Positions 1 to 64,000 of a DNA stretch of 64,000 bases are shown here, piece after piece; the stretch's first letter is position 1, and the number at the start of each line of letters is the position of its first letter. The translations under genes were made by a program, and so were the position numbers. The notes below the pieces were generated by a model. It saw nothing but the letters and a program-made list of their open reading frames with translations, had not been told where the DNA came from and ran no database searches. The DNA is from an uncultured Hoeflea sp. (lineage in GTDB: Bacteria > Pseudomonadota > Alphaproteobacteria > Rhizobiales > Rhizobiaceae), in assembly GCF_947501405.1 (NCBI RefSeq), contig NZ_CANMVK010000001.1, positions 434,001 through 498,000 of the forward strand, written 5' to 3'.

Positions 1-401
1 CGCAATGGCGTGAGACGCCGGATGCGCGGCTGGCCCTGGTGATCGTGCTCGACCAGTTTCCCCGCAACATCTATCGCGATTCACCGCTGGCATTTGCCAC
101 AGACCTGCTGGCGCTCAACGCCGCGAAGGCCGCCATTGCCGTGGGCGCGGACGCGCAGATCAGCGAAACGCGGCGGATCTTCCTTTACATGCCCTTCGAG
201 CATGCCGAATCTCTCGACGAGCAGGACCGCGCGGTGGCGCTGTGTGAGGCGCTGGGCGATGAAAAATATCTCGATTATGCTCATCGTCACCGCGACGTGA
301 TTGCCGAGTTTGGCCGGTTTCCACATCGCAACGCCATATTGGGGCGGACATCGACGCTGGCCGAGGAGGCCTATCTGGCCAAGCCCGGCGCCGGCTTTTA
401 G
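1..401 (+). CDS. DUF924 family protein, C-terminal part (5' end outside window)
   Basis: The reading frame is open from base 3 and the protein starts before the window; about 132 codons are visible. The segment VIVLDQFPRNIYR followed by a helical stretch with FLYMPFEHAES and FGRFPHRNAILGR is typical of the DUF924 family, which is about 180-200 residues long and has an all-alpha TPR-like fold. No biochemical function is established for the family, so none is assigned. The stop is TAG at 399-401 and the next gene begins about 107 bp downstream. The family call rests on these conserved motifs. Confidence 0.85.
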   Translation, partial: QWRETPDARLALVIVLDQFPRNIYRDSPLAFATDLLALNAAKAAIAVGADAQISETRRIFLYMPFEHAESLDEQDRAVALCEALGDEKYLDYAHRHRDVIAEFGRFPHRNAILGRTSTLAEEAYLAKPGAGF

Positions 402-508
402 TTTCCTTTCCCAGCCCCAAGCGTCCGAGCATCCGGTCCGGATCCGCTTGAGAAGCACCGGCAGCGTGCTAATGATGTTCCTATCAAACCGACAGATACA
501 GGATTCCC

Positions 509-3160
509 ATGCCTTCCAACCGGTTGATCGCTCTTTTGACTGCGGCAGCGCTGATGCTGGGAGGTACGGGCACCGCCCTGTCTCAGACGGCGGGGGACGT
601 TGGTCAACCAGTCGCTGAAAGCAGCAATCCGGCAACACCCGAACCGGGGGCGGGCTCCGAGCGGCCAGCAGCCGAGCAACAGAGCTCTGACCGTGGACCT
701 CCCGAACAACAGACAATTCCACAGCTGCCGCCGCCGCAAGCTGCAATCAAGGTGTCTCCGGCGGTACAGTCGGCTGAAGAAAAGCTCGCCGCCGCGGAAG
801 CCGATATCAACCGGCTGCTGGCGCGGGTTGAGGAAAACGCCGACGACGACAACGCGCTGGTTGATCTCAAGCTTGAAACCGAGGCGCTGTCGCGCGAAAT
901 GCTCGAGCTCGGGGTCAGTCTTCGGCCGAAGCTGACCGAGGTCAAGGCGCGACTGGAACAGTTGGGCAAGGCGCCGGGGGAAAGCGATCCGCCGGAACCC
1001 GATTCAATGACCGCGGAGCGTTTGAAGCTCGCCAATGAACGCGCGGCTATCAATACCCTGACCGGCCGTGCTGAGACGGTGTCTGTGCGCGCCAGCGAGA
1101 CCGGCGATGCGATCACCGACATGCGGCGGCAATTGTTTGCCGATCGTCTGTTCAACCGCACCGAAATCGGCAGCGAGCTGTTTGCGGAAGCAGGCAAGGT
1201 GGCGGAAGAAGAGAGGCGTCAACTCAGCCGCACCTACGGCTCCTGGTTCAGCTTTATCTGGGCCTTCAAGTGGGAAGCGCTGATGGTGTGGGCGTTCTTT
1301 TCGCTGCTGGCCACGCTTGTCTTTGTCCCCGGCGCCTACCGGCTGTTCGGCGGATTGATCCACCGCGATCCGTATGAGGAAGATCCACCCTATACAAGCC
1401 GGCTTTCCGTGGCTTTCTGGTCGACTGTGATCCCCACCGTGGCGATGACGTTGACCGCGGTCACGACCTATCTGCTTGCCGACAGTCTGTCGATCCTGCG
1501 GCGGGATGTGGCGCCGGTGATTGGCAGCCTGCTGGGCGTCCTGGTGATCGTCTATTTTGTCGGCAAGCTGGCGCGCGCGGTGCTGGCGCCGAAAACACCG
1601 GCCTGGCGGTTGGTCAACATCTCCAATGGCGGCGCCCGGCTGCTGTTTCCGATGGTCATCGCGCTGGTGATCGTCAACGGCTTTGACTATGTGCTCAGCC
1701 AGATCAGCCAGACGCTTGGTTCACCGGTGGTGCTGACGGTAGCCCAGGGCTTCTTCTCGGTGTTGATCATGGCGCTGATCCTGATTGCCATGGCGGCGGT
1801 CAGGCCAATGTTGGCCCGGTCGGGAGACGCTGCCGATGCCGGCGAGCGCTGGCCGCGCGTGATCCTTGCGACGTTGCTGGTGGCCGGCGTGGGCCTGCTG
1901 GCAACCGCATTGTTCGGCTATGTGGGGCTTGCGCGTTTCGCCGCCACCCAGATCGTCGTTACCGGCGCGATCCTGACGACGATGTATATCGGTTATCTGT
2001 CGGGCAAGGCGGTATCCGAGCCGGACGCTTTCGCCCATACCGCCGTCGGCCGCTGGCTGGAGGCGCGCTATCAGCTCAGCCAGATCTCGCTCGACCAGGC
2101 GGGGCTGGCGGCCGGGCTGCTTATCAATCTTCTGGTGCTGTTTGTCGGCCTGCCGCTGATTTTCCTGCAATGGGGTTTTCAGATTCAGGACATCGAGCTT
2201 TGGTTTTACCGGCTGATGACCGACATCCGCATTGGCGGCATAACCATCTCGCTGGTCGGAATCTTTTTTGGCATCCTGCTGTTCATCGTCGGTCTGATCG
2301 TCACCCGCTGGTTCCAGCATTGGCTTGATGGCAGCGTGATGTCGCGCGGCCGGCTCGACACCGGTGTGCGCAATTCGATCAAGACCGGTGTGGGCTATCT
2401 CGGCGTGGCGATCGCCGGCCTGATCGGCGTGTCGGCGGCAGGCTTCGATCTTTCGAGCCTGGCCCTGGTGGCCGGTGCGCTGTCGCTCGGCATCGGCTTC
2501 GGACTTCAGAACATCGTCAGCAATTTCGTCTCCGGGCTGATTTTGCTGGCGGAACGCCCCTTCAAGGTCGGCGACTGGGTCTCGACCAGTACGACGGAAG
2601 GCTTCGTGAAAAAAATCTCGGTTCGCGCCACCGAGATTGAAACCTTTACCCGGCAGTCGATCATTGTGCCGAACTCCGAGCTGATCAATTCTCCGGTGGG
2701 CAACTGGACCCATCGCAACAAGCTCGGGCGCGTCGATGTGCCGGTCGGGGTGAGTTACGATTCAGACCCGCGCCAGGTGGTCAGCATTCTGGTTGAAATC
2801 GCCGGCGGGCACGATCTTGTGCTCAAGAATCCCGAGCCGGTGGTGCATTTTTCGGGCTTTGGCGAGTCTTCGCTGGATTTCGTTCTCAAATGCCACGTTG
2901 CTGATGTTCTTACGGGGATCGGCGTGCGTACCGAACTCAGTCTCAGGGTGTTCGAACGCTTCAAAGCCGAGAACATCGAGATCCCGTTCCCGCAGCGCGA
3001 CCTGAACTTCAAGCTTGGCGAGAATGGCGAGGCACTTGCCACGCTGGTCGAAAAGACCGCGGCTCCGGCGCGCAAGCCTCCATCGAGACCCAAGCGCGTT
3101 TCCAGGGCCAAGGCCGACACGTTCGACAATGATGCGGATGCGGCGGGTGGCGACCGGTGA
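509..3160 (+). CDS. MscS-family mechanosensitive channel with N-terminal DUF3772
   Basis: An 883-residue inner-membrane protein. Residues 1-25 form a signal peptide. A periplasmic, Pro/Glu-rich and then coiled-coil stretch follows (about 40-240), containing the DUF3772 region. Around ten membrane segments run from about 250 to 640. The MscS core lies near 620-830, with the pore helix and the hallmark GFGLQNIVSNFVSGLIL followed by RPFKVGDWV. The tail is basic and low-complexity (PARKPPSRPKRVSRAK). Large members such as MscK and YbdG relieve hypo-osmotic stress. The ATG at 509 has AGGA about 8 nt upstream. It seems to be a single-gene unit. The family call is firm; gating properties cannot be read from sequence. 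Confidence 0.93.
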   Translation: MPSNRLIALLTAAALMLGGTGTALSQTAGDVGQPVAESSNPATPEPGAGSERPAAEQQSSDRGPPEQQTIPQLPPPQAAIKVSPAVQSAEEKLAAAEADINRLLARVEENADDDNALVDLKLETEALSREMLELGVSLRPKLTEVKARLEQLGKAPGESDPPEPDSMTAERLKLANERAAINTLTGRAETVSVRASETGDAITDMRRQLFADRLFNRTEIGSELFAEAGKVAEEERRQLSRTYGSWFSFIWAFKWEALMVWAFFSLLATLVFVPGAYRLFGGLIHRDPYEEDPPYTSRLSVAFWSTVIPTVAMTLTAVTTYLLADSLSILRRDVAPVIGSLLGVLVIVYFVGKLARAVLAPKTPAWRLVNISNGGARLLFPMVIALVIVNGFDYVLSQISQTLGSPVVLTVAQGFFSVLIMALILIAMAAVRPMLARSGDAADAGERWPRVILATLLVAGVGLLATALFGYVGLARFAATQIVVTGAILTTMYIGYLSGKAVSEPDAFAHTAVGRWLEARYQLSQISLDQAGLAAGLLINLLVLFVGLPLIFLQWGFQIQDIELWFYRLMTDIRIGGITISLVGIFFGILLFIVGLIVTRWFQHWLDGSVMSRGRLDTGVRNSIKTGVGYLGVAIAGLIGVSAAGFDLSSLALVAGALSLGIGFGLQNIVSNFVSGLILLAERPFKVGDWVSTSTTEGFVKKISVRATEIETFTRQSIIVPNSELINSPVGNWTHRNKLGRVDVPVGVSYDSDPRQVVSILVEIAGGHDLVLKNPEPVVHFSGFGESSLDFVLKCHVADVLTGIGVRTELSLRVFERFKAENIEIPFPQRDLNFKLGENGEALATLVEKTAAPARKPPSRPKRVSRAKADTFDNDADAAGGDR

Positions 3161-3274
3161 CAGGCGTCATTCAGGCTGCATTCAGTTACGCGATGCTAGA
3201 AACCTGCTCAAACCGGGCATCTCGACGCCCGGGCTTGCTTTAACAGGGAGCGGCGGCCAGTCTGCCGAAGACCG

Positions 3275-3538
3275 ATGAAGACCATATTTATAGCTACCGT
3301 GCTGAGCCTGGCGACCCTGGGTGTGGCGTCCGCGGCCAGCGTTACAAACAAGGATGCGGAGTCACGCGTGCTGATCGTCACCGAAGGCAGCGACACTGTC
3401 GAACTGGTGATCGAGGCCGGTGCGACAGTCAGCTTCTGCCCTGCGGGTTGTTTCGTGACCATGCCTTCCGGCGACCGCGAGGCGCTTTCGGGCAGCGAAA
3501 CCATCGATATCGTCGACAACCAGGCGGTGATCAAGTAG
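3275..3538 (+). CDS. small secreted protein, unknown function
   Basis: An 87-residue protein with a clear signal peptide (MKTIFIATVLSLATLGVASAA, cleavage likely after ASA). The mature part of about 66 residues is rich in Val, Thr and Ser and has two cysteines in FCPAGCFVTM that could form a disulfide. Its pattern of alternating hydrophobic residues suggests a small beta domain in the periplasm. It follows the mechanosensitive channel by 115 bp on the same strand. Similar 80-90 residue secreted proteins are common in rhizobia, but I recognise no named family. Confidence 0.7.
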   Translation: MKTIFIATVLSLATLGVASAASVTNKDAESRVLIVTEGSDTVELVIEAGATVSFCPAGCFVTMPSGDREALSGSETIDIVDNQAVIK

Positions 3539-3600
3539 CCGCTTGCGGCTTGTGAAGGTGAGGGCCACTATCTGGTGCCCGAACCGTGTGCGACGAAGCT

Positions 3601-4542
3601 TCAACCGGAGAGTTCGGCCTTGAACGCCTCCAGCCATTGCCGCGCCAAAGCGCTGTAGGGCTGATCCGGTTCGGCCATTGACGCCATTTCCTGAACGATC
3701 AGATCGCTCAATCCCTCAAGCCGGGTGGCGGCTTCCTTGGCGACCCGGCTGCGCTGTCGCGACAATTTGGCGGCGGTATCGTCGATCTCGGTGACGAGAT
3801 GGCGGAGAAATTCGAGCCGGCGCAAGATCCTTGTGCGCTCCTGCACGAGGCCGAGACGATTGAGGCCGTAGACCTGGATCGAGACCGCGCCGCGGACGGC
3901 GTTCTCGTCTGCTTCAGTATCCGGCGGGCCGCCGTTGCCCGGCGGGGTGCGGGGCAGGACAAGGCCAAGCGGACGATCGTGATCGATATGGAATTCGAGG
4001 AACCTGACGGGATCCTCCCGCGACGGATCGATCAGCAGTGGCTTTTCCTGGTCGAGATTGTCTCCTTCCCGCCGCGCCCGCGTGCCCCCGATCGGGAAGG
4101 CGTCCTTCTTGCCGGATGAGACGGTTTCGGTCGCGCCTTCATGCAACTCCGTCAGGCTTGCAACCGCGACCGGCGTCTGCTGCCGGCGGCGGCGATTGCA
4201 ATCGATGCAGCTTGGCAACAGATTGTCCCAGGCCATGGCGATCCACCAATAACCATCGTGATCGTCTTCGCCTTCAACCGCTCCCTTGGGCCGGAAATGC
4301 TCGACATCGACCGGGGCCTGAGCCTGATAGAAGCTTTCGCAATAGGCGCATTTGCCGTGAAACAGGGCGTACAGCGCGGCTTTGACGCCATCATCCTTAT
4401 AGGCCTTGAAGCCGAAGGACTTCTCTCGCAGTTCCGCGTCGGACATGTGAGCGCGAACCTTTTCGAGCTCCCGCGGCCCCTTGGCGTCCGGGTCGACAAG
4501 GTTGACAGGCGGATCGACGGTATCGCGTTTGGCGTGGCGCAT
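3601..4542 (-). CDS. HNH endonuclease of the TIGR02646/PtuB type
   Basis: A 313-residue protein. The HNH zinc-finger nuclease core is intact: CAYC (C65, C68), then EHFRPKG with H82, then AWDNLLPSCIDCNRRR with N107, C112 and C115. The C-terminal half has the family block PLLIDPSREDPVRF and a later LNRLGLVQERTRILRR helix. HNH proteins of this type cut nucleic acid and commonly pair with an SMC-like ATPase, as in Septu (PtuA/PtuB) and several retron effectors. Its ATG overlaps the TGA of the upstream ATPase by one base (TGATG at 4540-4544), so the two are translationally coupled. Defence is inferred from this architecture. Confidence 0.82.
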   Translation of the reverse strand: MRHAKRDTVDPPVNLVDPDAKGPRELEKVRAHMSDAELREKSFGFKAYKDDGVKAALYALFHGKCAYCESFYQAQAPVDVEHFRPKGAVEGEDDHDGYWWIAMAWDNLLPSCIDCNRRRRQQTPVAVASLTELHEGATETVSSGKKDAFPIGGTRARREGDNLDQEKPLLIDPSREDPVRFLEFHIDHDRPLGLVLPRTPPGNGGPPDTEADENAVRGAVSIQVYGLNRLGLVQERTRILRRLEFLRHLVTEIDDTAAKLSRQRSRVAKEAATRLEGLSDLIVQEMASMAEPDQPYSALARQWLEAFKAELSG

Positions 4543-6728
4543 CAGCTTTGCTCCAGGGCCTTGATGATGCGCTGCTTGGTTTTCTGGCGCAGTTTCATGC
4601 GGGCGTCGGGCGACGTATTCGCGCGCTGCAGCAAATAGTCGCCGACCGCCTCATGCACCAGCCGTGACACTTCGGTGTTGCCGATCGGCAGCGCCGTTTC
4701 AATCTGCTCACGGAATTTTCCGAGCAGCTTCCCGGAAGCCGACTGCTCATCGATGGCCTCCGACTTCGAGGCAAGCAGGCTATCGACCAGTTCGGCCATA
4801 TGCTGCCCGCTTTCAGCTTCGTCGGTGTCAAACAGGTTGAACAGATCCGACGTCAGCAGTTGCTCGACCGTAAGCTGCGACGCCCGGGGCAGTTCGGTGA
4901 GCGTCTCCACGACGATGGGAAGCTGAGAGCCGCCTTTGACGATGCCGGGCAGCCGCTGCAGCACCATCACCTCGTTGTCTTTCATTCCGCGCACGCACAA
5001 TGGGTCATGGGTGGTGACGATGAAGGTCATGTTGGGCAGGGCGTTGCGGATGCCCTTCATGATCCCGACCTTCCAGCGAGGATGCAGATGCGCCTCGATC
5101 TCATCGATCATGATAATGCCATGGGCGTCATTGAGCGTTTTGAAAGGCCAGTTGCGTTGTGAATCCAGCAACCAGCGCATGACGTCGCAGGCCAGAGCCA
5201 GAATGGTGCGGAAACCGGATGAGACGCTGGAAAGCGGTGTTCTGGACTCACGTCCACCGGCAAGTTTGACGACCACCATGCAGCGTTTTTTCTTCAAGTC
5301 GCGCTCGATAACGCTGAAATCCTCGCCGACGCCGAAGATGTCGCGCAGCGATCGCACCACCATGTTGAATTTGGTTTCGCTGATTTCGAGCAGCCATTTC
5401 TCAGGGTTTGAAAGCAGACTGTCGCTCTTGAACAGGCTGACGACGCCGCGATGCGGCGCCCAGTCGAGAAAATCATCAAGGTAATGGCGGTAGGCGCCAT
5501 AGGCGAAGACCGGGAGGTTTTCAGGCGTCTTGCCGGTTATCCGGTAGCCCGAAGCCGTGAGCGCCATGTCGATGGTGCGCTCGTGACCATCCTGATCGAC
5601 AAAGCGTAGTGTCACTTTCCCCCTGGTTTTGCGGCGTTTGCCCTCGCCGCCGAGATAGGTTGGGTCTAACAGCAGCTTGGACGGATCGATGTCGAGCTCG
5701 GTGCGGGCATCATCCGAAACAAGCGCCAGCGTTATGGCCTCCAGGATGGAACTCTTGCCCGAGGCGTTCTCGCCCAGGATGAGAAGCGCGGGAGGGCGTG
5801 TGTCATCCGAGCCCTCGGGTTGCCCCGGTATGTCGAACGACAGATTTTCCAGCGATTTGAAATTGTGCGTCTCGACACCTTGGAGCCGCCAGACCGGCGC
5901 CGGTTTGGGTTTTTTGGGCGGCGACGCTCTCCGGCGGGCGGGTTTGGCGGCCGGCGATACACCCGGGCCTGCGCGCGCCAGTGCGCGGATATAGTCGCCT
6001 ACCAATCCGGGAAACTCCGTGGCGGACAACCATTCAGGGCTTTTGAAATATGTTTCAGGCCGGGACAGGAGTTCGGTCATTCTATCTTCATTTTTGCGCA
6101 AAGCATTGCCACGGCGATTGACCAGGCCGTCACGGTTGAGGCTGAAATGTGCGATTGTTGCATGACCGCGTTTGGTGCGCCCGTTCAGCATACCGTTGGC
6201 GGCCAGTTGCACATGCTGTGAGATCCGGTTGTCTACACAGGGATCGAGCAGCAAGTTGGTTTCGGCAATACCAAGCCTCCAGTCCCCTGTGTTGGCCTTT
6301 GCATAGGCTGCGTATTGGTTTGCCGTGGGTTGCTTGCTGCGGGACCCATCGACAGGGAAACGATAGGCCGATTTGGGACGGCAGCCCGGACAGATGGTGT
6401 AAAGGTTCTGCCAGGCGTCTGCGAGCCAGCCATAAGCCATGAAACCGAAATCACCATCCTCGATGGGCAAAGCCTCGGCTGTCGGGCGGAAACGGTAGAG
6501 TTCAAGCTTTGAAGGGGATTCGCAGAAGGCGCATCGACCGGAAAACAAGTCGATGACGGCGTTGTTGAGCCCGGCGCTGTAGGGTAGCCACCGATCGGGC
6601 TGTTTGCGTTGCACGCGTTCCTTGTCGGGCAGCTCGAGATAGCGCAGATAGGCTTCGCGTATCTTGCGGAAGTCGTCGCCGCCCAAGGCGGGCGGCAGTT
6701 CAACCTGCTTGCGGTCCACATATCGCAT
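4542..6728 (-). CDS. AAA/ABC-type ATPase with N-terminal degenerate HNH domain (Septu PtuA-like)
   Basis: A 728-residue protein counted from the ATG at 6728, which has GGGAGA about 7 nt upstream; an in-frame ATG at 6773 lacks that support. Residues 1-250 resemble a whole TIGR02646-type HNH domain: CAFC (C66, C69), NLYTICPGC (N108, C113, C116), NLLLDPCVDN and LNRDGLVNRRGNALRK. The catalytic-His position reads LYRFRP, so His is missing. A basic Pro/Lys linker (255-280) follows. The ATPase spans about 283-600: Walker A GENASGKS (319-326), signature-like SVSSGF (501-505), Walker B IIMIDEIEAH (D542, E543) and a switch His in TTHD (H574). It is coupled to the HNH nuclease downstream. An anti-phage role is inferred. 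Confidence 0.85.
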   Translation of the reverse strand: MRYVDRKQVELPPALGGDDFRKIREAYLRYLELPDKERVQRKQPDRWLPYSAGLNNAVIDLFSGRCAFCESPSKLELYRFRPTAEALPIEDGDFGFMAYGWLADAWQNLYTICPGCRPKSAYRFPVDGSRSKQPTANQYAAYAKANTGDWRLGIAETNLLLDPCVDNRISQHVQLAANGMLNGRTKRGHATIAHFSLNRDGLVNRRGNALRKNEDRMTELLSRPETYFKSPEWLSATEFPGLVGDYIRALARAGPGVSPAAKPARRRASPPKKPKPAPVWRLQGVETHNFKSLENLSFDIPGQPEGSDDTRPPALLILGENASGKSSILEAITLALVSDDARTELDIDPSKLLLDPTYLGGEGKRRKTRGKVTLRFVDQDGHERTIDMALTASGYRITGKTPENLPVFAYGAYRHYLDDFLDWAPHRGVVSLFKSDSLLSNPEKWLLEISETKFNMVVRSLRDIFGVGEDFSVIERDLKKKRCMVVVKLAGGRESRTPLSSVSSGFRTILALACDVMRWLLDSQRNWPFKTLNDAHGIIMIDEIEAHLHPRWKVGIMKGIRNALPNMTFIVTTHDPLCVRGMKDNEVMVLQRLPGIVKGGSQLPIVVETLTELPRASQLTVEQLLTSDLFNLFDTDEAESGQHMAELVDSLLASKSEAIDEQSASGKLLGKFREQIETALPIGNTEVSRLVHEAVGDYLLQRANTSPDARMKLRQKTKQRIIKALEQS

Positions 6729-7030
6729 TCGGGTCTCCCGATCAGCCGATGCTGAGACCGGTCCGCACAGCAAGCGCCCGGCCGGTCAACACCATCTCGA
6801 ACTGTAACGCGAAGCCGGGCAAATGCTCAACCCAGACATGGTGTGCTGCAACCGGTGGTCCGCGTCGCGCGGCGGACAAGTAAGGGCTGGAAAGGCGGCC
6901 CGACGCTGGTTTCCATTGGGCCGGGTGATTGCTTCTGGTCGTGCAGCATGGCGAGAATGTCGTAGACAGGCACTGGTTTGGGCCGGACAGGTCCTAAATT
7001 CTGTTCGAAATGCAAACCGGGTAGGACACA
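6729..7030. other. divergent intergenic region
   Basis: About 300 bp between the start of the ATPase/HNH unit on the minus strand and the flavo-folate enzyme on the plus strand. It must hold both promoters. I see no convincing -35/-10 pair, inverted repeat or small gene. Downstream of the region the plus-strand start at 7031 has AGGA about 5 nt before the ATG. Confidence 0.5.
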
Positions 7031-9592
7031 ATGGCAGAGTTTCCGAAACAGGCGAAGGTGGTCATCATTGGCGTGGGCGGCATTGTCGGCGCCTCCATCG
7101 CGCATCATCTGATTGAGCGCGGTTGGGACAATATTGTCGGTATCGACAAGTCCGGCGTGCCGACCGACATCGGCTCGACCGCCCATGCGTCCGATTTCTG
7201 CTACACGACCAGCCATGACTATCTGTCGGTCTGGACCACGCAATACTCGATCGATTTCTTCGAGAAGATGGGCCATTACGCGCGCATTGGCGGTCTCGAA
7301 GTGGTTCGCGCCGGCGACGACACCTGGATGGAAGAGGTCAAGCGCAAGGTTTCCTCCGGCAAGGCCTTCGGCACCCGGGCGAGCCTGATCGGTCCGGCTG
7401 AAGTCAAGCAGAAATTCCCGCTGATTGAAGAGGACATGGTCGCCGGCGCTCTTTGGGATCCCGACGCCGGTCTCGTCATCCCGCGCTCGCAAACGGTGGC
7501 CGGCAAACTGGTCGATGCCGGCGAAAAAACCGGCAAGCTGAACGTTTTCGCCAACACGCCGGCGCAATCGCTGATCGTCGAAGGCGGCCGCATCAAGGGC
7601 GTCGTTACCCATCGCGGCACCATTATAGCCGATCATGTTGTGGTCTGTGCCGGCCTTTGGGGGCGGCTGATTGCCGATATGGTTGGCGAAGATCTGCCGG
7701 TGATGCCGGTTGATCATCCGCTCACCTTTTTCGGCCCCTATAGTGAATTCGAAGGCACCGGCAAGGACATCGGCTGGCCGCTGCTGCGCGACCAGGGCAA
7801 CTCGGCCTATATGCGTGACACCGGTGATCCGACCACCGCCGAAGGCGGGCAGATCGAGTGGGGTTACTACGAAACCGGCGAGCCGCGGCTCTGCCATCCC
7901 CGCGACATTTTGGAAAAAAGCGAGGCGCGGTTGTCTCCCTCGCAGCGCGATCTCGACATGGAGCAGATCCTCGAGCCGCTGGAGCGCGCCATGGAGCTCA
8001 CGCCGATCCTGGGCGAGCTCGGCTACAATGAAAGCCACTCCTTCAATGGCCTGTTGCAGGTGTCGGCTGCCGGCGGGGCGTCCTGCGGAGAAAGCCAGAA
8101 GGTGCGCGGGCTTTGGTACTGCGTGGCGATCTGGGTGAAGGATGGTCCTGGTTACGGCAAGCTGATCGCTGACTGGATGACTGATGGCCGCACTGAAATC
8201 GACCATGCCTCGATCGATTATTCGCGCTTCTATCCGCATCAGTTGACCGAGGAGTTCATTGAAAACCGCTGCTATGAAGCCGCGCAGAAGATCTACTTCC
8301 CGGCGATCCATCCGCGCGAGCCCTATGCCACGAGCCGCGGCGTCAAACGCTCGCCGTTTTATGAGCGCGAGGTCGAGCTTGGCGGGCATTTCATGGAGCT
8401 TGGCGGCTGGGAGCGGGCGCATGGCTATGCGTCCAACGATCATCTGCTTGAGAAATTCGGTTCCCAGGTTCCGGAGCGCGAAAACGAATGGGACAACCGG
8501 CATTTCTGGCGCGTCTCCAATGCCGAGCATCTTCAGCTTTCGGAGGATTGCGGCATCATCAACCTGTCGCATTTCCACATGGTTGACATCGAAGGCCCCG
8601 ATCATGTTGCGATGCTGGAGTGGCTGTGCGCCGCCAAGATCGGTGGCGACAACAATGTCGGCAAGGGCATCTACACCCACTTCCTCGACGACGAAGGCAT
8701 GGTTCGGGCCGACTTTACCGTGATCCGCATGGCGGACCGCTGCCGGTTGATCAACGGTGCGGATGCGGGGCCGCGCGACTTCTACTACATGCGCCGTATT
8801 GCCGAGGACAAGGGCTATGACGTCAGCATTACCGACGTCACCGAAGCATACACCACCATCGGCATCTGGGGGCCGAATGCGCGTGAGACGCTGAAGAAGG
8901 TGGTCACCGATCCGGCGGGTCTGGATATCGAGAACTTTCCCTTCGCCGCGATCAAGCCGATCGAGATTGCCGGCAAGACGGTTTCTGCGTTCCGCCTCTC
9001 CTATGTCGGCGAGCAGGGCTGGGAACTGCACATGAAATACGAGGACGGGTTGGCCGTCTGGGATGCACTGCGCTCAAACGGGGCTACACCTGTCGGCGTA
9101 GAGACCTATGCCAACTCGCGGCGCATGGAGAAGAGCCTGCGCCTGCAGAATGCCGACCTTCTGACCCAGTACAACCTGATCGAAAGCGATCTGGCGCGTC
9201 CGAAGGTCAAGGAGGCCGATTTTCGCGGCAAGGAGAAGCACCTGGAATTCAAGGCGCGCGATCATCAGCCGGCGATGCTGTGCACTCTGGTGATGATGGA
9301 CAATGTCGACGCCAAGGGCGTTGCCCGCTATCCCGTGGGCATCCTGCCGGTCATGGACCCCGACAGCGGCGAAACGCTTGTCGATGAGCTCGGCCGCCGT
9401 TCCTACACGACGTCGATCGCCTATGGGCCGACCATCGGCAAGAACATCGCCCTGGCCTATCTGCCATGGGAGTACTGTCAGGTGGGGCGCAAGCTCACCA
9501 TCGAGTATTTCAGCGAGGCCTATCCGGTCGAAGTGGCAGCCGTCGGCTACACGCCGCTCTATGATCCTGAGAACCTCAAGCCGCGGAGCTAA
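7031..9592 (+). CDS. dimethylglycine/sarcosine dehydrogenase-like FAD and tetrahydrofolate enzyme (DAO-GcvT fusion)
   Basis: An 853-residue protein. The N-terminal DAO/FAD domain starts with VVIIGVGGIVGASIAHHL, a Rossmann dinucleotide loop (residues 9-30). IGSTAHASD follows, whose His matches the covalent FAD site of dimethylglycine dehydrogenases. The FAO_M linker sits near 385-440, the GcvT folate-binding domain near 445-730, and the GcvT C-terminal barrel near 740-850. Members oxidise an N-methyl group of dimethylglycine, sarcosine or a related amine and pass the carbon to tetrahydrofolate as 5,10-methylene-THF. In this window it fits the later demethylations after the corrinoid or betaine-homocysteine step. 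The exact substrate is not certain; other DAO-GcvT enzymes act on different methylated compounds. Confidence 0.85.
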   Translation: MAEFPKQAKVVIIGVGGIVGASIAHHLIERGWDNIVGIDKSGVPTDIGSTAHASDFCYTTSHDYLSVWTTQYSIDFFEKMGHYARIGGLEVVRAGDDTWMEEVKRKVSSGKAFGTRASLIGPAEVKQKFPLIEEDMVAGALWDPDAGLVIPRSQTVAGKLVDAGEKTGKLNVFANTPAQSLIVEGGRIKGVVTHRGTIIADHVVVCAGLWGRLIADMVGEDLPVMPVDHPLTFFGPYSEFEGTGKDIGWPLLRDQGNSAYMRDTGDPTTAEGGQIEWGYYETGEPRLCHPRDILEKSEARLSPSQRDLDMEQILEPLERAMELTPILGELGYNESHSFNGLLQVSAAGGASCGESQKVRGLWYCVAIWVKDGPGYGKLIADWMTDGRTEIDHASIDYSRFYPHQLTEEFIENRCYEAAQKIYFPAIHPREPYATSRGVKRSPFYEREVELGGHFMELGGWERAHGYASNDHLLEKFGSQVPERENEWDNRHFWRVSNAEHLQLSEDCGIINLSHFHMVDIEGPDHVAMLEWLCAAKIGGDNNVGKGIYTHFLDDEGMVRADFTVIRMADRCRLINGADAGPRDFYYMRRIAEDKGYDVSITDVTEAYTTIGIWGPNARETLKKVVTDPAGLDIENFPFAAIKPIEIAGKTVSAFRLSYVGEQGWELHMKYEDGLAVWDALRSNGATPVGVETYANSRRMEKSLRLQNADLLTQYNLIESDLARPKVKEADFRGKEKHLEFKARDHQPAMLCTLVMMDNVDAKGVARYPVGILPVMDPDSGETLVDELGRRSYTTSIAYGPTIGKNIALAYLPWEYCQVGRKLTIEYFSEAYPVEVAAVGYTPLYDPENLKPRS

Positions 9593-9625
9593 GCCCCGGT
9601 TTGGCACGTTAGAGACTGCGTTGCC

Positions 9626-10201
9626 TCACTGTTGCGGCGTCAGCCCTTCGAGCAAGGCATCCAGTGCCGTCTCGATATCGTCGCGCGGTGCGCCATTGGC
9701 GATCTGCAGCGCGGCGCGGTCAAAGGCCGCGTCCAGAAGTGCGGTCAGGGCCGCGACCGGCAGCGGCCTGAACTCGCCTGAGGCGATGGCGTATTCGATG
9801 CCCTCCTGAAGGGTTTCGCTGGCGCTTTGATCGTTGATGTGCCGAATCGCGTCATGGCCGAGGGCGGCGGGGCCGTCAATCAGCACCAGCCGGACCCGGC
9901 CCTTGTCCCGCATGGTGTCGAGATAGGCCCTGGCGCCGCGTTTGAGGGCGGCCAGGGCGGTTTTGGGGTTCGCTGTGGCGTCGCGGATTGCCACGGCAAT
10001 ATCTGCGCATTCCTTTTCGACAACGGCGCGGTAGATCGCCTTCTTGTCCTCAAAGTGATGATAGAGCGCCCCGCGGGTAACCCCGGCAGCCTTGACCAGC
10101 TCCGGCGTGCCGGTTTCCGCATAGCCCTTTTCCACAAACAGCGCCCGCGCCGCGGTGAGCAGTGCCGTGCGGGTATAGGCGGATCTGTCTTCATTCGACA
10201 T
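9626..10201 (-). CDS. TetR/AcrR-family transcriptional repressor
   Basis: A 191-residue repressor. The N-terminal helix-turn-helix is typical: TALLTAARALFVEKGYAETGTPELVKAAGVTRGALYHHFEDKKAIYRAVV. The C-terminal ligand domain is all-helical. The ATG at 10201 (MSNEDRSAY) is preferred because the alternative ATG at 10219 lies inside an operator palindrome, although neither has a strong Shine-Dalgarno. It is divergent from a VOC-domain gene, with two inverted repeats between them. The simplest reading is that it represses itself and its neighbour in response to a small, possibly electrophilic, ligand. The ligand is unknown. Confidence 0.9.
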   Translation of the reverse strand: MSNEDRSAYTRTALLTAARALFVEKGYAETGTPELVKAAGVTRGALYHHFEDKKAIYRAVVEKECADIAVAIRDATANPKTALAALKRGARAYLDTMRDKGRVRLVLIDGPAALGHDAIRHINDQSASETLQEGIEYAIASGEFRPLPVAALTALLDAAFDRAALQIANGAPRDDIETALDALLEGLTPQQ

Positions 10202-10216
10202 TCTGGTCTTGATATT

Positions 10217-10235
10217 CATACAAACAGCCTGTATG
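10217..10235. promoter_or_regulatory. TetR operator candidate 1 (inverted repeat)
   Basis: CATACA-N7-TGTATG, a perfect 6-bp dyad between the divergent tetR and VOC genes. It carries the same half-sites as the second site 14 bp away. The spacing and half-sites are typical of TetR-family operators. It overlaps the upstream alternative start of tetR. Confidence 0.75.
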
Positions 10236-10248
10236 TAAATTTCACATG

Positions 10249-10263
10249 CATACAGATTGTATG
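10249..10263. promoter_or_regulatory. TetR operator candidate 2 (inverted repeat)
   Basis: CATACAGATTGTATG is a perfect 6-3-6 palindrome, 25 bp before the VOC gene start. It probably overlaps that gene's promoter and so would let the TetR protein block it. Confidence 0.75.
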
Positions 10264-10288
10264 TTATGAACCATGAGAGGAGCAAGCC

Positions 10289-10711
10289 ATGAAATCCACA
10301 AATTACTATCCGGTCGTCATCACCCCCGAGGTTGCGAAAACCGCGGCCTTCTACACCGAGCATCTGGGGTTCAAACCGTCGTTTGAAGCGGATTGGTATG
10401 TGCATCTGCAGTCGGTCGAGGATCCATCGGTCAATCTGGCGATCCTGGAGGAAGGGCATCCGACGATTCCCGAGAGCGATGCCGGTGCGCCCCGGCTGAT
10501 CCTGAATTTCGAAGTCGAAGATGTGGACGCGGTTTTCGCACGGGCGCAGCGGGAAGGCTGGGCAATTTTAAAGCCGCTCTGCGATGAGGCGTTCGGGCAA
10601 CGGCATTTCATCGCTCGCGACCCTTCGGGCACAATGGTCGACGTGATCACGCCGATCCCGCCATCGGCGGAGTTTGCTGCGCAGTACCGGGATGATGCCT
10701 TGCCGCAATAA
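10289..10711 (+). CDS. VOC-superfamily protein (glyoxalase/bleomycin-resistance fold)
   Basis: A 140-residue single VOC-type domain made of two beta-alpha-beta-beta-beta units: YYPVVITPEVAKTAAFYTEHLGF near the N-terminus, and LNFEVEDVDAVFARAQREGW then FIARDPSGTMVDVIT near the C-terminus. AGAGGAGCAAGCC lies just before the ATG. Members include glyoxalases, fosfomycin or bleomycin resistance proteins and dioxygenases. Nothing here pins down the reaction. Control by the divergent TetR is likely, given the two operators upstream. Confidence 0.88.
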   Translation: MKSTNYYPVVITPEVAKTAAFYTEHLGFKPSFEADWYVHLQSVEDPSVNLAILEEGHPTIPESDAGAPRLILNFEVEDVDAVFARAQREGWAILKPLCDEAFGQRHFIARDPSGTMVDVITPIPPSAEFAAQYRDDALPQ

Positions 10712-10721
10712 GCTGCGGACG

Positions 10722-10755
10722 CGCGCGCAACGGGCGATCTTCGGCGTTGCGCGCG
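10722..10755 (+). terminator. possible terminator hairpin after the VOC gene
   Basis: A perfect 10-bp stem, CGCGCGCAAC with GTTGCGCGCG, and a 14-nt loop begins 11 bp after the VOC stop codon. There is no U-tract after it, so a terminator function is only possible. Confidence 0.4.
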
Positions 10756-10805
10756 TGCCGGTCCCTTGGCCCAGAAGACCACCGGGTCGAAGCCGCCCTT
10801 AGGCC

Positions 10806-11687
10806 ATGCTAATATGGCTCATGGCTTCATGGTTTGACCAAGGTCTGGCAAGGCTTGCACTGTTGGCCGCATTGGTCGTCGGATCGGCGCTGGCTTTGCC
10901 GGCGATCACAGAGGCCCGCGAACCGGTGGATGTGACACTTGTTCTGGCGGTCGATGTGTCGCGCTCCATGTCGGCGCGCGAGCTTCGCATTCAGCGCGAC
11001 GGCTATGCCGCAGCCCTTGCACATCCGGATTTCCTGAGCGCGGTCCAGATGGGCGCCTATGGCCGGGTCGCTATCACCATGTTCGAGTGGGCGGGGACAG
11101 GGTTCGTGCGCCAGGTCTTCGACTGGACGCTGGTTGAAAACAGGGCGGATGTGCAGCGATTGTCGGAGATCATCGGCCGGTCTGATCCGGTGCCACAGCG
11201 CCGCACCTCGATTTCGGGGGCGATTGCCCATGGACTGGCCCGCCTGGAGGCGTCGCCGTTCGCGGGGTTTCGACAAGTCATCGACATCTCGGGAGACGGG
11301 CCCAACAACCAGGGCGGCGCGGTGCTGGAAGCACGAGCCCGGGCGCTTGAGAGAAAGGTGATCATCAACGGCCTGCCAATGATGACCCGCGAAGGCCCGG
11401 GCCGCGGTTTCAACATCGCGGATCTGGATGTTTACTACGCCAATTGTGTCATCGGCGGGCCGGGCAGCTTTCTGGTTCCGGTCACCCGCTGGGAGCAATT
11501 CCCAGAAGCCATACGCCGCAAACTCATTCTGGAGATCGGCGGAATGACGCCGCCGCGCCTGCGTATCATCAGGACGCAGGCACTCGAGACCCGGCCTTTA
11601 CCCAATCCCGACGGCTCTTACGATTGTCTCATCGGTGAAAAGATCTGGGAGCAGCGGCAATGGATGTTTGACGACCGTTTGCCGTAG
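10806..11687 (+). CDS. DUF1194 / von Willebrand factor A-like secreted protein
   Basis: A 293-residue protein. An N-terminal signal or anchor segment (about residues 14-37, LARLALLAALVVGSALALPA) is followed by a vWA-like fold. It carries the metal-ion-dependent adhesion motif LAVDVSRSMS (DxSxS) and a downstream DISGDGPNN. Matches to DUF1194 in alphaproteobacteria have this length and layout. vWA domains bind protein partners through a Mg2+ ion; a periplasmic assembly or chaperone role is possible but unproven. Met codons at 10806 and 10821 are both possible starts. Confidence 0.85.
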   Translation: MLIWLMASWFDQGLARLALLAALVVGSALALPAITEAREPVDVTLVLAVDVSRSMSARELRIQRDGYAAALAHPDFLSAVQMGAYGRVAITMFEWAGTGFVRQVFDWTLVENRADVQRLSEIIGRSDPVPQRRTSISGAIAHGLARLEASPFAGFRQVIDISGDGPNNQGGAVLEARARALERKVIINGLPMMTREGPGRGFNIADLDVYYANCVIGGPGSFLVPVTRWEQFPEAIRRKLILEIGGMTPPRLRIIRTQALETRPLPNPDGSYDCLIGEKIWEQRQWMFDDRLP

Positions 11688-11844
11688 AGGAGTCCGGGGC
11701 GCCGCTACGTCACATTGGGTTTTTGCGGCCCACGGAATCGGATGAAACCGTTGCCGGATTTGCAAGACTTGTTTTGCGTTAACGGAATGGAAAAGCGCGC
11801 CGCAGCATAGTCGGCCAATCAATCTCAATCGCCGGATATTTCCT

Positions 11845-13179
11845 GTGCCATTTCGAATTCAAGACAACCGATCAGGACTCGCGACAGGGTTCGAAGGCCT
11901 CGAAATCCTGCTGGTCGAAGATTCGCGAACCTACACGGCCGCACTCAAGCAGCGGCTTGAGGGCGGTTTCGGCATGCGGGTGACGGCCTGCAGCACGCTT
12001 GAACAGGTGCAATCGACGCTTGAGGATATGCCCCGTCGCTTCGCTCTCTCGCTGATCGATCTTAATCTTCCTGGTGCCCCCGCGGGCGAAGCGCTGGACC
12101 TGATTTTGGGCCAATCGATCCCGGCGATCGTGTTTACCGCGACGTTTTCGGATTTGCGGCGCAAGCAGATTCTGACCAAACATGTTGCCGACTATGTCTT
12201 GAAAGACGGCACCGATGCGATCGACAATCTGGTCAAGGCCTCTGCCCGAATCCTGTCCAATCGCGGCGCGCATGTGCTGGTGGTCGATGATTCGATGACC
12301 ATGCGGGAGATGCTCAGCGAACAGCTGATGCGCCAGCTCTACCGGGTCACCCAGGTCGACAGCGGCGATGCTGCGCTGGAGACGCTGGAATCGAACAATG
12401 AATTTGATCTTGCGGTGATCAATTATTTGATGCCGGAGATGAACGGGCTGGTGCTGGTGGAGGAAATCCGGCGGCGGCGCGAGTATGACCGGATGCGGAT
12501 CATCGGGCTCTCATCGCTGGAAGACCGCTCGCTCACAGCACGCTTTCTGCGCGCCGGAGCCAATGATTTCCTGCACCAGCCGGTGGTGATCGATGAATTC
12601 CGCTGGCGTGTCGCCCAGAACATCCAGACCACCAATCAGGTGCGGCAATTGCGCGAACTGGCCGCGCGGGACTATCTGACCGGGTTGTTCAACCGGCGGC
12701 ATTTTTTCGAAACCGGGCCGAGGCGGGTGGCGCAGGCGCAAAAGCAAGGGCAGCCGCAATCCATGGCGGTGATTGACATTGATCATTTCAAGCGCCTCAA
12801 CGACACCTATGGCCATGAAATCGGCGATGTGGTGCTCAAGGCGGTGGCGAATCAATTGCGCGAGCTGTGCGGCAAGGATCATCTGCTGGCCCGGCTTGGC
12901 GGCGAAGAGTTCGGCATCCTGATCTCGGGGCGCAGTTTTGCCGAAGCGCGGTACTTCTGCGAGGTGGTCAGGTCCGCGGTAGAGCTGATGCCAATCACCA
13001 CCGACGATGGCGTGCTCAAGGTGACGATCTCCATCGGGCTTGCGGATGTCGCGGCCCGGGAGACCTTCGACAATTATCTCAACGCCGCCGACCAGTTTCT
13101 CTACATGGCCAAGCATGCGGGCCGTAACCGGGTGTTTTCGGAAGCCGACATCGTCGCGAAAGTCGCCGGCGCCGCCTAA
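11845..13179 (+). CDS. PleD-like response regulator: REC, pseudo-REC, GGDEF diguanylate cyclase
   Basis: A 444-residue protein with a GTG start. REC1 (about 20-140) has the acidic pair VEDS, the phospho-acceptor in LIDLNLP, a Thr in FTAT and a Lys in YVLKDG, so it can probably be phosphorylated. REC2 (about 148-265) keeps VVDDS but has Asn in VINYLMPEMNG where the acceptor Asp should be, and Gln in FLHQPV in place of the usual Lys. It is therefore a pseudo-receiver. The GGDEF domain (about 275-435) has DYLTGLFNRR, DIDHFKRLND and the active-site RLGGEEFGIL, so it should make c-di-GMP. No RxxD inhibitory site is found at the expected spot before GGEEF. Confidence 0.92.
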   Translation: MPFRIQDNRSGLATGFEGLEILLVEDSRTYTAALKQRLEGGFGMRVTACSTLEQVQSTLEDMPRRFALSLIDLNLPGAPAGEALDLILGQSIPAIVFTATFSDLRRKQILTKHVADYVLKDGTDAIDNLVKASARILSNRGAHVLVVDDSMTMREMLSEQLMRQLYRVTQVDSGDAALETLESNNEFDLAVINYLMPEMNGLVLVEEIRRRREYDRMRIIGLSSLEDRSLTARFLRAGANDFLHQPVVIDEFRWRVAQNIQTTNQVRQLRELAARDYLTGLFNRRHFFETGPRRVAQAQKQGQPQSMAVIDIDHFKRLNDTYGHEIGDVVLKAVANQLRELCGKDHLLARLGGEEFGILISGRSFAEARYFCEVVRSAVELMPITTDDGVLKVTISIGLADVAARETFDNYLNAADQFLYMAKHAGRNRVFSEADIVAKVAGAA

Positions 13180-13201
13180 GGCGTTGCCGCAAGGCCGGCG
13201 T

Positions 13202-13220
13202 GGCCTGGTTCATCCAGGCC
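13202..13220. terminator. possible bidirectional hairpin between convergent genes
   Basis: GGCCTGG-TTCAT-CCAGGCC is a perfect 7-bp stem in the short gap between the convergent pleD-like and glxA-like genes. It has no U-tract on either side, so the role is only suggested by position. Confidence 0.35.
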
Positions 13221-13235
13221 TGTGTGGACCTAAGG

Positions 13236-14237
13236 TTATGCCGCGCTCAGATATTGCTTGCGGTCGGCGCGCTCCTGCTGCGGCGAGCGGTTGTAGAGCT
13301 CCCGGTAGCATTTGGAAAAGTGCGAGGCGGAGACAAAGCCGCAGGCGACGGCCACTTCCACCACCGGCATCGGCGACTGGATGAGCAAATGGCGGGCCCG
13401 GTCGAGCCGGATTTCAAGATAGTAACGGGCCGGCGACCGCCCCATTTCCTGGCGAAACAGGCGCTCGATCTGACGTCGCGACAGGCCGGCATCATCGGCG
13501 ATCTCGATCAGCGACAAAGGTTCGGAGAGATTGGCTTCCATCAGTTCGATGATCGAGAGCACCTTGGCGTTTTGGACACCCAGGCGCGCGCGCAGCGGCA
13601 GCCGCTGGCGGTCATGGGCATTGCGGACCCGGTCGGTCAGCGCCATTTCACAAATACGGTTGACGAGTGATTCGTCGTGATCCTCGCCGATCAGGCTGAG
13701 CATCATGTCGAGCGCCGCAGTACCGCCCGCGCAGGTGTGGATTGTGCCGTCAATTTCGTAGAGATCGGCGAATACATTGGCCTTGGGGAAGGCTTCGGCG
13801 AAACCGGGCAGGTTTTCCCAGTGAATGGCGCAGCGCCGGCCTGACAGCAGCCCGGCCATCGCCAGAATATGAGCACCGGTGCAGAGCCCGCCCACGGCCA
13901 CGCCGCGATTGTGCTCTTCGCGCAGCCAGGCAAGCACAGATTTGTTGTTGAACCGCTCGATATTGGCGCCGGAGCAGACAAACACCATGGTTGGGCGGCT
14001 TTCGCCCGACAGGTTGCGGCGCTCGTCGAACAAGGAGGTGTTGACGGCGACCTCGACATCGTTGGAACCCGTTACCGGTCCGCCGTCATGGGAGGCGAGG
14101 CGCCATTTGTAGCACTCGTAGCCCAGCATCCGGTTGGCTAGCCGCAAGGGCTCGACCGCCATGGCAAAGGCGATCATCGAGAAATCCGGCACAAGAAAAA
14201 AGACAATCGAGCGTTTTGGTGTGTTGTGTGAGGGCAT
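13236..14237 (-). CDS. GlxA-family transcriptional regulator (DJ-1/PfpI-like domain plus AraC HTH)
   Basis: A 333-residue protein from the ATG at 14237 (MPSHNTPKRS), which has AGGGA about 9 nt upstream; upstream in-frame Met codons at 14273 and 14339 are less supported. Residues 10-190 form a class-I glutamine-amidotransferase-like sensor domain (VFFLVPDFSMIAFAMAVEPL, VGGLCTGAHILAMAGLL). Residues 225-325 are the AraC double HTH (IADDAGLSRRQIERLFRQE, VAVACGFVSASHFSKCYR). GbdR, the glycine-betaine catabolism activator of Pseudomonas, belongs to this family. Control of the methylamine genes here is a reasonable inference, not shown. The transcript converges on the pleD-like gene. Confidence 0.9.
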   Translation of the reverse strand: MPSHNTPKRSIVFFLVPDFSMIAFAMAVEPLRLANRMLGYECYKWRLASHDGGPVTGSNDVEVAVNTSLFDERRNLSGESRPTMVFVCSGANIERFNNKSVLAWLREEHNRGVAVGGLCTGAHILAMAGLLSGRRCAIHWENLPGFAEAFPKANVFADLYEIDGTIHTCAGGTAALDMMLSLIGEDHDESLVNRICEMALTDRVRNAHDRQRLPLRARLGVQNAKVLSIIELMEANLSEPLSLIEIADDAGLSRRQIERLFRQEMGRSPARYYLEIRLDRARHLLIQSPMPVVEVAVACGFVSASHFSKCYRELYNRSPQQERADRKQYLSAA

Positions 14238-14353
14238 GCCCAAATCCCTATGCGCGCCCCGTGAGGGGACCATGCCGCGATCAAGCCACAAGATATGCAT
14301 CTTGCTGCTATCAGACAAATGAAATTTTACTCGCGGCATGGGAGATCGTGATG

Positions 14354-14554
14354 TTACACGATCGGGCGGGCATGCAGGTCATCGGGATCGCGATGCACAA
14401 CCCTGGTCGTGGCGCTGCGGGCATCGGGGGCGGGCCAGCCAATGTCCTTGCGCAGCTCAACCGGCAAGCCGGAAAGCATGCTTTGCAATTGACGGCGATC
14501 GCGGTTGGCGCGCCACTTGCGGGCCTGACGTGCGAAATCAGCAAATCCGAACAT
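14354..14554 (-). CDS. small DUF1127 protein
   Basis: A 66-residue protein starting at the ATG at 14554, with an excellent Shine-Dalgarno (AAGGAGA, about 8 nt upstream). The Arg/Lys-rich body with RRQLQSMLSGLPVELRKDIGWP is the DUF1127 signature. In Agrobacterium and Brucella, DUF1127 proteins are linked to RNA turnover, phosphate metabolism and LysR-controlled stress circuits. It is divergent from a LysR gene, with a palindrome in the shared promoter region, so regulation by that LysR protein is likely. Confidence 0.82.
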   Translation of the reverse strand: MFGFADFARQARKWRANRDRRQLQSMLSGLPVELRKDIGWPAPDARSATTRVVHRDPDDLHARPIV

Positions 14555-14622
14555 GATCGTGTCTCCTTGGCGTTTGGTTGACCAGCCTTGCTGGATTGAC
14601 AACAGCATCGCGCACAGGCATC

Positions 14623-14643
14623 ATTCAATCAAACGAAATGAAT
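14623..14643. promoter_or_regulatory. LysR-type operator (ATTCA-N11-TGAAT)
   Basis: A perfect 5-bp dyad with an 11-nt spacer, matching the T-N11-A rule of LysR-type regulators. It sits between the DUF1127 gene (start 14554) and lysR (start 14674), where a divergent activator/autorepressor site is expected. Confidence 0.7.
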
Positions 14644-14673
14644 TGACCTTATTGATCAACAGAATTGAACGAT

Positions 14674-15579
14674 ATGAATGCACCACTCAATCATCCTCCC
14701 GCACTTCTGGATCCCGAGATCCTGCGCGGGTTTGTCGCCATTGCCGAAACCGGCAGTTTCACTGCGGCGGCGGCGCGGGTGTTCCGCACACCCTCAGCGG
14801 TGTCGATGCAGATCAAGCGGCTTGAGGAACAGCTTGGGGTTCAGGTGTTTTTGCGCGATGCCCGCAATGTCTCTCTGACCCAGGACGGCGAGGTGCTGTT
14901 GGGCTATGCGCGGCGGTTGATTGCACTCAACCGGGAGACAATTTCGCGCTTTGTCTGTTCGGACGTTGCGGGGGTGGTGCGGATTGGCTCACCATCAGAC
15001 TATGGCGAGGCGGTGCTGCCGGGCGTGCTCAAGGCGTTTGCGCGCTCTCATCCCGCGGTCGCCGTCAATGTGGTGGTCGACCAGTCCTCCAATCTGATCA
15101 AGCGGTTCGGGTCCGGGCATGTCGACATCGCGCTGGTCAGTTGCATGGCGGGCATGGATGCCAAGCCCGAAGAGGTGGTCATGCGCGACGAAATCGTCTG
15201 GGCCGGCGCCAAGGGCGGGCAGAGCTATCTTTGTGATCCGCTGCCGGTGTCGATGTGGGACGAGGGTTGCGTGTGGCGCGAGTCAGCGCTGTCGGCGCTG
15301 GAGCAGGTTGACCGGGCCTATCGCGTCGCCTTCATGACCTCGCATTCGGCCGGTCAGCTCGCGGCCATACAGGCGGACCTCGCGATCGCCCCCATGGGCC
15401 GCAGTTTCCTAAATGACAACGTACAGGTGCTTGGCGAGGACTGCGGTTTGCCGTGTCCGGGCCAGTATGAACTGGTGTTGAAGGTGGCGGCCAATCCGTC
15501 GCCGCAGATCGAGGCGGTGGCCGAACATTTCCGCGCGGCCTTCGAGCGCTTCCGGCAAACCGGCTCGTTCGACCTCTAG
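14674..15579 (+). CDS. LysR-family transcriptional regulator
   Basis: A 301-residue protein from the ATG at 14674; an in-frame TTG at 14665 is less likely. The N-terminal winged HTH reads LRGFVAIAETGSFTAAAARVFRTPSAVSMQIKRLEEQLG, followed by the linker helix and a two-lobed effector domain (VRIGSPSDYGEAVLPGVLKAF). It is divergent from a DUF1127 gene. That arrangement recalls Brucella VtlR, a LysR regulator that controls small DUF1127 proteins and an AbcR sRNA. Orthology to VtlR/LsrB is not established here. Confidence 0.9.
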   Translation: MNAPLNHPPALLDPEILRGFVAIAETGSFTAAAARVFRTPSAVSMQIKRLEEQLGVQVFLRDARNVSLTQDGEVLLGYARRLIALNRETISRFVCSDVAGVVRIGSPSDYGEAVLPGVLKAFARSHPAVAVNVVVDQSSNLIKRFGSGHVDIALVSCMAGMDAKPEEVVMRDEIVWAGAKGGQSYLCDPLPVSMWDEGCVWRESALSALEQVDRAYRVAFMTSHSAGQLAAIQADLAIAPMGRSFLNDNVQVLGEDCGLPCPGQYELVLKVAANPSPQIEAVAEHFRAAFERFRQTGSFDL

Positions 15580-15818
15580 CAACTGGCTTGCCATCGAATG
15601 AACGTCGGTTGATCGGGGTGTTGAGCGCCGGCAGACCTTTGGGACAGAATAGGGAGATGACAAACACATCCTTCACGGCCCGCATTGATGGTCGGCCTCG
15701 TTCAAGCGCAAATACTGGAGGACAAAACGCGCCTTTGCCTGATGTCAGCTGATGACCAATGACACGGAGATCGGCAGGCCGCGCCGCAATTGCATCCGGC
15801 CCTCGTGATGCCACGCGT

Positions 15819-16535
15819 TCAGTCTGAACCCAGCACGGCGGCGAGGCCGGCCATATCTTGCGCGCAGATATCCCAATTTCCGGACGCAGAAAGATCGGTG
15901 GTCTGGCCGGGTCCGTACTCGCTCGGCCGGGGGAAGAACCCGGTTTTCAGACCGGCCGCTGCCGCTGCTTCAAGATCGTCATTATGTGCGGCCACCATCA
16001 TGACTTCGTGTGGATCGAACCCGAGCGCTGCGCAGGAGGCCAGATAGACTTGCCGTTGCGGCTTGTAATCGCGGGCGATGTCCGCCCCAACAATGGCGTC
16101 CCACGGCAAGCCGGCGAATTTCGCAAGCCGCGCCATCAGCGCAATCGAGCCATTGGAGCAGGGGGCGATCAGGAAGCGCTGTCTGAGAGCTTTAAGCGAT
16201 GCCCCGCTGTCGGGCCAGGGCGGCAGCCTTTCCCAGGCATGATTGAGTGTGTCACGTTCACTGGCTGTGAGATGTGCTGAAAGCCCGGTCTTTTCAAGCA
16301 CGCGATCAAGATTTTCGCGGTGCAGAATGTCGAGTGACACGTAGCCGCGGCCGCCTGTGCGGATCCGTTCCATGGCCGGCTGGTATTCCCCGCGCCACAG
16401 ATCGGCGAAGGCGAACGGATCGAAGTCGATCTGCTTGCGCTGGAAGACTTGCGAACAGGCAACTGTAACACCGCCGCGCCAATCGACCACGGTGCCGAAC
16501 ACATCGAAGATCATGGCTTTGATCTCTGCCGTCAT
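15819..16535 (-). CDS. HAD-superfamily hydrolase, type II (S)-2-haloacid dehalogenase-like
   Basis: A 238-residue protein from the ATG at 16535 (MTAEIKAMIFD). HAD motif I is IFDVFGTVVDWR: nucleophile Asp, with the second Asp replaced as in haloacid dehalogenases. Motif II is APCSNGS, motif III has K in DYKPQRQVYLA, and motif IV is MVAAHNDDLEAAAAAGL. L-2-haloacid dehalogenases hydrolyse 2-haloalkanoates to hydroxyacids. Many genomic members act on unknown substrates. It starts 31 bp after the MFS gene on the same strand, so they probably share a transcript. Confidence 0.85.
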   Translation of the reverse strand: MTAEIKAMIFDVFGTVVDWRGGVTVACSQVFQRKQIDFDPFAFADLWRGEYQPAMERIRTGGRGYVSLDILHRENLDRVLEKTGLSAHLTASERDTLNHAWERLPPWPDSGASLKALRQRFLIAPCSNGSIALMARLAKFAGLPWDAIVGADIARDYKPQRQVYLASCAALGFDPHEVMMVAAHNDDLEAAAAAGLKTGFFPRPSEYGPGQTTDLSASGNWDICAQDMAGLAAVLGSD

Positions 16536-16566
16536 CGGGGGAGCCTCGCAACCACCCGGCGCACCG

Positions 16567-17751
16567 TCAAGTGGGATCGGCGGGCTTGCGGCGTCTGCGC
16601 AGTCGCGCAAGCGCGAGATGGGTGATGATCGCCGCGCTGTAGCTCGCTATCAGAAACAGCGGCAATCCGACACCATAGCCCAGCGACAGGATGGCAAGCG
16701 CCAAAGGGGTGCCGATGCCGTTACCGATATTGCCTGTCTGGGCAATCCCGCCATTGGCCAGCGCACGTTCGGGCAGTCCGGGGTTGAGTTGAGGGACGGC
16801 CGCGAAACTCGCGCCCTGAACCAGGCCGAGGGCCGCGAACAGGGCGATCGCCAGCCAGGCGTTGACGCCGAAGAAAAGCAGTGACAGGGCCAGCAAGATG
16901 GCCAGGCAGAAGCCTAAAATGATGACGGTGACAGCGGAAACATGGCGCAAAAGCCAGGTGCCGAGCGTGATCGAGGAGGCAATGCTGGCAAGCGGCATGC
17001 TGGCGGTCACCAAGGCGCGTTGCGACGGGTCGACCATCGACGGAAGCAAGGCCAGCAGCGACACGAATGTGAGGGTGTAAAACATCCAGCCCAACGCAGG
17101 TGCTGCGATAAAAGGGGAGGCGTAGACCGTGACGTGGCGGCGGGCGATACCGCCCAGCGAAGGCCAGGCAGGCGCAGCGCGCCGGTCCTGGGCGGGCAAG
17201 ACAAAGGCCAGCAGAAGGGCAAAGGCTGCCATGTAGAGAGAATGCGCGCCCGCCAGCGCACCGAGGCCGTAGGCCTCGATCAGGGGCGGCGCGCCTATCG
17301 CCACGCCTGCGAAGGCCACGCCGAAGAATGTGCCCCAAAGGGTAAGTGCCGCGCCCTGATGCTTTGGCGGCGCGATCTGCGCAATCAGCGTTGGCGCCGA
17401 GACGACGATGGCCAGATGCGACAGGCCCTCGACAAACCGGCTCAGCAGCAGCGGTTCGAACCCGGGCAGCGTTGCCTGCCAGGCCGAAATCGCAGCACCC
17501 AGTGCCAGGCCGATCAACAGCAAGCGGCGCAGTCCGATCTGAATGGCGATGACACCCGCCACCATGCCGAGCGCCATGCCGACGAAGGAAATCAGCGAGA
17601 CCAGATAGCCCGATGCGGCGCCGGTCTCGCCGTAATGGGCCTGAAGTTCGGGGAAGATCACCACGATCTTGGCGAATTGTGCAGCGGCACCCAGGCCTGC
17701 GGCCCAAAGCGCCAGAACCAGAAACAGCGGAGATTTGAAAAGACCGGTCAC
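16567..17751 (-). CDS. MFS transporter
   Basis: A 394-residue protein with about 12 hydrophobic segments and a basic C-terminal tail (LARLRRRRK). After TM2 comes the short basic IQIGLRRLLLIG loop, in the place of the usual MFS motif A. It is probably an inner-membrane exporter or importer of a small molecule; the substrate is unknown. It precedes the HAD hydrolase in what appears to be a two-gene operon, so the hydrolase substrate may be what is transported. Confidence 0.85.
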   Translation of the reverse strand: MTGLFKSPLFLVLALWAAGLGAAAQFAKIVVIFPELQAHYGETGAASGYLVSLISFVGMALGMVAGVIAIQIGLRRLLLIGLALGAAISAWQATLPGFEPLLLSRFVEGLSHLAIVVSAPTLIAQIAPPKHQGAALTLWGTFFGVAFAGVAIGAPPLIEAYGLGALAGAHSLYMAAFALLLAFVLPAQDRRAAPAWPSLGGIARRHVTVYASPFIAAPALGWMFYTLTFVSLLALLPSMVDPSQRALVTASMPLASIASSITLGTWLLRHVSAVTVIILGFCLAILLALSLLFFGVNAWLAIALFAALGLVQGASFAAVPQLNPGLPERALANGGIAQTGNIGNGIGTPLALAILSLGYGVGLPLFLIASYSAAIITHLALARLRRRRKPADPT

Positions 17752-17846
17752 TGCTCAGCCGTAATGGCATCTCTGAGTCGGGTAAAGAACAGAATTGCTT
17801 GCGGGTGAAGCAAATGCATGTTCCGCGGGCAATCCGAAATGGACTG

Positions 17847-18065
17847 TCAGCCGGGGTCAGGCGAGCAGCACCCGTCACCTTGCTGAATGGGCGGGCAGGC
17901 AACGCTGCCATAGGAACAGTACACGCAACAATCACCTGGAAGCGGCTTGAGCAGGACGCCGCAACCTTTGCAATCATAGAACCATTGGCAGGCGTCAACC
18001 GGCATGGTTTCCAGCTCGGTATGGCCGCACTCGGGACAGGTGATTTCGGAGTGAAGCATGGTCAT
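17847..18065 (-). CDS. GDCCVxC-domain protein, cysteine form, partner of MerF
   Basis: A 72-residue Cys-rich protein. It has two zinc-ribbon-like pairs (CPECGH, CKGCG), then the family signature GDCCVYCSYGSVACPPIQ and a terminal CC. Family members occur beside merF and merT, and some are selenoproteins; here Cys codons are used. Its ATG overlaps the merF TGA (ATGA at 18062-18065), so translation is coupled. It probably handles mercury or another soft metal that MerF brings across the membrane. Confidence 0.82.
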   Translation of the reverse strand: MTMLHSEITCPECGHTELETMPVDACQWFYDCKGCGVLLKPLPGDCCVYCSYGSVACPPIQQGDGCCSPDPG

Positions 18066-18265
18066 GCAGTCTGTCGTTTGAACAGCGCGTAGACGGTCAG
18101 CAGCACGAAGGCTCCCAGGGCGGGAAGCAGGACGATGTCAAGATAGCCGGTAACAGCCGAGAGGCCGAGCGCGCCAAACACAATCACCAGTATCGGGGTG
18201 AAACAGCACAGCGCCGTAATCAGCGTTCCGAAAATGCCCAGGCGCAATAACTTGTTGTTTGACAT
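18062..18265 (-). CDS. merF: MerF-type mercury transport protein, short form
   Basis: A 67-residue protein with two membrane helices (about 8-32 and 38-60). The first carries the vicinal pair C20-C21 in TALCCFTPILV, and GLSAVTGYLDIVLLPAL matches MerF. Classical MerF is about 81 residues and has a second Cys pair near the C-terminus. That tail is absent here; the protein ends KRQTA. No merR, merA or merP is seen nearby. The coupled Cys-rich protein downstream may take over the role of the lost pair. Confidence 0.85.
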   Translation of the reverse strand: MSNNKLLRLGIFGTLITALCCFTPILVIVFGALGLSAVTGYLDIVLLPALGAFVLLTVYALFKRQTA

Positions 18266-18349
18266 CCCCGCACGATATCATGGCCAGTGGTCAGTGCAGG
18301 TCACAATCTTGCGATGGCCTGTGAGACTGCCGGGCACTTCATCCGGATA

Positions 18350-20389
18350 TCAGCCCCGGTTGCGCCGTCCGCCTCGCCGCCGGGCCGCGCCGGGTTCGAC
18401 ACCATCGGCGGCGGCGGTGTCCATCGAGCGCTCGGGCAGGGTGACAACCTGCGCCAGTCTGGGAAACGCATCCACCTTGTTGGGCAGTGCCATGGCGTTG
18501 ACGAAATGCTCCTGAAACTTGCTTTCGAGCGCTGTTTCGATCTTTTCGATGCGGGTAACTGTGGTCTCGATCTCGCGGCGATGACCGCGATTGAGCAGCG
18601 CCATGCGCGCGCCGGTGCCGGCGGCGTTGCCGACCGCCTTGACCTTTTCGAGATCGCAATCGGGCACCAGGCCCAGCACCAGCGCATATTTGGGATCGAT
18701 GAAGGAGCCGAATGCGCCTGCAAGGCCGATGCGGTCAACGCTTGAGATGCCCTGCTTGTCCATCAACAGCTTGATGCCGGCATAGAGTGCGGCCTTGGCG
18801 AGCTGGATGGCGCGAACATCGTTCTGGGTGACCATCAGTCTGGGTTCGCCGTCCTTGAGCAGATAGGAAAAGGTGCGGCCGCTTTCGACAATGCGCGGGC
18901 TGCGGGCGGCGAGACCGCCATCAATGACGCCGTCTTCGGTGATGATGCCGGCGAGATACATCTCCGCGATGATCTCGATGATGCCTGAGCCGCAGACACC
19001 GGTAACGCCCACCTTTTTGGCGGCTTTCTCAAAACCTTCCTCATCCGACCATGGCTCGATACCGATCACCCGGTAGCGCGGCTCGAGCGTTACCGGATCA
19101 ATGCGGATGCGCTCAATGGCGCCGGGGGCGGCGCGTTGGCCGCAGGAGATTTCCGCGCCTTCAAAGGCCGGGCCGGTGGGCGAGGAGGCGGCGACGGTGC
19201 GGGTGGCGTTGCCAAGCACGATTTCGGCGTTGGTGCCGACATCGACCAGCAGCATCATCTCGTCCTGCCGGTGTGGCCCTTCAGTCAGTGTTGCAGCGGC
19301 CGCGTCGGCGCCGACATGGCCGGCAATGCAGGGCAGCATGTAGACCCGCGCCCCGGGATTGAGCGGCAGGCCGATCTCGGCCGATCTGACATTGACCGCT
19401 CCGGAGACGGCAAGCGCAAAGGGCGCGCCGCCAAGCTCGGTCGGATCGATGCCCAGAAACAGGTGATGCATGATGGGATTGCCGACAAACACCGCGTCGA
19501 GAATGTCGGCGCGGTCGATCTCACCTTGTTCGCAGACCTTGTCAATCAGCCCGTTGAGCGCCTCGCGCACGGCCCTGGTCATGCCCTCGCGCCCGTCCGG
19601 GTTCATCATCACATAGGACACGCGGCTCATCAGATCCTCGCCAAAGCGGATCTGCGGGTTGGACGCGCCCGATGAGGCCAGTGTGCGGCCAGAAAGCAAG
19701 GAGGACAGATGCATGGCGATGGTGGTCGAGCCGATGTCGCAGGCAATGCCATAGGCCTCGTTCTTGAGGCCGGGATAGAGCGCCACCAGGGATACCGGGC
19801 CGCCATCGACGGGTTCGTGAATTGCCGCGGTGACCTTCCAGCCGCCCTTGCGCAGGACCTGCTGCACCTGGCCAAAGAGATAGGCGTCGATCGTCAGGTT
19901 TTTGAACCCCCAATCGGCTTCCACGGCCATCAGCAACCGGTCGAGATCGCCCAGCGGCTTGTGCATGTCCGGTGCTTCAACCTCGACATAGCACATGTGG
20001 ATCGCCGGATTGCGCTCGATCAGCCGTCCGTCGGAATCCTTGCGTACAACTTGCGCGTTGACCACGGCGTCCTGCGGGATGTCGACCACCAGATCGCCCC
20101 GGATCCTGGCCGAGCAGGACAGCCTGCGACCTGCCTTGAGGTCGCGCTTTTCAGCGTAACGCACCTCGTTGCCGCCAAACGGCGACACATGGTCGTTTGA
20201 GGAGGTGATGCCGTGTTTGGCGAAAACGCCGTCCTGGACCTCGATCTGGCAGCGGCCGCAGATCCCGCGTCCGCCGCACACGCTCTCGACATGCACGCCC
20301 AGTTGCCGCGCGGCTTCGAGAACCGGCGTTTCGGCGGCGAAGCGGCCGCGCTTGCCTGACGGCATGAACAGAACGAGGTGATCGGACAT
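18350..20389 (-). CDS. RamA-like corrinoid protein reductive activator (2Fe-2S plus ASKHA/DUF4445)
   Basis: A 679-residue protein. The N-terminal plant-type ferredoxin domain has C38, C44, C47 and C92 (CGGRGICGRC, then SCSA). A linker domain (about 100-205) follows. The ASKHA ATPase/DUF4445 part runs to about 640, with ACDIGSTTIAMHL, LVDVGTNAEIVLG and GVCGSGIIEIIAEM. Such proteins reduce inactive Co(II) corrinoid to Co(I) using ATP, keeping methyltransferase corrinoid proteins active. RamA of methanogens uses 4Fe-4S clusters; this bacterial form uses a 2Fe-2S centre. It follows the MtrH-like gene by 7 bp. The C-terminus is Arg-rich (GAARRRGGRRNRG), a feature shared with three partners. Confidence 0.92.
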   Translation of the reverse strand: MSDHLVLFMPSGKRGRFAAETPVLEAARQLGVHVESVCGGRGICGRCQIEVQDGVFAKHGITSSNDHVSPFGGNEVRYAEKRDLKAGRRLSCSARIRGDLVVDIPQDAVVNAQVVRKDSDGRLIERNPAIHMCYVEVEAPDMHKPLGDLDRLLMAVEADWGFKNLTIDAYLFGQVQQVLRKGGWKVTAAIHEPVDGGPVSLVALYPGLKNEAYGIACDIGSTTIAMHLSSLLSGRTLASSGASNPQIRFGEDLMSRVSYVMMNPDGREGMTRAVREALNGLIDKVCEQGEIDRADILDAVFVGNPIMHHLFLGIDPTELGGAPFALAVSGAVNVRSAEIGLPLNPGARVYMLPCIAGHVGADAAAATLTEGPHRQDEMMLLVDVGTNAEIVLGNATRTVAASSPTGPAFEGAEISCGQRAAPGAIERIRIDPVTLEPRYRVIGIEPWSDEEGFEKAAKKVGVTGVCGSGIIEIIAEMYLAGIITEDGVIDGGLAARSPRIVESGRTFSYLLKDGEPRLMVTQNDVRAIQLAKAALYAGIKLLMDKQGISSVDRIGLAGAFGSFIDPKYALVLGLVPDCDLEKVKAVGNAAGTGARMALLNRGHRREIETTVTRIEKIETALESKFQEHFVNAMALPNKVDAFPRLAQVVTLPERSMDTAAADGVEPGAARRRGGRRNRG

Positions 20390-20396
20390 CTAGTGC

Positions 20397-21353
20397 TTAT
20401 GCCCCGCCGGCGCGCGCCGCACGGCCGCCGCGCCTGCGTCCGCCGTCCCCTGATGGGGCTGCGGATTGCGGCGCGGGCGCGCCGGGCGCATGCGGCTGAT
20501 GATCCTTGTAGGTCTTGATCCAGGTCATGCAGTTCGGATCGGTGCCGTTGAGCACGTTGGCGGCGCGGACAGCTTCCATTTCCTGCGGGCGGCACGGGTT
20601 CATGATCGCCGAGGTCATGCCCGCGCCAATCACCATGGGGATGAAACCCGCATTGATGCCGTGGCGGTGGGGCAGACCGAAGGAGATGTTGGACAGCCCG
20701 CAAGTGGTGTTGACCTTGAGTTCGTTGCGCAGACGGTGGAGCAATGCAAACACCTGCTTGCCGGCAGTACCCATGGCGCCAATCGGCATGACCAGCGGAT
20801 CGACGACGATATCCTCGGGCTTGATGCCGTAATCGGCGGCGCGCTCGACGATCTTCCTGGCGACTTCGAAGCGCACGTCAGGGTCTTCGGAAATGCCGGT
20901 CTCGTCGTTCGAGATCGCCACCACCGGCACGTCGTACTTCTTGCACAGGGGCAGGATTGCCTCGAGCTTTTCTTCCTCGCCGGTGACCGAATTGACCAGC
21001 GGACGGCCTTTGGCGACCTTCAAGGCTGCTTCGATGGCCGCAGTCACCGAGCTGTCGATCGACAACGGCACATCGACCAGACCCTGAACGATCTCAAGCG
21101 TCTGGACGAGCAGGCCCGGCTCGGTTTCGTTGGGGTTGACCGAGGTGACGCCGGCGTTGACGTCGAGCATGGTGGCGCCGGCTGCGACCTGAGCCAGCGC
21201 GTCCTTGATCACAGTGTCGAAATTGCCCTCGATCATCTCGGCGGCGAGTTTCTTGCGGCCGGTGGGATTGATGCGCTCGCCGATCACGCAGAATGGCTGG
21301 TCGAAGCCGATGATCACTTCACGGGTTGCCGAGGCGACGATTGTGCGGGTCAT
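20397..21353 (-). CDS. MtrH/MtgA-like methyltetrahydrofolate:corrinoid methyltransferase
   Basis: A 318-residue pterin-binding TIM barrel (DHPS-like). Signatures are FCVIGERINPTGRKKLA, ATMLDVNAGV, PLSIDSS, NSVTGEE, GLSNISFGLP and the late loop NPCRPQEM. It transfers a methyl group between a corrinoid protein and tetrahydrofolate, in either direction. Beside an MttB-family enzyme, methyl-corrinoid to THF is expected. The ATG at 21353 has AAGGA upstream; the ATG at 21377 has none. A palindrome resembling the one before bmt lies 21 bp upstream of the start. The C-terminus is a Gly/Arg tail (GDGGRRRGGRAARAGGA). It is followed closely by the ramA-like gene. Confidence 0.92.
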   Translation of the reverse strand: MTRTIVASATREVIIGFDQPFCVIGERINPTGRKKLAAEMIEGNFDTVIKDALAQVAAGATMLDVNAGVTSVNPNETEPGLLVQTLEIVQGLVDVPLSIDSSVTAAIEAALKVAKGRPLVNSVTGEEEKLEAILPLCKKYDVPVVAISNDETGISEDPDVRFEVARKIVERAADYGIKPEDIVVDPLVMPIGAMGTAGKQVFALLHRLRNELKVNTTCGLSNISFGLPHRHGINAGFIPMVIGAGMTSAIMNPCRPQEMEAVRAANVLNGTDPNCMTWIKTYKDHQPHAPGAPAPQSAAPSGDGGRRRGGRAARAGGA

Positions 21354-21373
21354 GTCTGATCCTTGCTGTGAGG

Positions 21374-21393
21374 ACATAAAGAATTGTTTATGT
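21374..21393. promoter_or_regulatory. palindromic operator, SahR/SamR-like, before the MtrH-like gene
   Basis: ACATAAAGAATTGTTTATGT is a 20-bp palindrome with one mismatched pair. It closely matches the palindrome before bmt (core ATAAAG...CTTTAT). ArsR-type SAM-cycle regulators of alphaproteobacteria are known to use motifs of this kind; the assignment is an inference. Confidence 0.6.
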
Positions 21394-21430
21394 GTTTATG
21401 CGATCTGATCCAGGGATGCAAGTCCGCGGG

Positions 21431-22525
21431 TCATTCGGGCTGGTCGGCATCGCTCGCGGCCCCTGCCAGCTCATGCGGCAGCAGTTTGGGCTCTTCGAGG
21501 ATTTCCTCCATCCGCGCAGCCACCAGTTCATCGACGGCCGTGGTTTCCTTGGTCCAGGGGCGGCGGCCCTTGAGCACGCCGGACTCGTGGACGATCTCGG
21601 CCACGAACTCTTCCTGCCGGTAGGCCATCACGTGGATGCCGGAGACGCCTTCGATCTCCTTGACCTCATTGATGATGTCGATGCAGATCTGCTTGCCTTC
21701 GGCCTTCTGGTTCTGCGCACCTTCAAGACGCTCGATAATGTGATCGGGAATGTGCACGCCGGGCACGTTGGAGCGCATCCAGCGCGCGGTCCGGGCTGAT
21801 GCCAGCGGGCCGACGCCGCAGAGAATGAAGCATTCCTCGTCCAGTCCCATGTCGCGCACCTGCTGCATGTAGCTTTTGAACATCGGCACGTCATAGCAGT
21901 ACTGGCTCTGCACAAACTGCGCGCCGGCCGCGATTTTCTTGGCGAGGCGATAGGGCCGGAAATCATGGGGTGGCGCGAAGGGATTGATTGCCGCGCCCAG
22001 AAACACCGCCGGCGGCGTGGTCAGCTTGCGACCGGAAAGAAACTTCGAATTGTCGCGCATAATCCGCACGGTCTCGAGCAGCGACATGCAGTCGAGATCG
22101 AACACAGGCTTGGCGCCGGGCTGGTCGCCGGCCTGAACGCCGTCGCCGGTCAGGCACATCACGTTCTGCACGCCCATGGCCGCAGCGCCGAGCACATCGC
22201 CCTGAATGGCGATGCGGTTCTTGTCGCGGCAGGAAATCTGTAAAATGGAGGCGTAACCCATGCGCGACAGAAGCGCGCAGATGCCGACCGAGGACATGTG
22301 GGCATTGGCGCCGGACGCGTCGACCGCGTTGATGCCGTCGACCCAGCCGTCGAAAATCGCCGCGCGCTCATAGACATCCTGGGGATTGGCGCTGTCGGGC
22401 GGGTTGAGCTCGGCGGTGACGGCGAATTCTCCGCGGCGCAGAATGCGTTCCAAGCGGCCATAGGAGGAGTGGCCCGGCTGGGGCTCCAGTGGCTCGCTGG
22501 GATCGAAGGAATCGATCTGGTTCAC
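21431..22525 (-). CDS. metF: methylenetetrahydrofolate reductase
   Basis: A 364-residue MetF barrel. The N-terminal part reads EFAVTAELNPPDSANPQDV, and later come LQISCRDKNRIAIQGDVLGAAAMGVQNVMCLTGDG and GAQFVQSQYCYD. The enzyme interconverts 5,10-methylene-THF and 5-methyl-THF. Its ATG overlaps the stop of the preceding MTHFR C-terminal-domain gene (ATGA), which argues for a complex. The fusion partner and the corrinoid genes suggest it may work in the oxidative direction, feeding methyl-THF from demethylation into the one-carbon pool. That direction is an inference. Confidence 0.93.
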   Translation of the reverse strand: MNQIDSFDPSEPLEPQPGHSSYGRLERILRRGEFAVTAELNPPDSANPQDVYERAAIFDGWVDGINAVDASGANAHMSSVGICALLSRMGYASILQISCRDKNRIAIQGDVLGAAAMGVQNVMCLTGDGVQAGDQPGAKPVFDLDCMSLLETVRIMRDNSKFLSGRKLTTPPAVFLGAAINPFAPPHDFRPYRLAKKIAAGAQFVQSQYCYDVPMFKSYMQQVRDMGLDEECFILCGVGPLASARTARWMRSNVPGVHIPDHIIERLEGAQNQKAEGKQICIDIINEVKEIEGVSGIHVMAYRQEEFVAEIVHESGVLKGRRPWTKETTAVDELVAARMEEILEEPKLLPHELAGAASDADQPE

Positions 22526-23109
22526 TGCGGAGCTCCGGTCTTTGCAGCTTCACGTTCGGCGGCGGCCTTGGCGGTGACCCGCAGCCAGGACGAGGTTTCT
22601 CTCAGCGACTGGTCCACCGGCTTCTGCACGTCCAGGATCATGTCGCGGCCGCGCATGGCCTGTGCGCCCGACCAGGCCTGCACCCAGACGCAAGGCATAT
22701 CCGGCTCGACCTCGCAGTTGCCATTGGCGCGCACGCCGCCGCAGGGTCCGTTGCGCAATTGCTTGGGGCAGTTCATCGGGCAGGACATGCCGGTCGAAGA
22801 GAGCACGCACTGGCCGCACATGCGGCAATCGAACAGGAAGCCCTTGACGTGTTTTTCAACGAATTTGACCGGTGTTTCAGCGCGTTGATAGCCCACCGCC
22901 TTCCACATCGGGTGCAGCAGCAGGAACACATTGGCAAAGCGCTGATAAAACCACTCAAGCGCGCGCGACTGGCGCACCGCCCAGAGCCTGATCGCGAAGC
23001 GGCGGGCGTTACGGCCTGTCGCCGAAACGCCCGCCGGTTTATAGGCCATTTTGCGGGCGGCCTTCCGATTGAGTACCGCCTGGGTATATCTGGGTGGAAC
23101 GTCACTCAT
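22522..23109 (-). CDS. MTHFR C-terminal domain protein (MetV-like, Cys-rich)
   Basis: A 195-residue protein. The central MTHFR_C domain (about 78-150) contains CRMCGQCVLSSTGMSCPMNC and NGPCGG, at least eight cysteines able to bind Fe-S clusters, followed by PCVWVQAW. In acetogens the MetV subunit pairs with MetF and links it to electron carriers. Here it is coupled to metF by a 4-nt overlap and to the PF13769 gene by an 8-nt overlap. A separate MetV-like protein in a probably aerobic alphaproteobacterium suggests a special electron route for methyl-THF oxidation. Confidence 0.9.
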   Translation of the reverse strand: MSDVPPRYTQAVLNRKAARKMAYKPAGVSATGRNARRFAIRLWAVRQSRALEWFYQRFANVFLLLHPMWKAVGYQRAETPVKFVEKHVKGFLFDCRMCGQCVLSSTGMSCPMNCPKQLRNGPCGGVRANGNCEVEPDMPCVWVQAWSGAQAMRGRDMILDVQKPVDQSLRETSSWLRVTAKAAAEREAAKTGAPQ

Positions 23110-23407
23110 CGCTTAACCTGCCTCCGGCCTTGACGAGCGCCACAAGACGCTCCTTGTCATAGGCTGCCTCAAGGTCCGCCGCAGCTTTTTCGGCCTCGGC
23201 TTCGAGATCATCGGACACTTCAACTGGATCGGCCCGACGCCATTCAGCGAGATACTCGTCGGTCTCGGCCGCACCGGTGCGCATGGCGCACATATCGATG
23301 GCCTCGGTGAAGCGAAGCGACAGCTCACGCTTGGCTGTCGTGCGCCCCTTCTTGACGATCACCTGGGCGGGAATGTCGCGCCAATAGACGATGATGCAGT
23401 TGGCCAT
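23102..23407 (-). CDS. PF13769 virulence-factor-family protein
   Basis: A 101-residue protein from the ATG at 23407, with GAGGAGA about 6 nt upstream. The family signature is the N-terminal IIVYWRDIPAQVIVKKGR, followed by FTEAIDMCAMRTG. Despite its family name, its consistent setting beside MetF and MTHFR_C genes suggests a role in the one-carbon module. It overlaps the MTHFR_C gene by 8 nt and is the first gene of the tight PF13769-metV-metF cluster. The biochemical function is unknown. Confidence 0.82.
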   Translation of the reverse strand: MANCIIVYWRDIPAQVIVKKGRTTAKRELSLRFTEAIDMCAMRTGAAETDEYLAEWRRADPVEVSDDLEAEAEKAAADLEAAYDKERLVALVKAGGRLSDE

Positions 23408-23558
23408 GAATGTCTCCTCGTTCGATACAATGCGCATGGTGAATTTTGGCCGCTTCGCTCACGACGACGCCCGTCGCGCCAAAAGCGACCTGCCGAACGC
23501 AAAGCCATGCCGCCGCCTCTGCGCAAGAGGGCGGATTGGCTGCGCCTTGAGGAGGGGC

Positions 23559-24329
23559 TTACCAGATTCGCTTGCTCAGTCCGGTCCACAGATAGGTCCA
23601 GATCGGCGGATGAAAGCGTTGCACCGAAGGCAGATCACTCGATTTCGGTTGAAGTCGGCCATTCACGGCGTCCTCGACCGCCTGGATGGCGATTTCACGC
23701 GAGCCCGCGGCCATGGTCATGGCGTCGGTGAGCAGTGTGTCGCGCGGATCCGGCTCCAGAAATGCCTGATAGAGGATGTCGCCGGTATCGACGCCGGCAT
23801 CGACCAGATGCACGGTGGTGCCGTAATTGGCGGTATCGCCGCTGGCACGGGCCCACCAGCCGCCTGCAAGGCCGCGGTATTTGGGATTGATGCCCGAATG
23901 GTAGTTGATGACCGGGCAGGGAATAACCGCGAGAGTCTTGCGGCTGAGCATGCGGCAACTGGCGAGAAACACCACATCGGGCGCTTTGGCCGCAATCATC
24001 GCCAGGCAATCGTCGCCGTTGGCCGAGGATACGGGCGTGACCGGCACCAGTGGCGAAGGTGTGGTTTCAAGATTGTGCGACGCGATGAGTTCGGCTTCCC
24101 GGGTGCGGACGAAGCGCTTGCCGAACCGCGACACCGACATGGTAAGAAATTGGCCGGCGGTCTGCAGCCAGCCAACCTTGCGGGCCCGGCGCTTGAGAAA
24201 AAGCGCCTTGGATTCAGGCTGCTCCAACGCCACTTCGACGCCGCCGAACCGGCCGGCCAGAGCATTGATGATGATCCAGGGGTAGGGGCCGCCTGCGGTG
24301 ATGACGAGGATTGTGGGTGCCTTTGCCAT
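23559..24329 (-). CDS. formyltransferase-family protein (Fmt/PurN-like)
   Basis: A 256-residue protein with the formyl-transferase catalytic triad region: VINYHSGINPKYRGLAGGWW (Asn and His) and VDAGVDTGDIL (Asp). It lacks the C-terminal tRNA-binding domain of methionyl-tRNA formyltransferase. It probably moves a formyl group from 10-formyl-THF to a small acceptor or deformylates it; the acceptor is unknown. It lies 151 bp upstream of the PF13769-MTHFR_C-metF genes on the same strand, which fits a folate theme. It may be on its own transcript. Confidence 0.85.
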   Translation of the reverse strand: MAKAPTILVITAGGPYPWIIINALAGRFGGVEVALEQPESKALFLKRRARKVGWLQTAGQFLTMSVSRFGKRFVRTREAELIASHNLETTPSPLVPVTPVSSANGDDCLAMIAAKAPDVVFLASCRMLSRKTLAVIPCPVINYHSGINPKYRGLAGGWWARASGDTANYGTTVHLVDAGVDTGDILYQAFLEPDPRDTLLTDAMTMAAGSREIAIQAVEDAVNGRLQPKSSDLPSVQRFHPPIWTYLWTGLSKRIW

Positions 24330-24404
24330 GTGCGCTCCTGCCGGTACTTTGCCCGGTGTGATAGCGCAAAGCGGTTAAGAAACCGCGCCTGCCGCGCTGG
24401 CAGA

Positions 24405-25049
24405 TTAAAACAGCTGCGCCACAAGCGCGCCGGTCGCCGTGAGCACCAGCGCGGCCACGGTAAGCGAGACAATGCCGGCGATGAGGCCAATGGCCAGGCA
24501 ATTGCCGTCACGCTCGGTGTGGGCGACACCCAGAACGGCGACGGCAAAGGCGGGCAGCCAATTGCCGAAGGGGATCGGCAACACGCAGGTAATGGCCAGA
24601 AGCAGCGCATAGAGGCCGAACAGACGTTCGCGCATTGCGCCGTCCAGCGGCCAATTGCGCGGCCGTACCCAGTTTTCAGCACTGCGCAGCCACGGCGAGA
24701 CCCGTGCAACCATGCGCTGGAAGGTGGCCTTGTCGAGGGCATATTCGGCGACCTTGCGGGGCAGCCAGACCTTGTCGTAGCCGATCACCATCTGCCATGC
24801 GACGAAGATCATCGGCAGGCCCAGAACCATGGTGGCACCCGGCGGCAGCGGAATCAGGTTGGGCAGGGAGAACACCAGCAGAAAAGCGCCGAAAGACCGG
24901 TCGTCGAGCGCCGTGGCGATTTCGCGCATGGTGATCCGCTCACCGGCATCGCGCGCCAGCCGTTCAAGCAGTTCGGACAGTTTTTCGGGATGCTTGGCGC
25001 CGCCGGCTGCGACGGACGGTACGGACGATGTGACGGAATGCGGACTCAC
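24405..25049 (-). CDS. ExoD-family membrane protein
   Basis: A 214-residue protein. An N-terminal cytoplasmic helix region (LSELLERLARDAGERITMREIATAL) leads to four or five membrane segments, with FSLPNLIPLPPGATMVLGLPM in the family-typical place. ExoD of Sinorhizobium meliloti affects exopolysaccharide production and alkaline tolerance. The link to the neighbouring folate genes is unclear; a gap of 75 bp separates it from the formyltransferase on the same strand. Confidence 0.85.
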   Translation of the reverse strand: MSPHSVTSSVPSVAAGGAKHPEKLSELLERLARDAGERITMREIATALDDRSFGAFLLVFSLPNLIPLPPGATMVLGLPMIFVAWQMVIGYDKVWLPRKVAEYALDKATFQRMVARVSPWLRSAENWVRPRNWPLDGAMRERLFGLYALLLAITCVLPIPFGNWLPAFAVAVLGVAHTERDGNCLAIGLIAGIVSLTVAALVLTATGALVAQLF

Positions 25050-25135
25050 GTTGAATACCCTGACTGCAGATGCGCTTTATTTAAGCATGAATTGTTTAAG
25101 GATTGTGGCGTTGGCGCAAGAAAAAAAGGTAAGCA

Positions 25136-25161
25136 AATCCCCTACAAATTTATGGGATTTA
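25136..25161. other. hairpin in the 213-bp gap before the GGDEF-EAL gene
   Basis: An AAATCCC/GGGATTT stem with a 12-nt AT-rich loop. It lies between the divergent exoD-like and GGDEF-EAL genes in an AT-rich stretch. The role is unknown: it could be an operator or a structured leader. Confidence 0.3.
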
Positions 25162-25262
25162 CACCGGTGATTTTTGTGATGCCACGCTTAAGAACAGCTT
25201 CAGAGGAGCTGGCCTAGGTCTAAGGTCAATGAGATAGAAATCAGGTTGACGGTGCAATCCAT

Positions 25263-26834
25263 ATGCAAAACTTCAAGAAAAACGACGGCAGTGCCAAACT
25301 CGACGCCGCGCTATTGTTGGTGCTGTTCATCGCAGCCTATTTCTATGCCGTGTCGATCGAGGCGTTCGAGCTTTTGATCGAGTTTATGGAGAACCACGAA
25401 CACTGGCAACTCGATGAACTGCTGACCTCACTGGCGCTTATCGGATTCGGCGGCTTTGTGTTTGCCTGGCGGCGTTATCTTGAAACCAGACGCGAATTGG
25501 AAAAGCGCAAAGCGGCGGAGGCTGATGTTAACTGGCTGGCTCATTTCGATCCGCTCACCGAACTCCCCAATCGCCGCATGCTCAACGAATTCGCGCGGAA
25601 ATTTGACTGCGACAATGATCAGAGAAGGGGCGGGAACTGCTACGTTATCTATTCCATCGACCTCGACGGGTTTAAGAAAATCAATGATTTGCATGGCCAT
25701 GCCGCAGGTGATCATCTGCTCAAGATCGTGGCCAGCCGGCTCACGTCGTTTTTCCCGGAAGATCTCATCGTCCGTCTGGGCGGCGACGAGTTTGTCGTGA
25801 TCGCCAAGGCCTTAGCCCAAACTGACGTCAAGCAAACCGGCATGGAGCTGTGCAAGATCATCGGCGCACCGATGAACCTTGAAGGCAACAATGCGGAAGT
25901 CGGAACCTCGATCGGCATCGTACTCTTGCCAGCGCAGACAGGCAGCCTGGAGGAGGCGATCCAATGCGCCGATATTGCGATGTACACCGCCAAAAAGTCG
26001 ACCTCCACCAAAGTGCTTCTGTTCAAGGAGGTCATGCGCGAGGCAGCGAAAAAGCGGGCGGATCTTGAGTGCCAGTTGAAAGAGGCTCTGTCAGCCGATG
26101 CCATCGAACCCTATTATCAGCCCCTGATCGACCTCAGTTCCAACCGGATCTACGGCTTTGAGGTGTTGGCGCGCTGGACGCTGCCAGACGGGACCGCGAT
26201 TCCGCCGGTCGAGTTTATCAAAGTCGCCGAGGACGCCGGCCTGATCTCGGATCTGTCCGTGAAGCTGTTGAAGAAGGCATGCCGAGACGCGGCGGCCTGG
26301 CCCAACGATATTCTGCTTTCCTTCAATCTCTCACCGACCCAGCTGGCCGACCGGTTGATCGGGCTGCGGCTCATCAATGTGCTCAATGAGACCGGGTTTC
26401 GCCCGCAGCGGCTGGAAATCGAGATCACCGAGAGCGCAATGGTTCTTGATGCGGACACCGCCCAGTACGTGATCGGCCAGTTGCAGCAACTGGGGATTCA
26501 GATCGCACTGGATGATTTCGGCACGGGCTATTCAAGCCTTTCGCAAATGTCGCGGTTCAAGTTCAGCCGCCTGAAGATCGACCAGAGCTTCATTCGCGAT
26601 TTCGAAAATGACCCGAAACAGAACAGCATCGTCAGGGCGATCATTGCGCTGGGCAACGGTCTGAATGTGGCAACGACTGCCGAGGGCATAGAGCAGCCAA
26701 GCCAGCTTGAGGCGCTGAAGAAACTTGGCTGCAATTCGGGACAAGGCTATCTGCTGGGCAGGCCAATGACTGCCGAAAAGGCCAAGGCAGCGCTCGCCGG
26801 GCCTGTCTTGCCGGCCGTACGTAAGCGGGCGTGA
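25263..26834 (+). CDS. membrane GGDEF-EAL protein, probable c-di-GMP phosphodiesterase/cyclase
   Basis: A 523-residue protein. Two membrane helices (about 13-40 and 55-78) come first, then GGDEF (about 90-250) with an intact RLGGDEFVVIA, and EAL (about 265-515). The EAL catalytic residues are all seen: GFEVLARW (Glu in EVL), LSFNLS, EIEITES, LDDFGTGYSSL, KIDQSFI, TAEGIEQ and GQGYLLGRP. Both activities are therefore possible, and the dominant one cannot be told from sequence. With the PleD-like protein at 11.8 kb, this window holds two c-di-GMP proteins. It is a single-gene unit. Confidence 0.93.
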   Translation: MQNFKKNDGSAKLDAALLLVLFIAAYFYAVSIEAFELLIEFMENHEHWQLDELLTSLALIGFGGFVFAWRRYLETRRELEKRKAAEADVNWLAHFDPLTELPNRRMLNEFARKFDCDNDQRRGGNCYVIYSIDLDGFKKINDLHGHAAGDHLLKIVASRLTSFFPEDLIVRLGGDEFVVIAKALAQTDVKQTGMELCKIIGAPMNLEGNNAEVGTSIGIVLLPAQTGSLEEAIQCADIAMYTAKKSTSTKVLLFKEVMREAAKKRADLECQLKEALSADAIEPYYQPLIDLSSNRIYGFEVLARWTLPDGTAIPPVEFIKVAEDAGLISDLSVKLLKKACRDAAAWPNDILLSFNLSPTQLADRLIGLRLINVLNETGFRPQRLEIEITESAMVLDADTAQYVIGQLQQLGIQIALDDFGTGYSSLSQMSRFKFSRLKIDQSFIRDFENDPKQNSIVRAIIALGNGLNVATTAEGIEQPSQLEALKKLGCNSGQGYLLGRPMTAEKAKAALAGPVLPAVRKRA

Positions 26835-26927
26835 GGCTGGCATTGCATCGATGGATGTGGATCTGCCGCCGGCGACCGGAATGACGAGCGTATGGCGGCG
26901 GGCGCCGGGTATGTTTGACGCAGCGCG

Positions 26928-27575
26928 TTACAGCCGCGCCAGCGCCTGGGTCAGATCGCCATAGCCGGTCAATTGGCGTTCATAGCGCAGGCCCAGCCTT
27001 GCTGCGGCGTCGCGAGCCTTGCGATCGAGTTCCGGATCGTCGGTCTGGGCGATGTAAAGCGCGCGCTGGTAGTGGCCGAAATAGGTGTCGCGCAGTTCCG
27101 GAAAGCGGTCGAGACCAAGCGGTTTGATCAGAAATGCTTCGAAATGCCGGGCCAGGAAATCGGTGATGAAGAAGGTGGTCATCATTTCGTCCTGGGCGGC
27201 TTCGAAGGTGGCGTTTCCCAGGTAGAATGAGAAACAATGCGGCCCGTCGATGCGCGCAACGCCGTGGGCGGCGCAGACCTTGTCGAGTTCGCCGCCTGTG
27301 CCGCAATCGGCGTAGCCAATGAAAATATGCTCGAAACCGTCTTCACGTGCTTTGCGGATGGCGCGGTCGACCGCGGGTGCGATGCGCTCGGGATGGTGGT
27401 GGAAGTTGGCGTCGATGCATTTGAGATCGACATGGGCGTGGCCAAGCTGGGCGTTCACCGCCAGCACCTCGCGGGCGATCATTCCGCAGGCGATGACACG
27501 AACCGGAGCTGCGGTGGCGGCTGCTGCCGCAGGCTGACGATCGGTATTGGGAACGGGGAACTCGCTTCGCGACAT
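26928..27575 (-). CDS. DUF1638 protein
   Basis: A 215-residue protein. It has VRVIACGMIAREVLAV, then KCIDANFHHHPERIAPAVD, YADCGTGGELDKVCAAHG and the late HCFSFYLG; the conserved Cys and His residues could bind a metal. DUF1638 genes occur beside MttB-family methyltransferase and corrinoid protein genes, as here. Function is unproven; a part in corrinoid or folate handling is inferred from this neighbourhood. The gene lies downstream (minus strand) of the corrinoid protein gene, with a small lipoprotein gene on the other strand between them. Confidence 0.88.
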   Translation of the reverse strand: MSRSEFPVPNTDRQPAAAAATAAPVRVIACGMIAREVLAVNAQLGHAHVDLKCIDANFHHHPERIAPAVDRAIRKAREDGFEHIFIGYADCGTGGELDKVCAAHGVARIDGPHCFSFYLGNATFEAAQDEMMTTFFITDFLARHFEAFLIKPLGLDRFPELRDTYFGHYQRALYIAQTDDPELDRKARDAAARLGLRYERQLTGYGDLTQALARL

Positions 27576-27660
27576 TTTTTCGTCCGTCGGTGAAACTTTT
27601 CGGATTCTTTTGGTGTTTAAGGGATTACAATCAAGTTACGCCAACCAGGAGGACTTCGCC

Positions 27661-27789
27661 ATGACATTTGCTCGTATTGTCGGCCTGCTTACCCTGATCT
27701 TCACGCTTTCGGCTTGTGCAAACACGGTTCGTGGCGTCGGAAAGGATGTCAAGGAAACCGCCGATGCCATCGCCGATGTTGCTTCCTGA
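27661..27789 (+). CDS. entericidin-family small lipoprotein
   Basis: A 42-residue protein. The signal segment MTFARIVGLLTLIFTLSAC ends in a lipobox Cys (LSAC), followed by ANTVRGVGKDVKETADAIADV, the amphipathic pattern of entericidin A/B. It has a perfect Shine-Dalgarno (AGGAGG) 8 nt before the ATG. It stands alone on the plus strand between the minus-strand DUF1638 and corrinoid genes. Entericidins are stress-linked membrane lipoproteins. Only this 42-residue part is called; the longer frame upstream is not supported. Confidence 0.85.
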   Translation: MTFARIVGLLTLIFTLSACANTVRGVGKDVKETADAIADVAS

Positions 27790-27954
27790 TATCTGACGCT
27801 GGCGGGTGGGTGCCGGAGCCCCCGCACGTGGTTTGCCACGCGCGGGTCAGATCGCTTCTCGGCATCACTATATAAGGGCTGACCGGCCGTCTCCCACCAA
27901 CTCCGGCTACGGCCTATCAACCGGCCTCCGCGAAGTCTTGCAGCGGATCAAGCG

Positions 27955-28656
27955 TCAAACGCCGCCGGCCAACTGGTTGTGACGGCGCTTGATAAGGTCC
28001 TTGGCGGTTTCCACGGCGACAGCGGCATCGCGGCAATAGGCGTCGGCGCCCACGGCCTTGCCGAATTCCTCGTTAAGCGGGGCACCGCCGACGAGCACGA
28101 TGTAATCGTCGCGGATGCCTTTTTCCTTCATGGTGTCGATGACAACCTTCATGTAGGGCATGGTGGTGGTCAGCAGCGCCGACATGCCGAGAATATCGGG
28201 CTGTTCGCGCTCGATTGCCTCGATGTAGTTTTCAACCGGATTGTTGATGCCCAGATCAATGACGTCGAAGCCCGCGCCCTCCATCATCATGCCGACCAGG
28301 TTCTTGCCAATGTCGTGAATGTCGCCCTTGACGGTGCCGATCACCATCTTGCCGAGCTTTGGAGCTCCGGTCTCGACCAGAAGCGGCCGCAGGATGAACA
28401 TGCCTGCCTTCATTGCATTGGCGCTCATCAGCACTTCGGGAACAAACAGGATGCCGTCGCGGAAATCCTCGCCGACGATGCGCATGCCTTCGACCAGCGC
28501 CCGGGTGAGCACATCATAGGGCGTCCAGCCGCGTTCAAGCAGGATGTTGGTGCCTTCTTCGATCTCTTCTTTGAGGCCGTCATACAGATCGTCGTGCATC
28601 TGTTGGACAAGTTCGTCGTCGGAAAGCTCGGAAAGGACGATTTCTTCGTCAGACAT
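27955..28656 (-). CDS. corrinoid protein, MttC/MtbC-like B12-binding subunit
   Basis: A 233-residue protein. A helical cap domain (about 12-95, ELSDDELVQQMHDDLYDGLKEEI... ALVEGMRIVGEDFRDG) is followed by the Rossmann B12-binding domain with GTVKGDIHDIGKNLVGMM. The cobalt-ligand His is in DIHDIG, followed by GMSALLTTT and VGGAP. It carries the methyl group between the MttB-family enzyme and the MtrH-like methyltransferase. The gene diverges from the MttB-family gene, with 228 bp between their starts. It lacks the Arg/Gly tail found on its partners. Confidence 0.95.
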   Translation of the reverse strand: MSDEEIVLSELSDDELVQQMHDDLYDGLKEEIEEGTNILLERGWTPYDVLTRALVEGMRIVGEDFRDGILFVPEVLMSANAMKAGMFILRPLLVETGAPKLGKMVIGTVKGDIHDIGKNLVGMMMEGAGFDVIDLGINNPVENYIEAIEREQPDILGMSALLTTTMPYMKVVIDTMKEKGIRDDYIVLVGGAPLNEEFGKAVGADAYCRDAAVAVETAKDLIKRRHNQLAGGV

Positions 28657-28884
28657 GGGCTTCTCCCTTTGTTACCCGTATCCAGCCGTCCGATCGCCAA
28701 TGACGAAGCAGACCCACACTGCATAGCGATATAGTTGTTTGTTTGCAAAAAGTTCCTTGAAAGCGACGCGCGAAACGGAAAATGCGACGAAGCCCGGGAA
28801 GCGGGGTATTCCTTGAGCGCCAAGGCTTGGCGCATAAAGGCAGGTGCGCGGCGCGGTTTTCACTAGCATGACAGTGAGGGCGCG

Positions 28885-30522
28885 ATGGTGCGCGAGAACA
28901 AAATATGCAGGCATTTCATGGTTGATCCAGACACGCTTTCCACCCCTGATACGGCGACCACGGACACAGCGGCACAGGCGCAGCCGGAGGCCGGATCCGG
29001 ACGGCGCGGACGCGGCGCGGCGGCGCGGCGGGCGCAGCGTTCGGGCGGCGGCCCGGGTGTTTCGATGCCGTTCATCACACGCAAGCTTGCGGCCTATGAG
29101 GTTCTTGATGAGGAAGGGCTGAGCCTTATCGAGCGCAACGCCGATACCGTGCTCGAGGAAATCGGCATCGAGTTTCGTGACGACCAGGAGGCGCTTGCGA
29201 TGTGGCGCGACGCTGGCGCGGATGTCAAAGGCGAGCGGGTTCGCTTCCCCAAGGGGCTGTGCCGCGAGTTGCTCAAAACCGCGCCGGAGGTGTTTACCCA
29301 GCATGCGCGCAATCCGGCGCGTTCGGTGCAGATTGGCGGCAAGGCCACAGTGTTTGCGCCGGTTTACGGGCCACCCTTTGTCCGCGATCTCGATGGCGAG
29401 CGCCGTTATGCGACGATCGAGGATTTCCGCAACTTCGTCAAACTGGCCTATATGGCGCCCTCGCTGCACCATTCGGGCGGCACCGTGTGCGAACCGGTCG
29501 ACGTGCCGGTCAACAAGCGCCATTTCGATATGGTCTACAGCCACATCAAATATTCAGACAAGCCGTTCATGGGATCGGTCACAGCGCCCGAGCGGGCCGA
29601 GGACACGATCGAGATGTGCAAACTGCTGTTCGGCGCGGAGTTTGTCGATCAGAATTGCGTCACCCTCAATCTGATTAATGCCAATTCGCCGATGGTGTTT
29701 GATGAAACCATGGTGGGGGCGCTCAAGGTCTATGCCCGCAACAATCAGGCCTGCGTGGTCTCGCCGTTCATTCTGGCAGGGGCCATGAGCCCGGTCACGG
29801 TGACCGGCACGCTCACCCAGATCCTCGCCGAAGTGCTGGCGGGTGCTGCGTTTACGCAACTCGTTCGTCCCGGCGCGCCGGTGCTGTTCGGCACTTTTGC
29901 CGCCTCGATTTCGATGCAGTCGGGAGCGCCGACATTTGGAACGCCTGAGCCGGCGCTGGTCTCCTATGGTGCCGCGCAACTGGCGCGACGGCTGAAAATC
30001 CCGTTTAGGACCGGCGGGTCGCTGTGCGGTTCCAAGGTGCCCGATGCCCAGGCCGCGCATGAGAGCGCATCGACCATCAACATGACGCTGCTGGCGGGCA
30101 CCAATTTTGCGCTGCATTCGGCCGGTTGGCTGGAAGGCGGGTTGGTCAGCTCCTATGAGAAGTTCATGATCGATGTCGACCAGCTTGGCATGCAGCAGCG
30201 CTTTGCCGAAGGCGTTGATCTTTCCGAGACGGGGCAGGCGATGGACGCCATCGCCGAAGTCGGGCCGGGCAATCACTATCTTGGCTGCGCTCACACGCAG
30301 GCCAATTTCCAGCAGGCGTTCTACCGCTCGGCGCTGGCCGACAACAATTCCTACGAGCAATGGCTGGCCGAGGGCGAAAAGCGCGTCGAAGAGCGCGCGC
30401 GGGCGCTTTGCCGGTCCTGGCTTGAAAGCTATACCGCGCCCGAGCTCGATCCGGCCATCGACGAGGCGCTGATCGAATTCATCACCACGCGCAAGGATTC
30501 GATGCCCGACGCATTCACTTGA
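28885..30522 (+). CDS. MttB-family (non-pyrrolysine) corrinoid methyltransferase
   Basis: A 545-residue member of the trimethylamine methyltransferase superfamily. Archaeal MttB reads an in-frame UAG as pyrrolysine; this gene has no in-frame UAG, so it is of the MtgB type that demethylates quaternary amines such as glycine betaine. Conserved stretches include ILEEIGIEF-like VLEEIGIEFRDD, YMAPSLHHSGGTVCEP and GPGNHYLGCAHTQANF. An Arg/Gly-rich N-terminal stretch (GRRGRGAAARRAQR) precedes the barrel. The ATG at 28885 has GAGGG upstream; the ATG at 28918 is possible. Glycine betaine is favoured as substrate by the neighbouring transporter and bmt, but is not proven. Confidence 0.9.
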   Translation: MVRENKICRHFMVDPDTLSTPDTATTDTAAQAQPEAGSGRRGRGAAARRAQRSGGGPGVSMPFITRKLAAYEVLDEEGLSLIERNADTVLEEIGIEFRDDQEALAMWRDAGADVKGERVRFPKGLCRELLKTAPEVFTQHARNPARSVQIGGKATVFAPVYGPPFVRDLDGERRYATIEDFRNFVKLAYMAPSLHHSGGTVCEPVDVPVNKRHFDMVYSHIKYSDKPFMGSVTAPERAEDTIEMCKLLFGAEFVDQNCVTLNLINANSPMVFDETMVGALKVYARNNQACVVSPFILAGAMSPVTVTGTLTQILAEVLAGAAFTQLVRPGAPVLFGTFAASISMQSGAPTFGTPEPALVSYGAAQLARRLKIPFRTGGSLCGSKVPDAQAAHESASTINMTLLAGTNFALHSAGWLEGGLVSSYEKFMIDVDQLGMQQRFAEGVDLSETGQAMDAIAEVGPGNHYLGCAHTQANFQQAFYRSALADNNSYEQWLAEGEKRVEERARALCRSWLESYTAPELDPAIDEALIEFITTRKDSMPDAFT

Positions 30523-30610
30523 ACACAGCCCGATCGAGCCAGGGAGACAGGCGCACGGGATCGGGTGGCGGGCCTCATTCATAAAGAGGTCTGGCGATCC
30601 GCGTTCCGTG

Positions 30611-31369
30611 ATGGCTCGGGTTCCGGCGGAAACCGTGGCTGATCTGGAGAAGCTGGCCGCCGAACTGGACGGGCACGGCCTGTGTCTGCGTGGCGTGCTC
30701 GCGTTCGACGATCAAGGCGGTGTGGTTTCAGATAGCTTTGCACCTACTCTCAAGGCAGTCTTGTGTGCGGATGGCCGGCCGGCACGGCTAGTGTGTCTGG
30801 TGGGGTATCGGGGTGGAGCGATCTGGCCGCATTTCGAGCATTGGCGGTTGGAGCACCCGGCCCGGCAAGATCCGCTTGACGCCTGGTCGAAAGCCGTGAT
30901 CGCGCCGATCGCCCGAGATGCCGGCGGCGAGGCAGTGTTTCCCTCCGACCGGCCCTGGCAACCGTTTCAGCAATGGGCTATGGCCGCGGAGGGATTGGCG
31001 CCGTCGCCGCTGGGCATTCTGATCCACCCCGAATTCGGATTGTGGCACGGCTATCGCGGCGCAATTCTGTTTGGCGAAAGCATCGGGGCGTTACCGGGTC
31101 TGGTGGACAATGCCGAATTGAACGGCGGCGCGACCGCCGCCCACCCCTGCGATGCGTGCGACGACAAGCCGTGTCTGAGCGCCTGTCCGGTCGATGCTTT
31201 TGTCGGCGGGGGCTTCGAGGTGGCCGCCTGCCGCGCGCATCTTTTGACCGATGCCGGCGCGCAGGGCTGCATGAGCGCTGGTTGCCGGGCGCGTGACGCC
31301 TGTCCGGTCGGGCGGCGGTACCGCTACCCGGATGCGCAGATCCGGTTTCACATGGCGGCGTTTGGGTAA
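30611..31369 (+). CDS. 4Fe-4S ferredoxin-like protein
   Basis: A 252-residue protein. The C-terminal third carries CDACDDKPCLSACPVDAF, a ferredoxin-like CxxCxxxxCxxxC run, and further cysteines in ACRAHLL, GCMSAGCRARDACPVG. The N-terminal part (about 1-170) resembles the non-cluster domain of QueG-like proteins but is not identified. It may pass electrons in the nearby one-carbon module, for example to the corrinoid activator; this rests on position only. A GTG at 30608 is an alternative start. A decayed copy of its Cys-rich part lies at 33.2 kb. Confidence 0.75.
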   Translation: MARVPAETVADLEKLAAELDGHGLCLRGVLAFDDQGGVVSDSFAPTLKAVLCADGRPARLVCLVGYRGGAIWPHFEHWRLEHPARQDPLDAWSKAVIAPIARDAGGEAVFPSDRPWQPFQQWAMAAEGLAPSPLGILIHPEFGLWHGYRGAILFGESIGALPGLVDNAELNGGATAAHPCDACDDKPCLSACPVDAFVGGGFEVAACRAHLLTDAGAQGCMSAGCRARDACPVGRRYRYPDAQIRFHMAAFG

Positions 31370-31687
31370 ACCGGCATGGTTCGGGGCCGCTATGGTTAGG
31401 TTGGAACTTCTTTGCATTTCAGCGATGCATCGAAGTGCTGTGTTTACAACATCTTGTGTAGGTTTCTCGCTTGCCTGAAGCGGCTTTCGCTGGGCTGTTG
31501 GGCTGATGCGTTTCCTGTAAAGCTGCGAAATTAAATCGATAGAGCAACTGCGTGACCCTGGCTTAACCGAAACTGCGCCAAGGGCATCGCGCATGTCGCG
31601 GGTTCCAGTTTCGGAAAATACTACTTTAACATGTATCTCAATCTTAAATAGTATGTGATGGTAAATCTCAACACATGGGAGAAAATA
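31370..31687. other. intergenic, AT-richer left edge of a probable inserted segment
   Basis: About 318 bp without a supported gene. Base composition drifts to AT-rich towards the following gene, with runs such as TTTAACATGTATCTC and CTTAAATAGTATG near 31625-31660 that may hold its promoter. No repeat or attachment site was recognised. Confidence 0.45.
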
Positions 31688-33055
31688 ATGAAAAAGCTCG
31701 CAGCTACGGTATTATGCTTAGGCTATGCTTGTTCTCTTGCCCAGGGCCAATCCATAGACAGGACAATGAACTTCCCGTTCATTCAAACGCAAAAATCCGG
31801 TCCAAAATCGGTTTCACACACTCAGCAGATTTGCCTGCCTACCACCACCGATACCTGCGATGAGGTCGTGGTCGATTTTTCACGCACGAGCAATTCAGGT
31901 CCCGCACCGTACGGAGATGGCGGGCCAGGTTACGGCATCAGCATCTCGAGGTGGAACAACCCGAAAGGCGTCAATGCCGTCTCCCACAGTGTGGGCGGCA
32001 ACTGCCTGACGAGTACCGTTAAAGTGACACGGAAAAGAAGGCAGCGAGGCTGGTACAGCGGAAACCATACAATTTATGGGAAGTGCGTGAAGCCCAAAAA
32101 CATGGTCAATGAATCAGGTCTCAGTGATGGCGAGGTCTTCCAGCATTCGGCAAAAGTTGTTTGCGGAAGGGTCTCACCGGATATTTCTGATGTACCCAAC
32201 TCGGGAGTCATAGCCGTGCCGGGTCTTTATGCGGCAACCGTCAACGTTCATAATCCGAGTTATGAAAATATTCGGTTTCGCTGGAAATTAGTGCCAGCGG
32301 GAAGAGCCCAAGACGCTGGCCACTCGCGGTTCACGCACGGCGAGATTGCGGCCGATAACGCGCAATATTTCGATTGCACAAAATATTCTCTCAAGCCTAC
32401 AGAGTTTTTCGACGGTTTCTTTGTCATTGAGTCCGAAGCACCCTTGGATGTGAAAACGTTCTATTCAGCAACTGATGAGATCCCTAATGGTCAGGTCGCT
32501 ATTCACGTCGATACTGTGCAGGAAAAGATTTCCTCACCAGGTGAAGACTGGTTTTGCCACAACAAAAAAGGACTGGACATTGCCGACCCAGCGCAGTGGT
32601 TCCTTAGCGATGACACCAACGCCAAGGTTATTCCCGGAACCGGAGGCGTTATGTCATACAAGGTCGACGGTGGCGATGATGGGTCGCTGAAACCCGGTGA
32701 CTATGTGTTTGAACGGGACATATGCGTTTGCGGAACCGATGGCAAGGAAAGCGGTTTTGCTGTTAATTGGCAAGAAGTGCGGTCTGATGACGGCATCGAA
32801 TTGTATATGGTGTATAACAATTTCCCAACGCTTTTTGGTGGCAGTCCAGTCGTCACGACAAATCCCCCTCTGCCTCAACCTGCATTTGGCCCTGCGAATA
32901 TGTCTGAACATCGAGCCGGCACGCACACCATTCAAGCCGTTGTCAAAAATATCGAGTTTGGCGGCAGCAATGCGGGCAATACGATGAAGTTCGCGCCCAA
33001 AGGAATTCTGACACTAAATCACGCCTATTTGGGTTCTTGCATGAGGGATGAATAA
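31688..33055 (+). CDS. secreted orphan protein, AT-richer than its neighbours
   Basis: A 455-residue protein from the ATG at 31688 (MKKLAATVLCLGYACSLAQG), which has GGGAG about 9 nt upstream. A signal peptide is followed by a Gly/Asn/Ser-rich, probably beta-rich, periplasmic or surface region with many cysteines (ICLPTTTDTC, GNCLTS, GKCVK, FCHNKKG, ICVCG). Codon use is clearly less GC-rich than that of the genes on either side (many AAA, AAT, TTT and ATT codons). I recognise no family. Together with the gene remnants just downstream this suggests horizontal acquisition. Confidence 0.7.
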   Translation: MKKLAATVLCLGYACSLAQGQSIDRTMNFPFIQTQKSGPKSVSHTQQICLPTTTDTCDEVVVDFSRTSNSGPAPYGDGGPGYGISISRWNNPKGVNAVSHSVGGNCLTSTVKVTRKRRQRGWYSGNHTIYGKCVKPKNMVNESGLSDGEVFQHSAKVVCGRVSPDISDVPNSGVIAVPGLYAATVNVHNPSYENIRFRWKLVPAGRAQDAGHSRFTHGEIAADNAQYFDCTKYSLKPTEFFDGFFVIESEAPLDVKTFYSATDEIPNGQVAIHVDTVQEKISSPGEDWFCHNKKGLDIADPAQWFLSDDTNAKVIPGTGGVMSYKVDGGDDGSLKPGDYVFERDICVCGTDGKESGFAVNWQEVRSDDGIELYMVYNNFPTLFGGSPVVTTNPPLPQPAFGPANMSEHRAGTHTIQAVVKNIEFGGSNAGNTMKFAPKGILTLNHAYLGSCMRDE

Positions 33056-33213
33056 CCGGACTTTCCGCCCGGCTTTGAAGCGGGTGGGACCGCACCCGTT
33101 CTTTCGTTCGTTTTGAAGCTCCGGTTCCGAAATGATCCGAGGTCTCTGCATGGATTCGATTCTCGATTCTCCATTGGGCGTTGTTTGGGACTGAAAAATT
33201 GCCGGCAGCCCCC

Positions 33214-33318
33214 ATGAATGGCCTGTCGGCCTGTCCGGTCGAAGCCTCCAAAGCAGACGGTTTTGATGTCGTTTGCTGCCGCGCCTATGTGAAAACCGGG
33301 TCGATCTCGACTGGATAA
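33214..33318 (+). pseudogene. remnant of a 4Fe-4S protein, relative of the gene at 30.6 kb
   Basis: The frame reads MNGLSACPVEASKADGFDVV and CCRAYVKTG, then stops at TAA. It aligns with LSACPVDAFVGGGFEVAACRAHLLTD of the intact ferredoxin-like protein about 2 kb upstream. Only this Cys-rich piece remains; the first Cys is replaced by Gly. It is most simply a leftover of a duplication or of an older gene copy. Confidence 0.65.
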
Positions 33319-33494
33319 ATGCGCAGATCTACGAGGCGTCGGAGCACATCTAGGGCGTTTCGCTCGACGTCGAATTCCGCGCACTGCGCAGGTCGCTGTT
33401 TCAGCAGGTGCGCAGCGGCGAGTTTTCGGCAGCCCATGCCCGCAAGGCGCTCAAGATACTCAGGCAGAGCCGTCAGGACATCGAGAATCTTTGA
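33300..33494 (+). pseudogene. decayed coding remnant of unknown family
   Basis: One frame reads VDLDWINAQIYEASEHI, then an in-frame TAG at 33351, then GVSLDVEFRALRRSLF and HARKALKILRQSRQDIENL to a TGA at 33492. The protein-like character on both sides of the stop indicates a broken gene end. I do not recognise the family. Its overlap with the 4Fe-4S remnant in another frame suggests several deletions at this spot. Confidence 0.5.
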
Positions 33495-33515
33495 GGTTTG
33501 TGGGCGGCGATCACG

Positions 33516-33543
33516 AAAAAGGGCCGGCGTTTGCGCGCCGGCC
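33516..33543 (-). terminator. rho-independent terminator after bmt
   Basis: On the minus strand an 8-bp GC stem (GGCCGGCG/CGCCGGCC, 6-nt loop) is followed by TTTTT. It lies 27 bp past the bmt stop. Confidence 0.8.
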
Positions 33544-33569
33544 TCCTGGCTTTTAAGCGGCGTTCAGGT

Positions 33570-34580
33570 TCACCCCCGGCGGCCGCGGCGTTCGCGCTTG
33601 GGAGCGGCGTTGTCGGTGGCGACGGTGTTGCGCATCGGGCCGATGCGCTCGACAATTTCCTCAACCGTCGGCCTTTGTGTCCTTGTGTGAGTATCGATCG
33701 CCTTGCGCATGGCGGCCAGATGCTCGCAGGATGTGCCGCAACAGCCGCCGATGATCCTGGCGCCGCCGTCGATGGCGAGCCTTGCATAATCGGCCATCAG
33801 CGGCGGGGTTCCGGAGTAATGGATCTCGGTTCCGCGGAATTCGGGAATTCCGCAATTGCCCTTGACGATGACGACCGCCTCGGGATCGGCGGTGGTCATG
33901 TCGAGCAGCGACGAGAGGATGTCGGAGGCGCCGACGCCGCAATTGGCGCCCACGGCGAACGGGCCTTCGCCGATGTCTCCGGCGACGCCGTGGATGTCGC
34001 GCGGATGCAGGCCCATCATGGTTTTGCCGGCGGTATCGAAGGAACCGGTATAGGTGTAGGGCATGCCGCAGCGGGAGGCGGCTTCCGCGGCGGCGCGGAT
34101 CTCATCGGTCGCCGACATGGTCTCGATCCAGATGACATCGACGCCGCCCGCCTTCAATCCCTCGATCTGTTCGACAAAGGAGTTGATCGCCTCATCATAA
34201 GTGAGCGCGCCGAGGGGGACGAGCAGATCTCCGGTGGGGCCGACGGAGCCTGCGACGATGACCTTGCGGGGCGCTTTGGCGGCCACCGCACCGGCGATCT
34301 CCGCAGCCTTCTTGTTGAGTTCGTGAACCCGGTTTTCGGCCTGGTGAAGTTTGAGCCGGTTACGGGTACCGCCGAAACTGTTGGTGAGGATGATGTCGGA
34401 ACCGGCGTCGACAAAATCCTGATGCAGCTTGGTGATTTTATCGGGCGCGGTTTCGTTCCACAGTTCCGGCGCTTCGCCCGATTCCAACCCCATGGCGAAC
34501 AGGTTGGTGCCGGTGGCGCCATCGGCAAGAAGCACACCTTTTTCTGCGAGCAGATCGGCAAGCGGGTTGGATGCGGACAT
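33570..34580 (-). CDS. bmt: betaine-homocysteine S-methyltransferase (homocysteine methyltransferase family)
   Basis: A 336-residue homocysteine-binding barrel: LLADGATGTNLFAMGLESG near the start, TNSFGGTRNRLKLH, VGANCGVG and RIIGGCCGT, which supply the three zinc-binding cysteines. No cobalamin domain is present, in contrast to MetH. Rhizobial Bmt proteins of this type move a methyl group from glycine betaine to homocysteine, forming dimethylglycine and methionine. The transporter genes immediately upstream on the same strand fit betaine as donor. The C-terminus ends in an Arg-rich tail (APKRERRGRRG). A palindromic operator lies 28 bp before the start. Confidence 0.88.
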   Translation of the reverse strand: MSASNPLADLLAEKGVLLADGATGTNLFAMGLESGEAPELWNETAPDKITKLHQDFVDAGSDIILTNSFGGTRNRLKLHQAENRVHELNKKAAEIAGAVAAKAPRKVIVAGSVGPTGDLLVPLGALTYDEAINSFVEQIEGLKAGGVDVIWIETMSATDEIRAAAEAASRCGMPYTYTGSFDTAGKTMMGLHPRDIHGVAGDIGEGPFAVGANCGVGASDILSSLLDMTTADPEAVVIVKGNCGIPEFRGTEIHYSGTPPLMADYARLAIDGGARIIGGCCGTSCEHLAAMRKAIDTHTRTQRPTVEEIVERIGPMRNTVATDNAAPKRERRGRRG

Positions 34581-34607
34581 GGAAATCTCCTGTAGGGTTG
34601 GAGATCG

Positions 34608-34625
34608 TATAAAGATATCTTTATA
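34608..34625. promoter_or_regulatory. palindromic operator, SahR/SamR-like, before bmt
   Basis: TATAAAGATATCTTTATA is a perfect 18-bp palindrome 28 bp upstream of the bmt ATG, within the expected promoter. It shares its half-site with the palindrome at 21374-21393. Regulation by a SAM or S-adenosylhomocysteine-sensing ArsR-family protein is inferred; no such gene lies in this window. Confidence 0.7.
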
Positions 34626-34655
34626 TCATTGCAACCATCTCGGAAGAGCAACAGC

Positions 34656-34691
34656 AAAAAACCCGCCGGAGGCCAACGCCCCCGGCGGGTT
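34656..34691 (-). terminator. rho-independent terminator of the ABC transporter operon
   Basis: On the minus strand a 10-bp stem (AACCCGCCGG paired with CCGGCGGGTT, 12-nt loop) is followed by a T-run (AAAAAA on the plus strand at 34656-34661). It lies about 65 bp past the ATPase stop and just upstream of the bmt promoter, separating the two transcripts. Confidence 0.88.
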
Positions 34692-34755
34692 GATTTGATC
34701 CCGGACTGTCCGGGTTTTCACAGAACCGCCGCACGAGCGGTCTGGGAGATGCCTG

Positions 34756-35811
34756 TCAGGCAGCAGCCGATTCGTGATCCACGGGTGTCACCATGGCGGC
34801 GATGACTTCATTGATGTCGAGCCCGCCGATCGGCTTGCCGTCCTCATCAACCACATGGGCCATGGAAATCCCGCCGTCGGTCATCTTCTTGGCGGCCACT
34901 TCCAGCACCGTGCCCTGGACAATCGCCATGCCCTGGGGTTCGCCGCTGAGCGGCGTCATCACCATCTCGGCGGAGATGACGCGGCCGCGGTTGACCTCGC
35001 GTACGAAGCTGGAAATGTACTCATCCGCCGGATGCAACACGATTTCCTGCTTGGTGCCCTGCTGAACCACTTCGCCATCGCGCAGGATGGCGATGCGATC
35101 GCCAAGGCGCAAGGCTTCATCAAGGTCATGGGTGATGAAGACGACGGTTTTGCGGATTTCCTTCTGCAGATCCAACAGCACGGTCTGCATATCCATACGG
35201 ATCAGCGGATCCAGCGCCGAAAACGCCTCATCCATCAGCAGGATCGGCGCGTCATTGGTCAGCGCCCGGGCCAGGCCCACGCGCTGCTGCATGCCGCCCG
35301 AGAGCTGATTGGGATAATTGTCCTCGAAACCATCCAGGCCGACGCGGGAAATCCAGCGTCTTGCCTGTTTCTCTTGCTCTTCACGCGGGACGCCCTGGAT
35401 CTCCAGGCCGTAAACCGAGTTTTCGAGCACCGTGCGGTGCGGCAGAAGCGCGAACTTCTGAAACACCATGGCGGTGTTCTGGCGGCGGAACTCGCGGAGT
35501 TCCGCCTCGTTCATCTTCACCACATCCTCGTCACCAACGATGACTTCGCCCGCGGTCGGATCGATCAGCCGGTTGATGTGGCGGATCAGCGTTGATTTTC
35601 CGGAGCCGGACAGGCCCATGACAACCTGAATACCGCCGCCGGGCATTTCGATGTTGATGTCCTTGAGACCGAGCACGTGACTGTGCTTCTCGTTCAGCTC
35701 GGTCTTGGTCATCCCGCCTTTGACAGCGTCGATATAGGCTTCGGGATTGCTGCCGAAAATCTTGTAGAGATTACGGATGCTGATCCCGCTCCCGATGGAT
35801 TGCTTAACCAT
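34756..35811 (-). CDS. betaine/choline ABC transporter ATP-binding protein (ProV/ChoV-like)
   Basis: A 351-residue ATPase. Walker A is GLSGSGKSTL, the signature LSGGMQQRVGLARAL, Walker B ILLMDEAFSALDP, and the switch His is in FITHD. Two CBS-like regions fill the C-terminus (after about 270), as in osmolyte-type quaternary amine importers. The N-terminal extension GISIRNLYKIFGSNPEAYID is typical of ProV. The ATG at 35811 sits in the last codons of the permease (8-nt overlap) with GGAGGT just before it. The CBS part may sense ionic strength. Confidence 0.92.
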   Translation of the reverse strand: MVKQSIGSGISIRNLYKIFGSNPEAYIDAVKGGMTKTELNEKHSHVLGLKDINIEMPGGGIQVVMGLSGSGKSTLIRHINRLIDPTAGEVIVGDEDVVKMNEAELREFRRQNTAMVFQKFALLPHRTVLENSVYGLEIQGVPREEQEKQARRWISRVGLDGFEDNYPNQLSGGMQQRVGLARALTNDAPILLMDEAFSALDPLIRMDMQTVLLDLQKEIRKTVVFITHDLDEALRLGDRIAILRDGEVVQQGTKQEIVLHPADEYISSFVREVNRGRVISAEMVMTPLSGEPQGMAIVQGTVLEVAAKKMTDGGISMAHVVDEDGKPIGGLDINEVIAAMVTPVDHESAAA

Positions 35812-36691
35812 GGACCACCTCCAGGTGACGCTGTAGGCGCTTGCCGTAAGCCTGGCTGGCGCGGTCGAAGATAATGGCGATGCCGACAATGGCGAGGCCA
35901 TTGAACATGCCGAGAGTGAAGTACTGGTTGGCAATCGCCTTGAGCACCGGCTGGCCGAGGCCCTGAACGCCGATCATCGAGGCCACAACGACCATGGCCA
36001 GCGCCATCATGATGGTCTGGTTGATGCCGGCCATGATGGTCGGCAGCGCCAGCGGCATCTGCACGTTCTTGAGCCGCTGCCAGTTGGAGGAGCCGAAGGC
36101 GTCTGCGGCTTCCAGCACGTCCTTGTCGACGAGGCGGATACCCAGATTGGTCAACCGGATGATTGGTGGAATGGCGTAGATCACCACGGCCAGCAGCCCC
36201 GGCACCTTGCCGATACCCAGCAACATGACCACCGGGATCAGATAAACGAAGCTCGGCATGGTCTGCATGACGTCGAGAATTGGATTGACGATCGACTGCA
36301 GCCGGTTGGAGCGGGACATGCCGATGCCGATCGGGATGCCGATCACAATGGCAAGCAGCGTACAGACGAACGTCATGGCGATCGTCTTCATGGTGTCGTC
36401 CCACATATCGAAGAAACCGATAAGCAGAAGCGTAATGATCGAACCGGCGGTGATCTTCCACGACCGGCTGGCAATCCAGACAAGGCCGCCGATGATCAGC
36501 AAGATAACCGGCCACGGCGTGTTGGTCATGAAGCGTTCGGAATAGATCAGAAACCAGCGTACCGGCTCAAACATGAGCTCGATCGCTTCGCCATATTCTC
36601 GCGTAAAGTTTCGAAACCCTTCGTCAATGCCCTTTTTGAGCGCCCTGAGCGCTTCGTCGTTCATATGCGGAAAACTGCTGAGCCAGTCCAT
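35804..36691 (-). CDS. betaine/choline ABC transporter permease (ProW/ChoW-like)
   Basis: A 295-residue permease with about six to seven membrane helices and the coupling-helix region EAADAFGSSNWQRLKNVQMPLALPTIMAG. The N-terminus has an amphipathic stretch before the first helix (about 45-70). It forms the channel through which the binding protein delivers substrate. It precedes and overlaps the ATPase gene. It is separated from the binding protein gene by a strong hairpin. Confidence 0.92.
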   Translation of the reverse strand: MDWLSSFPHMNDEALRALKKGIDEGFRNFTREYGEAIELMFEPVRWFLIYSERFMTNTPWPVILLIIGGLVWIASRSWKITAGSIITLLLIGFFDMWDDTMKTIAMTFVCTLLAIVIGIPIGIGMSRSNRLQSIVNPILDVMQTMPSFVYLIPVVMLLGIGKVPGLLAVVIYAIPPIIRLTNLGIRLVDKDVLEAADAFGSSNWQRLKNVQMPLALPTIMAGINQTIMMALAMVVVASMIGVQGLGQPVLKAIANQYFTLGMFNGLAIVGIAIIFDRASQAYGKRLQRHLEVVHG

Positions 36692-36774
36692 GCATCCGAT
36701 CCCCTGGTGATTTTTGATTCTTTAGTCGTCCGGGCCGGGTTCCCTCGGAAAAACGAACCCGCCCGCCCTCATGA

Positions 36775-36801
36775 AAAGGGCGGCCTCTTGGGCCGCCCTT
36801 T
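36775..36801 (-). terminator. intercistronic hairpin between binding protein and permease genes
   Basis: A perfect 11-bp stem (AAAGGGCGGCC paired with GGCCGCCCTTT, 5-nt loop), 12 bp past the binding protein stop and followed by TTTT on the minus strand. It is probably a partial terminator or RNA-stabilising element that keeps the binding protein in excess over the permease and ATPase. Confidence 0.8.
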
Positions 36802-36812
36802 CTAGGATGATG

Positions 36813-37823
36813 TTACATCATGCCCTTCTTGACCTTGGCGGCCACCTCATCGGAGACCCACTCGGTCCAGATGTCTTCATTGTTCTTGATGAAGTATTCC
36901 GCACCCTCTTCGCCGGTTGCCTGGTTGTCGGTCATCCAGGCGAGCAGCACGTTGACGGTCTGGTTTTCCCAGGAACGGGCCTTGAGATAATCCATGGCCG
37001 GGCCGGCGCGATCGGCGAAATCCTTGGTCACAACGGTGTAGACCTCAGACTTTGCCCAGGCATTCGGCTTGGGATCGGCGCAATCGAGAACTGCGGTGCA
37101 GGCTTCCCAATGCTCCTTGTCATGCTCGACGCCATGGTCAAGCTTGACCATTTCGTACTTGCCCAGGATCGAAGTCGGAGCCCAGTAGTAGCCGAGCCAG
37201 CCTTCTTCACGTGAATAAGCCTTGGCAATGGAGCCGTCGAGGCCCGCTGCGGAACCGGTGTCGAGAAGCCGGAAGCCCTTGTCCTCGGCGCCATAGGCCG
37301 TGAACAGGTTGCCGGTGGTAATCTGGCAGTTCCAGCCCGCCGGGCAGTTGTGAACCACGCCCTTGGCCGGGTCTTCAGGATCCGGGAAAAGGTCAGGCCG
37401 CGCCAGCGCATCGTTGATCGACTTGATGTCGGGATTGGCGTCGGCGAGATATTTCGGAATCCACCAGCCTTCAACGCCGCCTTCGGACAGCGATTCGGAT
37501 GCGTAGACCAGCTTGCCTTCTTCAACGGCCTTGTCGAGCACGTCGCGCATGGAGTTGATCCAGGCTTCCGGAGCCACATCGGGCTCTTTCTTTTCGGTCA
37601 TCGAGGTGAGGGTCGGCATGGTGTCGCCCGGGACCAGTTCGACTTCACAGCCATAGCCCTCGGCGAGAATGATCTTGTCGATCTGGGCCAGAACTTCGGC
37701 GGACTGCCAGTTCATGTTGGCCACGGTGACACGGCCGCATTCGCTGTGCGAAGCGGCTTGTGCGGCGCCGGCGAAGCCCATCAGGCCGGCGGCGAGAACG
37801 GTGGAAGCGAGAAGCTTCTTCAT
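36813..37823 (-). CDS. betaine/choline ABC transporter substrate-binding protein
   Basis: A 336-residue periplasmic protein. The signal peptide is MKKLLASTVLAAGLMGFAGAAQA. The OpuAC-like fold carries aromatic residues suited to a cation-pi cage for quaternary amines (ANMNWQSAEVL, EAWINS, EGWWIPKY, GWLGYYWAPT). GGGAGG lies about 9 nt before the ATG. It is first in the operon. Glycine betaine, choline or proline betaine are possible ligands; the neighbouring bmt favours betaine. Confidence 0.9.
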   Translation of the reverse strand: MKKLLASTVLAAGLMGFAGAAQAASHSECGRVTVANMNWQSAEVLAQIDKIILAEGYGCEVELVPGDTMPTLTSMTEKKEPDVAPEAWINSMRDVLDKAVEEGKLVYASESLSEGGVEGWWIPKYLADANPDIKSINDALARPDLFPDPEDPAKGVVHNCPAGWNCQITTGNLFTAYGAEDKGFRLLDTGSAAGLDGSIAKAYSREEGWLGYYWAPTSILGKYEMVKLDHGVEHDKEHWEACTAVLDCADPKPNAWAKSEVYTVVTKDFADRAGPAMDYLKARSWENQTVNVLLAWMTDNQATGEEGAEYFIKNNEDIWTEWVSDEVAAKVKKGMM

Positions 37824-38317
37824 ATGTAAGACCTCCCAGTCTCATTTGCAGTGCTTGTTCCGATTTTCGGCAAGCCCGGCGACTGCGCATACCGGATACC
37901 GATGGAATTGAAGGCACGTCGCCTCTCGGTCATTCAAGACCAAAGCCTGCGCCTTTTACGACGCAAAGACGACATCAAGTGTCGTGAAAACGTCACGCGG
38001 AACCCTGTCGCGCTTCGCCTGCGAGTTGATATGCCTGTGACTAGGGTAAGGTCTTGGCTGGAGAAATCAACAGCAACCTCGAGATTTTGCAGCCACCGGT
38101 CGCATCCGTGCCGGTTGTGCGAAGCGCGCAAGGTTTAACGCGATAAATACGTCAATTCATGATTGCTTAGGGTTTCAATAACTCTCCGGTAACGATGTCC
38201 GGGTTAAACCTCTTCTCACGGCGGGGGACAACCGCCGACCATTCCGGCTCAGGTATTGCGTACCGGGATGTCGCGATCCTCGCGCGTTTTTGTGGGGACG
38301 CCAGGTGTATTTTGGCG

Positions 38318-38347
38318 GGCCGCCCAGATCGAATGATCCGGGCGGCC
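38318..38347. other. long stem-loop in intergenic DNA
   Basis: GGCCGCCC-A-GATC-GAAT-GATC-C-GGGCGGCC: a 12-bp stem interrupted by one A/C mismatch, with a 4-nt loop. On the plus strand it is followed by TTCGCATTTTC. It could be a terminator or part of a small RNA; no gene is visible that it would end. Confidence 0.5.
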
Positions 38348-38530
38348 TTCGCATTTTCAATGGGTTGGCGTGGCTCGGCACGGCTCTGCGCGGTCCCGCT
38401 CACAGGTTCCATGGCCATTTGCAGCCGGGTGGGCTCGAGGCGAAGGCTGCCAAGCATTCCGTTGCCGTCGGGGCAGGACAATGACCGGCTCCACCGGAGC
38501 AGTCAAAGCCGAAGCGCCAGGAAAGCCGCA

Positions 38531-38562
38531 ACGAAAAAGGCCGGACGATTGCCCGTCCGGCC
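38531..38562 (-). terminator. rho-independent terminator after a small minus-strand gene
   Basis: A perfect 9-bp stem (GGCCGGACG paired with CGTCCGGCC, 6-nt loop) is followed on the minus strand by TTTTT. It lies 78 bp past the stop of the 43-codon gene at 38640-38771 and supports that gene being transcribed. Confidence 0.8.
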
Positions 38563-38639
38563 CCTCTCAATGGTGTCGTGCTGCGCTCAATGCCGAAGCC
38601 TCGAAAAAAGCCGCGGCACGGCGTTCAGAAACCTGCCGG

Positions 38640-38771
38640 TCAGCCTGCCGACGAGGTCTTGATGATGTTGGTGAGGCCGCGAAAACGGCGCTTGGGAGCG
38701 GCTTTGTCCGCCGGAAGCACGCCGTTCCAAGCGATTTGCACGCTATTGGCAGAATTGAATACGTAAAGCAT
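38640..38771 (-). CDS. small protein, 43 residues, unknown function
   Basis: It reads MLYVFNSANSVQIAWNGVLP and ADKAAPKRRFRGLTNIIKTS, ending SAG. The Shine-Dalgarno GGAAGGA lies 7 nt before the ATG, and a strong terminator follows the stop. The sequence has an N-terminal beta-like part and a basic middle (APKRRFRG). Because it is so short it is easily missed. I recognise no family. It stands alone between the transporter promoter region and cobQ, which is transcribed the other way. Confidence 0.6.
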   Translation of the reverse strand: MLYVFNSANSVQIAWNGVLPADKAAPKRRFRGLTNIIKTSSAG

Positions 38772-39002
38772 CGCGATGTCCTTCCGTCTTGTGTCTCGTT
38801 ATGGGTCCAAATGGCGCTCGCCATCTCTTGCTGCTCTATGCCCATCGCAGGGCGCGAGATGCGTTGAAACCGCCATGGCATGTCGCTTTTCAGATGCCGG
38901 ATATCTTTCCGGATCGAAAACCGGATTTGCGGTTAAGCCATGGTTAACAAACCGCCCCTTCAGCCCTTTTTTGCAGGGCGCGGCGGTGCTATCGAAAGCA
39001 CC

Positions 39003-40469
39003 ATGGCACGGGCGTTGATGTTTCAGGGAACAGGGTCGGATGTCGGCAAGACCGTGCTGGTGGCGGGGTTTTGCCGACTGGCGGCCAACCGTGGTCTGAA
39101 GGTGCGGCCGTTCAAGCCGCAAAACATGTCCAACAACGCCGCAGTCGCCGAGGATGGCGGTGAAATCGGCCGCGCCCAATGGCTGCAGGCACTGGCCTGC
39201 CGGACGCCCGCGAGCATCCATATGAATCCGGTTTTGCTCAAGCCGCAGTCGGAAACCGGGTCGCAGGTGGTGGTGCAGGGCGAGGTGCGCGGCCAGGCGC
39301 GGGGCCGTGACTACCAGGCGCTCAAACCCAAGCTGATGGCCGCGGTGACGGACAGTTTCGCCAGGGTCTCGACTGAAGCCGATCTGGTGCTGGTGGAGGG
39401 CGCGGGCTCGCCCGCCGAGATCAATCTGCGCGCCGGCGACATTGCCAATATGGGATTTGCGACATCGGCCGGGGTTCCGGTGGTGCTGGTCGGCGACATC
39501 GACCGGGGAGGGGTGATCGCCTCGATCGTCGGCACCCATACAATCCTGCCGGAACGCGACCGCGCGATGATCGCCGGCTATCTGATCAACAAGTTTCGCG
39601 GCGATGTCAGCCTGTTCGATGAAGGGATTTCTGCCATCGAAAGCTTCACGGGCTGGCCCTGTTTCGGTGTCGTACCATGGCTCAAATCCGCTGCGAGGCT
39701 GCCGGCCGAGGATTCGGTGGCGCTGGAGCGGCTGGCGCGGGGCAAGCCGGGCGCGTTGAAGGTGGCAGTGCCGGTGTTGTCGCGGATTGCCAATTTCGAT
39801 GATTTCGATCCGCTTGAAGCCGAACCCGATGTCGAATTGGTGTTTGTGCGTCCCGGCGAACCGCTGCCAAATGACGCGGGGCTGGTGGTGCTGCCCGGTT
39901 CGAAGTCCACAATTTCTGATCTGGCCGATCTGCGCCATCAGGGCTGGGACAGGGATCTCGTGGCTCATCACCGGCGCGGCGGCCGGATCATCGGTATCTG
40001 CGGCGGTTATCAGATGCTGGGCCGCAAGGTCAGTGATCCGCTGGCGCTCGAAGGGGGGGGCACCGAAGCGGAAGGGCTTGGGCTCTTGGACATCGAGACC
40101 GAGATGGCGCCGGAAAAGACCGTGCGCAACATCGAGGCGCGGTCGGCCGAGCATGGCGTGCCGCTTTCGGGCTATGAAATCCACCTCGGTTTGAGCCATG
40201 GGCCCGATTGCGCCCGGCCGATGACGATGCTCGATGGACGGCCGGATGGCGCGATGTCGCCCGATGGCCAGGTTGCTGGTACTTACCTGCACGGGCTGTT
40301 TGGTTCGGACGCCTATCGGGCGCGGCTGCTGGCGAGCTTCGGGATCACCGGCGGTGAACTTAATTACGCCGCGGATGTCGACGCCGCGCTTGACGAGATC
40401 GCTGCTGAACTGGACCGGCTGGTGGGTTTTGACTGGATGCTTGGGCTTGCCGGCTCCACCGGTCGTTGA
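39003..40469 (+). CDS. cobQ: cobyric acid synthase
   Basis: A 488-residue amidotransferase from the ATG at 39003 ([16 protein letters not shown]), the usual family start; an upstream ATG at 38940 adds 21 atypical residues. The ATP-binding dethiobiotin-synthetase-like half has GTGSDVGKT and [13 protein letters not shown]. The class-I glutaminase half has ICGGYQMLG with the catalytic Cys, and a late His in [10 protein letters not shown]. It amidates the b, d, e and g side chains of adenosylcobyrinic acid diamide. It lies upstream of the cobalamin riboswitch, not controlled by it. Confidence 0.96.
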
Positions 40470-40535
40470 TGAAGCGGGCGATGGCGCAATCCAGATTGAC
40501 AGTGCCAGGCGGGGTGCCTATCAGTTGTGATCCGA

Positions 40536-40880
40536 ATGGTTCCGGAAAGCCAAGTTGTCTTTCGGGATGAAAAGGGAATGCGACGGGGTGGACCCAAGCC
40601 GGGCATCCTTATCGCAGCCGACCCCGCGACTGTAGAGCGGCGAGGCGAATGTCACCGGCCCGGCGGGCCCGGATGACGGGAAAACAATGGTGTTTGACCG
40701 TGATCTTACTCACCGGACCGGATGAAGCCACTGATGTGGCGGCATGATCAACCGGCGCGGACGCCTCTTTGTCTACGAATCGTCCCGTTTTCATGACCGC
40801 CGGCGGCATCGGGAAGGCCGGCATTTGCCGCTGTGCGACGGATATGTCGCACGCGACCCGCGAGCCAGGAGACCTGCCAT
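40536..40880 (+). ncRNA. cobalamin (B12) riboswitch, enlarged
   Basis: In order: GGTTCCGG, GATGAAAAGGGAAT, the GGGGT...ACCCCGCGACTGTA block with CGGCGAG, GAAGCCACTGATGTGGC, GGGAAGG, and the B12 box GAGCCAGGAGACCTGCC ending near 40878. These are the conserved pieces of the cobalamin riboswitch core, spread over about 340 nt rather than the usual 200 because two variable arms are longer. A GGGAGA/TCTCCC hairpin lies just after it (about 40908-40924). It should turn off cbtB and the downstream cobalt/cobalamin genes when adenosylcobalamin is plentiful. Confidence 0.92.
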
Positions 40881-40945
40881 TCGCCTCGGGTAAGACCCGG
40901 ACCTTTGGGAGAGGTATTCTCCCGGAGCCATTCACGGAGGTTGTC

Positions 40946-41125
40946 ATGGCTGTCAAAACTGCTTCGCTTTCCCTAACCGATCGCATCGGTGCGCGCACCG
41001 TTGCCGGGCTGATGGCGCTGGTCATCGGCTCGATCCTGGTGTTCGGAGTTGGTCTCGCCAACTCGCAGACGCTGCACGATGCGGCGCACGACACCCGGCA
41101 TTCCTACGGCTTTCCCTGCCACTAG
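40946..41125 (+). CDS. cbtB: CbtB, cobalt transporter small subunit
   Basis: A 59-residue protein with one membrane helix (TVAGLMALVIGSILVFGVGLA) and a C-terminal His-rich motif (LHDAAHDTRHSYGFPCH) that can bind cobalt. GGAGGT lies 5 nt before the ATG. It is the first gene after the cobalamin riboswitch and 12 bp before cbtA. CbtAB is a predicted B12-controlled cobalt uptake system. Confidence 0.93.
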   Translation: MAVKTASLSLTDRIGARTVAGLMALVIGSILVFGVGLANSQTLHDAAHDTRHSYGFPCH

Positions 41126-41137
41126 GGGAAATCCATC

Positions 41138-41869
41138 ATGATTGTCAGGTTTCTCCTGGCGGCGCTGGCCGCCGGGCTCATTGCCGGTTTGGCGATGACG
41201 CCCGCCCAATATGGCAAAACCATCCCGCTGATCATGCAGGCCGAGGCCTATGAGAATGGTGAAGCGGGCCACGATCACCATGCCCCGGATTCGTCCGGCG
41301 CGACGACGGCGGATGACGGCCATGCCCATAGCCATGGCGACGGCGAGTCCGTGCTTGGATTCGGCCGGTTCGGCAATACGGTTCTCGCCAACATCGTCGC
41401 CGGGTGCGGCTTTGCGCTGATGCTGGCGGCCGTGGCACTGCTGACTGGGATCGAATTTCCGGTTGGCCGCGAGGGCCTGATACGGGGGCTTGTGCTCGGC
41501 GCGGGCGCCTGGTTCTCGGTCCAGCTTGCGCCCTCCTTCGGGCTGCCTCCGGCGGTGCCCGGGTTTCCCTATGCCGATCTTGGCGACCGGCAGACCTGGT
41601 GGATGCTCACGGTGGCGGCCTCCGCTGCCGGGTTGTGGCTGCTGGCGCTCAGGCCTGAATGGATCGTCAAGGCTGTGGGGCTCGCGATCATTGCCGCCCC
41701 GCATCTGTGGGGAGCGCCGGTGCCAGAGGACATCGTCAGCAATGTTCCCGCCTATATCGCCTCAGCCTATGCGGCAGCGTCGCTGGCCACGACACTGTTC
41801 TTCTGGCTATTGCTCGGCGGGGCGCTGGGGGTGTTCATGGCCCGGGCGGCGGGGAGCCGGCCGGCGTGA
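41138..41869 (+). CDS. cbtA: CbtA, cobalt transporter main subunit
   Basis: A 243-residue protein with about six membrane segments. A His-rich region ([20 protein letters not shown], then SHGDGES) follows the first segment and could bind cobalt in the periplasm. [21 protein letters not shown] near the end is typical of CbtA. It works with CbtB under riboswitch control. Its stop overlaps the GTG start of cobU. Confidence 0.93.
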
Positions 41870-42390
41870 GTACGCCGCTCAAACCGGTCACGCTGGTGCT
41901 TGGCGGGGCACGCTCGGGCAAATCGGCTTTCGCCGAACGCATGGTCGAAGCCGCATCCGCGGAACGGCTTTACATTGCCACCGGCCAGGCCTGGGACGAC
42001 GAGATGCGTGACCGCATCGCCGGGCACCGGAACCGCCGGGGCAGCGGCTGGCACACCGTCGAGGCGCCACTCGATCTGGTCACAGCACTTGATGCCAACA
42101 CACGGGCAGGCAGGCCGGTGCTGGTCGATTGCCTGACGCTTTGGATGACCAATCTGATGCTTGGCGAGCACGATATCGCCGCTGAATTCGACCGCTTGCG
42201 TGCAGCGATCCCGTCGCTTGAAACGCCGGTCGTCTTTGTCTCCAACGAGGTGGGTCTCGGCATTGTGCCGGACAACGCCATGGCGCGGGCGTTTCGCGAC
42301 CATGCCGGCCATCTCCACCAATCCATTGCGGGCCTGGCAGACGAAGTCTATTTCGTCGCCGCCGGCCTGCCTCTCAAAATGAAGGGCTGA
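41866..42390 (+). CDS. cobU: bifunctional adenosylcobinamide kinase / adenosylcobinamide-phosphate guanylyltransferase
   Basis: A 174-residue protein with a GTG start overlapping the cbtA stop (GTGA). The P-loop is [15 protein letters not shown]; later come AGHRNRRG with the guanylylated His, [13 protein letters not shown] and [12 protein letters not shown]. It phosphorylates adenosylcobinamide and transfers GMP, forming AdoCbi-GDP for the nucleotide-loop step. It is called cobP in the pseudomonad naming. Confidence 0.95.
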
Positions 42391-42394
42391 CGCC

Positions 42395-43447
42395 ATGAAT
42401 GGAACCAAGATTCCCGCCACCGTGATCACCGGTTTTCTGGGCGCGGGCAAGACCACGCTGATCCGCCACATGCTGGCCAACGCCAATGGCAAGCGAATCG
42501 CGCTGATCATCAATGAATTCGGCGATCTCGGCGTCGATGGCGACGTGCTCAAGGGCTGCGGCGACGAGGTCTGCTCCGAAGACGATATCGTGGAGCTCAC
42601 CAATGGCTGCATCTGCTGCACGGTGGCCGACGATTTCATTCCGACCATGGAGCAATTGCTGGCGCGCGAAAACCGCCCCGACCATATCGTCATCGAAACC
42701 TCGGGCCTGGCGCTGCCGCAGCCGCTGGTCGCGGCCTTCAACTGGCCGGGCATCAAGACGCAAGTCACCGTCGATGGCGTGGTGACCGTGGTTGACAGCG
42801 CGGCGGTGACCGCCGGGCGGTTCGCGCATGATCACGACAAGCTTGACGCTCAACGGCAGGCCGATGCGGAACTCGATCATGAAAGCCCGCTCGAGGAGTT
42901 GTTCGAGGACCAGTTGACCGCAGCCGACCTGATCGTGCTCAACAAGGCAGATTTGATCAGTGACGACGATCTCAATGGTGTCCGCGAGGGCATTTTCGGC
43001 CACCTCAGCCGCAAGCCGGCGATGATTGCGGCCCGACAGGGCGAGGTGGCGCCGGAAGTGCTGCTGGGCTTGGGCGTCGGCACCGAGGATGATATCGACA
43101 ACCGCAAATCGCACCATGAGCTTCACCATGCCGACGGCCATGAGCATGACCATGACGAGTTCGAAAGCTTCGTGGTGTCGCTCGGCACCGTCGGTGACAT
43201 GGCGGGATTTACCGAAGGTCTCAAGGCGGTGATCGCCAAGCATGATGTGCTGCGGCTCAAGGGGTTTGCCGATGTGGCGGGCAAGCCGATGCGGCAGGTG
43301 ATCCAGGCGGTGGGCGGCCGTATCGACACCCATTTCGACCGGCCCTGGGCGAAGAATGAGCCCCGGGAAACCCGGCTGGTGGTGATTGGCCTGCACGACA
43401 TTGACGAGACGTCGATCCGCGAGAGCCTGGCGCAATTGGCCGGCTGA
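42395..43447 (+). CDS. cobW: CobW GTPase, metal chaperone
   Basis: A 350-residue COG0523 GTPase. The P-loop is GFLGAGKTTLIRH, the metal-binding CxCC motif is NGCICC, and the guanine-recognition motif is LNKADL. A His/Asp-rich insert (HHELHHADGHEHDHDEFE) before the C-terminal CobW_C domain binds metal. CobW is linked to cobalt delivery in the cobalt-late pathway, usually next to cobN as here. It lies 4 bp after cobU. Confidence 0.95.
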   Translation: MNGTKIPATVITGFLGAGKTTLIRHMLANANGKRIALIINEFGDLGVDGDVLKGCGDEVCSEDDIVELTNGCICCTVADDFIPTMEQLLARENRPDHIVIETSGLALPQPLVAAFNWPGIKTQVTVDGVVTVVDSAAVTAGRFAHDHDKLDAQRQADAELDHESPLEELFEDQLTAADLIVLNKADLISDDDLNGVREGIFGHLSRKPAMIAARQGEVAPEVLLGLGVGTEDDIDNRKSHHELHHADGHEHDHDEFESFVVSLGTVGDMAGFTEGLKAVIAKHDVLRLKGFADVAGKPMRQVIQAVGGRIDTHFDRPWAKNEPRETRLVVIGLHDIDETSIRESLAQLAG

Positions 43448-43472
43448 TCGGGCTTCCGGGGAGGGCGTCGTC

Positions 43473-46400
43473 ATGCATTTGCTGGTCGCGCAGAAGGGCG
43501 CCCTGAGCGATGGTGACGAGGCTGTCGATCTTGGCCAGAGCCCCGGCGACGTCATCTTCCTGAGCGCTGCCGACACCGAACTGGCAAGTGTTGCCGCAGC
43601 AAGGGAGGCGACCGGCGCGTTGGCCTGGCGGCTTGCCAGCCTGTCTGATCTCAAGCACCCGATGTCGGTCGATACCTATGTCGCGCGCATGGCGCCCAAG
43701 GCAAAGCTTATCGTGGTGCGGGCGCTGGGCGGAGCGAGCTATTTCGCCTATGCGCTGGAAAGCCTGCATGCGGCGGCGATGGCGCACGATTTCAAGCTTG
43801 CAGTGGTGCCGGGTGACGACCGGCCCGATCCGGCGCTGGCGCAATTTTCAACACTGGAAGAGGCCGATCGCGCACGGCTCTGGTCTTATCTGATCGAAGG
43901 TGGCGCGGAGAATGCCCGCGGGCTAATCGGCTATTGCGAACACCTCCTGGGTGTTGGCGACATGCCAGCGCCGGCCTCACCCTTGCTCAAGGCCGGATTT
44001 TGGCATCCTGACCGGGCCAATGCATCGATGGATGATCTGCGCACCGATTGGCGCAGTGACCGCCCGGTCGTGGCAGTGTGTTTCTATCGGGCGCTGGTGC
44101 AGAGCGGCCAGACGGCACCTGTTGCAGCGCTGTGCGAAGCGCTTCGGGCAACCGCCATCAATCCGCTGCCAGTTTTCGTTTCCAGCCTCAAGGATCCGGT
44201 TTCGGTGGGCACGGTGGAGGCGATCTTTGCCCAGGTCGCGCCGGATGTGGTGATCAACACCACCGGGTTCGCGGTTTCATCGCCGGGCGGACAGACCAAG
44301 GGCACGGTGCTGGAATCCACCGGCGCTCCGGTGCTGCAGGCCGTATTTGCCGGGGGCGGGCGGGAGGCCTGGGCCGGTTCCCAGCAAGGGCTGTCGTCGC
44401 GCGATCTCGCCATGCATGTGGCGCTGCCGGAGGTCGATGGCCGGGTGCTCTCCCGGGCGGTGTCGTTCAAGGCGGCGGCACGGTTTGATGACCGGGTCGA
44501 GGCCAATATCGTCACCCATCAGCCTGAAGCTGACCGGGTGGCGTTTGTCGCCGAACTGGCGGCGCGCTGGGCGCGGCTGAGGCGTGCCGAGGCGCCCGAG
44601 CGGCGGGTTGCGATGATACTCGCCAATTACCCTAACCGGGATGGCCGTATCGCCAATGGCGTGGGGCTCGACACACCGGCCGGTGCGGTGGAAGTGCTGC
44701 GCGCGCTCGATAAGGCCGGCTACCGGACCGGAGATCTGCCCGCCGACGGCGATGCGCTGATAGCCGCGCTCAAGGCCGGGCCAACCAATGCGCTTGGCGG
44801 GGTGCGTCAGGGCGGCGAAATCTACCCGCTTAAAGACTACCAGGCCTTTTTTGATCACCTCGATCCTGAGATCCGCACAGCGGTGAATGACCGCTGGGGC
44901 GCGCCCGAAGCCGATCCGTTCTTTGTTGATGGCGCGTTCCATCTGGCGGTGTTGCGCTACGGCAATGTGGTGGTCGGCATTCAGCCGGCGCGGGGTTACA
45001 ACATCGATCCCAAGGCAAGCTATCATGCGCCCGATCTGGTGCCGCCGCACGGCTACCTGGCGTTTTACGCCTGGCTGCGAGGGGCGTTTGACGCGCATGC
45101 GGTGATCCATATGGGCAAGCACGGCAATCTCGAATGGCTACCGGGCAAGGCACTGGCGCTGTCGCAGGCCTGTTATCCCGAAGCGACGCTCGGTGCGTTG
45201 CCGCATATCTATCCGTTTATCGTCAACGATCCGGGCGAGGGCACGCAGGCCAAGCGGCGCACCGCAGCGGTGATCATCGACCATCTGACCCCGCCGCTGA
45301 CGCGCGCGGAAAGCTACGGACCGCTCAAGGATCTGGAAGCGCTGGTCGATGAGTATTACGAGGCTGCGGGCCATGATCCGCGGCGGTTGAAGCTGCTCAA
45401 ACGCCAGATCCTCGATCTGGTGCGCGACATCGGGCTTGATCATGATGCCGGGATCGTGGCCGGCGATGATGACGATCTGGCGCTGGAGAAGCTCGACGCC
45501 TGGCTTTGCGATTTAAAGGAAATGCAGATCCGGGACGGGCTGCATATCTTCGGCAAGTCGCCGGAAGGGGCACTGCTGACCGACCTGACGGTGGCGCTGG
45601 CGCGGATCAAACGCGGCGAGACGCCGGGCGAGGACAGCCTGCACCGGGCAATTGCGCGGGATCTGGGGCTTTCGGGCTTCGATCCGCTCGATTGCGCCAT
45701 GGGCGAGCCGTGGTCCGGACCAAAGCCTGATGTGCTGGAAGCGGTTTCGGACGATCCGTGGCGCAGCAATGGCGACACGGTGGAGCGGATCGAATTGTTG
45801 GCGCTTGAACTGGTTTCGGGCGAGACACCCCTGCCTGAGGACTGGCCGGCAACGGCTGCGGTGATGGCCGAGATCCTTGAGCGCATCCAGCCTTCGGTTG
45901 AAGCCTGTGGCCATGCCGAGCTTGAAGGGCTGCTCAGCGCGCTTGACGGGAGATTTGTCACGCCGGGGCCCTCAGGCGCGCCAACACGCGGTCGTCCCGA
46001 CGTGCTTCCCACGGGGCGGAATTTCTACTCGGTGGATAGCCGCGCGGTGCCGACGCCGGCGGCCTGGGAACTGGGCCGTAAATCGGCCGAACTGCTGGTC
46101 ACCAGACATGTCCAGGATCACGGCGAATGGCCGACCTCGATGGCGCTGACCGCCTGGGGCACTTCCAACATGCGCACCGGCGGCGACGATATTGCCCAGG
46201 CGCTGGCGCTGATCGGGGCCAAGCCCGTGTGGGATCCGGCCTCGCGTCGGGTCACCGGCTACGAAATCATCCCGATGGCGATGATGAACCGGCCGCGGAT
46301 CGATGTGACCTTGCGGATTTCCGGGTTTTTCCGTGACGCCTTTCCCGACCAGATCGCGTTGTTTGACCGCGCCGTGCGGGCGGTGGCAGCCCTTGAGGAG

Positions 46401-47210
46401 GACGAGGCCGACAATCCGCTGGCCGCCCGCGCGCGGGCCGAGCGCGCCCGGTTGATCGCCGAGGGTGCAAGCGAGCAGATGGCTGATCGGAAGGCCTCGT
46501 TCAGGGTGTTTGGCTCCAAACCCGGCGCTTACGGCGCGGGGCTCCAGGCGCTGATTGACGAACGCGGCTGGAGCGATCGCGGCGACCTCGCGGAAGCCTT
46601 TCTGGTCTGGGGCGGCTACGCCTATGGTGCGGGCGAGGAGGGAGAGCCGGCGCGGGCGCTGTTCGAGCAACGGCTGGCGACCGTCGAGGCGGTGGTGCAA
46701 AATCAGGACAACCGCGAACATGATATTCTCGATTCCGACGACTACTATCAGTTCGAGGGCGGCATGACAGCGGCGGTGGAAGCGGCAAGCGGGGCGCGTC
46801 CGGCGGTCTATCACAATGACCATTCCCGGCCCGAACGTCCGGTGATCCGCTCGCTGGAGGAAGAGATCGCCCGGGTGGTGCGCGGCCGCGCCGTCAATCC
46901 GAAATGGATCGCCGGCGTGATGCGTCACGGCTACAAGGGCGCGTTCGAGATGGCGGCGACGGTCGACTATCTGTTCGCCTTCGCGGCCACCACCGGCGCA
47001 GTGCGCGACGCGCATTTCGATGCGGTCTATCAGGCCTATCTGGTCGATGAGGACACGCTCGAATTCCTCAAGGAGAAAAACCCGGATGCGCTTGCCGAGA
47101 TGGCCGAGCGCCTGCTTGAAGCCATAGATCGCGAGCTGTGGACGCCACGCAGCAACTCGGCAAAGTTCGCACTACGCCAGCTTGCGCTTGGGGATGGAGT
47201 TGAGTCTTGA
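43473..47210 (+). CDS. cobN: cobaltochelatase subunit CobN
   Basis: A 1245-residue large chelatase subunit from the ATG at 43473, which has GGGGAGGG upstream. Typical stretches are YPNRDGRIANGVGLDTPAG, IHMGKHGNLEWLPGKALALS, and MALTAWGTSNMRTGGDDIAQAL. CobN with CobS and CobT inserts cobalt into hydrogenobyrinic acid a,c-diamide with ATP. cobS and cobT are not in this window and must be elsewhere. It lies 25 bp after cobW in the riboswitch-controlled operon. Confidence 0.96.
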   Translation: MHLLVAQKGALSDGDEAVDLGQSPGDVIFLSAADTELASVAAAREATGALAWRLASLSDLKHPMSVDTYVARMAPKAKLIVVRALGGASYFAYALESLHAAAMAHDFKLAVVPGDDRPDPALAQFSTLEEADRARLWSYLIEGGAENARGLIGYCEHLLGVGDMPAPASPLLKAGFWHPDRANASMDDLRTDWRSDRPVVAVCFYRALVQSGQTAPVAALCEALRATAINPLPVFVSSLKDPVSVGTVEAIFAQVAPDVVINTTGFAVSSPGGQTKGTVLESTGAPVLQAVFAGGGREAWAGSQQGLSSRDLAMHVALPEVDGRVLSRAVSFKAAARFDDRVEANIVTHQPEADRVAFVAELAARWARLRRAEAPERRVAMILANYPNRDGRIANGVGLDTPAGAVEVLRALDKAGYRTGDLPADGDALIAALKAGPTNALGGVRQGGEIYPLKDYQAFFDHLDPEIRTAVNDRWGAPEADPFFVDGAFHLAVLRYGNVVVGIQPARGYNIDPKASYHAPDLVPPHGYLAFYAWLRGAFDAHAVIHMGKHGNLEWLPGKALALSQACYPEATLGALPHIYPFIVNDPGEGTQAKRRTAAVIIDHLTPPLTRAESYGPLKDLEALVDEYYEAAGHDPRRLKLLKRQILDLVRDIGLDHDAGIVAGDDDDLALEKLDAWLCDLKEMQIRDGLHIFGKSPEGALLTDLTVALARIKRGETPGEDSLHRAIARDLGLSGFDPLDCAMGEPWSGPKPDVLEAVSDDPWRSNGDTVERIELLALELVSGETPLPEDWPATAAVMAEILERIQPSVEACGHAELEGLLSALDGRFVTPGPSGAPTRGRPDVLPTGRNFYSVDSRAVPTPAAWELGRKSAELLVTRHVQDHGEWPTSMALTAWGTSNMRTGGDDIAQALALIGAKPVWDPASRRVTGYEIIPMAMMNRPRIDVTLRISGFFRDAFPDQIALFDRAVRAVAALEEDEADNPLAARARAERARLIAEGASEQMADRKASFRVFGSKPGAYGAGLQALIDERGWSDRGDLAEAFLVWGGYAYGAGEEGEPARALFEQRLATVEAVVQNQDNREHDILDSDDYYQFEGGMTAAVEAASGARPAVYHNDHSRPERPVIRSLEEEIARVVRGRAVNPKWIAGVMRHGYKGAFEMAATVDYLFAFAATTGAVRDAHFDAVYQAYLVDEDTLEFLKEKNPDALAEMAERLLEAIDRELWTPRSNSAKFALRQLALGDGVES

Positions 47211-47286
47211 GCGCGCGTCTGACGAAAATCGCAGAACCGTGGTGCCGCCACCGGACGGCAGCAAGATTCTGTTTGGGAGTTTTGCC

Positions 47287-47751
47287 ATGACACTCGACAT
47301 CGTCGCGATCACCGACAAGGACGAAGAGTTTGGCAATTGGGTTGAAGCGCTGATCGATGGAACGGCCGAAAAGCTGGGATATCCTTTCGATCCGGTCCCG
47401 TTCAACTTGAAGGCAGTGGATGCCGAGGGGCGTCCGGTAGGCGGGCTGACGGCCCATGCGGTGCAGGGCTGGCTGTTCATCAAGCTTCTGGGCCTGACCG
47501 AGCAGAGCCGGGGCAAGGGCGCCGGCCGCCGATTGCTTGCGCAAGCCGAGGATTTTGCCCGGCATAAGGGCCTGGTCGGGGTCTATCTCGACACATTCGA
47601 GTTTCAAGCGCCGGGCTTCTATGAAAAGCTGGGCTACAAGGAGTGCGGTCGGTTGCCCGCCCGTGACGGCGCGAAACAACGTATCTGGCTGGCAAAGGTT
47701 TTCGACGAGCAGGACGATGAGAAACCGGAACAAGACCGGGCCGGATCATGA
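47287..47751 (+). CDS. GNAT-family acetyltransferase
   Basis: A 154-residue protein from the ATG at 47287 with GGGAG 7 nt before it; the earlier start at 47182 overlaps cobN and lacks support. The acetyl-CoA loop is LTEQSRGKGAGRRLLAQAE, and the C-terminal GNAT fold includes TFEFQAPGFYEKLGYKECG. It lies between cobN and cobO on the same strand. A role in cobalamin metabolism is not obvious; it is probably a passenger whose substrate is unknown. Confidence 0.88.
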   Translation: MTLDIVAITDKDEEFGNWVEALIDGTAEKLGYPFDPVPFNLKAVDAEGRPVGGLTAHAVQGWLFIKLLGLTEQSRGKGAGRRLLAQAEDFARHKGLVGVYLDTFEFQAPGFYEKLGYKECGRLPARDGAKQRIWLAKVFDEQDDEKPEQDRAGS

Positions 47752-47794
47752 CCGGATCCGCCCTAACCACAGCACTGAACAGGGATCAATTCAC

Positions 47795-48439
47795 ATGAGC
47801 GAACGCGGCAAGATCACCGATGGCATGAATGACGATGAACTCAACGCGCGTCACGCCGAAAAAATGGCCAAGAAGAAGGCTGCGCGCGAAAAGATCATGG
47901 CCACCAAGACCGGCGAAAAGGGTCTGGTGGTCGTTCACACCGGCAAGGGCAAGGGCAAATCCTCGGCGGCGTTCGGCATGATCTTCCGGCATATCGCCCA
48001 CGGGATGCCTTGCGCGGTGGTGCAATTTATCAAGGGGGCGATGTCGACTGGCGAACGCGATCTCATCTTGAAGCATTTCTCCGACACCTGTCAGTTCCAC
48101 ACCATGGGCGAGGGCTTTACCTGGGAAACCCAGGACAAGGCTCGTGACATTGAAATGGCGCAGGCCGCCTGGGAGAAAGCCAAGGACATCATCCGGGATG
48201 AGCGCATTTCCATGGTGCTGCTTGACGAGATCAACATCGCGCTTCGCTATGACTATCTCGACATCAACGAGGTGATCGCCTTTCTCGAAACCGAGAAACC
48301 GCCGATGACCCATGTCGTGCTCACCGGCCGCAACGCCAAGGAAGAGCTGATCGAGTTTGCCGATCTGGTCACGGAAATGGAAATGGTCAAACATCCGTTC
48401 CGCTCCGGCGTAAAGGCGCAGATCGGCGTCGAGTTCTAA
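47795..48439 (+). CDS. cobO: cob(I)yrinic acid a,c-diamide adenosyltransferase
   Basis: A 214-residue CobA/CobO-type ATP:corrinoid adenosyltransferase. The P-loop is VHTGKGKGKSSAAFG, followed by FIKG and LDEINIALRYDYL and the late VKHPFRSGVKAQIGVEF. It adds the upper adenosyl ligand. The ATG at 47795 is the family start. It is the last gene of the riboswitch-controlled operon; the next gene is convergent. Confidence 0.96.
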   Translation: MSERGKITDGMNDDELNARHAEKMAKKKAAREKIMATKTGEKGLVVVHTGKGKGKSSAAFGMIFRHIAHGMPCAVVQFIKGAMSTGERDLILKHFSDTCQFHTMGEGFTWETQDKARDIEMAQAAWEKAKDIIRDERISMVLLDEINIALRYDYLDINEVIAFLETEKPPMTHVVLTGRNAKEELIEFADLVTEMEMVKHPFRSGVKAQIGVEF

Positions 48440-48454
48440 GCTCCCGGCGAAGCC

Positions 48455-49210
48455 TCAAGCGTCGGTGAGCAGTTTCGCGGCCAGCGCCACACAGGTGATG
48501 ACTAGAAGCGGCTTGATGAGCCGGGCGCCGTTTTTCATCGCCAGCCGCGAGCCGGCCTGCGCGCCCAGGAATTGCGCCGCACCCATCATCAGCCCGACCT
48601 TCCAGGAGATCACTCCGACAAAGGCGAATACCGCGAAGCCGCCGATGTTGGAGGCGAAATTCAGCAATTTGGTATGCGCGGTGGCCTTGAGCAGCCCGAA
48701 ACCGGCAAGCGCGACAAAGGCCAGCATGTAGAACGAGCCGGCTCCGGGACCGAACACTCCATCATAAAAGCCGATCAACGGCACGATCAGCAAACCGAAC
48801 AGGAACGGCGAGAGCCGGCGGGCGCGGTCGATATCGCCCATGTTGGGCTTGAAGGCGAAATACAGCGCGATGGCAATCAACAGCACCGGCAGAAAGGCGC
48901 GGAATACCTCGCCGGGGATGACGGTGGCCAGAATTGCCCCCAGCGCCGAGCCCAGGGCTGCGAGCCCCGCCCAGGGCAGTTGCGCGCGAAGATTGACATG
49001 GCCCTTGCGGGCATAGGCGACCGTTGCGGAACCGGAGCCAAACAGCCCCTGCAGTTTGTTGGTGCCGAGCGCCTCGACCGGCGAGAATCCGGCCAGAAGC
49101 AGGGCGGGCAGGGCGATCAGCCCGCCGCCGCCGGCAATCGAATCGACAAATCCCGCGAGAAAGCCAGCCGCAAGCAGCAACAGGGTGAGGGTCAGGGTGA
49201 GATCTTCCAT
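48455..49210 (-). CDS. TSUP-family (TauE/SafE) membrane transporter
   Basis: A 251-residue protein from the ATG at 49210 (MEDLTLTLTLLLL). It has eight or so membrane segments and the repeated family motifs GFVDSIAGGGGLIALPALLLAG and FYDGVFGPGAGSF. TSUP proteins carry sulfite, sulfonates or related anions; in cobalamin loci some are suggested to be metal-linked, but nothing here supports a particular substrate. It is convergent with cobO. Confidence 0.9.
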   Translation of the reverse strand: MEDLTLTLTLLLLAAGFLAGFVDSIAGGGGLIALPALLLAGFSPVEALGTNKLQGLFGSGSATVAYARKGHVNLRAQLPWAGLAALGSALGAILATVIPGEVFRAFLPVLLIAIALYFAFKPNMGDIDRARRLSPFLFGLLIVPLIGFYDGVFGPGAGSFYMLAFVALAGFGLLKATAHTKLLNFASNIGGFAVFAFVGVISWKVGLMMGAAQFLGAQAGSRLAMKNGARLIKPLLVITCVALAAKLLTDA

Positions 49211-49380
49211 GGGCGGGATGCGATCCGGATCAATGAGGCAAGTGGCTGAGGCCATGGCGTAGGCAGGACCGCAAACCAACGGCGCTACGGCATCTGGACA
49301 GGAGAGACGGTAGGCGTACCATTCCGGACCAGAGGGAATCAATCCGGCCAGAGAGCCGGCCCGGGGAGCGAAGACGCAAC

Positions 49381-50313
49381 GTGAACCTGCTCGACAGAAT
49401 GGTCCAGGCCTTGTCAGGCAAACGGCGCTGGTCGCCGGCGGTGGAACGCTTGTCGGCTGATCCGGTGGCGCTCGCCAAGGTCATGGTGATTTTCCGGATG
49501 GTTCTGGCCGATGGTGTGGTGCGGTCCTCCCAGCTTGCAGCCTTTTCGCACTTGTGCGGGCAGCGTTTCGGTATCGAGCCGCAGGACATGCCCCAACTTC
49601 ATGCATTGCTCGAATCACCTGCCGGTCGCGACAGCGATGCGGAAGCCTTTGCGCTGATCCGGCGGCTTGACACGGACGCGCGGACCGCCCTTCTTGACGA
49701 CATGATGCAAATCGCCCGGGCCAACAGTGAACTCGACGCGGGCGAAGACAAATTGATCCGCAGAATGGCCGATCTGTTGGGGCTTGATCCCGACAGTGCC
49801 AGCCAGGCGGCGGTCGCGACGACGGACAACGGCGCAATCGCCGGGAAGGAAGGGCGCATGACGGGCGCGAATGACACGACGAATGCCAATGACACAAATG
49901 CCAATGACAAGGGACCGTCGCTGGCCGACCGGGTGCGCGGCTTTCTTGATCAGCACGCTTCGATGCGCAAGGTGGCGCATGATCCGGTGCTGACAGCGGA
50001 ATTGTTGCTGTTGGTGCGCATGTCTTTTGCCGACAAAACCGTTGCATCGACCGAGGCCGACGCCTTTGCCGCGATCTGCACCCGGTTGCTGGGTCTGAAT
50101 GCCGGGGAACTGACCGATATTTTGAAGTATCTCAATGATTTCGGATACGAGACCAGCGATGCGCAGGCTGCGGCGATGCTGGCAGGGCTGGACGAGGCGC
50201 GCAAGCGCGAGATCCTCAATCATCTGGCAATCGTCGCCAAGGCCGATGGCGAGGTCGACGAACGCGAGCGCAATTTGCTGGAAGCGACTGCGCGGCGGCT
50301 GGGCTTCGACTGA
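49381..50313 (+). CDS. TerB-family protein with two TerB-like domains
   Basis: A 310-residue protein with a GTG start. Two helical TerB-like domains (about 22-135 and 195-305) each begin with a similar segment: VALAKVMVIFRMVLADGVV and VLTAELLLLVRMSFADKTV. Both carry acidic residues that could bind metal, such as ANSELDAGEDKLI and KADGEVDERERN. A polar linker (GANDTTNANDTNANDKGP) joins them. The GTG is weakly supported: GGGGAG lies rather far upstream (about 14 nt). Function is unknown; tellurite resistance is only the family's historical name. Confidence 0.85.
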   Translation: MNLLDRMVQALSGKRRWSPAVERLSADPVALAKVMVIFRMVLADGVVRSSQLAAFSHLCGQRFGIEPQDMPQLHALLESPAGRDSDAEAFALIRRLDTDARTALLDDMMQIARANSELDAGEDKLIRRMADLLGLDPDSASQAAVATTDNGAIAGKEGRMTGANDTTNANDTNANDKGPSLADRVRGFLDQHASMRKVAHDPVLTAELLLLVRMSFADKTVASTEADAFAAICTRLLGLNAGELTDILKYLNDFGYETSDAQAAAMLAGLDEARKREILNHLAIVAKADGEVDERERNLLEATARRLGFD

Positions 50314-50612
50314 AGCCTCCTCGGAATCGCCAGTGAAATCGGCAGTGAAGTTCCGGGCGAAATCCGCTGTGGCGCAGATTGACGCCGGGTTGGCGCAAAC
50401 CGCGTTGACCCGGATGTCCGCAGACCCTAAGACTTGATCCATGTGCGATGGCGCCTGATGACAGGCTGAGAGAAATTCCGGTGCGGCTGACTTAATCCAA
50501 GGGCCAAACCCGGTGCTGTCCGGTTCGGGAAATGCGGCATCGCCTGAAGGCGGTGATCCGTATTCATCCGGCGTTTCGTGCTGAGATTGTCACGTTGTCC
50601 GGAGGCCCACTG
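50314..50612. other. intergenic region before the cbiX cluster
   Basis: About 300 bp. It was examined for a second cobalamin riboswitch because the B12 genes follow; no B12-box-like GCCAGGAGACC sequence or matching core was found. Promoter elements are not clear. A GGAGG lies 7 nt before the following ATG. Confidence 0.5.
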
Positions 50613-50855
50613 ATGCGCATACTTGTTTTCACATCCGTTGTTCTGACCCTTATGGGGGTATCGACCGCATTTGCCCATGGCGGCCATGTCGGCGATCTGG
50701 CTGGACATTCACACTGGGTCGGATGGGCTGCGGCTGCTGCTGCTGCCGCACTGGCCGCCTGGGCCGCGAAGCGTGGAAGCAAGGCAAAAGCCAAGCGGGA
50801 GGATGACGGAAAGACAGCGGAGGCTGAAAACCGGCCCGAACAGGCGGAGGCCTGA
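50613..50855 (+). CDS. DUF6732-like small His-containing membrane protein
   Basis: An 80-residue protein. The signal-like N-terminus MRILVFTSVVLTLMGVSTAFA is followed by HGGHVGDLAGHSHWVGWAAA, a helix rich in Ala, and a charged tail. GGAGG lies 7 nt before the ATG. Small proteins of this layout are found directly before cbiX, as here (3 bp gap). The histidines suggest metal binding, possibly cobalt handling for the CbiX chelatase. Confidence 0.75.
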   Translation: MRILVFTSVVLTLMGVSTAFAHGGHVGDLAGHSHWVGWAAAAAAAALAAWAAKRGSKAKAKREDDGKTAEAENRPEQAEA

Positions 50856-50858
50856 GCG

Positions 50859-52067
50859 ATGAGCAGCAGTCACATCCCGGAAGGCACCGGCATCATGGTT
50901 TGCGGCCATGGCAGCCGCAACCAGAACGCCGCCCGCGAATTCGCCACCGTGGCCGAGGGACTGAAGGCGCGTTATCCCGATACGCCGGTGGAATACGGTT
51001 ATCTCGAGTTTTGCAATCCGGTGATCTCCGACGGCCTCGACCGGTTGCGCGAAAAGGGCGTCAGCCGCGTGCTGGCGGTGCCCGGAATGCTGTTTGCCGC
51101 CGGCCACGCCAAGAACGACATTCCGTCAGTGCTCAATACCTATCAGGCGCAAAATCCGGGCACCGTGATCAATTACGGGCGCGAACTCGGCATCGATCTG
51201 AAAATGATCCGGGCAGCGGGTGAGCGGATTCAGGCCGCGCTTGATCAGGCCAATGCAGAGCAGGGGGAAGTCGCACTTCACGACACGCTGTTGATGGTGG
51301 TGGGCCGCGGATCCTCTGATCCGGATGCCAATTCCAATGTCTCCAAGGTGATGCGGATGCTGTGGGAAGGCTTCGGCTTCGGCTGGGGCGAGACCTGTTA
51401 TTCCGGCGTTACGTTTCCGCTGGTCGGCCCAGGGCTCAGCCATGCGGCGAAGCTTGGCTACAAGCGCATCATCGTGTTCCCCTATTTCCTGTTCACCGGC
51501 GTGCTGGTCAAACGGATCTATTCCGAAACCGACGTGGTGGCGGCTGGGCACCCCGATATCCAGTTCATCAAGGCGTCCTATCTGAGCGACCACCCGCTGG
51601 TGCTCGACACGTTCCAGGACCGGGTGCAGGAGATCCTCGAAGGCCAGGCGCTGATGAACTGCCAGATGTGCAAATACCGCGAGCAGGTGCTGGGCTTCGA
51701 GGCCGAGGTGGGATTGCCGCAGGAAAGCCATCACCACCATGTCGAGGGCATCGGGGGCGGGCTGGAGAATTGCCCCTGCAAGGGCGACTGCGACGCTTCC
51801 TGCCGCGACGAGGCATTCTGCAAGGAACACGGGCTTCCCTGGACCCCGGTGCACAGCCATGCGAGCCCGGGGCCTCTGGAGCCGGTGGGGCACGATCAAG
51901 ATCATGGCCACAGTCATCATCACCATGATCACAGCCACGGGCATGATCATGACCACGAGCATGTGCACTCCCACGATCATGGTCACACGCATGATCACCA
52001 CCACCATCCCTATCCACATGCTGACCATCCCCACGGTCCGCGCTCGATGGACAAGACAAAGGGCTGA
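50859..52067 (+). CDS. cbiX: CbiX-type sirohydrochlorin cobaltochelatase, long form with His-rich tail
   Basis: A 402-residue protein. Two half-domains (about 10-125 and 140-270) carry the chelatase histidines in VCGHGSRNQNAAREF and PYFLFTGVLVKRI. An MxCxxC motif (MNCQMC) then comes, followed by more cysteines (ENCPCKGDCDASC). The last 60 residues or so are a His/Asp-rich tail (for example HGHSHHHHDHSHGHDHDHEH). Long-form CbiX of Bacillus megaterium also has an MxCxxC Fe-S site and a His-rich region. It inserts cobalt into sirohydrochlorin, the first step of the cobalt-early route. Confidence 0.94.
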   Translation: MSSSHIPEGTGIMVCGHGSRNQNAAREFATVAEGLKARYPDTPVEYGYLEFCNPVISDGLDRLREKGVSRVLAVPGMLFAAGHAKNDIPSVLNTYQAQNPGTVINYGRELGIDLKMIRAAGERIQAALDQANAEQGEVALHDTLLMVVGRGSSDPDANSNVSKVMRMLWEGFGFGWGETCYSGVTFPLVGPGLSHAAKLGYKRIIVFPYFLFTGVLVKRIYSETDVVAAGHPDIQFIKASYLSDHPLVLDTFQDRVQEILEGQALMNCQMCKYREQVLGFEAEVGLPQESHHHHVEGIGGGLENCPCKGDCDASCRDEAFCKEHGLPWTPVHSHASPGPLEPVGHDQDHGHSHHHHDHSHGHDHDHEHVHSHDHGHTHDHHHHPYPHADHPHGPRSMDKTKG

Positions 52068-52069
52068 CG

Positions 52070-52714
52070 GTGGTGGTTGAGGCCGCGCCCATTCGCGATC
52101 CGGCGGAAATCTATCGCCGCTCCTTCGCCATCATCCGGGCGGAGACCGATCTGGCGCGCTTTGACGCCGCCGAGCAGGAGATCGTGGTGCGGATGGTCCA
52201 CGCCTGCGGCATGGTCGATCTCGCCGATGATATTGTCGTTTCCGCTGGCTTCGCCGAGACCGCGCGCGCTGCGCTGACGGCTGGCGCGCCGGTGATTTGC
52301 GACGCCGAAATGGTTCGGCACGGGGTGATCGCGCGGCTGATGCCGAAAGATAATAAGGTGCTGTGTCTGCTCAAGGATCCGCGCGTCCAGGAGATCGCCG
52401 TGCGCGATGCGACAACGCGGTCCGCGGCGCAGGTCGATCTCTGGGCGGAACGGATGGAGGGCGCGGTGATTGCCATCGGCAACGCGCCGACGGCACTTTA
52501 CCGGCTTTTGGAACTGATCGATGCCGGGGCGCCGCGGCCCGCGGCGATCATCGGTGTGCCGGTGGGTTTTGTCGGGGCTGTGGAAAGCAAGGAGGCGCTG
52601 ACCGCCAACCCGCGTGATGTGGCGTTCCTAAGCGTGCGGGGCCGACGCGGCGGCAGTGCGCTCGCGAGTGCTGCGGTCAATGCACTGGCCGGAGGGCTTG
52701 AAGGCCATGGCTAG
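52070..52714 (+). CDS. cobH: precorrin-8X methylmutase
   Basis: A 214-residue protein with a GTG start 2 bp after the cbiX stop. The catalytic His lies in EQEIVVRMVHACGMVDL; later come PVICDAEMVRHGV and GVPVGFVGAVESKEAL. It moves the methyl group from C-11 to C-12, giving hydrogenobyrinic or cobyrinic acid. The family is called CobH or CbiC depending on the pathway. Confidence 0.95.
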   Translation: MVVEAAPIRDPAEIYRRSFAIIRAETDLARFDAAEQEIVVRMVHACGMVDLADDIVVSAGFAETARAALTAGAPVICDAEMVRHGVIARLMPKDNKVLCLLKDPRVQEIAVRDATTRSAAQVDLWAERMEGAVIAIGNAPTALYRLLELIDAGAPRPAAIIGVPVGFVGAVESKEALTANPRDVAFLSVRGRRGGSALASAAVNALAGGLEGHG

Positions 52715-53948
52715 CAAAACGCGGGGTGCGGAGCCGTGGCTCACCATCATCGGTATTGGCGACAACGGGCTCGACAGTCTCACGCCGCCGGCTCGGCTGT
52801 TGTTCGAGGCGGCCGAGACCATTATCGCACCGGCGCGTGTGCTCGAACGGGTGGACTGCGGTGCGCGTGAGGTGATCGCCTGGACATTCGGTGTCCGGCA
52901 AACGCTTGAGTTGCTGCGCGACCGGCGCGGACGACCGACCACAATTCTGGCGACTGGCGACCCGATGCATTTCGGCATCGGCGCAACGCTGATGCGGGAA
53001 CTCGATGTGTCGGAACTCCGGGTCATTGCCTCGCCTTCGGCGTTTTCGCTGGCTGCCAGCCGGCTCGGATGGGCGCTGCAGGAGGTGGCCCAGATTTCGC
53101 TGCATGGCCGCTCGGTGTACGGGCTCGTCGCTCAAATCCAGCCCGGCGCGCGGATCATCGCGCTGACTTCGGTTGGCCGGACGGTGATTGAGGCGGCGCA
53201 AATCCTGGTGGAGCATGGCTTTGGCCCATCGAAGCTGCAGGTGCTTGAGCATATGGGCGGGCCGGACGAGCGGATTATGGTCGGGACGGCTGCCGAGTTT
53301 GCCGAGCAGAAGCCCGAGTTTGCCGATTTCAACACACTGGCCGTTGACTGCGTGGCTGTGCCCGGCGCGCACATCCTGCCGGCGGTTCCCGGGCTGCCAG
53401 ATTCGGCTTTCCGCCATGACGGGCAACTGACCAAGCGCGAAGTGCGGGCGGTAACACTGTCCCATCTTGGGCCGGCGCCGGGCGCCGTGCTTTGGGATAT
53501 CGGGGCCGGATGCGGTTCGGTCGGCATCGAGTGGATGCGCGCGGCGCGCGGAGCCAAAGCGATCGCGATTGAATCGCAACAGTCACGTCGCGACATGGTG
53601 GCGGAGAACGCGCTGATGCTCGGCACACCGGCGCTGGAGATTGTCGCCAGGACCGCGCCCGAAGCACTGGCGGATCTGGTGCGGCCCGACGCGGTTTTCA
53701 TCGGCGGTGGAATATCCAATGCCGGCGTGTTCGAGGCGGCCTGGGCGGCGCTCAAGCCGCATGGCCGGCTGGTCGCCAATGCGGTGACGGTGGAAGGCGA
53801 GGCGCGGTTGTTTGCCTTGCAGACCGCCCATGGCGGCGCACTGTCGCGAATCCAGATCAGCCGCGCGGAACCGGTTGGCCGCTTTCTCGGCTGGAAGCCG
53901 CTGATGCCCGTCACCACCTGGTCGGTTGGCAAGGGAAACGACGCATGA
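52707..53948 (+). CDS. cobL: precorrin-6Y C5,15-methyltransferase (decarboxylating), CbiE-CbiT fusion
   Basis: A 413-residue fusion from the ATG at 52707, which overlaps the cobH stop by 8 nt and has GGAGGG upstream. The CbiE-like domain (about 10-205) has IIGIGDNGLDSLTP and ILATGDPMHFGIG. The CbiT-like SAM methyltransferase (about 240-400) has LWDIGAGCGSVGIEWMRAA. It methylates C-5 and C-15 and removes the acetate carboxyl at C-12. Confidence 0.95.
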   Translation: MASKTRGAEPWLTIIGIGDNGLDSLTPPARLLFEAAETIIAPARVLERVDCGAREVIAWTFGVRQTLELLRDRRGRPTTILATGDPMHFGIGATLMRELDVSELRVIASPSAFSLAASRLGWALQEVAQISLHGRSVYGLVAQIQPGARIIALTSVGRTVIEAAQILVEHGFGPSKLQVLEHMGGPDERIMVGTAAEFAEQKPEFADFNTLAVDCVAVPGAHILPAVPGLPDSAFRHDGQLTKREVRAVTLSHLGPAPGAVLWDIGAGCGSVGIEWMRAARGAKAIAIESQQSRRDMVAENALMLGTPALEIVARTAPEALADLVRPDAVFIGGGISNAGVFEAAWAALKPHGRLVANAVTVEGEARLFALQTAHGGALSRIQISRAEPVGRFLGWKPLMPVTTWSVGKGNDA

Positions 53949-54673
53949 CAGGTAAGCTCTATGGGCTGGGACTCGGTCCCGGTGATCCCGAATTGCTGAC
54001 CCTGAAAGCCCACCGGATCCTGCGTTCGGCACCGGTGATCGCCTGGCCGGCGCCAGATACCGGATCAAGTTTTGCGCGCGCCATAGCCGCGCCGCATCTG
54101 CCGGGCGGGCAGACCGAGATCGCCATTCGGGTGCCGATGCGGACCGAACGGTTCCCCGCGCGTGATGTCTATGACAAGGCGTCAACCCTAATTGCAGCCC
54201 ATCTCGATGCGGGCCGCGATGTGGCGGTGCTGTGCGAAGGGGATCCGTTTTTCTACGGCTCCTTCATGTATCTGTTCGAGCGCCTGGCAGGCCGCTACAA
54301 GAGCGAAGTGGTGCCGGGTGTATCCTCGATGATGGCGGCGGCCAGTCACGCAGGACGGCCGCTGGCTGCGCGCAATGACGTGCTTTCGGTTCTGCCGGGC
54401 CCATTGCCCGACGAGGCGCTCACCGAGCGGCTTGGGCAATGCGACGCCGCGGCGATCATCAAGATCGGACGTCATTTCGGCCGGCTTCGGGCGCTGATCG
54501 ATGATCTCGGGCTGACTGACAGTGCGGTTTATGTCGAGCGTGTATCGCTGGAAGCAGAACGGCTGATGCCGTTGTCTCAGGTGCCGGAAGACACGGCCCC
54601 CTATTTTTCGATGATCCTGATTTACAAGGGCGGCGAGGACTGGATCCACGCGCTGCCCGGGAGCACGCCATGA
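53945..54673 (+). CDS. cobI: precorrin-2 C20-methyltransferase
   Basis: A 242-residue tetrapyrrole methylase: YGLGLGPGDPELLTLKAHRIL at the N-terminus and AVLCEGDPFFYGSFMYLF in the middle. It adds the C-20 methyl of precorrin-2 or, in the cobalt-early route, of cobalt-factor II. ATGA overlaps link it to cobL and to the next gene. Confidence 0.95.
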   Translation: MTGKLYGLGLGPGDPELLTLKAHRILRSAPVIAWPAPDTGSSFARAIAAPHLPGGQTEIAIRVPMRTERFPARDVYDKASTLIAAHLDAGRDVAVLCEGDPFFYGSFMYLFERLAGRYKSEVVPGVSSMMAAASHAGRPLAARNDVLSVLPGPLPDEALTERLGQCDAAAIIKIGRHFGRLRALIDDLGLTDSAVYVERVSLEAERLMPLSQVPEDTAPYFSMILIYKGGEDWIHALPGSTP

Positions 54674-56520
54674 CCAAGAAACCGGCCATTGTCATCCTGT
54701 CGGAGGCGGCGCTTCCGATGGCGCAGCGTCTGTCCACGGCATTAAACGGCGAGGTGCACGGCTTTGCGCGGCGCCTGCCCGGTGGCGTGGATAGGCGCTT
54801 TGAGGACGCGAGCGCGCATCTCGGTGCTTTGTTTGCCGATGGGCGGCCGATCGTGGCGGTGATGGCAGCGGGCGCGGTGATCCGGCTGCTCGCGCCGCAT
54901 CTCAACGATAAAACCACCGAGCCGCCGGTGATTGCGGTCGCCGAGGATGGATCGGCAGTGGTGCCGCTGCTTGGCGGTCATCACGGGGCCAATGATCTGG
55001 CGCGCGAAATCGCCGAATTGTTCGACGGGTTTGCGGCTATCACCACAGCGGGCGATGTCAAATTCGGGGTCGCGCTGGATGCACCGCCCGAGGGCTGGGT
55101 GCTGGCCAATCCCGATGATGCCAAACAGGTGATGGCCGATCTGGTCGCCGGTGCGGATTGCCGGCTTGAGGGCGAAGCGGCGTGGCTATCGGGCAGCGGT
55201 TTGGCTTTGTCCGATGAAGGCGAGATCACGCTGGTCGCGAGCGACAGGATTTGCGAGCCGCCTTCGCGCGGGTTGCTCTACCATCCCAAAACGCTCGTGC
55301 TGGGGATCGGCTGCGAACGTGGCTGCGATCCGCAAGAGGCACTGGCGCTGGCGTTGGAGAGCCTGGCGAAAGCCGGGCTGTCTGAGCAATCGGTTGGTCT
55401 GGTGGCCTCGATTGACGTCAAGGCGGACGAGGCGGCTTTGCACCAGGTGGCGTCGCATTTCGGTTGCCCGGCGCGGTTCTTCGATGCCGCAAGGCTGGAG
55501 GCCGAAACGCCGCGATTGAAAAATCCGTCAGACATCGTGTTTGCCGAAGTGGGCTGCCATGGCGTGGCCGAAGGCGCGGCGCTGGCGGCGGCGGACCATA
55601 CGGGAGAGCTGGTGGCTGAGAAGCGCAAAAGCCGCCGGGCCACCTGCGCGATCGCCCGCGCTGACGAACCGTTCACGCGATCCAACCTGCCTGGCCGGGC
55701 GCGGGGCAAGCTGATGGTGGTGGGCATCGGGCCGGGATCGGAAGGCTGGCGTTCGCCCGAAGTTTCGCAAATGGTTGCGGCATCGACGGATCTGGTCGGC
55801 TACTCACTCTACCTCGATCTGCTTGGTCCGCTCGCTGACGGCAAGGCGCGGCACGATTTCGATCTGGGCAAGGAAGAAGCGCGGGTGCGCCATGCCATGG
55901 AACTGGCGGGCGAGGGCCGTTCGGTGGCGTTGGTCTGTTCGGGCGATGCCGGTATCTATGCCATGGCAACCCTGGTGTTCGAGCTTCTCGACAAGGCTGA
56001 TGGCGCTGACGGGCTGCCGGACGGTGCGCGGCGCATCGAGATTGAGGTCTCGCCGGGCATCTCGGCCCTGCAGGCGGCCGCGGCACGGGCGGGCGCGCCT
56101 CTGGGGCATGATTTCTGCACGATCTCGCTGTCGGACCTTTTGACACCGTGGGAGGACATCAAACGCCGGGTCACGGCCGCCGGGGAGGGCGATTTCGTGA
56201 TCGCGTTTTACAATCCGGTGTCGAAGAAGCGCCGCACCCAACTGGCCTGGGCGCGCGACAAGTTGCTTGAACACCGGCCGGCTTCGACCCCGGTGATCCT
56301 GGCCACCAATCTGGGTCGCGAGGGGGAACTGATCCGGTTGGTGCCACTCGGCTCGCTCGATGTTGACGATGTCGACATGCTGACCGTTGTCGTGGTCGGT
56401 TCATCGAATTCCGCCACAGTGAGCACGGGCGATGGCAAGAGTTGGGTCTACACGCCGCGCGGCTATGCCCGGAAAGAAGGCAGCGCCATGACCAATATCG
56501 TTTCGGGAGATGCGGCATGA
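54670..56520 (+). CDS. cobJ: CbiG-CobJ fusion: cobalt-precorrin-5A hydrolase and precorrin-3B C17-methyltransferase
   Basis: A 616-residue fusion. CbiG_N (about 45-130) contains VMAAGAVIRLLAPHLNDK and GGHHGANDLAREIAE. CbiG_C, related to CobE (about 212-335), contains LGIGCERGCDPQEALALAL and ASIDVKADEAALHQ. The CbiH/CobJ methyltransferase (about 350-595) has LMVVGIGPGSEGWRS and LVCSGDAGIYAMATLVFE. CbiG opens the ring-A lactone in the cobalt-early pathway, and CobJ/CbiH contracts the ring. Fusions of this pair are known in other bacteria. ATGA overlaps join it to cobI and cobM. Confidence 0.94.
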   Translation: MTKKPAIVILSEAALPMAQRLSTALNGEVHGFARRLPGGVDRRFEDASAHLGALFADGRPIVAVMAAGAVIRLLAPHLNDKTTEPPVIAVAEDGSAVVPLLGGHHGANDLAREIAELFDGFAAITTAGDVKFGVALDAPPEGWVLANPDDAKQVMADLVAGADCRLEGEAAWLSGSGLALSDEGEITLVASDRICEPPSRGLLYHPKTLVLGIGCERGCDPQEALALALESLAKAGLSEQSVGLVASIDVKADEAALHQVASHFGCPARFFDAARLEAETPRLKNPSDIVFAEVGCHGVAEGAALAAADHTGELVAEKRKSRRATCAIARADEPFTRSNLPGRARGKLMVVGIGPGSEGWRSPEVSQMVAASTDLVGYSLYLDLLGPLADGKARHDFDLGKEEARVRHAMELAGEGRSVALVCSGDAGIYAMATLVFELLDKADGADGLPDGARRIEIEVSPGISALQAAAARAGAPLGHDFCTISLSDLLTPWEDIKRRVTAAGEGDFVIAFYNPVSKKRRTQLAWARDKLLEHRPASTPVILATNLGREGELIRLVPLGSLDVDDVDMLTVVVVGSSNSATVSTGDGKSWVYTPRGYARKEGSAMTNIVSGDAA

Positions 56521-57296
56521 CCGTCTATTTCATTGGCGCCGGGCCGGGTGCGCCGGATCTGATCACCGTGCGCGGGCTGAAGCTGATCGAGCGCTGCCCG
56601 GTGTGTCTTTATGCGGGGTCACTGGTGCCCGAGGAGATCGTCAAGGCCGCGCCCGAAGAGGCGCTGGTCAAGGACACAGCGCCGATGCATCTCGACGAGA
56701 TCATCAAGGAGATGGAAGCCGCGCACTTGGCCGGTCACGATGTGGCGCGGGTGCATTCGGGCGATCCGGCGATCTATGGCGCGGTGGCCGAACAGATGCG
56801 GCGGCTCGATGCGTTGGGCATCGCTTACGAAGTGGTGCCGGGCGTGCCGGCCTTTGCGGGGGCAGCAGCAAGGCTTTCGACCGAACTGACGCTGCCGGAA
56901 ATCGCCCAGACGGTGATCATCACCCGCACCGGCATGAAGGCGTCATCGATGCCGGAATTCGAGCAGCTTGAGATCCTCGGCCAGTCGCGCGCCACGCTCG
57001 CCATTCATCTGTCGATCCGCAATCTCGATTATGTGCGCCGGGCGCTGGTGCCCTATTACGGCGCCGATTGCCCGGTTGTCATTGCCTACCGCGCCACCTG
57101 GCCGGACGAGCTTTACATCCGCACCACGCTTGAGGGCATGAAGGAAGAGGTTCGCAAGAACAAGATCACCCGGACGGCGCTCATTCTGGTGGGCAAGGTG
57201 TTTGGCGAGGTGAGTTTCCGCGACAGCGATCTCTACAATGCTGATTATGCCCACGTGCTCCGCAACGCGGGCAAGAAAAAGAAAAAAGCGGGCTGA
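56517..57296 (+). CDS. cobM: precorrin-4 C11-methyltransferase
   Basis: A 259-residue tetrapyrrole methylase: MTVYFIGAGPGAPDLITVRG, VARVHSGDPAIYGAVAEQM, and ITRTGMKASSMPEFEQLE. It adds the C-11 methyl of precorrin-4 or cobalt-precorrin-4. Its ATG overlaps the stop of the preceding gene. The C-terminus is a Lys-rich tail (GKKKKKAG). It is the last gene of the cbiX-to-cobM operon and converges on the mmcQ-type gene. Confidence 0.95.
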   Translation: MTVYFIGAGPGAPDLITVRGLKLIERCPVCLYAGSLVPEEIVKAAPEEALVKDTAPMHLDEIIKEMEAAHLAGHDVARVHSGDPAIYGAVAEQMRRLDALGIAYEVVPGVPAFAGAAARLSTELTLPEIAQTVIITRTGMKASSMPEFEQLEILGQSRATLAIHLSIRNLDYVRRALVPYYGADCPVVIAYRATWPDELYIRTTLEGMKEEVRKNKITRTALILVGKVFGEVSFRDSDLYNADYAHVLRNAGKKKKKAG

Positions 57297-57299
57297 GCC

Positions 57300-57650
57300 T
57301 CAAGCTTCGGGAAAATCGGGAAGTTCGGCGCGCAGTTTCTTCGTCAGGGTGGAGCGGACAAGCCGGTAGGATTGTGTGATTCGCTCTTTGAGTTCGGTCT
57401 GGTCCATATCCCAGGGCAGCAGTATCCACGAGCGGTGAAAATAGGGCGCCTTGGACCCCACGCCCATCTCGATCAGCATGGTTGCGGTTTCGATGCTGTC
57501 GGTCTTGATGGAAACGCCGGAGATGACCGAGCCCATCGACGCGAACATCTTGCCGCCGATTTTCCAGGCGTCATGTCCGCCGCCCCATGGATCGGACACT
57601 TCGGCGCCCGGCAATGTCGCGCAAATGGCGTTGACTGTCTCGCGGCTCAT
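57300..57650 (-). CDS. MmcQ/YjbR-family DNA-binding-like protein
   Basis: A 116-residue protein from the ATG at 57650, which has GGAGGA 4 nt before it. The CyaY-like fold signature includes MSRETVNAICATLPGAEVSDPWGGGHDAWKIGGKMFA and ILLPWDMDQTELKERITQSYRLV, shortened here to its recognisable parts. MmcQ/YjbR proteins are double-wing DNA-binding-like, with no clear cellular role. It is the last gene in the minus-strand cbiD-cobK unit, starting 23 bp after cobK. Confidence 0.85.
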   Translation of the reverse strand: MSRETVNAICATLPGAEVSDPWGGGHDAWKIGGKMFASMGSVISGVSIKTDSIETATMLIEMGVGSKAPYFHRSWILLPWDMDQTELKERITQSYRLVRSTLTKKLRAELPDFPEA

Positions 57651-57673
57651 CCCTTCCTCCCCGCTCTCCAAGT

Positions 57674-58366
57674 CTACCGCGAGACTATAATCACTGGCAT
57701 GCCCATTTGTCTTGCCGCCTCGATCTTGGCGTAAGCGGCCTTGCCGCCGGAATTGCGGCAGACAATGTGGGTGATCGCATGGGCAATCAGCAGCATGGTT
57801 TCCGTCGCTGCGGTGTCGCCCGGGCGGCCGATCACCAATGCATGATCGGCAAGGGCGAGCGGAGTCTGAGGCGGGTCGACCATACGGACGACGAAATGCA
57901 CATCGTCGCGGGTTTTGAACAGGTCGATATGCTGGGAGCCGAGCGCCAGCAACACCCGCGCTCCGGCGGGTATTGCGTCGCGAGCCTGTTCAAGACTGCC
58001 GACCTCGATCCAGTGGTCGTCGGGTTGCCGCCGCCAGGGCTCACGGGTTTTCACTTCCAGCGGTATGCCGGCGATCTTCGCTGCTGTTACGGCATTGGTG
58101 CTGATCTGCCGGGCAAAGGGATGAGTGGCGTCGATCAGCCGGGTGACCGTGTTGTCGATGAGAAAGCGCGCCAGTCCTTCGGGCCCGCCGAAACCACCGA
58201 CGCGAACCTCGCCGGCAAGAGGCGCCGGTTCCTTGGTGCGGCCGGCGAGCGACGTGATGATGCGGGCTTGGGGATGGCGGGCAACCAGTTGCTTTGCCAG
58301 TTCGGCCGCCTCGCGGGTTCCGCCGAGGATCAGGATGGTCTCCCGGGTTTGGGGTTCAGCTTGCAT
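57674..58366 (-). CDS. cobK: precorrin-6A reductase
   Basis: A 230-residue protein. The NADPH-binding start is ILILGGTREAAELAKQLV; later come IDATHPFARQISTNAV, REPWRRQ and ICRNSGGKAAYAKIEAA. The last fits the CobK/CbiJ family, usually written KNSGG. It reduces precorrin-6A or cobalt-precorrin-6A. Its start overlaps the cbiD stop by 11 nt. Confidence 0.94.
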   Translation of the reverse strand: MQAEPQTRETILILGGTREAAELAKQLVARHPQARIITSLAGRTKEPAPLAGEVRVGGFGGPEGLARFLIDNTVTRLIDATHPFARQISTNAVTAAKIAGIPLEVKTREPWRRQPDDHWIEVGSLEQARDAIPAGARVLLALGSQHIDLFKTRDDVHFVVRMVDPPQTPLALADHALVIGRPGDTAATETMLLIAHAITHIVCRNSGGKAAYAKIEAARQMGMPVIIVSR

Positions 58367-59465
58367 GGGCGATCAGGGCTCCGGCGCGGTCGGTCACCAT
58401 GACATCGACCTCAATCGGCGCGCCGCGCAGGACTGCCAGGGCCGCAGTGCGAGCCTGCCCGGCGATCGGGGCTGCCACATCAAGGCCCGCATCGCGGGTC
58501 AGCTGCAGCACTTCGAGCGCCGTGTTTGCCTTAAGAATTTGGTCACAGAGACCGGGTTTCGCACCCAGGGTCTCGGCCTGGGCTGCGAGCCAGTGCATAT
58601 CCACCTGGCTGCGGCCCGAATGCAGGTCCAGCGCGCCCTGGGCCAGTTTGGTGAGCTTGGCGAAACCGCCGGCAATGGTCAGCCGCGGAACCGGATGGGC
58701 GCGCAGATATTTGAGCAGCCCGCCGGCAAAATCACCCATGTCGAGACAGGCGATATCGGGCAGTTCGTAAAACGCCTGTGCGGTTTTCTCCGATGTGGAG
58801 CCGGTGGCGCCCAACACGTGCGGCAGGCCTTCGGCGCGGGCCACATCGATGCCGCGATGGATGGAGTGGATCCAGGCTGCGCAGGAGAAGGGATGGACGA
58901 TGCCGGTGGTGCCGAGCACCGACAAACCGCCGACGATCCCCAGACGCGGGTTCCAGGTTTGAAGCGCTAGATTCTCGCCGTTCTCGATGGCGATTTCGAT
59001 CTCGATATCCGGTTCAATTCCGTGGTCGCGGCAAAGATCCTCGACGACCACCGTCATCATTTTCCGGGGGACCGGGTTGATCGCCGGCTCGCCGACTGTG
59101 ACCGGCAGTCCGGCCTTGGTGACAGTCCCCACGCCCTGACCCGCCTTGAAGACGATGCCCGCGCCATCCGCCAGACGCCGCAGCCGGGCCATCACCAGCG
59201 CCCCATGGGTGACATCGGGGTCATCGCCCGCGTCCTTGATAATACCCGCCATGGCCCAGTCTGCACCGATCTGTTCCCGGGCCAGCGGGAAGGCGGGCTG
59301 TTCGCCCTTTGGCAGGGTGATCGTGACCGGATCGGGAAACCGGCCCGTGATCAAAGCGGTCAGCGCGGCTTTGGTGGCGGCGGTTGCGCAGGCTCCGGTG
59401 GTCCAGCCGCGGCGCAGTGCCGTGGCAGGTTTTTGCACCCGGATTTCGTTTTCGCCAGCGTCCAT
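58356..59465 (-). CDS. cbiD: cobalt-precorrin-5B C1-methyltransferase
   Basis: A 369-residue CbiD from the ATG at 59465 (MDAGENEIRVQ). RRGWTTGACATAATKAAL is the typical N-terminal motif; TITLPKGEQ, GQGVGTVTKAGLPVTVGEPAINPVPR and LSVLGTTGIVHPFSC follow. CbiD methylates C-1 in the cobalt-early pathway; the cobalt-late pathway uses CobF instead. An open frame continues upstream to 60383 but runs antisense to cobA and is rejected. It is divergent from cobA. Confidence 0.95.
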   Translation of the reverse strand: MDAGENEIRVQKPATALRRGWTTGACATAATKAALTALITGRFPDPVTITLPKGEQPAFPLAREQIGADWAMAGIIKDAGDDPDVTHGALVMARLRRLADGAGIVFKAGQGVGTVTKAGLPVTVGEPAINPVPRKMMTVVVEDLCRDHGIEPDIEIEIAIENGENLALQTWNPRLGIVGGLSVLGTTGIVHPFSCAAWIHSIHRGIDVARAEGLPHVLGATGSTSEKTAQAFYELPDIACLDMGDFAGGLLKYLRAHPVPRLTIAGGFAKLTKLAQGALDLHSGRSQVDMHWLAAQAETLGAKPGLCDQILKANTALEVLQLTRDAGLDVAAPIAGQARTAALAVLRGAPIEVDVMVTDRAGALIAHAS

Positions 59466-59475
59466 GTCGCAGATC

Positions 59476-59505
59476 TTGACCGTGTCTTTGCTGTTGCCGT
59501 TATAG
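59476..59505 (+). promoter_or_regulatory. possible sigma-70 promoter of cobA
   Basis: TTGACC and TTATAG with an 18-nt spacer, about 48 bp upstream of the cobA ATG in the cbiD-cobA divergent gap. The match to the -35/-10 consensus is fair; this is a prediction only. Confidence 0.4.
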
Positions 59506-59552
59506 AGTGCGATTGGTACGGGTGTAAGCCTATTCGACGGAACGGAAACCGC

Positions 59553-60398
59553 ATGGCCGACTGGCGCGAAAATCTGCCTGAAATGGAAGCCGGTGAAGTC
59601 TGGCTGGTGGGCGCCGGTCCGGGCGATCCGGGACTGTTGACCCTGCATGCCGCCAATGCGTTGAGCCAAGCCGATGTGATCGTTCATGACGCTCTGGTCA
59701 ATGCCGATTGCCTGAAACTGGCACGCCCCGGCGCGCTGCTCGAATATGCCGGGAAACGCGGCGGCAAACCTTCCCCCAAGCAGCGCGACATTTCGCTGCG
59801 GCTGGTAGAGCTGGCGCGCGCCGGCCAACGGGTGTTGCGGCTTAAGGGCGGTGATCCGTTCGTGTTCGGCCGCGGCGGCGAAGAGGCGCTGACACTGGTC
59901 GAGCACCATATCCGCTTCCGCATAGTGCCTGGCGTCACCGCCGGTATCGGCGGGCTGGCCTATGCCGGTATCCCGGTGACGCATCGCGACACCAACCACA
60001 CGGTGACGTTTCTGACCGGGCATGACGCGTCGGGTCTGGTTCCCGACCGGGTCGATTGGGACGGCGTGGCGCGCGGCAGCCAGGTGATCGTGATGTATAT
60101 GGCGATGAAGCACATCGCCACCATCACCTCGCGGCTGATCGGGGCGGGCCGCAAACCCGACGAGCCATTGGCCTTTGTCACCGATGCATCGATGCCGGGA
60201 CAAAATGTGCTGGAAACAACGCTTGAGCGGGCTGCTGAAGACGTGGCCAAATCCGGACTGCGGCCACCGGCCATTGTGGTGGTGGGCCAGGTGGTGCGGC
60301 TCAGGCCAGCGCTTGACTGGATGGGCGCAGCGGCGGGGCGTGTGCTCACCCCCGATCCGCTGGGAAATCGTGCCGAGACGCAAAAGGACAGCGCATGA
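59553..60398 (+). CDS. cobA: uroporphyrinogen-III C-methyltransferase (SUMT)
   Basis: A 281-residue SUMT: WLVGAGPGDPGLLTLHAANAL, LRLKGGDPFVFGRGGEEA and VPGVTAGIGGLAYAGIPVTHR. It adds methyls at C-2 and C-7 of uroporphyrinogen III, giving precorrin-2, the branch point to cobalamin and siroheme. It lacks the CysG oxidase/chelatase domain. It leads the cobA-cobB-cobC-cbiB operon, with ATGA overlap to cobB. Confidence 0.96.
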   Translation: MADWRENLPEMEAGEVWLVGAGPGDPGLLTLHAANALSQADVIVHDALVNADCLKLARPGALLEYAGKRGGKPSPKQRDISLRLVELARAGQRVLRLKGGDPFVFGRGGEEALTLVEHHIRFRIVPGVTAGIGGLAYAGIPVTHRDTNHTVTFLTGHDASGLVPDRVDWDGVARGSQVIVMYMAMKHIATITSRLIGAGRKPDEPLAFVTDASMPGQNVLETTLERAAEDVAKSGLRPPAIVVVGQVVRLRPALDWMGAAAGRVLTPDPLGNRAETQKDSA

Positions 60399-61693
60399 CC
60401 GGACTGATGATCGCCGCGCCGCAATCGGGCGCGGGCAAGACCACGGTCACCCTGGGTCTTCTAAGGGCGCTTACACGTAAAGGGGTTGCGCTGGCGCCGG
60501 GCAAGGCCGGGCCGGATTACATCGACCCTGCGTTTCACGCTGCAGCCAGCGGCGAGACCTGCCTCAACTACGATCCCTGGGCGATGCGCCAGGACCTGCT
60601 GCTTGCCAATGCGTCGCTGCAATCCCAGGGCGACCGCCTGCTGGTGATCGAGGCCATGATGGGGCTGTTCGACGGCGCGGCCGATGGCTCGGGCTCGGCG
60701 GGCGATCTGGCGGGGTTGCTCGGCCTGCCGGTGATCCTGGTGATCGATTGCGCCAGCATGTCGCATTCGGTGGCAGCACTTGCGCATGGGTTTGCAAATT
60801 TCCATCCCGATGTGCTGGTTGCCGGCGTCATCCTCAATCGCGTCGCCAGCGCCCGGCATGAGGGGATGCTGCGCCAGGCACTCGACAAGGCGCGGATCGA
60901 TGTGCTCGGGGCCTTGCCCCGGGATGAGCGGCTGGTGTTGCCGCAACGCCATCTTGGGCTGGTGCAGGCCGAGGAAAATGCCGGGCTGGCTGAGTTGATC
61001 GACAATGCAGCCGATCTCATTGAAAGCCGGCTCGATCTCGATCAGGTGATCCGGTTGGCGCGGCGCACCACGGTCAAGGCGGCGCCGGCCAATATCTCGC
61101 GGCTGCCGCCGCCGGGCCAGCGCATTGCCGTGGCGCGCGACATCGCCTTTGCGTTCGCCTATGAGCACATGCTGCTGGGGTGGCGGCGGCGCGGCGCAGA
61201 GATCTCGTTTTTCTCGCCGCTCACCGATGAGGCGCCAGCGGCAGACTGTGACGCGGTGCTTATACCGGGCGGTTACCCGGAACTGCATGCCGGACGCATC
61301 GCTGCGGCGGAGGGCTTCAGATCGGGGCTGAACGCGGCGATCGCACGGGACGCAGTGGTCTATGGCGAATGCGGCGGCTATATGGTGCTGGGCGAAGGGT
61401 TGATTGACGCCGATGGCGTCCGGCACGAGATGCTCGGAGCGTTGCCGCTGGTTACCAGTTTTGCCGAACGCCGCCGTCATCTGGGGTACCGGCGGCTCAA
61501 CCCGCTGCCCGGTCTGTTCTGGTCGATGGAATTGTCAGCCCATGAATTTCACTATGCCAGCATCGTGTCCGAGGGCGATGCGGATCGCGCGTTCAACGTT
61601 CGCGATGCGCTCGGCGCCGATCTCGGTGCGGCCGGGCTGATGCGCGGACGGGTTGCGGGGTCCTTCATGCATGTGATCGACAGGATCGATTGA
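60395..61693 (+). CDS. cobB: cobyrinate a,c-diamide synthase
   Basis: A 432-residue amidotransferase: GLMIAAPQSGAGKTTVTLGLL (P-loop), KAGPDYIDPAFHAAASG, VIEAMMGLFDG, and a C-terminal glutaminase half with YGECGGYMVLG and a late His in GSFMHVI. It amidates the a and c side chains. Hydrogenobyrinate (CobB) and cobyrinate (CbiA) versions are hard to tell apart from sequence. ATGA overlaps the cobA stop. Confidence 0.95.
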   Translation: MTGLMIAAPQSGAGKTTVTLGLLRALTRKGVALAPGKAGPDYIDPAFHAAASGETCLNYDPWAMRQDLLLANASLQSQGDRLLVIEAMMGLFDGAADGSGSAGDLAGLLGLPVILVIDCASMSHSVAALAHGFANFHPDVLVAGVILNRVASARHEGMLRQALDKARIDVLGALPRDERLVLPQRHLGLVQAEENAGLAELIDNAADLIESRLDLDQVIRLARRTTVKAAPANISRLPPPGQRIAVARDIAFAFAYEHMLLGWRRRGAEISFFSPLTDEAPAADCDAVLIPGGYPELHAGRIAAAEGFRSGLNAAIARDAVVYGECGGYMVLGEGLIDADGVRHEMLGALPLVTSFAERRRHLGYRRLNPLPGLFWSMELSAHEFHYASIVSEGDADRAFNVRDALGADLGAAGLMRGRVAGSFMHVIDRID

Positions 61694-61698
61694 GCGCC

Positions 61699-62718
61699 AT
61701 GAGCGGGATTGCCGACCCCCTGGACCATGGCGGGATGCTCGCCGACGCCATTACGCGTCACGGGGGCGAGGCGTCGCAATGGCTGGATCTGTCGACCGGC
61801 ATCAGTCCGTTTTCGCTGCCCTTGCCTGACATTCCCGCGCAAAGCTGGCGGCGGTTGCCAGAGCCATCGGACGTGAGCCGCGTCTGCGGCTTGGCGATGA
61901 AGCACTATGGCGGCGCGGTGATGCCGCTTGCGGTTCCGGGCACTCAGGCCGCTATCCAGTTGCTGCCCTGTCTTACCCCGTCTGCCGAGCGAGTGGCGAT
62001 CATTGCACCCACTTACGGGGAATATGCGCTGGCCTATCGAAGGGCCGGTATGGAAGTGGATGAAATCGACACCCTTGAAGCGGCAAGCCAAACCCAGGCG
62101 GGCGCTGTGGTGTTCGCCAATCCCAACAATCCCGACGGACGCGAAACGGTGCGTGACGATGTGTTCGGATTTGCGCGCGCGCACCGTCACCGCCTGGTGA
62201 TCGTCGATGAAGCCTTCGCGGATATGCGCCACGACCTGTCGATGGCGGGGGCTGCGGGCGCCGAGCCCAATCTGGTGGTGCTGCGTTCCTTCGGCAAATT
62301 TTTCGGGCTTGCGGGCCTCAGGCTCGGATTCGTCTTTGCCGAACCGCGGCTGCTGGCGGTTCTGGGCGACCGCCTCGGCCCATGGGCCGTGTCCGGCCCG
62401 GCCCTGACGATTGCCGCGCACGGGTTTTCGCGGATGGATCTGGTCTCGGAATTGCGGACGCGGATCGACGCCGCCCACCAGATGACCCGTTCGGCGCTCA
62501 ACATGGCCGGCGTTCGTATTGTCGCCGACGCGTCGTTGTTTTTCTATTGCGAGGTCGGCGATGGCGCCGGGTTGCGCGAGGCGCTTGCCGGGCATCAGGT
62601 GCTGATCCGGGCGTTTGAGCACAGCCCCTCGCGGGTTCGGGTCGGTCTGGTTCCCGACGAACTGAGCGCCGTGCGGCTTCGCGAGGCGTTGCGGTTCGGC
62701 CTCGGCCGCACCTCATGA
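61699..62718 (+). CDS. cobC: threonine-phosphate decarboxylase (CobC/CobD-type)
   Basis: A 339-residue PLP enzyme with HGGEASQWLDLSTGISPF at the start, then FANPNNPDGRE, VDEAFAD and SFGKFFGLAGLRLGF with the PLP Lys, all typical of the family. It decarboxylates threonine phosphate to (R)-1-aminopropan-2-yl phosphate for the aminopropanol arm. The ATG at 61699 is preferred; a TTG at 61690 is in frame. Confidence 0.93.
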   Translation: MSGIADPLDHGGMLADAITRHGGEASQWLDLSTGISPFSLPLPDIPAQSWRRLPEPSDVSRVCGLAMKHYGGAVMPLAVPGTQAAIQLLPCLTPSAERVAIIAPTYGEYALAYRRAGMEVDEIDTLEAASQTQAGAVVFANPNNPDGRETVRDDVFGFARAHRHRLVIVDEAFADMRHDLSMAGAAGAEPNLVVLRSFGKFFGLAGLRLGFVFAEPRLLAVLGDRLGPWAVSGPALTIAAHGFSRMDLVSELRTRIDAAHQMTRSALNMAGVRIVADASLFFYCEVGDGAGLREALAGHQVLIRAFEHSPSRVRVGLVPDELSAVRLREALRFGLGRTS

Positions 62719-63686
62719 CCGGGCATTTGCCGGTCCTGTTTGCGGCTCTGCTGCTCGACCGCTTCATCGGCGACCCGGACTGGCTGTGGCGGCGGATCAG
62801 TCACCCGGTGGTGCTGTTCGGTCATGCCATCGCCTGGGCCGACCGAAGGTTCAATCGCGACACCGACGGTGCGGCCCAGCGCCGCCGAAACGGCAAAATC
62901 ATCCTCATCGTGCTGCTGACGCTGACGGTTCTTGGCGGCTGGGCGCTGTCGGCCGCCCTCGCGCGGATTGGCATCATCGGGCTGGTGCTGGAAGTGGTGG
63001 TGGTGGCTATCTTCTTGGCACAGAAGAGCCTGGCCGATCATGTCAGCGCGGTGGCGCGCGGATTGCGCGATGACGGACTTGCGGGAGGCCGCCGCGCGGT
63101 GGCGATGATCGTCGGCCGTGATCCCGAAACCCTGGACGAGAGTGGCGTGGCGAGGGCGGCGATTGAAAGCCTTGCGGAAAATTTCTCGGATGGTGTCGTC
63201 GCACCGGCGTTCTGGTACGCGGTCCTGGGGCTGCCGGGGCTGATGGCGTACAAGATGCTCAACACCGCCGATTCCATGATCGGTCATCTCAATGAACGGT
63301 ACCGCGAATTCGGTCGCGCCGCAGCCAAGCTCGACGATCTGGCCAATTGGCCGGCGGCGCGACTGGCGGCGCTGCTGATGGTGGTTGCGGCCTGGGCGGC
63401 CAAGGATGGGGTGGCGATGCGGCGCGCGGCCAATGCGGCGTTGTGCGATTCCGGGCTGCACCGCTCGCCCAATGCGGGATGGCCGGAGGCTGCGATGGCG
63501 GGCGCTTTGAACCTGGCTTTGGCCGGCCCGCGCCGCTATGGCGGCGATCTGGTGATGGAGGCCCGGCTGCATGCGAGTGGTCGCGAGATGGCCGGCGCCA
63601 CGGAGATCGATGACGGGGTCAAAGTCTTTTTCCGGGCGTGCGACGGGCTGGCCGTCGTCACGGTCATGCTCGCGATCCTTTCGTAA
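62715..63686 (+). CDS. cbiB: adenosylcobinamide-phosphate synthase
   Basis: A 323-residue membrane protein with about five helices. Its signatures are LLLDRFIGDPDWLWRRISHPVVLFG, SLAENFSDGVVAPAFWYAVLGLPG and YKMLNTADSMIGHLNERYREFG. It attaches the aminopropanol phosphate to adenosylcobyric acid. It overlaps cobC (ATGA). It is also called cobD in the pseudomonad naming. Confidence 0.95.
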   Translation: MTGHLPVLFAALLLDRFIGDPDWLWRRISHPVVLFGHAIAWADRRFNRDTDGAAQRRRNGKIILIVLLTLTVLGGWALSAALARIGIIGLVLEVVVVAIFLAQKSLADHVSAVARGLRDDGLAGGRRAVAMIVGRDPETLDESGVARAAIESLAENFSDGVVAPAFWYAVLGLPGLMAYKMLNTADSMIGHLNERYREFGRAAAKLDDLANWPAARLAALLMVVAAWAAKDGVAMRRAANAALCDSGLHRSPNAGWPEAAMAGALNLALAGPRRYGGDLVMEARLHASGREMAGATEIDDGVKVFFRACDGLAVVTVMLAILS

Positions 63687-63817
63687 AACCAATTGATTTC
63701 AAAGGGTTGAAATGTTGCGTAAAACCCGCCCGGGGATTTTAACTTTACTGAGAATGTCAGCTCGTTACACTGAGATTTACGGGGTAATGTAGGGTTAGAG
63801 TAACTGGGGAGAGTATT

Positions 63818-64000
63818 ATGAGAAATCTATTGTTTGTGGCAGCGCTTGCCTTTGGGCTGATGCCCTTGTCTTCCGCGTCGGCGCTGGCAGCCAAGCTGGT
63901 GGCCAAGATCGATCTGTCCTCGCAGACCATGGTGGTCAGCCACAACGGTGTGGTCAAATACAAGTGGCCGGTTTCGACCGGGCGCTCGGGCTATTCGACG
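63818..64000 (+). CDS. L,D-transpeptidase-like protein, N-terminal part (3' end outside window)
   Basis: The first 61 codons are visible. The signal peptide is MRNLLFVAALAFGLMPLSSASALA, followed by KLVAKIDLSSQTMVVSHNGVVK and YKWPVSTGRSGYST. That is the start of a YkuD domain, in which the conserved VSTGR precedes the catalytic His/Cys region (not in the window). GGGGAGAG lies 5 nt before the ATG. YkuD enzymes make 3-3 crosslinks or attach lipoproteins to peptidoglycan. Confidence 0.85.
   Translation, partial: MRNLLFVAALAFGLMPLSSASALAAKLVAKIDLSSQTMVVSHNGVVKYKWPVSTGRSGYST

Follow-up and report, generated by a model that had tools for sequence, protein, structure and literature searches.

A Septu-type gene pair with a predicted pseudonuclease domain on its ATPase, often found beside the gene of a putative lipid-cutting enzyme or of another defence protein

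The gene pair and its relation to known systems

Two adjoining genes of the analysed DNA (a 64,000-nt stretch of an uncultured Hoeflea sp. contig, hereafter the window) code for a PtuA-type ATPase and a PtuB-type HNH nuclease (Table 1). The genes share a single base within the TGATG sequence, an overlap already pointed out in the initial annotation, and the ATPase starts with the MR.V.R pattern common to many relatives. The core residues of the HNH protein (C65, C68, H82, N107, C112 and C115) had been named correctly there, and the Walker motifs of the fused ATPase are intact. The AlphaFold2 models had a mean pLDDT of 90 for the fused ATPase and 93.3 for PtuB. A promoter scan found no site versus 0.8 in shuffled sequences, while five terminator-like sites, all on the + strand, were detected versus 3.6 in shuffles.

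Table 1. Positions of the gene pair and its features in the window
Feature	Position	Strand	Remarks
Island interval	3539..6934	.	comparison of flanks with 12 regions from relatives
pHNH-PtuA, fused PtuA-type ATPase	4542..6728	-	728 aa, ATG start
N-terminal pseudo-HNH domain (predicted)	5964..6728	-	residues about 1-255; PtuB homology over 1-214
Y78-R79 of ATPase	6492..6497	-	aligned with catalytic E-H of PtuB
Linker rich in Ala, Pro, Lys, Arg	5889..5963	-	about residues 256-280; pLDDT block means 52-78
PtuA ATPase domain	4545..5888	-	residues 281-728
Walker A GENASGKS	5751..5774	-	residues 319-326
Walker B region IMIDE	5100..5117	-	D542, E543
PtuB-type HNH nuclease	3601..4542	-	313 aa; homology, AlphaFold2, Foldseek
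E81-H82 of PtuB	4297..4302	-	invariant, 81/81 aligned PtuB

By the PADLOC models, the pair is a Septu type I system: the ATPase matched PtuA1 (PDLC00291, E = 9.5e-232) and the HNH protein matched PtuB1 (E = 4.7e-124), in agreement with the earlier view that the locus is Septu-like. Septu type I (PtuA plus PtuB) reportedly goes back to the work of Doron in 2018, and in this system a PtuA hexamer binds two PtuB. The window pair resembles it in that a PtuA-family ATPase adjoins a PtuB-family HNH nuclease with intact motif (E81, H82, N107 and four Cys). However, the solved Septu PtuA begins with the ATPase domain, whereas the window protein has PtuB homology over residues 1-214 and its Walker A motif only at 319-326; the matched solved chain, 8ee4_A, is 465 aa long compared with 728 aa. 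Likewise, the Walker A lysine is K43 in Septu EcB88, according to the available text of its description (PMC13096335), while in the window it is K325 and follows an extension of about 280 residues that contains the putative pseudo-HNH domain.

Each of the 50 Foldseek matches listed for the ATPase was an entry for Septu or for a type I-A retron, and the sole match of the nuclease at E ≤ 0.001 was 9nnb_J from the Ec78 PtuA:PtuB:RT complex (E = 4e-6). The effectors of type I-A retrons (Ec78/Eco7 and Ec83 PtuAB, 'Septu type II' in PADLOC) are similar PtuA-PtuB pairs, but in these retrons a reverse transcriptase (and msr/msd) lies beside ptuAB. No reverse transcriptase was found when the 41 genes predicted in the window with products of 120-900 aa were scanned (PADLOC models, E ≤ 1e-20), there was no Rfam match at 3000-7600 up to E = 0.1, and the window proteins missed the NCBIfam Ec78 equivalog cut-offs (89.3 of 500 bits for PtuA and 40.7 of 150 for PtuB). 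The ptuXYZ locus also includes a PtuA-like ATPase within a putative multi-gene defence operon, but the available text of its description reports a DUF262 protein and a BECR-fold RNase, and its PtuX is unlike PtuB (PMC11980606).

The closest counterparts are the PADLOC PtuA1 models PDLC00288, PDLC00291 and PDLC00292, which comprise 726-773 positions and have an N-terminus matching PtuB-like sequence. Their fused architecture is identical to that of the window protein, where the HNH part is in frame; consequently, this architecture already lies inside a detection model, and the initial assumption that known PtuA ATPases carry no such domain proved wrong. The fused HNH-PtuA was nevertheless not described among the literature matches listed. 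The models are labelled only as PtuA, 'AAA ATPase domain', and the available part of the PADLOC paper mentions neither a pseudonuclease nor lipase neighbours (PMC8565338).

Homology and conservation of the N-terminal domain

Residues 1-280 of the ATPase aligned with the HNH protein in blastp at a pairwise E-value of 6e-12 (26% identity, 252 columns), and phmmer gave a pairwise E-value of 1.5e-13, both values holding for this one comparison. With hhalign, residues 1-256 matched the PtuB family profile (A5) with a probability of 99.3 and E = 1.7e-20 over 204 columns. This similarity is far above chance, and residues 1-214 are, by their sequence, a PtuB-like HNH domain, slightly shorter than the 1-250 of the initial annotation. 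The two local matches quoted there are real, both being parts of one domain-wide alignment. The four zinc cysteines and the Asn are retained, and Tyr78-Arg79 stands in the place of Glu81-His82 of PtuB, so the catalytic His is replaced as had been noticed.

The predicted pairing was found in 80 further loci of the window's clade, each with the fused ATPase and a partner PtuB, confirming that it is conserved elsewhere; the PtuB start was at most 25 nt from the PtuA stop in 77/79 pairs. Including the window, 81 PtuB and 80 N-terminal domains were read (the latter from 79 loci, as the N domain of L067 was dropped because a contig end cuts it). E81, H82, K86 and N107 were present in all 81 PtuB, the kept Glu-His-Asn supporting the earlier prediction of an active HNH nuclease. 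In the N domains, the four Cys and N107 were kept in 80/80, the acidic catalytic residue was absent in 80/80 and the His in 76/80 (the remaining four retained the His alone), and the Lys after RP was not conserved. Several positions were conserved in the N domain alone (F124 and G179 in 80/80, R130 in 79/80, Q40 and P134 in 78/80), and such positions suggest that the domain may have acquired a new role.

Judged from these sequences, the pairing of fused ATPase and PtuB recurs across many bacteria. Members of the Alpha-, Beta- and Gammaproteobacteria had the fused form, as did a MAG binned as Planctomycetaceae and a plasmid from Bacillota. A search with PDLC00292 matched 2/337 genomes of the class and 6/398 of the phylum, the window's genome being included in both; the four matches in phage records were confined to the ATPase part, and viral contigs yielded one relative. 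The ATPase tree set the 51 fused-group rows, which include L111 with its HNH in a separate frame, apart from four unfused PtuA with an SH-aLRT of 99. Long-branch caution applies to L094u, L102, L104 and L105, and the joining of L102 and L105 may be false. Asp/Glu-His was retained in 4/51 fused-group rows (L100, L112, L106 and L108), and some members of the wider family may therefore have an N-terminal domain that is active. By plain parsimony, the 'intact' state needs only two changes on this tree (three for the acid, six for the His), while excluding regain leads to more catalytic losses.

These four rows, together with N107 in 80/80, are the observations in favour of an N-terminal domain that still cuts, with Arg/Tyr replacing Glu-His. 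It is very improbable, since in the window's clade all 80 N domains read lack the acidic residue and do not conserve the Lys after RP. Hardly more credible is that the domain is a decaying relic of the fusion with no role. The lost catalytic residues and a divergence faster than that of PtuB would fit decay, as would the plasmid copy L113, where the domain is partly missing and its remainder is located behind an IS630 gene. Against this stand the four Cys and Asn in 80/80, the new invariant residues, a predicted fold of high confidence over the whole domain, and N-domain dN/dS values below 1 in 8/8 estimates (0.07-0.32; usable in 8 of 9 close pairs). In the plasmid records H8-H10, the alignment begins only at residue 178.

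Putative docking or sensing role

We consider it somewhat more probable than its opposite (roughly 0.6) that the pair is a Septu (PtuAB) variant which combines one active nuclease with a pseudonuclease domain for docking or sensing. An ancient PtuB duplicate would have been fused to the PtuA N-terminus, and in the window's clade the fused copy would have lost the catalytic Glu-His and kept the zinc-bound fold. This reading draws on the domain homology, the lost catalytic residues with a retained scaffold, the newly invariant positions, the constant pairing and the separate position of the fused group in the tree; it is weakened by the fused-group rows with Asp/Glu-His, the four clade domains with the His alone, the incomplete domain of L113 and the fast divergence described below. 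PtuA would assemble via its ABC-type ATPase domain, as established for Septu and type I-A retrons. A pseudo-HNH on every protomer may stand where a nuclease would be but not cut. There it might dock and gate the single active PtuB and perhaps sense the trigger or select the substrate; infection would change the ATPase state, upon which PtuB would cut nucleic acid (DNA or tRNA). The control of PtuB by PtuA is unsettled: for PtuAB, a table of a 2025 review gives 'Unclear' in what is apparently its activation column (PMC12198126). A dead nuclease copy on every ATPase would naturally separate docking or sensing from cutting, and therefore each could be tested by deletion.

The N domain evolves fastest of the three parts, with a mean identity of 34% versus 44% for the ATPase and 45% for PtuB; its dN/dS exceeded that of the ATPase in 5/8 close pairs, and its identity was lower than that of PtuB in 99.3% of 3081 locus pairs. 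This divergence brings up the possibility that the pseudo-HNH serves chiefly in sensing or specificity. It would have retained a surface that binds nucleic acid, or acquired one that binds phage proteins, and would be diversifying in an arms race, with the ATPase and PtuB remaining constant. The clearest examples are L065 and L073, whose PtuB proteins are 91% identical and N domains only 41%, and L022 and L024 (0.60 for N, 0.89 for the ATPase and 0.86 for PtuB). The L065/L073 contrast is hard to reconcile with tight co-evolution of an interface and speaks for sensing rather than docking. However, the effect is missing in some close pairs, such as L035/L043 and L069/L092, where the N domain is conserved to the same degree as the other parts. 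The N-domain dN/dS, as given above, stayed below 1 in all eight estimates, and the fast change may also reflect relaxed constraint after catalytic loss, or recombination. We hold a mainly sensory module to be a tentative alternative.

Third genes beside the pair

A same-strand gene for a patatin, a Tle1-like phospholipase, a hydrolase-like protein or the NACHT protein HyoA adjoined the pair in 40/80 clade loci. Lipase-type genes lay within 200 nt in 33 of the 80 (20 patatins, eight Tle1-like DUF2235 phospholipases and five alpha/beta-hydrolase-like proteins), another type of patatin was found 86-87 nt upstream in two further loci, and HyoA-type proteins (NCBIfam NF058534, NACHT antiphage protein) were encoded directly upstream, overlapping or at 20 nt, in five. 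HyoA is a separate protein and is absent beside the window pair; no paper on it was among the literature matches listed. Start codons are rough in these distances, and the large overlaps at L029, L032, L033, L038, L066, L070 and L087 arose because the longest ORF was used. The patatin family was recovered by clustering of neighbour proteins, as regular expressions for patatin motifs hit one locus only and a search with one patatin query gave few matches. The patatin matches adjoined the pair in 20/21 cases, which is not an independent control, since neighbour proteins had served as seeds for the profiles (patatin, DUF2235 and hydrolase); all 21 contained the nucleophile motif GxSAG. Tested representatives of these patatins, Tle1-like and hydrolase proteins had no PADLOC match, and the second patatin type had a weak one ('Effector, Phospholipase', E = 1.1e-4).

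According to their sequences, such pairs represent an unusual Septu variant, often accompanied by a gene for another defence protein or for an enzyme predicted to cut lipids. The third genes could mean that the pair serves as the regulatory core in a system of several genes, whose main effector is the swappable lipase or NACHT protein; the window would then hold a remnant of two genes or a form with the nuclease only. Besides the counts and the GxSAG motif, this would agree with the window's closest relative (G967, the same as L062), which has the pair at the same chromosomal site plus a patatin gene; the other 11 regions compared, out of 12 taken from relatives, had no match to the pair between the same flanks. 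On the other hand, the window pair and 40/80 clade loci lack any such same-strand neighbour, the patatin adjacency depends on neighbour-seeded profiles, PADLOC is silent on the tested representatives apart from the one weak match, and the intact Glu-His-Asn in all 81 PtuB implies that the nuclease matters. A lipase or NACHT protein as main effector is a similarly tentative alternative.

A speculative further reading takes pHNH-PtuA and PtuB not for a full nuclease system but for a widespread switch core with a PtuB-derived pseudonuclease adaptor on the ATPase, into which swappable toxins or sensors (patatin, Tle1-like phospholipase, alpha/beta-hydrolase or NACHT HyoA) plug on either side of the operon. 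If so, infection would release the cutting of both nucleic acid and membrane lipid, and the window would have a two-gene form, its nearest relative having the patatin at the corresponding site. Recurrent lipase and NACHT neighbours would extend Septu beyond nucleases and make it modular.

The defence-island enrichment that the initial annotation had offered as a check was not shown with the PADLOC models, as the neighbour matches were too few for such a claim. The neighbour proteins were drawn from 54/80 loci, up to two per side, and those above 900 aa were left out, which places HyoA outside the count. At E ≤ 1e-20, one set of 100 neighbour proteins gave matches to 23 families, with two members for mad3 and one for each of the others, and a further set of 98 proteins gave 54 families, with one member each among the first 25 listed. 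In the window, one of the 41 genes had a match at the same threshold, and it was mad3.

Gene pair and its N-terminal pseudo-HNH domain

Under the PADLOC PtuA1 and PtuB1 models the two genes are classed as Septu type I (Table), while they fall far short of the cut-offs of the NCBIfam models for the Ec78 retron PtuA and PtuB, which they also match. At E ≤ 1, 151 PADLOC models matched the ATPase and 56 the HNH protein. Pfam assigned AAA_21, AAA_15 and AAA_23 to the ATPase and HNH to the nuclease below threshold only (14.3 of 21.4 bits). The genes join in TGATG, the overlap that the initial annotation had read there, with the single A at position 4542 common to both.

Table. Gene pair in the window and lipase-type genes beside its relatives (L-numbers)
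Feature	Location	Strand	Remarks
ATPase (pHNH-PtuA)	6728..4542	-	728 aa, PADLOC PtuA1 E 9.5e-232
HNH protein (PtuB)	4542..3601	-	313 aa, PADLOC PtuB1 E 4.7e-124
Patatin examples	L062:8282-10066; L014, L018, L060, L082 and others		adjoining pHNH-PtuA/PtuB; 20/80 clade loci
Tle1-like (DUF2235) neighbour	L021, L029, L035, L038, L043, L045, L046, L088	same as pair
Tle1-like (DUF2235) neighbour	L047, L115	opposite to pair

The ATPase N-terminus had been proposed to repeat the plan of the HNH protein, with the cysteines and Asn kept and Tyr or Arg at the catalytic site, and both parts of this claim were borne out. In pairwise comparison, ATPase residues 1–280 matched the HNH protein with E-values of 6e-12 (blastp, 26% over 252 columns), 1.5e-13 (phmmer) and 4.2e-11 (hhalign), and a PtuB profile covered residues 1–214 with E 1.7e-20; at the sequence level, the two are homologous. 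The catalytic pair of PtuB, E81-H82 (VEHFRPKG), stands opposite Y78-R79 (LYRFRPTA) of the N domain, in which the zinc cysteines and the Asn are retained. We take Glu-His to be metal ligand and general base in HNH enzymes, and Asn a ligand. H75 and N91 of the predicted H-N-H motif are reported as required for defence in the PtuB of Septu EcB88 (PMC13096335).

AlphaFold2 modelled the ATPase with a mean pLDDT of 90.0 and pTM of 0.85 (72-row alignment) and the nuclease with 93.3 and 0.88 (71 rows). In these predictions the early secondary structure of the N domain (helices 13–16, 18–31, 35–39, 52–61; strands 76–79, 109–112) runs in parallel with that of PtuB (helices 13–16, 21–34, 36–39, 51–61; strands 79–82, 108–111), apart from a predicted helix 72–75 found in PtuB only. 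The best 50 of 220 Foldseek matches of the ATPase (E ≤ 0.001) were all Septu or type I-A retron entries, and the sole match of the nuclease at this threshold was 9nnb_J (E 4e-6) of the Ec78 PtuA:PtuB:RT complex, a chain that we infer from its length to be PtuB.

The claim that PtuA ATPases do not carry such a domain did not hold, as the PADLOC PtuA1 models already contain the fused form. Among the open-access matches listed, no title or abstract opening was on a PtuA with an N-terminal HNH or described a Septu with a patatin; nor was a pseudo-HNH in Septu described within this scope, outside which the two main structure papers lie. Comparison was made with parts of PMC8565338, PMC13096335, PMC11555353, PMC12948488, PMC12198126, PMC11980606 and PMC12137116. 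The suggested undescribed subtype lies inside PADLOC PtuA1 and, under these models, within Septu type I.

Distribution and chromosomal site

A scan of genome contigs with ATPase-domain patterns only, hence without selection on the N domain, yielded at least 246 relatives, and the top 80 were retained. As the initial annotation had expected, the pairing is conserved in other genomes: a PtuB-like gene was present in 80/80 loci (truncated in L041) and the N domain in 79, the remaining locus, L067, ending at a contig edge. According to record titles, one locus is from a MAG binned as Planctomycetaceae and the others are from Alpha-, Beta- and Gammaproteobacteria. Of 79 pairs (window included, L041 and L067 excluded), 77 have the PtuB start between 14 nt ahead of the PtuA stop and 3 nt past it; the other two are L060 (-152, which may reflect a wrongly assigned start codon) and L091 (2.9 kb apart). 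The closest PADLOC model was found in 3 of 297 sampled genomes of the order, counting the window's own. Among 72,556 plasmid records 28 matched at E ≤ 1e-30, nine with 80% or more of the query aligned, and Klebsiella and Priestia plasmids carried more divergent fused forms. The Priestia megaterium plasmid (L105:2773-6926) places a fused PtuA with PtuB in Bacillota; its convergent neighbour is a retron St85-family reverse transcriptase.

The pair is flanked by what we take to be an MscS-like gene and an 87-aa gene on one side and a dimethylglycine-dehydrogenase-like gene on the other. Hoeflea alexandrii (L062) has the same flanks, with a patatin gene directly after the pair. Both flanks lay on a single contig in 16 genomes of the genus. 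Among these, the flank distance exceeded 3 kb only in the window's genome and L062 and was at most about 1.75 kb in the other 14, and 11 of 12 fetched flank regions of relatives contained no match to the pair. Thus, the pair is either an insert acquired in one or two arrivals or was lost from most relatives.

Divergence, possible role and origin of the pseudonuclease

E81, H82, K86 and N107 were retained in 81/81 PtuB (80 loci and the window). In the N domains (79 loci and the window), the E81 position was never acidic (Y 55, H 17, F 5, I 1, Q 1, W 1) and the H82 position was mostly Arg (R 69, H 4, Q 3, L 2, Y 2), while the four Cys and N107 were retained in 80/80. Further residues were near-invariant in the N domain and not in PtuB (F124 and G179 80/80, R130 79/80, Q40 and P134 78/80). 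N-domain dN/dS was 0.07–0.32 in eight of nine close pairs, the ninth giving no usable estimate, and exceeded that of the ATPase in five of the eight; between the window and L062, dN was 0.41 and dS saturated.

On a rival reading, the pseudo-HNH would be mainly a sensor or specificity module, diversifying while the ATPase and PtuB stay constant. The main evidence is that the N domain is the least conserved part, with a mean identity over 3081 locus pairs of 34%, against 44% in the ATPase and 45% in PtuB (below PtuB in 99.3% of the pairs), and that L065 and L073 (Pseudomonas fuscovaginae) share 91% identity in PtuB and 41% in the N domain, which suggests that the pseudo-HNH was swapped or has diverged quickly. 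However, in the close pairs L035/L043 and L069/L092 the N domain was conserved equally with the other parts. The solved complexes have PtuA:PtuB ratios of 4:2 and 2:1 in structure entry titles, and a review table adds 6:2 (PMC12948488); PtuB is sub-stoichiometric in them. Since this is so, an HNH fold fused to every ATPase would give all protomers a nuclease-shaped surface, with active sites on some only. Most likely the N domain docks and gates PtuB, or acts in sensing. Relatives are described as cleaving phage DNA or depleting tRNA-Tyr (PMC13096335, PMC11555353).

A tree was built from 48 N domains, their 48 partners and 8 PtuB from unfused systems. N domains and partners each grouped apart, which takes a single change; the N group had support 0 as one branch and the partners had 84. 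The ATPase tree set 51 fused-group rows, including L111 with its two frames, opposite 4 unfused ones (SH-aLRT 99), and the window's clade (36 rows) reached 100. In 15 systems beyond this clade the partner PtuB always had EH; the corresponding N-domain residues were VH, RH, TQ, DQ, EQ, EQ, DR, TH, EL, DQ and DR in 11 and EH or DH in four (L100, L112, L106, L108). The fusion thus looks old; the fused nuclease seems to have lost its activity by several routes, and two active HNH domains may persist in some lineages.

Two overlapping reading frames of L111 (1200-2096 and 1991-3472) encode the N-terminal HNH and the ATPase, which is due to either a frameshift or an unfused arrangement of three genes. 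On a Mesorhizobium plasmid (L113:639-3504), the ATPase gene sits behind an IS630 transposase gene and its frame is short (595 aa), with a partial N domain (41.8 bits). The unfused-system PtuB of a Pseudoalteromonas plasmid (L118:2854-3717) lacks one Cys per zinc pair (C..T, C..A) and retains Asp-His and Asn.

Third genes beside the pair

A lipase-type gene lay within 200 nt on the same strand in 33/80 clade loci: a patatin in 20, a Tle1-like DUF2235 phospholipase in 8 and an alpha/beta-hydrolase-like gene, with sub-threshold Pfam support only, in 5. The patatin-like phospholipase (~570–710 aa) is encoded upstream of the pair at some loci and downstream at others; L074 and L078 have a different patatin 86–87 nt upstream. 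All 21 patatin matches had the GxSAG motif, and 20 adjoined the pair, although the profiles were seeded from neighbours and this count is hence no independent control. The three families had no match within the 64-kb window. A ~1,280-aa protein is encoded upstream at L039, L048, L051, L052 and L053, overlapping PtuA by 13 nt in four and stopping 20 nt short of it in L053; that of L048 matched NCBIfam HyoA ('NACHT domain-containing antiphage protein') with 1230 bits (cut-off 1200), and phmmer relates the other four to it. Lipases and HyoA-type genes together give a third gene in 40/80 loci. Lipases alone were found in 35/78 loci, or 27/62 once thinned at 75% ATPase identity, with 16 gains or losses on the FastTree phylogeny.

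L044, L056 and L059 encode a ~525-aa protein on the opposite strand, ~100 nt or less upstream of the pair, which in L044 matches a GHKL-type ATPase domain (HATPase_c_3). A metallo-beta-lactamase-fold protein is encoded 1.1–1.9 kb upstream in L074 (2388-3794; PADLOC LmuA, E 5e-21), L075, L078 and L086. On a Deinococcus plasmid (L117:1221-6717), a Septu-like pair without the fusion lies between SAVED-domain genes, and here too a patatin gene follows the pair.
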